From NCBI GenBank assembly GCA_001820055.1, contig MHOK01000019.1, positions 1 to 33,465 on the forward strand: 33,465 nt of DNA, written 5' to 3'. A program made the translations under genes and the position numbers. Within the stretch, counting starts at the first letter, position 1; every line of letters starts with the position of its first letter. Below the pieces are notes generated by a model that saw nothing but the letters and a program-made list of their open reading frames with translations, searched no databases and was not told where the DNA came from. This document shows, piece after piece, positions 1 through 33,465 of the stretch. The DNA is from Candidatus Spechtbacteria bacterium RIFCSPLOWO2_12_FULL_38_22 (GTDB lineage: Bacteria; Patescibacteriota; Minisyncoccia; Spechtbacterales; 2-12-FULL-38-22).

Positions 1-253
1 AGGCAATACCTATTTGCCCATCCATTTCCAAAGGATTTAGACCTTCCATTTTTCTTTCATCCAACGATTTTTTTATAAGTGTTTTTTTTGCGACATAATA
101 CTGTCCGCCACTTTGTCTAACCTTATTGCGCAACCGTGTTAAAGAGTTAACATTTATACCTTTATAATCCGTAAATACAACAACTCGAGCACTGTCAAAA
201 GCTCTGTTTAATTCTTCTATAACTTCGCCTTTTTTTTGTTTTGTAATTGCCAT
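1..253 (-). CDS. rplJ: Ribosomal protein L10 (partial, runs off the window start)
   Basis: Minus-strand reading from ATG at 253: MAITKQKKGEVIEELNRAFDSARVVVFTDYKGINVNSLTRLRNKVRQSGGQYYVAKKTLIKKSLDERKMEGLNPLEMDGQIGIA, an L10 N-terminus; an L10 leader lies directly upstream. Confidence 0.9.
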   Translation of the reverse strand, partial: MAITKQKKGEVIEELNRAFDSARVVVFTDYKGINVNSLTRLRNKVRQSGGQYYVAKKTLIKKSLDERKMEGLNPLEMDGQIGIA

Positions 254-324
254 GTTCCTTCGCTTTGCTCAGTCAAATTTAAAATTCAAAATTAAAAATT
301 TAAAATGACAAAGTAAAAATAAAA

Positions 325-418
325 AATGCGGAATTTAACCGCAAAGAAAGTAGGTGTAATTATTAAATAATTACTACTTACCTCGGTGGGGCTTATGATC
401 GCCCACTGTCTACGGTAT
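325..418 (-). ncRNA. Ribosomal protein L10 leader (autoregulatory mRNA leader)
   Basis: Minus strand ACCGTAGACAGTGGGCGATCATAAGCCCCACCGAGGTAAGTAG...CCTACTTTC just upstream of rplJ matches the L10-leader pattern; followed by GCGGTTAAATTCCGC and a T-rich run (possible attenuator). Confidence 0.8.
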
Positions 419-460
419 TATCCAGTTTAGCAAAACCCGAATAATAAGTCAACCCCCCTG

Positions 461-1501
461 CTATTTTAAATATGTTGCTTTATTTCTAATATGTTCTTCC
501 AAGGTTTCTGCAAAATGGGTAATATTATTTTTATCACTTAAATAATATAAATAATTATTGGCTTGCGGATTTAATGCCGCATTTATTGCTCTTAACCCTG
601 AATTTGCGATCGGAGCGGGCGGCAGTCCTGAATATTTATAAGTATTGAACAATGAATTTATAAGTTTGTCTTGGTTTGTTATTTGCCCTGTCTGTTTGTT
701 TGTTATATAAGCCAGCGTTGCATCAACCTGTAGAAGCATGTCCAAGTTAAGGCGGTTAGCCAACACTCCAGCTACAAGTTTCATGTCTTGCTCTGTTTGT
801 ACCTCTCGCTCAAGCAAAGAAGCAATAATCAAATATTCGTACGAAGTAAACTTTTTTGCTTGCCCGTCCGTAGCTTCACCAGCAGCGGAGCGTAGAAAAA
901 CCCACGCTTTTTTATCAAAGTTTTTTAAAAACTTATCCAAAACTTCTACCGCGCTCTCCCCTTTTCTGAACTCATACGTATCTGGAAATAAAAATCCTTC
1001 CAGCGAACTTGCCGAGATCTTGTTTAAAAATTCATATTTATAAATATCATAAGCTGACGCTGTAGATAAAGACGCCTGATTCAAAAATTCAATCTTACTT
1101 TCCAGCACTTCTTCTGCTTCTAGTTTTTGCGCAATCTGCTCGCTTGTAAAACCTTCCGGAATTGTAACCAGCGCAAAGCCGTTTATATCCCCTCCGCTGA
1201 CTACTGTGATTAGATCAGCAATACTTACAGGTGTATCTATCTCATAAACCCCCGCCTGCATTTTAGATGCTTTCCCATTTAAAAACGCATAAACTATAAA
1301 AAGTCCTCTATTTAAAATAAGTTCCTCTTTTTTAAATAAGTTAGCTATACCGCTTAAACTAGTTCCCTGCTCTATAATAACTATTTTTGTGCCAAACTCC
1401 CCATTGTGTTTATGCGCTTGATAGACTAAAAAACCCAAAATAGAGGTTATAAAAAAACCTAAAATTATTAACACTAAAAATATATTTTTAAAAAATCGCA
1501 T
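461..1501 (-). CDS. mltG: Endolytic transglycosylase MltG/YceG-like
   Basis: N-terminal TM; VTIPEGFTSEQIAQKL, FPDTYEF, ASLLEREVQ, LANRLNLDMLLQVDATLAY, GLPPAPIANSGLRAINAALNP. Confidence 0.93.
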   Translation of the reverse strand: MRFFKNIFLVLIILGFFITSILGFLVYQAHKHNGEFGTKIVIIEQGTSLSGIANLFKKEELILNRGLFIVYAFLNGKASKMQAGVYEIDTPVSIADLITVVSGGDINGFALVTIPEGFTSEQIAQKLEAEEVLESKIEFLNQASLSTASAYDIYKYEFLNKISASSLEGFLFPDTYEFRKGESAVEVLDKFLKNFDKKAWVFLRSAAGEATDGQAKKFTSYEYLIIASLLEREVQTEQDMKLVAGVLANRLNLDMLLQVDATLAYITNKQTGQITNQDKLINSLFNTYKYSGLPPAPIANSGLRAINAALNPQANNYLYYLSDKNNITHFAETLEEHIRNKATYLK

Positions 1502-1547
1502 AATTAAAAACCTCCTAGTATTCTACTGCGCTAGGAGGTACTGCTAA

Positions 1548-2045
1548 CTATTCTTTTATTCTTTCGTCTAAAAGTCTGACTAATTGGTCGTAATCACGTT
1601 TTCCAACTTTTTTCATGATTAAGGCTTCATCCAATACGCGCCTTATATGTTTTCTATCGTGATTTCTGCGAGTAAATTTCTTAATGACCACCTCCATAAC
1701 TGTTCTTTTGGTAGCTTTTTTACCATATAAAGTATTCCAACTTGATGTCCTTTTTTCTATTCTCCCTCTGTGTGTGTCTTGTTCTTTTATTTCGTGGTGT
1801 GGATTAAAGACTTCCCAATCAAATAGTGCAAGGCGGGCAACCTCTCCAACTCGCATGTTGCCATGCAATCCATGCCAAGGAGCATGTTCCTCTTGTATGT
1901 TCCTATCTACCTCGTTTGGAAAACCGTCATCCCCACCACGACTTCTTGGGCGCGTATGATGGGAGTTACAACTTTTACACTTGTTGCCTTTAGTTTTAAA
2001 TTTACCACAAGTACATATTTTTCTTTCGGGACCCCTGTTTGCCAT
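1548..2045 (-). CDS. HNH-endonuclease-like small protein
   Basis: 165 aa; CxC...CKSCNSHHTRPRSRGG followed by EEHAPWHGLHGNMRVGEVARLALFDW, resembling HNH-like proteins with an HHxxPRSRGG core. Confidence 0.5.
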   Translation of the reverse strand: MANRGPERKICTCGKFKTKGNKCKSCNSHHTRPRSRGGDDGFPNEVDRNIQEEHAPWHGLHGNMRVGEVARLALFDWEVFNPHHEIKEQDTHRGRIEKRTSSWNTLYGKKATKRTVMEVVIKKFTRRNHDRKHIRRVLDEALIMKKVGKRDYDQLVRLLDERIKE

Positions 2046-2112
2046 GCAGACCTCTTTTGATAACTGCTATCATAATAACATATCTTATACCTACTGACAG
2101 GGGGTCTAAAAT

Positions 2113-2149
2113 AAAAAACCCCGTGCCTTGCGCGGGGTTGTAACTATTA
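2113..2149 (-). terminator. Hairpin terminator (bidirectional)
   Basis: AACCCCGtgccttgCGCGGGGTT flanked by A/T runs. Confidence 0.6.
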
Positions 2150-2160
2150 TGTCGTAATTA

Positions 2161-4194
2161 TTATATGGAAAGCGATTTTAACAACTCTCCTTTGATGCTT
2201 GAGCCATCAGGAAGTTCTGTAAGCCCATCTTCTGGCGCATTATCAAAGAACACTGATGTTTTAAAAATTCTACCTTCATGAGAATAAATCTTAGCTACAA
2301 CAACTCCTGTATCAACAGTTTTATTCTTACCGTCTTCAAAGTCGGTTCCTGAAACCAGCGTACCTGCCTGAAGAGCTAGACGCTGGCCCTTCTCTTCTTC
2401 CCACTGCAGTACCTGAATACCAACATGGAAGTTTGCAAATATAAGAACTTTTCCGTTCGTGTCAGCAAGAGTTTGTTGTGCACGACCAGAAGATGTCGTC
2501 ATTCTTCCCATTTCTGGATGTCTCATACTTAGCGTAATACCAGATGGCAAAGTGCTTTCTCTTCCATAAATAATATGCGCAGAGACAACCTCCTGAACAT
2601 TGCCAAACGTCAATTTATATTTAGCAAGCTCTCCGTATATTCCATTTTCTAATTCCCTCTTGAGGTGAAGAATAAAGATACTCAATGGTTCCATCCCGAG
2701 GTCCAAAACCCATTTATCGTGGTTGCCTTCAATATAGTAAAATAGCAAGAGAGCGTCTCTTACCAACCTCTCAATTGCCTGTGGTGTAGGTTTTTTACCA
2801 AGACTACTAATCTTCTTTTCAAGCCTAGCGCGGAATACCTTAAGTATCACGCTTGCAACTAAGTCTGCTGCTAATTCTTCTTGAATATTGTAGTTAAAAC
2901 CAGCATAAACTTCACCCCTCAAATGAAGGTTGTGTTTAAGTCCTGCAATAAAATCTCCAGCGCCGACTAAGCATTTAATATCGTTTTCGAGTATGAGCTG
3001 GGGAACCCTGTTAGCAAAAAAATCATATTGAGTTTTTCTGTACCCTGCATGAAGGCACCCAAATGCCAAAACCGAATCTTCTTTAAGCCCTTCCAGCGAT
3101 GGAAGTCCGAATCTCAACTTTCTTTGTAGCCATCTAGATTCAATATCGTATTTGCCCTTCCCGCCGACCCTGTCTTGAGTAATTGCTGGCTGTAGCCCGC
3201 TTTCCTCATATGCCTTTATTTCCTTCTCAATAGTATCTCTGCCAAACGGTAATGCATCTTCCAGCATACCGATAGTTACTGGTCTATTTTGCACAACCCG
3301 CAAGATTTCTCTTTGTCTTTCAGTAGCTTTTTCAGGAATAGGAAAATGACTTCTTTCTTTGGATGTTAAATCTTTAAAACTGTATATAGTAACACGGGGC
3401 TGAGAATTGGAATCCCCATTAAACTCAACAATCATAACGCCAATCTGATTTTCGAACTTCGTAACTTCCTGTAACTTGTGTAGACCAGGAGGCGTAACCC
3501 TTGGCCTCGAAAGTTCACCAGCAGGACGATAAACGCTTACAGCACCGCAATCTGCGACCCAAAGGCTTGGCAAGCCCTTATCTGACTGTATCTCTTTATC
3601 TTCCACAAGTCTATCCGGGGCTGTAGAGAAATACTTACTCCTCCAAGGAGCTTTCTCTGGAAGTACTACCCAAAAGTCCTGATTCGTACCCTTAATCGGG
3701 AAACGGCCGCTAGTCTCATCCCAGAATCTAATGTCTGTCCTAAGCTCATGCAACCTGACTGCAATTTCGTATCCAATAGCACCGTCGTATGCCGGAACAG
3801 AAGAAATTACAAGGTAAATCTTTAAAGCTTTACCTTGGTCATTCTTAAAAACAGGAATAAGATCTGCAAGTTCTTTGGCAATATCTTCAACTAGGGCTTT
3901 GTGTGTATCTTCCAATATCTCTTGCCGTGTTAGAACATGTTCGCGCTCTTCAGACTTCTTTCCTGCCTGCGCAACTCTCTTGCTCTTATTTTTTTCTATC
4001 AATTCATCTACAAGTTTTTTATTGCGTTTGCGAAAATCACGCATAGAAACAAGCCCGCCGGCAATTACAATAAAATCAACTTGTTCATATTTAAAAACTT
4101 TCGCCGCAGCTTCCAGTAATCCCTTTCTAAAACCCTGACTTAAGTAATCTATTCGGGATAAAAATCCCACTCTTTGTTTATGTCGTGCTGTCAT
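2161..4194 (-). CDS. Large metallophosphoesterase with an extra N-terminal domain and central winged-helix-like segment
   Basis: C-terminal MPE motifs: LAFGCLHAG, GAGDFIAG, EGNHDKWV, SAHIIYG, ANFHVGIQV. Middle RQREILRVVQNRPVTIGMLEDALPFGRDTIEKEIKAYEESG looks winged-helix-like. Confidence 0.7.
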   Translation of the reverse strand: MTARHKQRVGFLSRIDYLSQGFRKGLLEAAAKVFKYEQVDFIVIAGGLVSMRDFRKRNKKLVDELIEKNKSKRVAQAGKKSEEREHVLTRQEILEDTHKALVEDIAKELADLIPVFKNDQGKALKIYLVISSVPAYDGAIGYEIAVRLHELRTDIRFWDETSGRFPIKGTNQDFWVVLPEKAPWRSKYFSTAPDRLVEDKEIQSDKGLPSLWVADCGAVSVYRPAGELSRPRVTPPGLHKLQEVTKFENQIGVMIVEFNGDSNSQPRVTIYSFKDLTSKERSHFPIPEKATERQREILRVVQNRPVTIGMLEDALPFGRDTIEKEIKAYEESGLQPAITQDRVGGKGKYDIESRWLQRKLRFGLPSLEGLKEDSVLAFGCLHAGYRKTQYDFFANRVPQLILENDIKCLVGAGDFIAGLKHNLHLRGEVYAGFNYNIQEELAADLVASVILKVFRARLEKKISSLGKKPTPQAIERLVRDALLLFYYIEGNHDKWVLDLGMEPLSIFILHLKRELENGIYGELAKYKLTFGNVQEVVSAHIIYGRESTLPSGITLSMRHPEMGRMTTSSGRAQQTLADTNGKVLIFANFHVGIQVLQWEEEKGQRLALQAGTLVSGTDFEDGKNKTVDTGVVVAKIYSHEGRIFKTSVFFDNAPEDGLTELPDGSSIKGELLKSLSI

Positions 4195-4339
4195 CTCTTC
4201 CTCCTCGTTTGGGTTGGGAAGGAACTGCCTTCAATATATACCATTTTTTTAGATTTGTAAACCCTGCGTAATATATCATGACCTTCGTAACACCCTTTAG
4301 TATCACGAAGAAAATAATGTCTATCTTTTACGCTTCGCT

Positions 4340-4378
4340 AAGTAAAAATAGTGGGGTCTGACCCCACTATTTTTACTT
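4340..4378. repeat. Perfect 19-bp-arm palindrome with GGGGTCtGACCCC core
   Basis: AAGTAAAAATAGTGGGGTC t GACCCCACTATTTTTACTT. Confidence 0.9.
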
Positions 4379-4426
4379 AACTTTATAATTTATAAAAAAT
4401 CCGCACAGATTGTGCGGATTAAAACT

Positions 4427-5944
4427 TTATGTAGTAAAACTTGAAAGATCATGCGGGTTACCTTCACGATTCCCAGCATTTGTAACTCTTACATACTGCC
4501 CAGCGTTACAAGCTTCCCAAAGCTCTTCAATAGTACGTACTCCCAAATACGTCATACAACTGCGCAAACCACCCGTAATTTCCCGAATTGCGTCTTTGGC
4601 GCTTCCCGTATAATCAACAAATCCAGTTTCAACACCCTCTGCGTGCACATTATTATATACGTATTCCCATCTTGATTCTGGGTCCACGTCTGAAAGCTTG
4701 CCTTGGATTCTATCAAATTTACGTTTTGCGTCATCAGATGCAAGACCTCTGTGATATTTAACTAATCTACCATTAATTTTTTTTACCTCAGGTGGACTTT
4801 CGTCTGTTCCTGCAAGAACCTTACCCAAAACTACAGCCGATGCCCCAGCAAAAAGCGCCTTATTCAAATGATGCGGTCTACTTACTCCCCCATCGCTAAG
4901 TATAAATTTACCCTGCTTGCGAGCAACACCTTGACTCATGCGCAAAGAGGTAAATAACGGAATTCCAACACCTGCAACTACGCGTGTCTCACAGATAGAC
5001 CCGGGCCCTACGCCCACAAGTGCTGTATCTGCGCCTGCGTCAAACAAACGAGCTGTTCCGTTTTCTTCCGCCACAACGCCTGCGGCTAAATCAACATTCG
5101 GATAATCGTTCTTTAAATCTCTTAATGCTTCTAGAGCCACTTTCAAATACCCATTTGCAATCGCGAGCACCAGCATATCGGCTCCTGCATCAACCAGAGC
5201 GCCAGCCCTTTCCATCATACCTTTGCCAAGTCCTATTGCCGCTCCAACTACTAAACGACCTTCTGTATCGCGAACCGCAAGCTTGTTCTGAATACGCAAA
5301 ATGCTTTTTTTACTGATTAAACCGGTAACCTGATTCCGATCGTCTACAAGCGGAATCTTTTTAATACGATGGCGCAACATTAACTCAACTGCTTCTTCCA
5401 TACTTGTGGATAAAGAACCTGTAATCAATCTGTCCAACGGCGTCATCACATCTTTTGCAGTTAACCGCTCTCTGCTCTTTATTCGCCATAAATCTACATC
5501 GTGCTCTGAAACAACGCCTATCAATTTTCCGCTTTCATCTACAACCAAAAACCCGCCAACTCCTCTCTCTTTAGATTCCTGTTTTATCATCTCTAGCGAA
5601 GTGTCCAAAGAAACGGTATAGGGATTTGGAATAATTAAACTTTCTGCTCTTTTTACCAATCCAACTTCCTCAACCTGCTCTTCTATGCCTAGGTGTCTAT
5701 GAATAATTCCCATTCCACCGTTGCGCGCGCACTCAATGGCCATCCTGCTCTCACAAACCGTATCCATGTAAGAAGCAATAATCGGGAGTTTCAATGTAAT
5801 ATGCGGCGAAATCTGGCTGAACAAACTAATTTCGGGATCTCTACGAGATGGTATGTCAGACTCTTCCTTTGGATAAATACTTATATCGTCAAAAGTTAGT
5901 GCTGTGCGAATATTTGCAAGCTCTCGAGCTAATTCCTCATCCAT
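4427..5944 (-). CDS. guaB: IMP dehydrogenase/GMP reductase family protein with CBS domains (divergent)
   Basis: TFDDISIYP, LPIIASYMDTV, two CBS-like repeats, GVGPGSICETR, LSDGGVSRP, GGLRSCMTYLG, ITNAG-like tail RVTNAGNREGNPHDL. ATG at 5944 has an upstream AGGTG; the longer ORF start at 6004 is less likely. Confidence 0.82.
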   Translation of the reverse strand: MDEELARELANIRTALTFDDISIYPKEESDIPSRRDPEISLFSQISPHITLKLPIIASYMDTVCESRMAIECARNGGMGIIHRHLGIEEQVEEVGLVKRAESLIIPNPYTVSLDTSLEMIKQESKERGVGGFLVVDESGKLIGVVSEHDVDLWRIKSRERLTAKDVMTPLDRLITGSLSTSMEEAVELMLRHRIKKIPLVDDRNQVTGLISKKSILRIQNKLAVRDTEGRLVVGAAIGLGKGMMERAGALVDAGADMLVLAIANGYLKVALEALRDLKNDYPNVDLAAGVVAEENGTARLFDAGADTALVGVGPGSICETRVVAGVGIPLFTSLRMSQGVARKQGKFILSDGGVSRPHHLNKALFAGASAVVLGKVLAGTDESPPEVKKINGRLVKYHRGLASDDAKRKFDRIQGKLSDVDPESRWEYVYNNVHAEGVETGFVDYTGSAKDAIREITGGLRSCMTYLGVRTIEELWEACNAGQYVRVTNAGNREGNPHDLSSFTT

Positions 5945-6031
5945 ATTTTCACCTTGCCTTTTAAGTACCGAGTGAATTATAACAGATACAATCTTCGCAC
6001 ACAAGAAAAGCCAACAATAATTTTTTTAAAC

Positions 6032-6059
6032 TTGACTTAGAAGTTTTATATGCTATAGT
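6032..6059 (+). promoter_or_regulatory. Sigma-70-like promoter
   Basis: TTGACT-N16-TATAGT upstream of the ORF at 6089. Confidence 0.6.
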
Positions 6060-6088
6060 GATAATAGTTTTTACGAAAGAGAGGTGGC

Positions 6089-6394
6089 GTGCATAACCTC
6101 AAAAAAGTTCCCTACAAAATCCTAAACTTTTTTTACTTAGTTGTGGGATTTGTTTTGTTAGTTATTGGTGTCGCGGGTTTGTTTCTCCCAGTACTTCCCG
6201 GTATCGTGCTCATAATTTTTTCAATGGGCTTCATAGCAAAAGGTTCGCCACGCTTTCACAAATGGATTGAGAAAAAAAAACTTTACCAGTCACTGCAGTC
6301 AAAAAGAGAATCTATGCCCAAGTGGCTCAAGCTTCTAGGTATACTCTTCTTGATGGCAATGTCTATTTTTATGTATATTAAAATCCTAGGATAA
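6089..6394 (+). CDS. Small membrane protein, DUF454/PGPGW-like
   Basis: GTG start after GAGAGAGGTG; AGLFLPVLPGIVLIIFSMGFIAKGSPRFHKWI. Confidence 0.65.
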   Translation: MHNLKKVPYKILNFFYLVVGFVLLVIGVAGLFLPVLPGIVLIIFSMGFIAKGSPRFHKWIEKKKLYQSLQSKRESMPKWLKLLGILFLMAMSIFMYIKILG

Positions 6395-6446
6395 ATCCTA
6401 GGATTTTAAATTTTTAAAAAAAAGCGGCTAATGCCGCTTTAATAAT

Positions 6447-6623
6447 TTAACTGATTTGCCTAAACAACCTACTATTTATAATGTGGCTATAATTTTCTTG
6501 TACTTTTCTTTTAGCTTCTTCGTCATTTTCCGCAAAAAACTCAATAATGGCTGGCTCAAAAATAGCAGCAAATAAACCACGACTTCCCGTAGACCTTATG
6601 CCATGAAGTACATACATTTGCAT
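6447..6623 (-). CDS. Small hypothetical protein (58 aa), below the ORF-track cutoff
   Basis: MQMYVLHGIRSTGSRGLFAAIFEPAIIEFFAENDEEAKRKVQENYSHIINSRLFRQIS, ends TAA; followed by GCGGCtaatGCCGC terminator-like hairpin. Confidence 0.55.
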   Translation of the reverse strand: MQMYVLHGIRSTGSRGLFAAIFEPAIIEFFAENDEEAKRKVQENYSHIINSRLFRQIS

Positions 6624-6765
6624 ATGAATCTCCTGTAATAACTATGCACTTTATAACATATGCCATAAATAAAGTAAAGAACGAGAATAAGCCAAAATCA
6701 TTCTTGAAAGAGGGTTTTGGTTCTGGCAGGAACGGTGAGAAAAAAGGGGGGTTTTAAATTTTTAG

Positions 6766-6838
6766 CAGGGGTGCTCGGATTCGAACCGAGAGTAATGCTT
6801 TTGGAGAGCATTGTGTTAGCCATTAACACCACACCCCC
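6766..6838 (-). tRNA. tRNA-Trp(CCA)
   Basis: Cloverleaf on minus strand; anticodon loop CTCCAAA; T-arm TCGGTTCGAATCCGA; acceptor GGGGGTG/CACCCCT. Confidence 0.9.
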
Positions 6839-6899
6839 TAATTTCCATTGTTCTTTCCTAATTAGCTAAAAAGCTAATTAGCTAAGAAGCTCTTTGTTT

Positions 6900-7070
6900 T
6901 TATTTTTTCTTTTTCTTTCTGCCTTCTTTATGCGACGTACGGCTTGTACAACTTCTACAAAACTTATTGAACTCTAAACTACGCTCCACTTTCTTTTTGT
7001 TTTTAGAAGTCCAATAGTTCGTATTACCGCATTTAGAACATTGTAGTTTTACTAAATTATCTTGGGACAT
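6900..7070 (-). CDS. rpmG: Ribosomal protein L33
   Basis: MSQDNLVKLQCSKCGNTNYWTSKNKKKVERSLEFNKFCRSCTSRTSHKEGRKKKKK; zinc-binding CxxC pairs. Confidence 0.9.
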   Translation of the reverse strand: MSQDNLVKLQCSKCGNTNYWTSKNKKKVERSLEFNKFCRSCTSRTSHKEGRKKKKK

Positions 7071-7082
7071 ATTTTATTTTCT

Positions 7083-7112
7083 AAACGCCTCAACGCCCGT
7101 TGAGGCGTTTAG
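7083..7112 (-). terminator. Hairpin between tRNA-Thr and rpmG
   Basis: AAACGCCTCAACgcccGTTGAGGCGTTT. Confidence 0.65.
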
Positions 7113-7115
7113 AAA

Positions 7116-7192
7116 TGGAGCCGCCTCTCGGATTCGAACCGAGGACCTACGGTTTACAAAACCGTTGCTCTGGCCAGCTGAGCTAAGGCGGC
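7116..7192 (-). tRNA. tRNA-Thr(TGT), encoded CCA
   Basis: Minus: GCCGCCTTAGCTCAGCTGGCCAGAGCAACGGTTTTGTAAACCGTAGGTCCTCGGTTCGAATCCGAGAGGCGGCTCCA. Confidence 0.95.
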
Positions 7193-7225
7193 GAATAAAA
7201 AAATTAAAAATCTTGACAATGTGGG

Positions 7226-7299
7226 TGCGCGCTGAGGGACTCGAACCCCCGACCTCCTCGGTGTAAACGAGGCGCTCTAGCCAGCTGAGCTAAGCGCGC
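7226..7299 (-). tRNA. tRNA-Val(TAC)
   Basis: Minus: GCGCGCTTAGCTCAGCTGGCTAGAGCGCCTCGTTTACACCGAGGAGGTCGGGGGTTCGAGTCCCTCAGCGCGCA. Confidence 0.95.
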
Positions 7300-7328
7300 G
7301 TGTATGTTTATGTTGAACTAAGCGAAAG

Positions 7329-7349
7329 TGTGCAGGGTGAGGGATTCGA
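7329..7349 (-). repeat. Duplicated 21-bp 3' end of tRNA-Tyr
   Basis: tgtgcagggtgagggattcga is identical to 7510..7530 within the tRNA-Tyr 3' end. Confidence 0.85.
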
Positions 7350-7511
7350 CGTCAAGTCACTAAGCTCGTCCGATGTTCATCGGACTCGCTAAGTGCTTCC
7401 TGCCCGGCCTCGCCCGTGCCTTCGGCACATGGCTTGCGGCTTTCGAATCCTCGCACAAGGCAAAGAAATTTGCCTTGTTACCCTTTCAAAAATTTCCAAA
7501 GAAAATTTTTG

Positions 7512-7595
7512 TGCAGGGTGAGGGATTCGAACCCCCGTAGGCGCAAGGCCACGTGGTTTACAGCCACGCTCTTTTGACCGCTCAGATAACCCTGC
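7512..7595 (-). tRNA. tRNA-Tyr(GTA)
   Basis: Minus: GCAGGGTTATCTGAGCGGTCAAAAGAGCGTGGCTGTAAACCACGTGGCCTTGCGCCTACGGGGGTTCGAATCCCTCACCCTGCA; long variable arm. Confidence 0.93.
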
Positions 7596-7641
7596 ATACA
7601 AGCTATATTATACTACAAACGAACGATAAAATCAATCATTA

Positions 7642-9069
7642 CTAAGAAATCCTTACCCTAGCATCATTTTTTATTTTTTTAACCAACTTCCTTCTTGCAT
7701 TACCTTTTGCCCTACTTATGGCAGAACTTCTCATTTTTGAACTCTTTTCGGGTTTACCCCCTGGTTCTTTAGCTATTCCCTCTCCTTCTGCTAAAAACTC
7801 ACCACCAATATACAAACCAACCCTTGCTTTGATTCTTCCATCTTCTAATTGTTCTTCCTGTAATACTTTTGTAGTATATGAAGAATGTTGATAAAAATCC
7901 TTGAGGTATTTTTTAATAAGTTCTCTGTTAGATATTTTTTGGCCTGTTTCACCCCTCTCGTTTATTCGAAATATCATGTTTTCTTCAATTTCATCTACAT
8001 TTTCTACTTCATTAAAATTTGGAATGCCTTTTAAAACCTCCTGCAATAACATCTTTCTTACACTTGGTGGTATGTATGTAATTGGCCCTCCCGGTGGCAT
8101 ATCACCTTTTATCCAGTTTGTGTAATGTTCCACTAAACCTTTCATCGGAACTCGCACTAAAATTATATCATCAACAAGGCCTGACTCAATAAGACTTGCT
8201 CTAACTTCTTCAAGTTGTAAAATTTTTTTTCTTAACCTCTCATTACGTCGCTCTGTCGTAAATTGCACTGCAATATGCGATACTACTTCGTCTACCTCAA
8301 CGTCAACTCCACGCTTATGTTGTTTAGTATGAATAATAAAATCTATTTTTTCTACCGCATCTTGGTACACATCTCCCTCAACTACTCTAACATCGAGTAC
8401 ACCATCAAATCGTAACTGTTGAAAAAGATTTTTGACAATTACTTCTGCAACGAAGCCTACATACTCGGGTCTCTTCTCTAAATTAAAACCTCCGCTTTTA
8501 TTTACCATCTTACGAGAACCTACAATCCCCCTTAAACTTCCTCTTGGTTGTCCTGGAATCTTGAATGAATCCAAATCTTGTTCTGACAACTGCTCATCTA
8601 ACAAATTCCGCAACTCTCTTTTTGCGCTTTCCACAAAAAACTTCTTCTGCGCCATGCGAGGCATGGTTTGCGAATCTAAATAATACATCAATCCCCAGTC
8701 ACCATCTGTTAGAATGTCTCCTAAAGTTGCCGTCTCCTGTGAACCGTTGGGCATTTCAACAAAAAATTTATTTTCTTTTTCGTTAAATGTAACCAACCTA
8801 CTACTTTCGGGCCTTTCGGGCGTGCAATTTTCATCATCCAAACAGCGTAAATTTTCATGTAAGCGTTCCATAATACGCTGTTTTTCTTTTTGAATTTCAA
8901 AAATCTTTTCTTGCCCCACTATTGTTGTTTCTTGAGTTTTTGCTGCGCGTTCCACGTGATACTCAATAACTGTTTCCAGCTTTTCTAAAGCCTCGCTATC
9001 TTCAGCGCTCATTTGGTCTTTTATGAGCTTGCCGTATTCTCTTAAATGTCTTTCAAAACTTGGTCGCAT
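7642..9069 (-). CDS. Hypothetical protein: nuclease-like centre plus dsRBD-like C-terminus
   Basis: 475 aa. VEKIDFIIHTKQHKRGVDVEVDEVVSHIAVQFTTERRNERLRKKI and C-terminal LEDGRIKARVGLYIGGEFLAEGEG...SSKMRSSAISRAKGNARRKLVKKI. Domain assignment is by eye. Confidence 0.5.
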   Translation of the reverse strand: MRPSFERHLREYGKLIKDQMSAEDSEALEKLETVIEYHVERAAKTQETTIVGQEKIFEIQKEKQRIMERLHENLRCLDDENCTPERPESSRLVTFNEKENKFFVEMPNGSQETATLGDILTDGDWGLMYYLDSQTMPRMAQKKFFVESAKRELRNLLDEQLSEQDLDSFKIPGQPRGSLRGIVGSRKMVNKSGGFNLEKRPEYVGFVAEVIVKNLFQQLRFDGVLDVRVVEGDVYQDAVEKIDFIIHTKQHKRGVDVEVDEVVSHIAVQFTTERRNERLRKKILQLEEVRASLIESGLVDDIILVRVPMKGLVEHYTNWIKGDMPPGGPITYIPPSVRKMLLQEVLKGIPNFNEVENVDEIEENMIFRINERGETGQKISNRELIKKYLKDFYQHSSYTTKVLQEEQLEDGRIKARVGLYIGGEFLAEGEGIAKEPGGKPEKSSKMRSSAISRAKGNARRKLVKKIKNDARVRIS

Positions 9070-9160
9070 ATACTTTAGGTATTAAAATTACTAGAGCCGA
9101 CTGCGAGAGTTCAACTCTCGACCTATTCCTTATCCCGATATTCTCAAAATTTTACTTATG

Positions 9161-9233
9161 AGCCAGCGCGCGGAATTGAACCGCGGACCCCGTCCTTACC
9201 ATGGACGTGCTCTGCCAACTGAGCTACGCTGGC
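9161..9233 (-). tRNA. tRNA-Thr(GGT)
   Basis: Minus: GCCAGCGTAGCTCAGTTGGCAGAGCACGTCCATGGTAAGGACGGGGTCCGCGGTTCAATTCCGCGCGCTGGCT. Confidence 0.95.
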
Positions 9234-9283
9234 AAAATTTTATAAGAATATCAAAGACTCTCGATGTTGCACCCCCCCACAAC

Positions 9284-9640
9284 CTACACTTCCTGCCTTT
9301 TTAAATTTTCTAAGTGTTTTAGAATTTTCTTATCTTTGGGGTCTAACTTGCTTGCGTATTCTAATGTCTTTATAGCATAGACGACCTTGTTATTGTACAC
9401 ATACCATTCACCTAATTTTTTATAATGCTGAACATTCATAGGATCAGAACTTATAAGTTCGATCCAATAATCTTCATTTTTTACAAAAGACGCTAAATCC
9501 ACTTGATTTTTTCTTTGTTTTTTACGCATAAAAACCGCCCACACCTTACTTGAAAGCTCTTTTAAGCTAAGTTTTCTAAACCCTAAGAAAATGATACCGC
9601 CCAAAGAAAGAGCGATAAGTATAATAAAAATGTAAACCAT
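9284..9640 (-). CDS. Membrane-anchored TPR-like protein
   Basis: N-terminal TM; NVQHYKKLGEWYVYNNKVVYAIKTLEYASKLDPKDKKILKHLENL. Confidence 0.65.
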   Translation of the reverse strand: MVYIFIILIALSLGGIIFLGFRKLSLKELSSKVWAVFMRKKQRKNQVDLASFVKNEDYWIELISSDPMNVQHYKKLGEWYVYNNKVVYAIKTLEYASKLDPKDKKILKHLENLKRQEV

Positions 9641-9660
9641 AGATTTTTGTTCACTTCGTT

Positions 9661-9825
9661 CACAAAACTAGTACCTAGTAACACGCCTGCCTGCGGGTAG
9701 GCAGGTACCAAGTAACTAGTAATTTTTATTCCACCTTCGGCGGAATATCTTTTATTCCAACAGATCAGAACTTTTACTTGTTACTAGTTACTGATTACCT
9801 GTTACTGCGAGCAAAAAGCGCGAGC
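9661..9825. repeat. Intergenic repeat cassette, copy 1
   Basis: AGTAACTAGTAA blocks + TTTTTATTCCACCTTCGGCGGAAT + TTTTACTTGTTACTAGTTACTGATTAC; same architecture at 21340..21482 and partly 22396..22505. Confidence 0.75.
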
Positions 9826-10404
9826 TTATAATTCGTACCTTATGAACTCCCCTACTTGTATATTTTCTCCTAGTTTTGCTATACCCTCTTCTATAAGCTT
9901 AGCTATTGTTTTATCTTGATCCTTTATAAATACCTGACCAAGCAGAGAAACTTCTGAAACAAACCTATCTATTTTGCCGTCTATTATTTTACTAGTGATA
10001 TCAGCCGATTTGCCGGAATCCTTAATTTGTTCTTTATAAATTTCTTTTTCTTTATCCAAAACATCTTTAGGTATATCCTCGCGACTTATATAAGAAGGGT
10101 CCATAGCCGCAACATGCATCGCAATATCGCGAGCCAAATCTTGAAATTCTTGAGTGCGTGCAACAAAATCAGTTTCGCAATACAATTTCAACAAAACGCC
10201 AACTTTTCCACCCGAATGTATATAAGAAACAATAACACCCTCTTTTGCTTCTCGGGCCATTTTTTTTAAAGCGATAGCTGCGCCCCTTTTTCTAAGAACA
10301 TCTTTTGCATTTTGATAATCCCCTTTGGCTTCCAAAAGAGCGTTTTTAACATCCATAATGCCCGCCCCTGTTTCTTTCCTTAATTTTTGAATATCGTCTG
10401 TCAT
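9826..10404 (-). CDS. tsf: Elongation factor Ts
   Basis: IQKLRKETGAGIMDVKNALLEAKGDYQNAKDVLRKRG, CETDFVARTQEFQDLARDIAMHVAA. Confidence 0.96.
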   Translation of the reverse strand: MTDDIQKLRKETGAGIMDVKNALLEAKGDYQNAKDVLRKRGAAIALKKMAREAKEGVIVSYIHSGGKVGVLLKLYCETDFVARTQEFQDLARDIAMHVAAMDPSYISREDIPKDVLDKEKEIYKEQIKDSGKSADITSKIIDGKIDRFVSEVSLLGQVFIKDQDKTIAKLIEEGIAKLGENIQVGEFIRYEL

Positions 10405-10411
10405 AAAATTT

Positions 10412-11272
10412 CTAACTTTCCCTCGACTTGAGTTCAGGGCGTCGAAGGCTAACTTTCAACTTTGGTAGCAACCCTCCTTTTTTCTTACCTACGGCCTTAT
10501 TGTCTTTGCTTGTTTTTTTAATTTCATTAAGTTGTTTTTCAGGTTTTACTTCATGTTTTACGTTCTTTAACATTGCATCTTTTACTTTACTCAGAATCAA
10601 TTCAACAGAAGTTATAGAATCGTCGTTGGCAGGAATAGGATAAGTTATGTTCTTTGGATTTACGTTTGTATCTATTATTCCTATTACCGGAATACCTTTT
10701 GCGTTCGCTTCTTTTACAGCCAAGGCGTTTTCTTTAGCATCTGCAACAAAAATGACATTTGGCAACTTTTTCATATTTTCTATCCCTCCTAGGTTTACCT
10801 CTAACTTCTCAAGCTCGCGTTTCATTTTTAACCTTTCATGTTTTGTATATTTTTTCCACTCTTCGGATTTGGTTTTTTCTCTTAAATCCTTTAAATATTG
10901 AATTCTTTCAGAAATGGTTTCCCAGTTGGTTATTGTCCCGCCAAACCACCTATTGATAACGTAGGGCATTTCGGTTGCCTCTGCCAAAGCTTTTACTAAA
11001 CGGCGCATCGGAACTTTTGTACCGACAAATAATACTACTTTCCCCTCTTGAACAATACCCTGTACGAATTCTACAACTTTGACCAGCTGTTTCTGTGTAT
11101 GTTCCACATCTATTATATGTATGTTGTTTCTAACTCCAAAAATATAGGGAAACATTCCGGGATGAACAACGGATTTTTTGTGCCCAAAATGCACTCCAGC
11201 TTCTATAAACTCCTGAAGCTCCGCTGGAATTTCTATATCTTTATCTTTCTTCTTGTCTTTTGTTTCTGGCAT
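10412..11272 (-). CDS. rpsB: Ribosomal protein S2
   Basis: GVHFGHKKSVVHPGMFPYIFGVRNNIHIIDVEHT, NRWFGGTITNWETI; start probably MPETKDKK at 11272 rather than 11332. Confidence 0.95.
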   Translation of the reverse strand: MPETKDKKKDKDIEIPAELQEFIEAGVHFGHKKSVVHPGMFPYIFGVRNNIHIIDVEHTQKQLVKVVEFVQGIVQEGKVVLFVGTKVPMRRLVKALAEATEMPYVINRWFGGTITNWETISERIQYLKDLREKTKSEEWKKYTKHERLKMKRELEKLEVNLGGIENMKKLPNVIFVADAKENALAVKEANAKGIPVIGIIDTNVNPKNITYPIPANDDSITSVELILSKVKDAMLKNVKHEVKPEKQLNEIKKTSKDNKAVGKKKGGLLPKLKVSLRRPELKSRES

Positions 11273-11373
11273 AAAAAAGATTTGCCTATTGGCAAATAAA
11301 TCGTCTGTGTTAAAAGTATAACTAAAAAACAAAAAAAAAGCAACCCCTTATTCCAACAAAAAACGAATTACAT

Positions 11374-11697
11374 ATGTTCCCATTCACAAATTATTATGAT
11401 AAACTATACACAATGTTGCAAATACTTATTAACTACGCTACACTAATAGCTTTTTTAACGATTTCTGTAGATCTTATGTTTCAGATAAGTCGTATTCACA
11501 AAAGGAAATCCTCTTTGGATATTTCAATAAAGGGAACCTTAGTTAGACTATTTGGCGCGGCAATATTTACATTAAAATTTTTTATCATAAAAGACTTCTA
11601 TCTTATTTTAGGCCAACTTTTATTTATGGGGATTCTTATGGTATATATAATCTCCGTACTATACTACAGCAAAAATAATCAAGGTTTACAAAAATAA
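11374..11697 (+). CDS. Small membrane protein, possibly PQ-loop/SemiSWEET-like
   Basis: About three TM segments; DLMFQISRIHKRKSSLDISI resembles a PQ-loop segment. Weak family call. Confidence 0.4.
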   Translation: MFPFTNYYDKLYTMLQILINYATLIAFLTISVDLMFQISRIHKRKSSLDISIKGTLVRLFGAAIFTLKFFIIKDFYLILGQLLFMGILMVYIISVLYYSKNNQGLQK

Positions 11698-11722
11698 AAT
11701 CTTCGTATATAATAGCAACAAT

Positions 11723-12031
11723 ATGGCTCGCGATATACATCCACAATATTATACAAAAACAAAAGTAAAATGCGCTTGCGGCAACGAATTTTTAATTGGT
11801 TCAACACAAAAAGAAATAGAAACTGAAGTTTGTAGCCAATGCCACCCATTTTATACCGGACAGGAACGTGGAGCGGTTAAGGGTGGACGAATAGAAAAAT
11901 TCCAAGCAAAACTAGAAAAAAAACAAGTTTACCAAAAAAAATCTATAAAAAAAGCTAGAAAAAGAGAGAATTCTGAGCCCACTAAACAGACTCGGGTTAA
12001 GGGAACAGGATTCAAACCAGAGTTTATTTAG
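11723..12031 (+). CDS. rpmE: Ribosomal protein L31 with long basic C-terminal tail
   Basis: MARDIHPQYYTKTKVKCACGNEFLIGSTQKEIETEVCSQCHPFYTGQ; 3' end of the ORF overlaps the structured element at 11997. Confidence 0.93.
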   Translation: MARDIHPQYYTKTKVKCACGNEFLIGSTQKEIETEVCSQCHPFYTGQERGAVKGGRIEKFQAKLEKKQVYQKKSIKKARKRENSEPTKQTRVKGTGFKPEFI

Positions 12032-12273
12032 CGGAATCAATTTTGTTCATATTCTAGGCACGAGGAGCGAAACGATACTGGTAGTATCGTGAGCGACGAG
12101 TAACAAAGAGTATGGATAAAATTGACCCGCCCTAAAGGGAAGCTAAAAAATGTATCGTATGTTTCGTCATTTCTCCTCAAAGTAGATAAAACTACTTCTT
12201 CGTCGTCATTCCTTACATCCAATACATTTTCTAGCTTCTAAACTTAATTTTGGTTTGAATCCTGTTCCCTTAA
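11997..12273 (+). ncRNA. Candidate structured RNA element A, copy A1
   Basis: 23-bp perfect closing arms TTAAGGGAACAGGATTCAAACCA (11997..12019)/TGGTTTGAATCCTGTTCCCTTAA (12251..12273); P2 12037..12054/12108..12125; P3 12140..12155/12222..12237; homologous to 29214..29482 with covarying stems. Strand is inferred from the excess of G-U over A-C pairs. Confidence 0.65.
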
Positions 12274-12290
12274 GTAAGTAGATTTTAAAA

Positions 12291-13328
12291 GTGTCTGATA
12301 TTGATACGCTAAAAAAAGAATACGATGATCTTTCCCAAGAACTCACAAAAACAGAGGTTATTTCTGATTATAAAAGACTTCAAGAAATTTCAAAAAGACA
12401 CTCTAAATTAAGAGAAATTATTAACTTAAAAACTAAAATAGAAAAACTAACTCAAGATATATCCGACAATGAATCTATACTATCCCAAGAACAGAATACA
12501 GAAATGTTAGAAATGGCGCAGGAAGAATTAAACAAACTTCAAAAAGAAAAGTCCAAACTTGAACAGGAATTGGACAACGTGCTGAATCCCTCATCTGGAA
12601 CAAATATAAACGAAGCCATAGTAGAAATTCGCGCGGGGGTTGGCGGAGATGAAGCAACTTTATTTGCGCAAGACTTATTCCGTATGTACGCGCGTTACGC
12701 AGAACTACAAAATTGGAAAGTAACCGTCCTTGAAGAAAGTAAAAGCGAACTTAAGGGCATAAAAGAAATTATCATAGAAATAAAAGGAAAGGATGTATAC
12801 AAAAAATTAAAAAATGAAAGTGGTGTCCATAGAGTCCAAAGAATTCCGGAAACTGAAAAAAGCGGACGACTCCATACCTCAAGCAGTTCCGTAGCAGTAC
12901 TACCAAAAGCTAAGGATATAGATATAGACATAAAACCCAGCGATATTAAACTGGAAACATTTAGATCATCGGGTCCGGGAGGCCAAAATGTTAACAAAGT
13001 ATCTACAGCCGTGCGTATTACCTATTTGCCGACAGGTCTTTATGTTGCCTCCCAATCTTCAAAAAGCCAAGCAAAAAATAGAGAAATCGCAATGACCCTT
13101 TTGCGAAGTCGTCTATTACAAACGAAACGAGATGAAGAGGAAAAAAAACTAAAAACAGAACGCAAGGAACAAATTGGTTCTGGGGATAGAAGTGAAAAAA
13201 TAAGAACTTATAACTTCCCCCAAGACAGAATCACGGACCACAGGGTAAATAAAAGCTGGCACGGAATAAATGCTATAATGAACGGCGCGCTTAATCCAAT
13301 ATTTGACGAAGTGGATAAACAACTGTAA
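12291..13328 (+). CDS. prfA: Peptide chain release factor 1
   Basis: RIPETEKSGRLHTSSSSVAVLP (PxT-type RF1 motif), RSSGPGGQNVNKVSTAVRITYLPTG; GTG start. Confidence 0.95.
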   Translation: MSDIDTLKKEYDDLSQELTKTEVISDYKRLQEISKRHSKLREIINLKTKIEKLTQDISDNESILSQEQNTEMLEMAQEELNKLQKEKSKLEQELDNVLNPSSGTNINEAIVEIRAGVGGDEATLFAQDLFRMYARYAELQNWKVTVLEESKSELKGIKEIIIEIKGKDVYKKLKNESGVHRVQRIPETEKSGRLHTSSSSVAVLPKAKDIDIDIKPSDIKLETFRSSGPGGQNVNKVSTAVRITYLPTGLYVASQSSKSQAKNREIAMTLLRSRLLQTKRDEEEKKLKTERKEQIGSGDRSEKIRTYNFPQDRITDHRVNKSWHGINAIMNGALNPIFDEVDKQL

Positions 13329-13493
13329 AGTATAAAATTAGCTAGTTAACTAATTAGCTAATTAGTTCTTTTTTAGCTCTTTTACAAATTTCTACTTTGA
13401 GAAGCAAACAATTAATACTATTAACTATTTGTTCTGCTTCCAATTAGGCTCAATCTCACAAAGATTGAGCCTACAAGCGGAATATAAAATACT

Positions 13494-14084
13494 ATGCAAG
13501 AAAAAATATCTCTGCCAAATCCTATTCACAGCGACATGATAAACAGCGGTCCGAAATTCCAACAAAGTATATTTGAAACTACAGAAAAAATAAAAAATAC
13601 TGGATGGGGAGCAAAAATCAAACATTGGTCTAATACCAATCGTCAAGTACCACTGATAATTTTAGCGCTTGCTATTTTGACGGTCGGGGGCCTCGTAATC
13701 GTAGGAAATAACGAGGCTCAAACCCCCATTTCAAACACAATAACCGTGCAAGAGACCTTGCCTATGTTAGACTCTACAACTAACACACAGCCAACAATTT
13801 TGGGTAACTCTGCAGAAAGTATCACCGTAGTTGCTTCGTACGGAAATGGCATTACGCACTTAGCTCGTAGCGTAATTAATGCGTATTTAAAAACTAACGG
13901 GTTAAACCTAAACGCTGAACAAATTATATACGCAGAAGATTATCTACAGAACTTAACTGGAAGTTACGGCTTGGAAGTTGGCCAGGAAATTAATTTTTCT
14001 ACGATTGACATACGAGAAGCAATCAACCAAGCAACAACACTTACAGACCGGCAAATTCAAAATCTTTCAAAATATCTTAACTAA
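13494..14084 (+). CDS. TM-anchored LysM-like hypothetical protein
   Basis: Single TM (VPLIILALAILTVGGLVIV), then ITVVASYGNGITHLARSVINAYL...LEVGQEINFSTIDIREAI. Confidence 0.5.
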   Translation: MQEKISLPNPIHSDMINSGPKFQQSIFETTEKIKNTGWGAKIKHWSNTNRQVPLIILALAILTVGGLVIVGNNEAQTPISNTITVQETLPMLDSTTNTQPTILGNSAESITVVASYGNGITHLARSVINAYLKTNGLNLNAEQIIYAEDYLQNLTGSYGLEVGQEINFSTIDIREAINQATTLTDRQIQNLSKYLN

Positions 14085-14090
14085 ACAAAA

Positions 14091-14118
14091 CCTCCCGATT
14101 TAATCGGGAGGTTTTGTT
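14091..14118. terminator. Bidirectional terminator between convergent genes
   Basis: AAAACCTCCCGATTtaATCGGGAGGTTTT. Confidence 0.85.
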
Positions 14119-14120
14119 TT

Positions 14121-15515
14121 TTATCTACCTTCCAATACATCTATATCTCCTTGATACTGAACTGCTAAATCCATTATTCCTACCCCTGTAGCATCTGTGT
14201 AAGCCCAATAAGCTGGGTTATTCCACCCTCCTCCAGCATAATATACTAAGGCTGCTTTGCGTTCCAAGGCGTATGTTTGCGCTGAAGCTCCTGCATCTGC
14301 TAGTTTTACAGCAGAAGCTATAAAGGCATCCTGTATGAGCCATGGATTTGCCTCACGACCTAAAATAGCCGATACCCTTTCTCTATATGCCATCCATGTT
14401 GATGGAATAAACTGCGCAGGACCCATAGCTCCTCCGTAACCATATCTGGGATGAGGACAAGAAACAGCAGTCGCAAAAGGATCTAATCCAAGCGCTGAAG
14501 TAATCTCCAAAAACGGCCCCACGTCACGAGACGGTTTCATAACTCTACTATAAGCTGTTCCCGTATTTTTACCCTTCCCGCTTCCTGTGTTTACGTCAAC
14601 TAAATAACAAAGCCCAACATTTTGCCCCCAAGAGCTCTCGCGTTTTAAAACAGCTAGTAAAAAGGCGGGTCTTACACCAGTTATGGATGAGGCAACTTTT
14701 GCGTACTCATAGGCTTCACCAAAAGAAGTAGCAACTCCTGCGCCTTCCAGCACAAACAATTGATTGCGAACTTCAGAAATTGTCTTCTGTTTTGTTTGAG
14801 CTACCTCACGAAAAGCATATTCTTTAGAACGGCTTGATTGTAACAAGACTTTTACTTCTTGGGCTTTTTGTTCAATTTGCGCTTGCTCTAGTTCTTGCAC
14901 TTGTATCAACTTAAGTTGTCCATTAATTCTACTCTCAAGCGCCACCTGCTCCTTTTCAATATCACTTTTTATGACGTTTACCTTTTCTAAAGTATCTTTC
15001 ATGGACTCTTGCAACGTTTTTATATGATTTATGTCATTAAAAAATTCAGAAATTGTATTGCTTGTCAAAATAATCTCTACAGAAGAAACGTCGTCTAGTT
15101 TATAGATACTTAAAATAATCTTACCCAAAAGCTCCTTTTGTTTATCCGCTTTTTCCTCTAAAAAAACGACGGTTTCTTCATTTTGCCCGATGGCAAAATC
15201 GGTTTGGTTAATGACCAACTGATTACGTTCTATTTTTATCTCAATCCCACGTATTTCCGCTTTCAGTATGGATATATCCCTATCGTAACCATCCGCTTCT
15301 TGTTTGTGAGCATTAACCTCTTCTTGAATTTTTTGCAGTTCTTGTTCCAACGCTTGCAACTGCTCGCGTAACTTTTGTTTTTCTTGTTCTTTTACGGCCA
15401 CATCTTCTTGTAATTTCTGCACTGGATCACCCTCTTGCGCGTATATACTTGCGCTAAAAAATAACGGGCTTACAAAGTAAAAAAACAAAAATATAAGGAT
15501 TTTTATATTTTTCAT
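14121..15515 (-). CDS. Secreted coiled-coil protein with lytic transglycosylase-like C-terminus
   Basis: Signal peptide, long coiled coil, RYGYGGAMGPAQFIPSTWMAYRERVSAILG...NPWLIQDAFIASAVKLADAGA. Confidence 0.8.
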   Translation of the reverse strand: MKNIKILIFLFFYFVSPLFFSASIYAQEGDPVQKLQEDVAVKEQEKQKLREQLQALEQELQKIQEEVNAHKQEADGYDRDISILKAEIRGIEIKIERNQLVINQTDFAIGQNEETVVFLEEKADKQKELLGKIILSIYKLDDVSSVEIILTSNTISEFFNDINHIKTLQESMKDTLEKVNVIKSDIEKEQVALESRINGQLKLIQVQELEQAQIEQKAQEVKVLLQSSRSKEYAFREVAQTKQKTISEVRNQLFVLEGAGVATSFGEAYEYAKVASSITGVRPAFLLAVLKRESSWGQNVGLCYLVDVNTGSGKGKNTGTAYSRVMKPSRDVGPFLEITSALGLDPFATAVSCPHPRYGYGGAMGPAQFIPSTWMAYRERVSAILGREANPWLIQDAFIASAVKLADAGASAQTYALERKAALVYYAGGGWNNPAYWAYTDATGVGIMDLAVQYQGDIDVLEGR

Positions 15516-15573
15516 GCTTATACTTAATATTATACTAAGGGAGCAAGATTTGAACCAGAGTTAGCTTCTCCAT

Positions 15574-15611
15574 TAACAGAAAAGCGGAAATAAATCCGCT
15601 TTTCTGTTATT
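15574..15611 (-). terminator. Hairpin terminator after rplY
   Basis: AACAGAAAAGCGGAaataaaTCCGCTTTTCTGTT. Confidence 0.8.
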
Positions 15612-15626
15612 GACCATCCCGCATCT

Positions 15627-16349
15627 TTACTCTTCACTTTTTGCCTGTTCTTCTTTTTCTCTTGCCTCACGCTCTTCTTCACCCTCTGTCTTTATTGACT
15701 CAATCGCTTCGCCTTCTGTGGTCTCTACAACTGGTTCCTCTTCCTCTTCACGAGGTTGCTCCACCGTAAAGACTGTTTGCTCCATATCAGCTAAAATTTC
15801 TATATTAGAAGGTATAATTAAATCTTTAACCAAAATGGAGTTACCCATTTCTTTTAACCCGCTCAAATCAACTGTAATTTCATGAATAAGATTTGTGGGT
15901 AAGGCTTTTATATTAACTTCGTGCAAGTTCTGTACTAAAATACCTCCAAGTTCTTTCACCGCTGGCGCTTCTCCACTAGATTCAACGGGAATAGAAAGTT
16001 CAATCTCTTTATCAAGCGGAAGTTGATAAAAATCTATGTGCATAAATTTTCCGCTAACTGGATGTACCTGTACTTCTCTAATTAAGACAACGTTATTTGC
16101 TTGTGACAGAACTTCTTGCGTGACTTCCTCGCCTTCCTTGTTTTCTTTGCTATCACCCTTATCAATATCCAAAGCAATAAGAGTTGTTTCTCCAGCTTCT
16201 TTGTAAGTATTATAAAAACTTTTATAACCCACCGATAAAGATTTGGGTGGATTTTTTGGTCCATACACGACCGCAGGAATTACCTCTTCCTGTAATAAAT
16301 GTTTTGCTTTTTTGTTTTTGTTTCTAGTTTTTACGGGTAGATGTAACAT
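15627..16349 (-). CDS. rplY: Ribosomal protein L25/Ctc
   Basis: KTRNKNKKAKHLLQEEVIPAVVYGPKNPPKSLSV, VQVHPVSGKFMHIDFYQL, GGILVQNLHEVNIKALPTNLIHEITVDLSGL. Confidence 0.92.
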   Translation of the reverse strand: MLHLPVKTRNKNKKAKHLLQEEVIPAVVYGPKNPPKSLSVGYKSFYNTYKEAGETTLIALDIDKGDSKENKEGEEVTQEVLSQANNVVLIREVQVHPVSGKFMHIDFYQLPLDKEIELSIPVESSGEAPAVKELGGILVQNLHEVNIKALPTNLIHEITVDLSGLKEMGNSILVKDLIIPSNIEILADMEQTVFTVEQPREEEEEPVVETTEGEAIESIKTEGEEEREAREKEEQAKSEE

Positions 16350-16360
16350 AAAATTAGTGA

Positions 16361-16430
16361 GCCTGCCTGCCCTGCCTGCCTACCTGCACGTTGTGCGTAG
16401 GCAGGCGACAGGCAGGCGGTAGGCAGGTAG
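16361..16430. repeat. CCTGCC/GGCAGG palindromic repeat cluster
   Basis: gcctgcctgccctgcctgcctacctgcacgttgtgcgtaggcaggcgacaggcaggcggtaggcaggtag; the core recurs inverted at 30131..30179. Confidence 0.85.
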
Positions 16431-16517
16431 TTAGTGGTTTGTAGTTGGTAGGAAAATCAACCAACTAATTTGAACACAATATCTAATGTACTATAAAATA
16501 AAACTAAAATCAAGCAC

Positions 16518-17384
16518 CTATACCCTGCCCGCAGAACCAAACAGCGCAATCTTCTGTTTTACAATTTCCACTGTTGCTTTGCGAGGATCGTCTAAATATT
16601 TATAAGGCGCCGTCTCTTCTGGTTTTTCTTTTAACTCTTCACGCAAAGCTTCAGTGTAGGCCACCCGTAGTTCTGTAGAAAAATGTATGTTATTTACTCC
16701 CATACTTACCAAACGCTTTATATCTTCATCGTTTATTCCGCTACCACCATGTAAAACAAGTGTTAAATCGTCTGGCAACGATTTCCTGAGTTCTTGTACC
16801 AATTTAAAATGAACTACTGGTTTATTGGCGGCGATTCCATGTAAATTACCAATCGCCGGCGCAAAACGATCAACGCCTGTTTCTTTAACAAATTCAACGG
16901 CCTCATCTACTTTTGTATAACTTTCTTCTGGAATTTTTATTTTTTCTTTATAAATCTTTGATGAATCTGTAACCAAATACCCTAACTCACCCTCAACTTC
17001 TACTTTAGAATTTATCTTTTTTGAATACTTTACAACTTCGCGTGTACCTTCAACATTTTCTTTAAAAGATTTTTTGGATAAATCTATATGAATAGAATCA
17101 TATCCTGCCTCAACTGCTTTTTTTGCGGCATCTACACTGTGAGAATGATCCGCGTTTAAAAATACAACTATACCCTCTTTGCGAAAACTTTCAACTAGAG
17201 CCACAACTTGTTTTAATCCCATAGCGTCCCTTTCTCCTTCGCTTGTGCCCACAAGCGCTGGGGACTTTGTTTCTCGAAGAGCATCTATAATACCTTCCAA
17301 TTGTTCCAGCGAAGAAAAATTAAAATGTGGCATAGCCCATTTTTCTTTAATTGCGCGCTTGTGCAACTGTGTTAATGTTTCCAT
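16518..17384 (-). CDS. fba: Class II fructose-bisphosphate aldolase
   Basis: MPHFNFSSLEQLEGIIDA, NADHSHSVDAAKKAVEAGYDSIHIDLS, VEVEGELG, LVLHGGSGI, GVNNIHFSTELR. Confidence 0.88.
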   Translation of the reverse strand: METLTQLHKRAIKEKWAMPHFNFSSLEQLEGIIDALRETKSPALVGTSEGERDAMGLKQVVALVESFRKEGIVVFLNADHSHSVDAAKKAVEAGYDSIHIDLSKKSFKENVEGTREVVKYSKKINSKVEVEGELGYLVTDSSKIYKEKIKIPEESYTKVDEAVEFVKETGVDRFAPAIGNLHGIAANKPVVHFKLVQELRKSLPDDLTLVLHGGSGINDEDIKRLVSMGVNNIHFSTELRVAYTEALREELKEKPEETAPYKYLDDPRKATVEIVKQKIALFGSAGRV

Positions 17385-17394
17385 GTTTTTATCC

Positions 17395-18663
17395 CTAAAT
17401 GTCTAACAAATTAATTATTCCTTTGCTAAAATTATCCATAAGCAATTTGTCTCTCTCCTCGGTTCCAACGTAACGCCTAAATAGCTCATTCCAAAGAGCT
17501 TCCTGTTGATGATATTTTACATACTCATCGCCTTCATGGGAAGCAGATACAAAACTCATTGCGTTATCTTCTAGGTCAAAACTTATTAAACTATCTTGTC
17601 CTTCTTTATTTTTAAAGTAACCAGCGACCCAGTCCATATTATTCCAAAATTCAAAAGATATTTCTTCTCTTTTTTTTCCAAATTCAACCAAATCTTGTTC
17701 ACCTTTATGCCAATGAAGAGCTTCAGGATTTACACGAGGCAAAGATAACCTTGGGTCTTTATGATTTTCCTTCCATAAATATCTTTGCACTATTAACCAC
17801 TCTCCCTTTGTTACGCTATTTTTTTCAAGCACGTCGCCACGCAAAAGAGCTTTTAAATGTTCAGCAAAATTTTCGCTTGCAAAATTTTTTTCAAATAGTT
17901 TACTGTAAAAACTAATTTCGTGAAAATAGTGGAAAAATAAAGCAAAATCACGAAATAAAGCTCCCTGCAAATGCTGATTTATTGGATTTAAAAATATAAT
18001 ACCAAACTCTTTCAAATGGCTCACATTATGATGCTTTTTCTCAACAAATTTCTTGCCAATATCGTACCACTGCGGACCGAGCATGCGAAGTTCTATTTGA
18101 CGCTTTTCAAAATCGTCAGCGCTAAAACTGCCATAAGCAACATCGAAAGCCTTATGCATCCATTCGTTTGTCTCTGTAAAACGCAATGCGCTCATCACCT
18201 CCGTTATATCTTCTTTTTCTAACAACTCCCAAACATCTTTATATTTTAGATATTCAATTGTCCCTACCGGAGGATATTTGAGTAAGATTTCCTGTGCTTT
18301 TTCTTTTTTTAAAAAATAACCTTCCTTATCCGATAAAATTTCAAATGCTAACTCTCTCAATTTTTCAAATAGTTTCTTTGCTTTTTTTATATCTTCAAAA
18401 TCTTCTCGGTTTCCACTTACACAAGCATACAACCCTTGTTCATCTTTTCCTATGTGTTCGGTTAAAGCATAAACAATTTTCTCTGCGTTAGAATCTTTAT
18501 TCAAACCCAACAATTCTAACCGTTTTTCAATTGCGTTGTGCATATCGTTTTGCACTTCCGCAACAATACCCCCCTTACTAAGGATTTCTTCCATATCGTT
18601 TTCTAAATTTTCTAAAACACTTTCCTCAACGCGTAAAATATCGTGTAATTTAATATCTTTCAT
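17395..18663 (-). CDS. Hypothetical protein, 422 aa, in the sugar-phosphate cluster
   Basis: Long ORF with no family recognised, placed between fba and the pfkB-type kinase. Confidence 0.7.
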   Translation of the reverse strand: MKDIKLHDILRVEESVLENLENDMEEILSKGGIVAEVQNDMHNAIEKRLELLGLNKDSNAEKIVYALTEHIGKDEQGLYACVSGNREDFEDIKKAKKLFEKLRELAFEILSDKEGYFLKKEKAQEILLKYPPVGTIEYLKYKDVWELLEKEDITEVMSALRFTETNEWMHKAFDVAYGSFSADDFEKRQIELRMLGPQWYDIGKKFVEKKHHNVSHLKEFGIIFLNPINQHLQGALFRDFALFFHYFHEISFYSKLFEKNFASENFAEHLKALLRGDVLEKNSVTKGEWLIVQRYLWKENHKDPRLSLPRVNPEALHWHKGEQDLVEFGKKREEISFEFWNNMDWVAGYFKNKEGQDSLISFDLEDNAMSFVSASHEGDEYVKYHQQEALWNELFRRYVGTEERDKLLMDNFSKGIINLLDI

Positions 18664-18688
18664 GGCTTATTCTTATAGGTGTACCAAA

Positions 18689-19681
18689 TTAGACCAACCT
18701 AGTCTTTATAATACTTACTTTTCCAAATTTATCTATAGAATCTTGACGAGTTAAAACGCCCATGTTCGCACCCCACTCCCCCAAAACACTTGCCGAATTA
18801 GTAGTCCCAAGCTGTATCGCATCCTCCACACTTAAACCTCGCATAATAGCGCAGGTAAAACCAGAACCGAATGCATCTCCTGCTCCTGTTCTATCAACAA
18901 ACTTCGGTTCCTTAACTATTCCAGCCTCCCACCGTGTTTTACCATCGGATACAATAACACCTTCGGGGCCTTTTGTCATAACCGCAATACCAAAAACCCA
19001 GTCATCCAGCTTCTCAAATAACTTATCTTCTTTTTTAAAATCAACACCTGTTAAATAGGACGCCTCTTCCTGATTTAAAAATAATATATCAACATGCTTT
19101 AAAAATGGAACTAACTTATGCCCCATTTCTAATTGGGTACTTCCCGGATTAAACGCAATTTTTACCCCGTGCTTTTTTGCTTCCTTGAGTATGGGTTCAA
19201 ATAATTTTGCACTCTCTTGTCCTAAATGCGTTAAATAAATCCACTTGGTCTTTCTCAAAAAATCTAAATTAATATCCTTATCAGTTAAATACGATGTTGC
19301 GCCTCTATATACAAAAATACTTCGCTCTCCGCTGGGCGAATGTATAACAGTTGAGTACGCGGTTTTATGTATTTGGTCTGCAACTATAAACTCTGCTGAA
19401 ACTCCCACATCGTTTAGTCTTTGCTCTATCATTTCCCCCCCAAAATCTTCTCCCACTTTACAGATAATACCTGTATTAAATCCCTGTTGCGCGAATGTAA
19501 CTGCGTTATTAACAGCGTCTCCTCCTGTTGTAAAAAACAAATTTTCTACCTCCACCTTAGAACCTTCTGATACGCAAATTCCCTTACCTGTTTCAAATTT
19601 TTTATCCTCCACAACCTTAAGAGCGCTACTTTCTAAGTATACATCGCGTGTCGCAGAACCAATTGTTATAATGTCGTACAT
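18689..19681 (-). CDS. PfkB-family carbohydrate/nucleoside kinase
   Basis: DIITIGSATRDVYLES, TGGDAVNNAVTFAQQGF, DRTGAGDAFGSGF. Confidence 0.9.
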   Translation of the reverse strand: MYDIITIGSATRDVYLESSALKVVEDKKFETGKGICVSEGSKVEVENLFFTTGGDAVNNAVTFAQQGFNTGIICKVGEDFGGEMIEQRLNDVGVSAEFIVADQIHKTAYSTVIHSPSGERSIFVYRGATSYLTDKDINLDFLRKTKWIYLTHLGQESAKLFEPILKEAKKHGVKIAFNPGSTQLEMGHKLVPFLKHVDILFLNQEEASYLTGVDFKKEDKLFEKLDDWVFGIAVMTKGPEGVIVSDGKTRWEAGIVKEPKFVDRTGAGDAFGSGFTCAIMRGLSVEDAIQLGTTNSASVLGEWGANMGVLTRQDSIDKFGKVSIIKTRLV

Positions 19682-19766
19682 AAAACATAAAACTTGTAAC
19701 ACGTAACATGTAACAAGTAATTATCTCCTGTTACTTTATTCTAATACATTTTGGGCAAAATAAAAA

Positions 19767-19812
19767 ACCATTTGAGAGCGCAAGTGTAACTTGTATTCTT
19801 AAATGGTTTTTT
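19767..19812 (-). terminator. Terminator-like hairpin
   Basis: AAAACCATTT...AAATGGTTTT. Confidence 0.6.
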
Positions 19813-19828
19813 GTTGAATATGAGGTCC

Positions 19829-19863
19829 CGCGGCGCTGTGTGTGCAACACAGCGCCGCGGGAA
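19829..19863. terminator. Very GC-rich 15-bp hairpin downstream of the GC-rich ORF
   Basis: CCCGCGGCGCTGTGT gtgca ACACAGCGCCGCGGG. Confidence 0.7.
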
Positions 19864-19885
19864 TCCTGTTTGTCTTGATCGAGCT

Positions 19886-20239
19886 CTAGGCCTGAATCAC
19901 GCCCATGTTGCGAAGCGCACCGAAGTGCGGCTTGCACAACATCGGGCGGGACGTTCCAAGCTTGTCCTTCAAGGCTTCGTCGAAGCCCTTGCGAATAGCC
20001 CGATCGTCAAGATCCAATCCGGCGAGCACAGCCAACTGACGACGCAGTTGCAACGCTCCGGTCGTGCCGGGGGCAAAACATCCGACGTGCCATGGCTTTC
20101 CGTGCACGACCATGAGGTCGGCACGGCATGCCCGCCTGTACGTGTCCAACACGAACTCCAGGTTCGCCGTTGGAACTCGCCAGTCTGATGGATACCCCAA
20201 ACGAGCAAGTTGCTCACGGGGTTCAGTGGGAAACGCCAT
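19886..20239 (-). CDS. GC-rich orphan small protein (117 aa)
   Basis: ATG preceded by AAGGAGGATGCAAG (strong SD) and by TTGCTT-N17-TATAAT; MAFPTEPREQLARLGYPSDWRVPTANLEFVLDTYRRACRADLMVVHGKPWHVGC... Confidence 0.75.
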   Translation of the reverse strand: MAFPTEPREQLARLGYPSDWRVPTANLEFVLDTYRRACRADLMVVHGKPWHVGCFAPGTTGALQLRRQLAVLAGLDLDDRAIRKGFDEALKDKLGTSRPMLCKPHFGALRNMGVIQA

Positions 20240-20266
20240 CTTGCATCCTCCTTCTGGATTACATAC

Positions 20267-20295
20267 ATTATACCATACCTAACTAAAAAAAGCAA
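20267..20295 (-). promoter_or_regulatory. Sigma-70-like promoter for the GC-rich ORF
   Basis: Minus TTGCTT-N17-TATAAT. Confidence 0.65.
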
Positions 20296-20344
20296 GAGCT
20301 TCGCTTGCTTTTAGGGCTTTAAATTACTAGTTACTAAGTACTAA

Positions 20345-21319
20345 TTACATATTACTGAGAAACTTCCACAAAATTTCTTTTACCCCTTCTTTATCTAGTT
20401 TATACTTTTTCCATAAATCTTTAACCGATCCCGACTCTGTAAATTCATCCATAACTCCGTGCAGTTTTATTGGCACCGGATAATTTTGGCTTAAAAATTC
20501 ACAAACCGCGCTCCCTCCCCCACCAACTATGTTGTGATCTTCCGCGAAAAATACACGACCTGTCTTTTTAATACTTTTTAAAATCGTTATTTCATCCAAA
20601 GGTTTTATGGTGTGTAAATTTATTACTTCAATTGAAACTTCTTTTTTTAATTCTTCTGCAATTTGGAGCAACCAATAAACCATATATCCATGTCCCATCG
20701 CAGTTATATCTTTTCCTTCGCGTAAAACTTGCGCTTTACCTACCTCAAATGGAGTTTTTTCAGTTGTAAATACGGGAGTGTTTTCGCGCGCGTTACGAAC
20801 ATATACAGGACCCTTTAAATCATACGCCGCTTTTACCGCAAGCCGCGCCTGTTCGTAATCTGCAGGACAAATAACTGTAAAATTAGGCAAAGTCCTTGTG
20901 AGAGTTACATCTTCTGTCATTTGATGCGTAGGGCCGTCAGGACCTGTCGCAAGGCCCGCATGAGAAGATACAAAAATTACATGGTTATTTGGATATGCAA
21001 TGGTTGTACGAATTGGCTCCCACGCCCTACCAATTAAAAATGGAGCGTATGTTACAGCGTATGGAACCATGCCTTCGTATGCCAGTCCCGCAGAAATTCC
21101 AATTAGATTTTGCTCTGCGACACCAACTTGTATAAATCTTTCTGGAAATTTTTCTGCAAAATAATGCGCGCGAGACGATTCTGTCGTGTCTGCGCCCAAA
21201 ACGACCATATTCTCTTTTTCTGCACCAAGCTCAGCCATACCGATACCTGCGCCATTGCGCATAGCTTTCCATTCTATACTTTTTTCATCTAAATAATTTT
21301 TTTGAAATTTATAATCCAT
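20345..21319 (-). CDS. Transketolase C-terminal subunit
   Basis: VLGADTTESSRAHYFAEKFPERFIQVGVAEQNLIGISAGLAYEGM, ...FFAEDHNIVGGGGSAVCE. Confidence 0.92.
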   Translation of the reverse strand: MDYKFQKNYLDEKSIEWKAMRNGAGIGMAELGAEKENMVVLGADTTESSRAHYFAEKFPERFIQVGVAEQNLIGISAGLAYEGMVPYAVTYAPFLIGRAWEPIRTTIAYPNNHVIFVSSHAGLATGPDGPTHQMTEDVTLTRTLPNFTVICPADYEQARLAVKAAYDLKGPVYVRNARENTPVFTTEKTPFEVGKAQVLREGKDITAMGHGYMVYWLLQIAEELKKEVSIEVINLHTIKPLDEITILKSIKKTGRVFFAEDHNIVGGGGSAVCEFLSQNYPVPIKLHGVMDEFTESGSVKDLWKKYKLDKEGVKEILWKFLSNM

Positions 21320-21339
21320 AATTTTTGCTTCGCAAACTC

Positions 21340-21482
21340 ACAAAACCAGTAACTAGTAACATTTAACAAGTAACTAGTAATTTTTATCCACCTTCGGCGG
21401 AATGTCTCTTGCCCCGACACGTCGGGACTTTTACTTGTTACCAATTACTGATTACTTGTTACTGCGAGAACAAAGTTCGAGC
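21340..21482. repeat. Intergenic repeat cassette, copy 2
   Basis: Same order of AGTAACTAGTAA blocks, TTTTTATCCACCTTCGGCGGAAT hairpin and TTTTACTTGTTAC...TTGTTACTGCGAG as 9661..9825. Confidence 0.75.
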
Positions 21483-22394
21483 TTATTCCCCATGTTCAAT
21501 TTTCCCTCCAAGAGTACGCAATTCCCTCAACGCTTCTTTTAGCTGGTCTTTCCTTTTAACTTCGTCCTCTGGTCCTGCTCCCGGAGGAACGCCGTGCCAG
21601 CGGTAATCGTCCTCCATAAAATCAACTCCCTTTCCCGGAATTGTATGCGCGATTATTAAAACCGGTTTTTGATGCACCGCCTTTGCTTCCTCCACTGTGG
21701 ATACGATTTCTGCTATATTGTGCGCATTCATTTCCATAACATGCCAACCAAATGCTTCGTATTTCTCTCGAAGCGGTTCAAGAGGCATTATATCTTCCGT
21801 AAAACCGTCTATTTGAATATTGTTTCTATCTATTAATCCAATGAAATTATCAAATTTTTGTTTTCCCGCAAACATTACCGCTTCCAATGTCATTCCTTCC
21901 TGCTGTTCGCCATCGCTCATAAAACAATAAATTGTATATTCATGTTCTTGGTTTCTGAATCTTCGCGCCATAGCCATTCCGCATGCCTGGCTTAACCCTT
22001 CTCCGAGGGGACCACTTGTGGTTTCAAGCGCCGGGATTCTGTGGATATTAGGGTGTCCTTCCAACCGTGAACCTATTTTACGTAAAGTCATTAGTTCTTC
22101 TTTTGTAATATCGTATCCAGCATGATGCATAGTTACATAACGAACTGGCACAATATGACCATTAGACAAAATTAAGCGATCTCGCTTTTCCCAGCGCGGT
22201 TCACGCGGCCTATGGTTTAAAATATGAAAATAAAACGCGGTAAATATATCTGCCATACCCAAAGGTCCGCCGCTATGTCCGCTTCCAGCTTCTTCCAGCA
22301 TCTTCATTAAATCTATACGAATCTCATTCGCCTTTTTTTCTAAAACTTTAATTTTTTCACTATGAATACTCATAATTTTGTTCGCTACGCTCAC
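21483..22394 (-). CDS. Transketolase N-terminal subunit
   Basis: MLEEAGSGHSGGPLGMADIFTAFYFHIL, RDRLILSNGHIVPVRY, GPLGEGLSQACGMA, DGEQQEGMTLEA, DRNNIQIDG. Confidence 0.93.
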   Translation of the reverse strand: MSVANKIMSIHSEKIKVLEKKANEIRIDLMKMLEEAGSGHSGGPLGMADIFTAFYFHILNHRPREPRWEKRDRLILSNGHIVPVRYVTMHHAGYDITKEELMTLRKIGSRLEGHPNIHRIPALETTSGPLGEGLSQACGMAMARRFRNQEHEYTIYCFMSDGEQQEGMTLEAVMFAGKQKFDNFIGLIDRNNIQIDGFTEDIMPLEPLREKYEAFGWHVMEMNAHNIAEIVSTVEEAKAVHQKPVLIIAHTIPGKGVDFMEDDYRWHGVPPGAGPEDEVKRKDQLKEALRELRTLGGKIEHGE

Positions 22395-22395
22395 A

Positions 22396-22505
22396 AGATA
22401 GTAATAAGTAATAAGTAATCAGTAATCAGTAATGCCTTCGGCGCTTTTTATTTTTATTGTCAGTTATTTATTACTTGTTACTAGTTACCCGTTACTTGTT
22501 ACTAC
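22396..22505. repeat. Intergenic repeat cassette, copy 3 (partial)
   Basis: agtaataagtaataagtaatcagtaatcagtaatgccttcggcgc...ttacttgttactagttacccgttacttgttact. Confidence 0.65.
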
Positions 22506-23144
22506 TTTATTCAATTCACCAATCGCCTCTTTAGCGCCTCCCTTGTGTTGCCAAATAAAACTTCCGCTTACTATTGCATTTACCCCCGCTTCAACTGCTT
22601 TTTTTGCATTTTGGGGGTTCATTCCGCCATCTATCTCTATTATAACATTGGGGGCTAATTTACGCAGAGCATTTATCTTAGGTAATAATTTTTCTTCATC
22701 AAATTTCCCTCCATAAAAACCAAGTGCCCCGTCAAATAATAAAACCGCATCCAAATCTTCTATAAAATCGTTCAAAACTGTAATGGACGTTTCTAACAAC
22801 AATCCAACACCTACCTCTTTCCCAGCGTCTTTAATTTTTTTAATAATCTCTTTATGCTGGTTTGTCGCCTCGTAATGAAAATAAATTCTACGTACGCTTC
22901 TTACAATCAGCCACTCATCAATTATTTTTTCGGGTTCACTAACCATTAAATGCGCCTCAATTAAAACCTCCGTGTTATAATCGCGTAACTGCGAAGGGTC
23001 ACCCCATGTTTTATTTGGAGCAAAATCTCCATCCGCAACATCCAACTGCACCCATTTTACATAAGGCTCAACAGCGCGCACTCTTTCATCAAATTCCTCA
23101 AGAGAGTTAACCAAAATTGAAGGAATAATTTCTATTTGTTTCAT
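22485..23144 (-). CDS. rpe: Ribulose-phosphate 3-epimerase
   Basis: IIPSILVNSLEEFDERV, WVQLDVADGDF, EAHLMVSEP, EIDGGMNPQNAKKAVEAGVNAIVSGSFIW. Confidence 0.9.
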   Translation of the reverse strand: MKQIEIIPSILVNSLEEFDERVRAVEPYVKWVQLDVADGDFAPNKTWGDPSQLRDYNTEVLIEAHLMVSEPEKIIDEWLIVRSVRRIYFHYEATNQHKEIIKKIKDAGKEVGVGLLLETSITVLNDFIEDLDAVLLFDGALGFYGGKFDEEKLLPKINALRKLAPNVIIEIDGGMNPQNAKKAVEAGVNAIVSGSFIWQHKGGAKEAIGELNKVVTSNG

Positions 23145-23165
23145 CTTAAGTTATTATATCATCCT

Positions 23166-23203
23166 TAAAAAATACAGAACCATGTGTGGTTCTGTATTTT
23201 TTA
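23166..23203 (-). terminator. Hairpin terminator
   Basis: AAAAAATACAGAACCA tgtg TGGTTCTGTATTTTTT. Confidence 0.85.
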
Positions 23204-23208
23204 AAGCT

Positions 23209-23451
23209 TTATAAATCTAGACCAAAACCCGTATGATCTGCGAGTTGCGCAATTGTTTTTTCTATTCTATCCATCCTTAGTTGCATTGAGCGCATTTCAT
23301 GAAAATAAGTCTCAAGCTGTTTTGAAAGGCCATCAATAGCATTGATAAGCTCGCGGATATCTGACTTATCCGCCTTTTTTTCAAGCACAGTTTCTATACT
23401 AGAAAAACGCTTATCTAAATATGAAATTAATTCTGAATAATCTTCTGTCAT
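23209..23451 (-). CDS. Small coiled-coil hypothetical protein
   Basis: MTEDYSELISYLDKRFSSIETVLEKKADKSDIRELINAIDGLSKQLETYFHEMRSMQLRMDRIEKTIAQLADHTGFGLDL. Confidence 0.65.
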   Translation of the reverse strand: MTEDYSELISYLDKRFSSIETVLEKKADKSDIRELINAIDGLSKQLETYFHEMRSMQLRMDRIEKTIAQLADHTGFGLDL

Positions 23452-23476
23452 ATGCATATTGTACACTATTAATTTT

Positions 23477-23974
23477 TTACAAGTCAATTTTTTTTATTCT
23501 TCTTTCGTGTCGCTCCTCTCCCCTAAACGGCGCTTCCAACCACAATTTCAACGCCTCTTTGGCTTGATTGTCTGAAATAAAACCTGCAGCAATCGCAAGG
23601 ACATTTGCATCGTCGTCTTCACGAGAAAGGACAATCATATTCTTTGGTTTATCCGTCCTTTTTTGTCCAACTTCTGAAACGCCCTGTGGCTCTCCGTAGA
23701 ATACAGCAGCGCGAACTCCTCTGTATCTATTTGCAACAACTGCTTCTCCTTGCCCGCTAAAACCTAAAACTATTCCCCTACTTTCTTTTGGATTTTCGCT
23801 TACCGCTTGCGCGACTGGTTTAATAAAATCTGGATAATCGTCTTGAGGATTTAACTTATATGCTCCCATATCCTCAAACTCACATTCCCAATCAGTAAGC
23901 CAAGTTTTTATTTTTTCTTTTAGCTCAAAACCATTATGATCACTGCCTAGAAAAATTTTATTTACTTTGTTCAT
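23477..23974 (-). CDS. rpiB: Ribose-5-phosphate isomerase B (RpiB/LacAB family)
   Basis: IFLGSDHNGFELKEKIKTWL, DYPDFIKPVAQAV, GIVLGFSGQGEAVVANRYRGVRAAVFYG. Confidence 0.88.
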   Translation of the reverse strand: MNKVNKIFLGSDHNGFELKEKIKTWLTDWECEFEDMGAYKLNPQDDYPDFIKPVAQAVSENPKESRGIVLGFSGQGEAVVANRYRGVRAAVFYGEPQGVSEVGQKRTDKPKNMIVLSREDDDANVLAIAAGFISDNQAKEALKLWLEAPFRGEERHERRIKKIDL

Positions 23975-24063
23975 AAAATAACAGTAACTACATAACTATA
24001 TTACTAGATAACTCTTGATGTAATATTGTAATTTAGTTATGTGGTAATTTTGTTAAAGCATAG

Positions 24064-25836
24064 CTATTTATTCGAATTTATATGTTCCATCGCGTATTCC
24101 ATGGAAGCACCAACTTTCTTACCCGGATTAAATATATTATTTGGGTCAAAAATCTCTTTTGTTCTCTTAAATAAATTATACACTTCTTTGCCATACATTT
24201 TTTCTAAATATGGACTTCTCATAAGACCGTCATTATGCTCTGCTGTTATTGAACCGCCTTCTTTAATTACTAGATCATAAATTTCATCAGAGACTTTTGG
24301 AATTTTTTCTCTCTCGCTTTTTTTTGTTAAGTCCATAAGCGGAATTATATGAAAATTTCCACTGCCTGCATGCCCCGCCAAAGTTGCTTTAATACCATAT
24401 TTTTTTAATATCTTATAAACCTGCGGTAAAACGCGAGGTAATTTTTCTGGTTTTACAATCAAATCATCCACAAAGGGCGCGGTTCTTTTACCACCAACAC
24501 TTTTGCGAAGTAAAGCAAAACTTTCCCGCCTTATGGTCCAGTACTTTTCTGCCTTTCCCTCTTCGTGCAACAAATGCATTGTAACGCCATGCATATCTTT
24601 TAAAACTCTTTCAAGCTCATTTATTTTGTCTTCTGCTTCTTTTTCTGTATCTTGCGCAAATTCAACAAGTACCACAATATCTGCAATAGCCATTAACTTT
24701 AGTTGCGCCCAAGCGTCGGGCAAAAATTGCAAAGCAAATTTAAATAAGTTACCACCTGCCTGCGCCGAGGCTTCGGCAGGCAGGCCTGACTGCGCCGAGG
24801 CTTCGGCAGGCAGGCCTGACTGCGCCGAGGCTTCGGCAGGCAGGCCTGACTGCGAACTCCGCTCAGGCAGGCCTTTTGCTTTTTTTGCAATTGCAGGAAA
24901 AAAACGCAAAGCTAAAGCCAAAGTAGAGTCGTCAAAAGTTTCAAGGCTTTCGGGTTCAAGCGGTAAGACTCTGTCAACTATTTGCGGTAACGAATCTAGT
25001 TTGCGTAAATATAATATTCCCAACCTCGTGTATTTTTTTTCTTTAACTAAACTCAACTTTGCCTCTGTAATAATTCCCAATGTGCCCTGCGAACCGCTAA
25101 ATAACTGCGTTAAATCAAAATTTTCTCTATTATAAACATCCCACAAAAAGTATCCCGCTGAATTTTTAGAAACCTGCGGGCGCGCTCTTTGTATAATGTC
25201 GTAATTATTTTCCAAAAGGTCATACATTTTTCTATAAATTTCTCCCTCAAAATCCTGCTGGTGCTTTTTTTTCTCTAATTCTTCTTTGTTTAGTTTACTG
25301 AAAATATATTCGTTACCATCGCTTAAAACTACTTTCAATTCTTTTACATACTTCTTCGTTTGTCCGTAACGCAAAGTTTTTTCTCCCCCGGAATTATTGG
25401 CAATCATTCCGCCTAAAGCGGCGATGGATTTACTCGCAGGATAACTAGGCAAAAGCACTCCTGCTTTTTGAGTTTCTACTTCAAAGTCTCTATAAAAAAC
25501 ACCGGGTTGCACCGTGGCTTCCATATCTCTTACAGCAAAGGTATTCATATATTTTGTACAATCCAAAATTATTCCCTCGTTGAGCGGACCGCCACTCATA
25601 TCAGTTCCTCCGCTACGCGCTGTGACAGATAAATTCCTGGGGGTTGAACCCCCAGGAATTGTCTTAGAATTTATGAATTCTACAATGTTTTTTATGTCTT
25701 GGGCGTCTTTGGGAAAAATGACCGCATGTGGCATAACTTTAAATAAACTGGTATCGGTTGAATACTTGTTGAGTGTTTCCTCGTCAGTAAATACTTCGCC
25801 TTTAACTAATTTTTTTAATTCGTTTGCAAATACCAT
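24064..25836 (-). CDS. FAD-linked oxidase (GlcD/lactate-dehydrogenase-like) carrying in-frame palindromic repeat insertions
   Basis: VTARSGGTDMSGGPLNEGIILD, GVLLPSYPASKSIAALGGMIANNSGGEKTLRYG, GSQGTLGIITEAKL, LAGHAGSGNFHIIPLMD, SITAEHNDGLMRSPYLEKMYG; start probably MVFANELKK. Confidence 0.9.
   Translation of the reverse strand: MVFANELKKLVKGEVFTDEETLNKYSTDTSLFKVMPHAVIFPKDAQDIKNIVEFINSKTIPGGSTPRNLSVTARSGGTDMSGGPLNEGIILDCTKYMNTFAVRDMEATVQPGVFYRDFEVETQKAGVLLPSYPASKSIAALGGMIANNSGGEKTLRYGQTKKYVKELKVVLSDGNEYIFSKLNKEELEKKKHQQDFEGEIYRKMYDLLENNYDIIQRARPQVSKNSAGYFLWDVYNRENFDLTQLFSGSQGTLGIITEAKLSLVKEKKYTRLGILYLRKLDSLPQIVDRVLPLEPESLETFDDSTLALALRFFPAIAKKAKGLPERSSQSGLPAEASAQSGLPAEASAQSGLPAEASAQAGGNLFKFALQFLPDAWAQLKLMAIADIVVLVEFAQDTEKEAEDKINELERVLKDMHGVTMHLLHEEGKAEKYWTIRRESFALLRKSVGGKRTAPFVDDLIVKPEKLPRVLPQVYKILKKYGIKATLAGHAGSGNFHIIPLMDLTKKSEREKIPKVSDEIYDLVIKEGGSITAEHNDGLMRSPYLEKMYGKEVYNLFKRTKEIFDPNNIFNPGKKVGASMEYAMEHINSNK
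24757..24870. repeat. In-CDS tandem 30-bp repeat of the GGCAGG family
   Basis: Unit cctgactgcgccgaggcttcggcaggcagg, about three copies plus partials; translates as SGLPAEASAQ x3. Confidence 0.92.
25632..25660. repeat. In-CDS perfect palindrome
   Basis: AATTCCTGGGGGTT g AACCCCCAGGAATT within the FAD oxidase ORF. Confidence 0.9.
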
Positions 25837-25900
25837 AATCTTTAAAAAACACTTGACAATATCCCGCATCCGTCCGAAGCTTCATGCGAAGGAGGAAAAC

Positions 25901-26929
25901 CTAAATAAGTTTCCCCACCGCGATAACATGTTTAATTAGTGTAGCTGTATATCCCCACTCGTTATCATACCAAGCTAGTACCTTTACCAAATCTCCGTCC
26001 ACTACGCGTGTGAAGCTAAGGTCTGCAATGGACGCATGTGGGTCTCCCAATATATCCGTTGATACAAGCGGTTCTTCTGTCACGCGAAACACACCCTGCC
26101 ATCTTTTTTCTTTTGTGGCTTTACGCATTATCTCATTTACTTGTTCAACTGAAGTTTTATGTTCTGCGACAAAGGTAAAATCTACAATAGATCCGCTGAT
26201 TACAGGAACGCGAATTGCAACTGCATCAAACTTATTTTCCAAATCGGGTATGGATTTTTGCGCCGCGATTGCGGCTCCCGTGCTAGAAGGTACGATGTTT
26301 AGAGCTGCGGCGCGTCCGCGAAGCGAATCTTTTGAATTGGGCCCATCTACCAAGCTCTGGCTAGCGGTATATCCATGCACTGTTGTCATCATACTTTTTA
26401 AAATCCCTGGATCGTTCAAAAATATTTGAGCAAGCGGAACTACCGCGTTTGTGGTGCAGGAAGCATCGGATGTAATGCGAGCTAAATTTTTATCGTTTAA
26501 TTCTTTCTCGTTTGTACCAACTAAAACATGGGGCGTTTCTTCATCTTTCACGGGCGCAGAAATCACAACACGTTTAGCTCCTGTGTCTAAATGCGCCTTT
26601 GCTTTTTCACTTGTGGTAAATGCTCCCGTCGATTCTATAACCACATCAACACCTAATCGCTCCCAAGGGAGCTGGCGCGGGTCTTTTTCGCTCAAATATA
26701 AATACTTTTTGCCGTCTACAACTAAATAATTCTGGTCCCCTTTTGTTTCCATCTCAACTGTTTTTTTATAAGGACCATAAACAGAATCGTAGCGTAATAA
26801 ATACGCCAAATTTTCTGGCGTTGTCAAATCGTTTATCGCGACGATGTTTATTTCTTTAGGTAGTTCCAACGCTTGTTTAAACGCGGTTCTACCTATTCTA
26901 CCAAAACCATTTATTGCCACCTTCACCAT
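25901..26929 (-). CDS. gap: Glyceraldehyde-3-phosphate dehydrogenase
   Basis: VAINGFGRIGRTAFKQAL, SDASCTTNAVVPLAQIF, TVHGYTASQSLVDGP, WYDNEWGYTATLI. Confidence 0.96.
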   Translation of the reverse strand: MVKVAINGFGRIGRTAFKQALELPKEINIVAINDLTTPENLAYLLRYDSVYGPYKKTVEMETKGDQNYLVVDGKKYLYLSEKDPRQLPWERLGVDVVIESTGAFTTSEKAKAHLDTGAKRVVISAPVKDEETPHVLVGTNEKELNDKNLARITSDASCTTNAVVPLAQIFLNDPGILKSMMTTVHGYTASQSLVDGPNSKDSLRGRAAALNIVPSSTGAAIAAQKSIPDLENKFDAVAIRVPVISGSIVDFTFVAEHKTSVEQVNEIMRKATKEKRWQGVFRVTEEPLVSTDILGDPHASIADLSFTRVVDGDLVKVLAWYDNEWGYTATLIKHVIAVGKLI

Positions 26930-27147
26930 TTTTCTCTACGAGCAAAGTGAGTAGTCAGAAAAATGAGTGTCCCTCACAAATTTTTCCTACCAACAATGCT
27001 ACGTTACTAATTAATTTATTATTTTTATCTAATCCCCGACGCTATAAGCTACCGCGTCCTTCCGAAGCCTTCGGCGACCGTGTGCCGCCTTAGCTTTAGC
27101 GGTGGCGCAAGGAGGACAAGCTGGGTTTAAATTTATTTATTAAAATT

Positions 27148-27852
27148 CTATGCCAAACCAATTACTCTCTTGAGAGTTGCCCCTATAATAAAAGCAAGCA
27201 ATACCGCAGACCCTCCCGCACCCAGCATTTCCAATCCTCCAACCCACCATTTTTTATCTGTAAAAAATGTTCGAACAGCTCCAATAACAAAAAGGGTAAA
27301 TCCTACAAATAAGCTGGCCCAGATAAAAATGTCTGAAACATTCATGTGTCTCCAAAAAATGTAAGGGAGCAGGGGCATTGATCCAGCGACCATAAACGAC
27401 ATAAACGTTACCAAACTGCTCTTTATTGCGTCCTGATGGGATGTTGGAATATAGCCAAGGCGTTCAAATATAATAAAATCCAAAAAAAACTTTTTATTTT
27501 TTGATACATACTCGGCCAAGTTTTGGGAATCTTGTTTGCTGTATCCTTTATTTTCTAAAACTTGCTCAACTTCTTTGCGAGCACTTTCTTGAGATTGCTC
27601 AAATAATTGTTCCTCCAACTCCCTCTCGCGACGAAAGTGGTCACTTTCAGATTTAGTTCCCAAATAATCTCCCGTGGCCATAGAAAATCCATCGGCTATG
27701 AGATTTGCAAATCCTAAAATTAAAATAACAAAAGCGCTCAAATCTGCCCCAACAACAGAAGCTACAACTGCAAAAGTAGTCACGATTCCGTCGTTAGCAG
27801 CATATACTGAAGCTTTTATATATTTGCCATAAAAATTTTTAAACGCTTTCAT
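27148..27852 (-). CDS. VIT1/CCC1-family membrane transporter
   Basis: VYAANDGIVTTFAVVASVVGADLS...ILGFANLIADGFSMATGDYLGTKSE and later TM segments. Confidence 0.85.
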   Translation of the reverse strand: MKAFKNFYGKYIKASVYAANDGIVTTFAVVASVVGADLSAFVILILGFANLIADGFSMATGDYLGTKSESDHFRRERELEEQLFEQSQESARKEVEQVLENKGYSKQDSQNLAEYVSKNKKFFLDFIIFERLGYIPTSHQDAIKSSLVTFMSFMVAGSMPLLPYIFWRHMNVSDIFIWASLFVGFTLFVIGAVRTFFTDKKWWVGGLEMLGAGGSAVLLAFIIGATLKRVIGLA

Positions 27853-27895
27853 AATTGCTAATTTATTTTATCATATTATCTTACAGTAAAGCAAA

Positions 27896-27960
27896 AAATA
27901 CAAAAAACCGTCTCCTTGGGGAAACGGCTTTTCTTAGTTGTGTAAACAAGGACAACTAAG
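27896..27960 (-). terminator. Terminator after the GC-rich operon
   Basis: Minus: TTAGTTGTcc..ACACAACTAAG followed by AAGCCGTTTCCccaaGGAGACGGTTTTTTGTATTTTTT. Confidence 0.7.
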
Positions 27961-27976
27961 TAACCTTTGGGTTGAA

Positions 27977-28219
27977 CTAGCGGCGAAAGAAGTTCTTCAT
28001 ACGGTCGAGGAAACCCTTGCGAGGCGTCTCGGCGACGACCGCAATCGGATCGGCATCCGCCCATACCTGCTGGAGCGCACGAGCTTCAGCCCGCGCGAGC
28101 CGTGCGTTGCGCGAGCCACGTGTGGTCTGTCCGCGCGCATGCCAATCGGCGTGCGACTGGACGTACTGCGCAGGAATGCGCTTCTTAACACAACCCCTCT
28201 CAAAACATACTTTGGCCAT
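27977..28219 (-). CDS. GC-rich small protein (80 aa) with C2H2 zinc-finger-like N-terminus
   Basis: ATG at 28219 has GGAGG 8 nt upstream; MAKVCFERGCVKKRIPAQYVQSHADWHARG... gives C-x4-C-x12-H-x3-H. Confidence 0.7.
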   Translation of the reverse strand: MAKVCFERGCVKKRIPAQYVQSHADWHARGQTTRGSRNARLARAEARALQQVWADADPIAVVAETPRKGFLDRMKNFFRR

Positions 28220-28302
28220 TACGTGCCTCCAACTCATAGGCTCTACTTTTCTTCGAGCCCCCAACAAAAATAACAATTTATTGTACTTTGTAAAACCTTA
28301 GA

Positions 28303-28335
28303 AAAGCGGGACCTGGTCCTGCTTTTTTTATATCA
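28303..28335. terminator. Terminator-like hairpin
   Basis: AAAAGCGGGACCtGGTCCTGCTTTTTTT. Confidence 0.65.
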
Positions 28336-28397
28336 TTATTTTTGCTGGGGTTCGAAGAACCCTTTTGTAAAGAACTCCTAGACTCTTCCCTTCTTTG

Positions 28398-28504
28398 TTG
28401 TTCAGGAGAATCCATACTCAATTTACGAATTATCACAAACTGGGTATGGAGGACGAAGTTATGCAAACTTCGTCCTCAGAGGTACAAAGCCCCTCCGTTG
28501 GCTA
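28398..28504 (-). ncRNA. Candidate structured intergenic element B, copy B1
   Basis: ~107 nt near-identical to 28766..28872; 12-bp hairpin GAGGACGAAGTT/AACTTCGTCCTC (28449..28477) versus GGAGACGAAGTT/AACTTCGTCTCC in B2. Confidence 0.6.
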
Positions 28505-28747
28505 TGGATTGCCGGCGGTTTTGGGGGGATTTCCATCCCTGCGACGAGGAGTGGCCTTGCGGACAATCCAGCGTCCCAACCTTTGGAGACCACGACCGAT
28601 AAGTCGCATAATCCACAGAAACACCCCACGCAGTTGACGCTTGCACCAACGCGCGTAGTGATCTGCTGTGGTCTTGCCCCCGAACATGTGGGCAAATCCA
28701 TAACCGATAACGAACAAGACCAACAAAAGAACAATTAACTCCTGCAT
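28502..28747 (-). CDS. GC-rich small protein (81 aa): N-terminal TM plus basic C-terminus
   Basis: MQELIVLLLVLFVIGYGFAHMFGGKTTADHYARWCKRQLRGVFLWIMRLIGRGLQRLGRWIVRKATPRRRDGNPPKTAGNP; the 192-aa ORF in the track extends upstream through element B2 and is probably not the true start. Confidence 0.65.
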   Translation of the reverse strand: MQELIVLLLVLFVIGYGFAHMFGGKTTADHYARWCKRQLRGVFLWIMRLIGRGLQRLGRWIVRKATPRRRDGNPPKTAGNP

Positions 28748-28765
28748 GAATCCTCGCCCCCTTCC

Positions 28766-28872
28766 TTGTTCAGGAGAATCCATACTCAATCCACGAATCA
28801 TCACAAACTGAGTATGGGAGACGAAGTTGTGCAAACTTCGTCTCCAGAGGTATAAAGCCCCTCCGTTGGCTA
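28766..28872 (-). ncRNA. Candidate structured intergenic element B, copy B2
   Basis: See B1; begins at the TAG stop of the upstream small gene (TAGCCAACGGAGGGGCTTT shared). Confidence 0.6.
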
Positions 28873-28992
28873 GTAAGAGTTGGGGTCGGTAGGACCGCCG
28901 GCTCTGAACAAAATACAGACGAATGTCGTAATCACTACGGCAACCAGAACGATCCACACGACCAGCCCCAAAAGGGACGCGGACATATACAT
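28870..28992 (-). CDS. GC-rich 40-aa single-TM protein, missed by the ORF track
   Basis: MYMSASLLGLVVWIVLVAVVITTFVCILFRAGGPTDPNSY*, with AAAGGA upstream. Confidence 0.6.
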   Translation of the reverse strand: MYMSASLLGLVVWIVLVAVVITTFVCILFRAGGPTDPNSY

Positions 28993-29016
28993 GGAGCATT
29001 TTTCCTTTCTCTAGCC

Positions 29017-29067
29017 CCAGAACAATATTCCAATCTAAAATACTATTCTGGACCCAGAAAGTCCAGA
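29017..29067 (-). promoter_or_regulatory. Two mutually exclusive hairpins upstream of the 40-aa gene
   Basis: CCAGAACAATATT(29017..29029)/AATACTATTCTGG(29039..29051) overlaps TCTGGAC(29047..29053)/GTCCAGA(29061..29067). Confidence 0.5.
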
Positions 29068-29075
29068 GCACTCTC

Positions 29076-29144
29076 TCCACTATCTAGAGCGAGGGAGTAG
29101 GCCTATATATATTTTTTTGCCTCTCCCTCCTTCTAGATAGTGGA
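29076..29144 (-). ncRNA. Hairpin C1 of a three-member structured family
   Basis: TCCACTATCTAGA/TCTAGATAGTGGA 13-bp stem enclosing GAGGGA...TCCCTC and GGC/GCC. Confidence 0.6.
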
Positions 29145-29213
29145 ATTGAAAAAAGAACTTCATAAAGAACAGATATTGGAGGATGAATCTCAGCAGATGC
29201 TTGAGGGCAATTA

Positions 29214-29482
29214 AGCCTCCTAACTAACAACTGCAATTCATTTAGCGGAGTGTATATTCTTTATATTCTAGGCGTCGAGGAGTGATGCGATGCTTTAGTA
29301 TCGTGAACGACGAGCAACAAAGAATATGAAGAATATACACCCGCCCAAGGGGAAGTATAAAAATGAATTGTCTACTTTGTTATTGTTCCTCGAAGTAGTA
29401 GAACTACTCCTTCGTCGCAATGCCTAATATCCAATTCATTTTTATACTTCTAAAGTGTATTGCAGTTGTTAATTAGGGGGCT
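29214..29482 (+). ncRNA. Candidate structured RNA element A, copy A2
   Basis: Closing stem agcctcctaactaacaactgcaattca/tgtattgcagttgttaattagggggct; P2 29250..29268/29322..29340; P3 29353..29369/29433..29449; shares loop motifs with A1. Confidence 0.65.
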
Positions 29483-29549
29483 CATATTATTTAATCCCTG
29501 CATGTGCTGGTCTCTCCCCCCCAATATCTATTCCCAATATCTATTATTT

Positions 29550-29625
29550 ATCTACTGCTTAGAACGAGAGGGTGTGGGCTTGTATTTTATTACTTTGTGC
29601 CTCCCTCTCCTTCCAAACAGTAGAT
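29550..29625 (-). ncRNA. Hairpin C2
   Basis: ATCTACTG/CAGTAGAT closing stem; inner GAGAGGG/CCCTCTC and GGGC/GCC. Confidence 0.55.
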
Positions 29626-29628
29626 TGT

Positions 29629-29704
29629 GTGAAAAACTAGAAACGGGAGGGCTATAGGGCTAGTTTATAACTTTTTCCCTGCCCTCTCCTTTCTAGTCTT
29701 TCAC
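29629..29704 (-). ncRNA. Hairpin C3
   Basis: GTGAAAAACTAG/CTAGTCTTTCAC closing stem; inner GGGAGGG/CCCTCTC. Confidence 0.55.
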
Positions 29705-29731
29705 TGGAATCTATAATTCAACTGGCTCCCC

Positions 29732-29775
29732 TTAAACAAAAACTCTCTTATGCGCAGAAGAGAGTTTTTGTTTAA
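29732..29775. terminator. 18-bp perfect hairpin
   Basis: TTAAACAAAAACTCTCTT/AAGAGAGTTTTTGTTTAA. Confidence 0.7.
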
Positions 29776-29951
29776 AGTAATTGAGTAATTACTTTACGCC
29801 GCATATGTACGGCAACTCTCTCCCAAAAGTTTTTATTTATTCAATTTTTATAATGAACTGATATGAGGGCCCGGAAAGTCATTTTATATCTGAATTGTTT
29901 GTTACTAAGGGACCTCGTATCTATTCACTATCTACTGTATTCTGTAACTAT

Positions 29952-29980
29952 ATTATAGCATATTTACTAAAACTTGTCAA
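29952..29980 (-). promoter_or_regulatory. Perfect consensus sigma-70 promoter
   Basis: Minus TTGACA-N17(AGTTTTAGTAAATATGC)-TATAAT. Confidence 0.85.
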
Positions 29981-30022
29981 TGGCTTTTACTGTTATTTTA
30001 AAAATCTTTACTGCACGGCTGT

Positions 30023-30051
30023 ATTATAGCATACTAACTAAAAGCTGTCAA
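30023..30051 (-). promoter_or_regulatory. Second perfect consensus sigma-70 promoter, tandem
   Basis: Minus TTGACA-N17(GCTTTTAGTTAGTATGC)-TATAAT. Confidence 0.85.
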
Positions 30052-30130
30052 TAGCCACTGTACTAAGCTCAACAAGTAAGTGCCGCACTTCTAATAAAAC
30101 AAAGAATATTATAATTTATTTCGTCGTAAG

Positions 30131-30180
30131 CCTGCCTACCGCCTGCCTACGCACAACGTGCAGGTAGACAGGCAGGCGGG
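30131..30180. repeat. CCTGCC/GGCAGG repeat cluster
   Basis: cctgcctaccgcctgcctacgcacaacgtgcaggtagacaggcaggcggg; inverse of the 16361..16430 core. Confidence 0.85.
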
Positions 30181-30224
30181 AACAAAGTGGTAGTGTGGAA
30201 TAAAACGCACTGTTTGTTAAAAAA

Positions 30225-30323
30225 AAGAGTTTATATAATTTATTTCGTCGTAAGCCTGCCTGCGGTAGGCAGGCGGGAATGAGCGTAGCGAATGGCAGCG
30301 TGAAATAAATTATACAAACTCTT
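30225..30323 (-). terminator. Long-stem terminator of uvrA with embedded palindromic repeat
   Basis: Minus AAGAGTTTGTATAATTTATTTC...GAAATAAATTATATAAACTCTTTTTTTT; 22-bp stem with CCTGCCTACCGCAGGCAGG in the loop. Confidence 0.75.
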
Positions 30324-30365
30324 TTGTTAATCCGTCTCAACTCCAAGCATAATACTTTCTACTTT

Positions 30366-33206
30366 TTATTTTTTTATAAGCAATCGCTTTAGATATTTCC
30401 CAGTGTAACTTTCTTTTATTTTTGAAACCTGACGCGGTGTTCCGCTGGCCACAACATATCCCCCACCATTGCCTCCTTCTGGTCCTAAATCTATTATCCA
30501 ATCTGCGTTAAGCACGATGTCTAAGTTGTGTTCTATGATAAAAACCGAATTTCCTTGCGCCACTAAATCTTTTAAAACACTTAGTAACTTATTAATATCG
30601 TCGGAATGAAGGCCGGTTGTGGGTTCGTCTAAAATATATAAAGTACGCCCCGTAGCGCGACGGGAAAGTTCTGTCGCTAATTTTACTCGTTGCGCTTCTC
30701 CTCCAGACAATGAGGGAGCTTGCTGGCCTAATTCCATATAACCTAACCCCACTTGAACAAGCACTTCCAGCTTATCTTTAATCGGAGGAATGTTTTTAAA
30801 AAATTCGGCGGCTTCCTCAATCGTCATGTGAAGCACATCTGAAATATTTCTTCCTCTGTATTTTATTTCTAAAACCTCGCTATTGTAACGCTTCCCGCTA
30901 CATACGTCACACTCAACATAAATATCGGGCATAAAAAACATTTCTACCCTATTTACTCCCCCACCTCTGCATTTTGCGCAACGCCCTCCCTTAACATTAA
31001 AACTAAAACGACCCGCCTTCCATCCACGCGATTTTGCGTCTTGAGTTTGAGTAAATATGTCACGAACAGCAGAAAATATACCCGTATAAGTTGCAGGGTT
31101 GCTTCGAGGGGTGCGGCCAATGGGACTTTGGTCTACTAAAATTGTTTTATTTAAGTGGCTTAGTCCTTCTATTTTTTTATGCTCTCCCGGAATAGACTGA
31201 GCATTGTGATATTCGCGCACAAGCGCTTTGGCAAGAGTGTCATTTATAAGAGAACTTTTACCGGAACCGGAAACGCCTGTTATACAAACAAGTTTTCCCA
31301 GTGGAAATTTAACGTCTATATCTTTCAGGTTATTGTGTTTTGCACCTCTTATTATAAGATGCTTCTGATTGATAACGGTAGATTTATTTGCTTTAGCATT
31401 TATTGCTTTAGATTTGCTATTTGTAACCTTCCCATCTATTTTTTTTCTCCCATGTAAATAATCTCCAGTTAAGGTTCCACTTTTTTTAAGCTCCGCAGGT
31501 GTTCCCTTAAACAAAACCTTACCACCATGTTTACCAGCGCCCGGACCAATGTCTACGATATAGTCTGCAGCCTGTATCGTTAAAGGATCATGTTCAACTA
31601 CCAAAACACTGTTTCCTAAATCACGAAGTTCTTTCATAGTATCTACAAGCCGTTGTTGATCACGAGGATGAAGACCAATGGAGGGCTCATCTAAAATATA
31701 AAAAACTCCAGATAATTTAGAACCAAGCTGTGTCGCAAGGCGTATTCTTTGCGCCTCGCCACCACTTAATGTATTTGCTTGTCTCGCGAGTGTTAAATAT
31801 CCAAGCCCGACTTTTTGTAAAAATGATAATCTATTTTGAATTTCCTTTATAATTGGCCCCGCAATTTCCGATTTAGACTTATCCATTGTTTTGAATTCGT
31901 TAAAAAAACTATATGTATCGTCTATACTGCGTGTAACTATATCGTGGATAGTATCCTTGCTAAATAACTTTACCCCCAATGCCTCCGGTCTTAATCTTTT
32001 GCCCGCGCAACTGGGACAGTCTCGGATGTTCATATATTTTTCTATTTCACTGCGAGTAAAGTCGCTATCGGTTTCCTTGTAACGACGCTCTAAGTTGGGG
32101 ATTACTCCCTCAAGTTCATTGTCGCCGGTTAAAATAATTCCAACTTTTACGCGTGGTAAATCTTCAATCGGTTTATTCATGTCTATGTCGTACTTTTGGC
32201 TTAAGCGTTGCAATATCGCCCAATACCATCCTTGTCTTCCCACTCTGTGAGATGCAGTCATCCACGGTTTTATTGCGCCCTCTGCCAAAGTCAATTTTTT
32301 ATTTGGTATCACAAGTTCGGAATCCACTTCCATTTTTGTTCCAAGCCCGCTACAATCCGGGCATGCGCCATAAGGACTATTAAAGGAAAAAGTTCGGGGT
32401 TCAATTTCCGAAAGAGAAAAACCACAATTATGGCACGCAAATTTATCAGAAAATACGCGCTCACGATATTCTTCATCTTGGTTTATTTTATGTAAAACAA
32501 AAATAGTTCCCTTACCTATTTTTAAAGCTGTTTCCAAAGAATCCAATAAACGCACGCTATCCAAGTCCTTATCTATTAGTAATTTATCTATATAAACATC
32601 AACGGAGTGTTTTTTTTGTGGATCCAGTTCAGTTTCTAGCGCTTCGTCTAGAGTCATTAGGATTCCGTCAAGCCGTACGCGCAAAAATCCGCCGTTTTCT
32701 ACCTCTGATAAAACATTTCTATGTTCTCCCTTTTTTCCAGAAATTAAAGGCGCCAAAAAAACAACTTCTCCTTGTATGCGTTTTACATTTTCTAAAATAT
32801 CTTGAGCGCTGGAGCTTTCTATTTTTAAATCACAATCCGGACAATGCGGTTCTCCAGTGTGCGCGAATAAAAGCCGCAAATAATCGTAAACCTCTGTAAT
32901 TGTGCCCACAGTACTTCTTGGATTTTTTGATACACTTCTTTGGTCTATCGCGATTGCTGGAGAAATACCCTCTATCGCCTCGACGTCCGGTTTGTCCATC
33001 ATTCCCAAAAATTGCCGCGCGTAACTGCTTAAGCTTTCAACGTATCTGCGCTGACCTTCGGAATAAATAGTGTCAAAAACAAGTGAACTTTTGCCGGAAC
33101 CGGAAACACCAGTAAATACAACCAATTTATTTTTTGGAATACTTAAAGAAACATTTTTTAAATTATGAGTTTTCGCGCCCCTTATAATTAGATCTTGCTG
33201 TTTCAC
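30366..33206 (-). CDS. uvrA: Excinuclease ABC subunit A
   Basis: VFTGVSGSGKSSLVFDTIYSEGQRRYVESLSSYARQFLG, LSGGEAQRIRLATQLGS, FFMPDIYVECDVCSGKRYN, LYILDEPTTGLHSDD; likely GTG start VKQQDLIIRGA. Confidence 0.97.
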   Translation of the reverse strand: MKQQDLIIRGAKTHNLKNVSLSIPKNKLVVFTGVSGSGKSSLVFDTIYSEGQRRYVESLSSYARQFLGMMDKPDVEAIEGISPAIAIDQRSVSKNPRSTVGTITEVYDYLRLLFAHTGEPHCPDCDLKIESSSAQDILENVKRIQGEVVFLAPLISGKKGEHRNVLSEVENGGFLRVRLDGILMTLDEALETELDPQKKHSVDVYIDKLLIDKDLDSVRLLDSLETALKIGKGTIFVLHKINQDEEYRERVFSDKFACHNCGFSLSEIEPRTFSFNSPYGACPDCSGLGTKMEVDSELVIPNKKLTLAEGAIKPWMTASHRVGRQGWYWAILQRLSQKYDIDMNKPIEDLPRVKVGIILTGDNELEGVIPNLERRYKETDSDFTRSEIEKYMNIRDCPSCAGKRLRPEALGVKLFSKDTIHDIVTRSIDDTYSFFNEFKTMDKSKSEIAGPIIKEIQNRLSFLQKVGLGYLTLARQANTLSGGEAQRIRLATQLGSKLSGVFYILDEPSIGLHPRDQQRLVDTMKELRDLGNSVLVVEHDPLTIQAADYIVDIGPGAGKHGGKVLFKGTPAELKKSGTLTGDYLHGRKKIDGKVTNSKSKAINAKANKSTVINQKHLIIRGAKHNNLKDIDVKFPLGKLVCITGVSGSGKSSLINDTLAKALVREYHNAQSIPGEHKKIEGLSHLNKTILVDQSPIGRTPRSNPATYTGIFSAVRDIFTQTQDAKSRGWKAGRFSFNVKGGRCAKCRGGGVNRVEMFFMPDIYVECDVCSGKRYNSEVLEIKYRGRNISDVLHMTIEEAAEFFKNIPPIKDKLEVLVQVGLGYMELGQQAPSLSGGEAQRVKLATELSRRATGRTLYILDEPTTGLHSDDINKLLSVLKDLVAQGNSVFIIEHNLDIVLNADWIIDLGPEGGNGGGYVVASGTPRQVSKIKESYTGKYLKRLLIKK

Positions 33207-33266
33207 GATAAAATTTATTATACACACTTTTTAATACAAAATCAATTCTACTGTACACAATATAAA

Positions 33267-33297
33267 AAAAGAGGCTTTGTGCCTCTTTTTGTTTGAA
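33267..33297. terminator. Hairpin terminator
   Basis: AAAAAAAGAGGCtttgtGCCTCTTTTTGTTT. Confidence 0.85.
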
Positions 33298-33351
33298 ACT
33301 CTCAAGCGCTATGTTAAAGCGTTTTAACCTCTTTATAAAATCGGTCAAAAA

Positions 33352-33465
33352 TTAAAATGTAATTGCTCTTTCTAATTTTTCTTCTTCCTGCGGTGTGTGC
33401 TGTCCCACGACAACAAGGTGCAAATTCGAATTAGTAAACATCTCCTGTGCCAATCGCTGTACATC
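33352..33465 (-). CDS. C-terminal end of an M16-type (insulinase-like) peptidase, partial
   Basis: Minus: DVQRLAQEMFTNSNLHLVVVGQHTPQEEEKLERAITF*; resembles M16 C-termini. Confidence 0.6.
   Translation of the reverse strand, partial: DVQRLAQEMFTNSNLHLVVVGQHTPQEEEKLERAITF

Follow-up and report, generated by a model that had tools for sequence, protein, structure and literature searches.

Element A, a probable mobile palindromic DNA element of Patescibacteria that settles in spacers and at tRNA and rRNA genes

We describe a palindromic sequence of Patescibacteria, about 265 bp long and here called element A, which is probably a non-autonomous mobile DNA element. Terminal inverted arms of about 30 bp enclose two oppositely oriented hairpin units, and the whole has probably spread as DNA within and between genomes through a putative enzyme; that it moves is evident from its patchy distribution, its multiple copies and the presence of sites that lack it. 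It settles in intergenic spacers and strikingly often at stable-RNA loci, that is, directly before or inside tRNA genes and inside the helices of rRNA. In transcripts of these loci, its long duplexes would be removed or nicked by RNase III and RNase P, as with rRNA intervening sequences (IVSs). Switching of the replication template from arm to arm would recopy one arm onto the other and so keep the two complementary. The surprising part is the tRNA arrangement. At five loci a broken tRNA gene is accompanied by the sole intact copy with the same anticodon, lying in a palindrome of its own inside or adjoining the element, and this copy perhaps originated in the same template-switching process.

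The window, meaning the whole 33,465-nt stretch of DNA that was analysed (contig MHOK01000019.1 of Candidatus Spechtbacteria bacterium RIFCSPLOWO2_12_FULL_38_22), holds two copies of the element, A1 and A2 (Table 1). A reading made from the sequence alone had described them as sharing one layout with stems that diverge yet remain complementary, and had placed them in no known class. Both statements hold. When folded against dinucleotide shuffles, A1 and A2 give MFE z-scores of -12.9 and -14.2, with 0 of 200 shuffles as good; neither copy has an Rfam match at gathering thresholds, and with three relatives added a search at E <= 1 returned no match to the element and no intron model. While the layout stood, several of the shared motifs that had been taken as unpaired turned out to be paired: TTTAG/CTAAA closes P1, GCGG/CCGC closes P2, and CCC...GGG forms a small hairpin. 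Since these conserved junction words are paired, the element is a three-way junction in which P1 closes two arms with the tiny CCC/GGG hairpin between them.

Table 1. Positions of the two copies of element A, their parts and neighboring genes in the window
Feature	Position	Strand	Remark
A1, palindromic element copy	11997..12273	+	sits between rpmE (L31) and prfA (RF-1)
A1 left terminal arm (P1 5' side)	11997..12031	+	TTTAG at its end; doubles as final L31 codons
A1 hairpin unit 1 (P2 + apical hairpin)	12031..12130	+	GCGG/CCGC closure
A1 small CCC/GGG hairpin	12130..12139	+	separates units 1 and 2
A1 hairpin unit 2 (P3)	12140..12237	+	inverted homologue of A1 unit 1
A1 right terminal arm (P1 3' side)	12238..12273	+	carries tRNA T-loop-like GTTTGAATC
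A2, palindromic element copy	29214..29482	+	within 1.3 kb spacer adjoining uvrA
A2 left terminal arm (P1 5' side)	29214..29245	+	CCTAACTAACAACTG type
A2 hairpin unit 1	29245..29344	+	P2 stem 29250-29269 / 29321-29340
A2 hairpin unit 2	29351..29450	+	P3 stem 29352-29370 / 29432-29450
A2 right terminal arm (P1 3' side)	29450..29482	+	
Ribosomal protein L31 gene (rpmE)	11723..12031	+	final 11-12 codons come from A1 left arm
prfA (release factor 1)	12291..13328	+	neighbor downstream of A1

The two hairpin units are themselves related. In many copies a model built on the P2 half matches P3 too, on the opposite strand, which identifies the element as an inverted repeat of two hairpin units within terminal arms; A2 aligned to itself by BLAST gives a match of 76% on the minus strand. 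It had been reasoned that a miniature element (MITE) conserves its ends, and homologues with conserved terminal arms had been named as a sign of such an element. The premise does not apply here, as both ends of a given copy change together: the left and right arms of one copy are 93-95% alike, whereas arms of different copies are 58-69% alike in five genomes (G000, the source genome, and G002, G180, G246 and G297). Conserved arms are thus missing from these five, but they do occur elsewhere. Eight copies at separate loci in G014 have common arms (93% alike within copies, 91% between) and a core more than 90% identical, arms and core being alike as after a recent spread; copies at separate loci in G254 share arms that are 89% alike; and a recognizable common end of the type GGAGNGCAGGATTCGAAC is found in many copies across genera. 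The contrast is weak in G351 (70% within and 62% between copies). The right end resembles, by its sequence, the 3' end of a tRNA, with the T-loop consensus GTTYRANYC found in 20 of 86 right arms (for example that of A1) against 0.3 expected from shuffled arms. The copies are related, so these 20 arms stand for one or a few events. Some copies have received other palindromes, for example in P2 of L028, in L009 and around L112, so that palindromes are nested in palindromes. A divergent copy, L041 (G002 C34:8700-9500), has a second unit with a different stem, CAAGGCAATGCAT, and is apparently a recombinant of hairpin units.

The window contains other repeats as well. Three palindromes adjoin A2 (29080-29140, 29552-29626 and 29634-29700); they have an inner GAGGG...CCCTC and outer stems that vary, and resemble a further family of palindromic repeats. 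A hairpin repeat at 30110-30328 has a 27-bp stem around GTCGTAAGCCTGCC...GAGCGTAGCGAA and is partly duplicated, TATAATTTATTTCGTCGTAAGCCTGCCT being present twice. Three tandem 30-bp units with palindromes of the GGCTTCGGC type lie at 24755-24854, and direct repeats of the TTACTTGTTACTAGTTACTGATTACC type, 82-91% alike, are found at 9724-9829 and 21381-21486 and also at 20324 and 22471. On the minus strand, positions 311-433 match the Rfam L10 leader at 46.7 bits (cut-off 44).

The sequence-only reading had counted two copies. The source genome (623 kb, 24 contigs) in fact contains at least six, together with a short relic. BLAST with A2 over this whole genome gave matches on contigs C19 (two copies), C20 (one), C22 (one), C3 (one, with inserts) and C5 (the relic), and the covariance model added one tRNA-bearing copy on C1. 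Among the source genome and its nearest relatives, 4 of 57 genomes are positive, namely the source, G002 (about 14 matches), G014 (about 9) and G046 (1). Related genomes had been pointed to as the place to find homologues, and they were found there: the covariance model, R1, built on the P2 half and run across 387 genomes of the class, detected the element in 37, scattered patchily over many families with at most nine copies per genome, and those of one genome are at loci unrelated to each other. Beyond the class, it occurs in 3 genomes of a sample of 384 from the phylum, and an exact-pattern scan of GTDB contigs shows that the hosts include Ca. Staskawiczbacteria, Nealsonbacteria and Harrisonbacteria. 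Collections of phages, plasmids and IMG/VR contained no match, and thus give no sign of viral carriage. The resulting catalogue comprises 91 copies, most of them 260-300 bp from arm to arm.

Related genomes also provide sites without the element. The site after rpmE that A1 fills in the source genome is free of it in G001, G003, G014 and G046, and where G254 has a copy, G197 has a 16-nt stretch matching the right end of the element. Pairs of genomes within one genus yielded no clean empty site. What they offered was a remnant (L110/L169) and spacers that had been replaced, from which no target duplication can be read; none was evident among the catalogued copies or in the comparison of G254 with G197.

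The majority of catalogued copies lie outside stable-RNA genes, and the element is not confined to rRNA. Its proximity to tRNA genes is striking. Six of the 91 copies precede a tRNA gene by 0-19 nt, five of these by 0-3 nt as counted from the tRNA 5' end, while no copy comes as near as 25 nt to a tRNA 3' end. With 40 tRNA genes and 700 kb per genome assumed, about 0.2 copies would be expected at 0-3 nt even if intergenic DNA alone counts (P ~3e-6). Four copies are inside rRNA genes, three in 16S (L077, L078, L080) and one in 23S (L076), and of two copies in rRNA spacers one directly follows 23S and the other separates tRNA-Ile from 23S.

Some tRNA genes have been broken by the element, and here an intact copy of the same tRNA is found close by. 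On C22 of the source genome the element splits tRNA-Arg(GCG), with an intact tRNA-Arg(GCG) within the P3 arm. On C1 of that genome it follows the first part of tRNA-Glu(TTC), with an intact tRNA-Glu in the place of P3; the orthologous place in G002, upstream of a tsaD-like gene that we take from our own reading of its sequence to be tsaD, has the intact tRNA-Glu(TTC) between P2 and P3. In G002, the element also breaks tRNA-Lys(CTT), whose intact copy is in the place of P3; the intact tRNA-His is in a second palindrome 13 nt further along the same broken gene; and an intact tRNA-Thr(CGT) is in a palindrome adjoining the element. This amounts to five tRNA loci, one of them (Glu) common to both genomes, and in the tRNA inventories every intact copy is the sole gene found for its anticodon in that genome. 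Assembly artefacts could be suspected in the Thr locus, where the assembly contains N, and in the Arg locus, which is at a contig end. However, the loci for His, Lys and Glu are contig-internal and the Glu case recurs at an orthologous place in two separately assembled genera, which makes this explanation extremely improbable. An intron reading was rejected, as the flanking tRNA halves are short of 3-7 nt of the intact gene and precise splicing cannot restore the tRNA.

The intact copies have acceptor stems lengthened by palindromic flanks, most weakly in the tRNA-Glu copy of the source genome. Flanks of this kind with a score of at least 12 are present at 13 of 81 tRNA genes in the source genome and G002 versus 0 of 33 in G001, an element-free relative (p = 0.02). 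The tRNA-Thr(GGT) gene at 9161-9233 of the window has an acceptor stem lengthened in the same way, and a tRNA gene on C2 of the source genome (L035, 800-895), which gave only a partial tRNA match, has the palindrome CCTGCCTGCCGGCAGGCAGG in the region of its D-arm. The intact tRNA is in every case that of the broken gene, at a position that differs from element to element, which makes repeated local copying likelier than a fixed cargo. Entry into tRNA genes may be coupled to duplication of the tRNA, with a palindrome-enclosed intact copy formed in or beside the invader, so that single-copy essential tRNA genes become safe harbors and the cell comes to rely on the copy that the element carries; we put this forward tentatively, as a doubtful but possible account. 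In bacterial genomes that are among the smallest, a mobile palindrome has landed in single-copy tRNA and rRNA genes, the only intact tRNA being in or beside the invader, and the survival of an essential gene after an insertion of this kind becomes a directly testable question.

The covarying stems had been taken as the mark of a new structured RNA family, trans-acting or cis-regulatory, whose loops and stems would be under selection in the transcript. The covariation itself was borne out: 15 of 26 modelled pairs (14 of 21 in P2) have changed on both sides, the covariation score of 0.497 compares with 0.190 for shuffled alignments and is reached by 0 of 500 shuffles, and 95% of cells in the alignment are paired versus 78% in the shuffles. 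Strong folding, conserved loop motifs and the lack of an Rfam match likewise fit an RNA family. However, selection on the transcript should leave more G·U than A·C mismatches on its strand, and in the 53 copies with an assignable direction they number 74 and 90, respectively (p = 0.24). Without gene-based orienting, G·T outnumbers A·C in P2 and is outnumbered by it in P3, an opposite bias that follows from the two units being inverted homologues. Orientation with respect to neighboring genes is random (27 same, 31 opposite). Moreover, copies in G014 that are 92-98% identical elsewhere are 35% identical inside a swapped apical hairpin, which is either GATGCTGGAAGCATC or GTACCCTTGCGGTAC with pairing kept. 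Therefore, while the homologues, the covarying stems and the novelty with respect to Rfam stand, their reading as an RNA family is left unsupported by an element that is multicopy, patchy, mobile and strand-symmetric, with no excess of G·U, no orientation bias and hairpins swapped in one step; with the inverted-repeat symmetry and the insertions in essential RNA genes also against it, we consider such a family very improbable. The symmetry of G·U and A·C and the observed swaps of whole hairpins suggest instead that the covariation is likely maintained at the DNA level with replication template switching as its cause, a process that creates and maintains hairpins (PMC8794818). Covarying stems in an orphan repeat, then, need not signal a functional RNA, and the strand symmetry of mismatches offers a simple test of RNA selection versus arm-to-arm copying of DNA. 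If copies are transcribed on both strands, mismatch counts cannot separate upkeep at the DNA level from RNA selection, and selection on both strands, for example of RNase III substrates, may be compatible with the data. Template switching also leaves the conserved loops of both hairpin units unexplained, which implies that something recognizes them.

An IVS-type element would be of that sort, its stems selected as RNase III substrates through pairing of the RNA on either strand and its main habitat the tRNA and rRNA genes. The copies inside 16S, 23S and tRNA genes and the very long, near-perfect stems agree with this, as do the short non-intron insertions reported at known 23S IVS sites in CPR bacteria, for whose 23S genes RNase III-cleaved intervening sequences were inferred (PMC11270868). 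However, most catalogued copies are elsewhere and the transcribed orientation shows no preference for G·U. To our knowledge IVSs do not carry tRNA genes either, and overall we see this alternative as possible, though on the unlikely side. Turning to elements moved as DNA, a MITE of the ordinary kind, bounded by terminal inverted repeats and served by a DDE transposase, would account for the arms, for the ends common to copies in G014 and G254 and for the recognizable end across genera. It is quite improbable given how far the ends differ between copies within one genome, the lack of an established target-site duplication and the finding of no DDE_Tnp_1, the only DDE family searched, in 10 of 12 carriers. 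Better placed, but still unlikely, is a REP/BIME-like element whose mobility depends on a Y1 (RAYT-type) transposase that works on hairpins in single-stranded DNA. The palindromic form without evident target duplication, the insertion at hairpin-forming sequences as well as within other palindromes and the Y1 genes in 9 of 12 carriers are in its favor; yet Y1 is also present in 5 of 12 non-carriers and was not found in the copy-rich G351 (9 copies), G246 (7) and G341 (5), and about 265 bp far exceeds the length of a REP. The reverse transcriptase family RVT_1 is missing from many or most carriers and 23S_rRNA_IVP, the intervening-sequence protein of 23S, is common among non-carriers as well, such that none of the four families searched tracks the presence of the element.

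The preferred reading, a mobile palindromic DNA element, can be set beside several known systems. In the open-access literature on palindromic or MITE-like repeats of Patescibacteria and on elements within bacterial tRNA genes, we found element A nowhere described. Group I and group II introns and tRNA introns are likewise found inside CPR rRNA and tRNA genes; unlike them, element A has no Rfam intron match, hence no sign of a catalytic core, and its tRNA halves lack the nucleotides noted above. MITEs are also short, non-coding and multicopy with terminal inverted repeats, whereas the ends of element A match within a copy but differ between copies, and no cognate transposase was found among the four families searched. 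With REP, REPIN and BIME sequences and their RAYT (Y1), it has in common paired inverted hairpins and conserved non-stem parts, but it is several times the length of a REP and its presence does not track Y1. The IVSs of 23S rRNA are long hairpins in rRNA helices and expected RNase III substrates, as is element A, which differs in being dispersed in spacers and tRNA loci, in having two hairpin units between defined terminal arms and in encoding no IVS protein. Rickettsia palindromic elements (RPEs) are short and palindromic, occur in many copies and lie both in spacers and within genes, some of them RNA genes. Element A is like them in all of this, with A1 extending the L31 reading frame, the likeness being one of description with no sequence relation claimed; we know of no RPE that encloses an intact copy of the tRNA it disrupts or whose ends evolve in concert. 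Element A represents a real family of mobile palindromic elements, undescribed in the open-access literature, which in kind is nearest to the Rickettsia palindromic elements and the rRNA intervening sequences.
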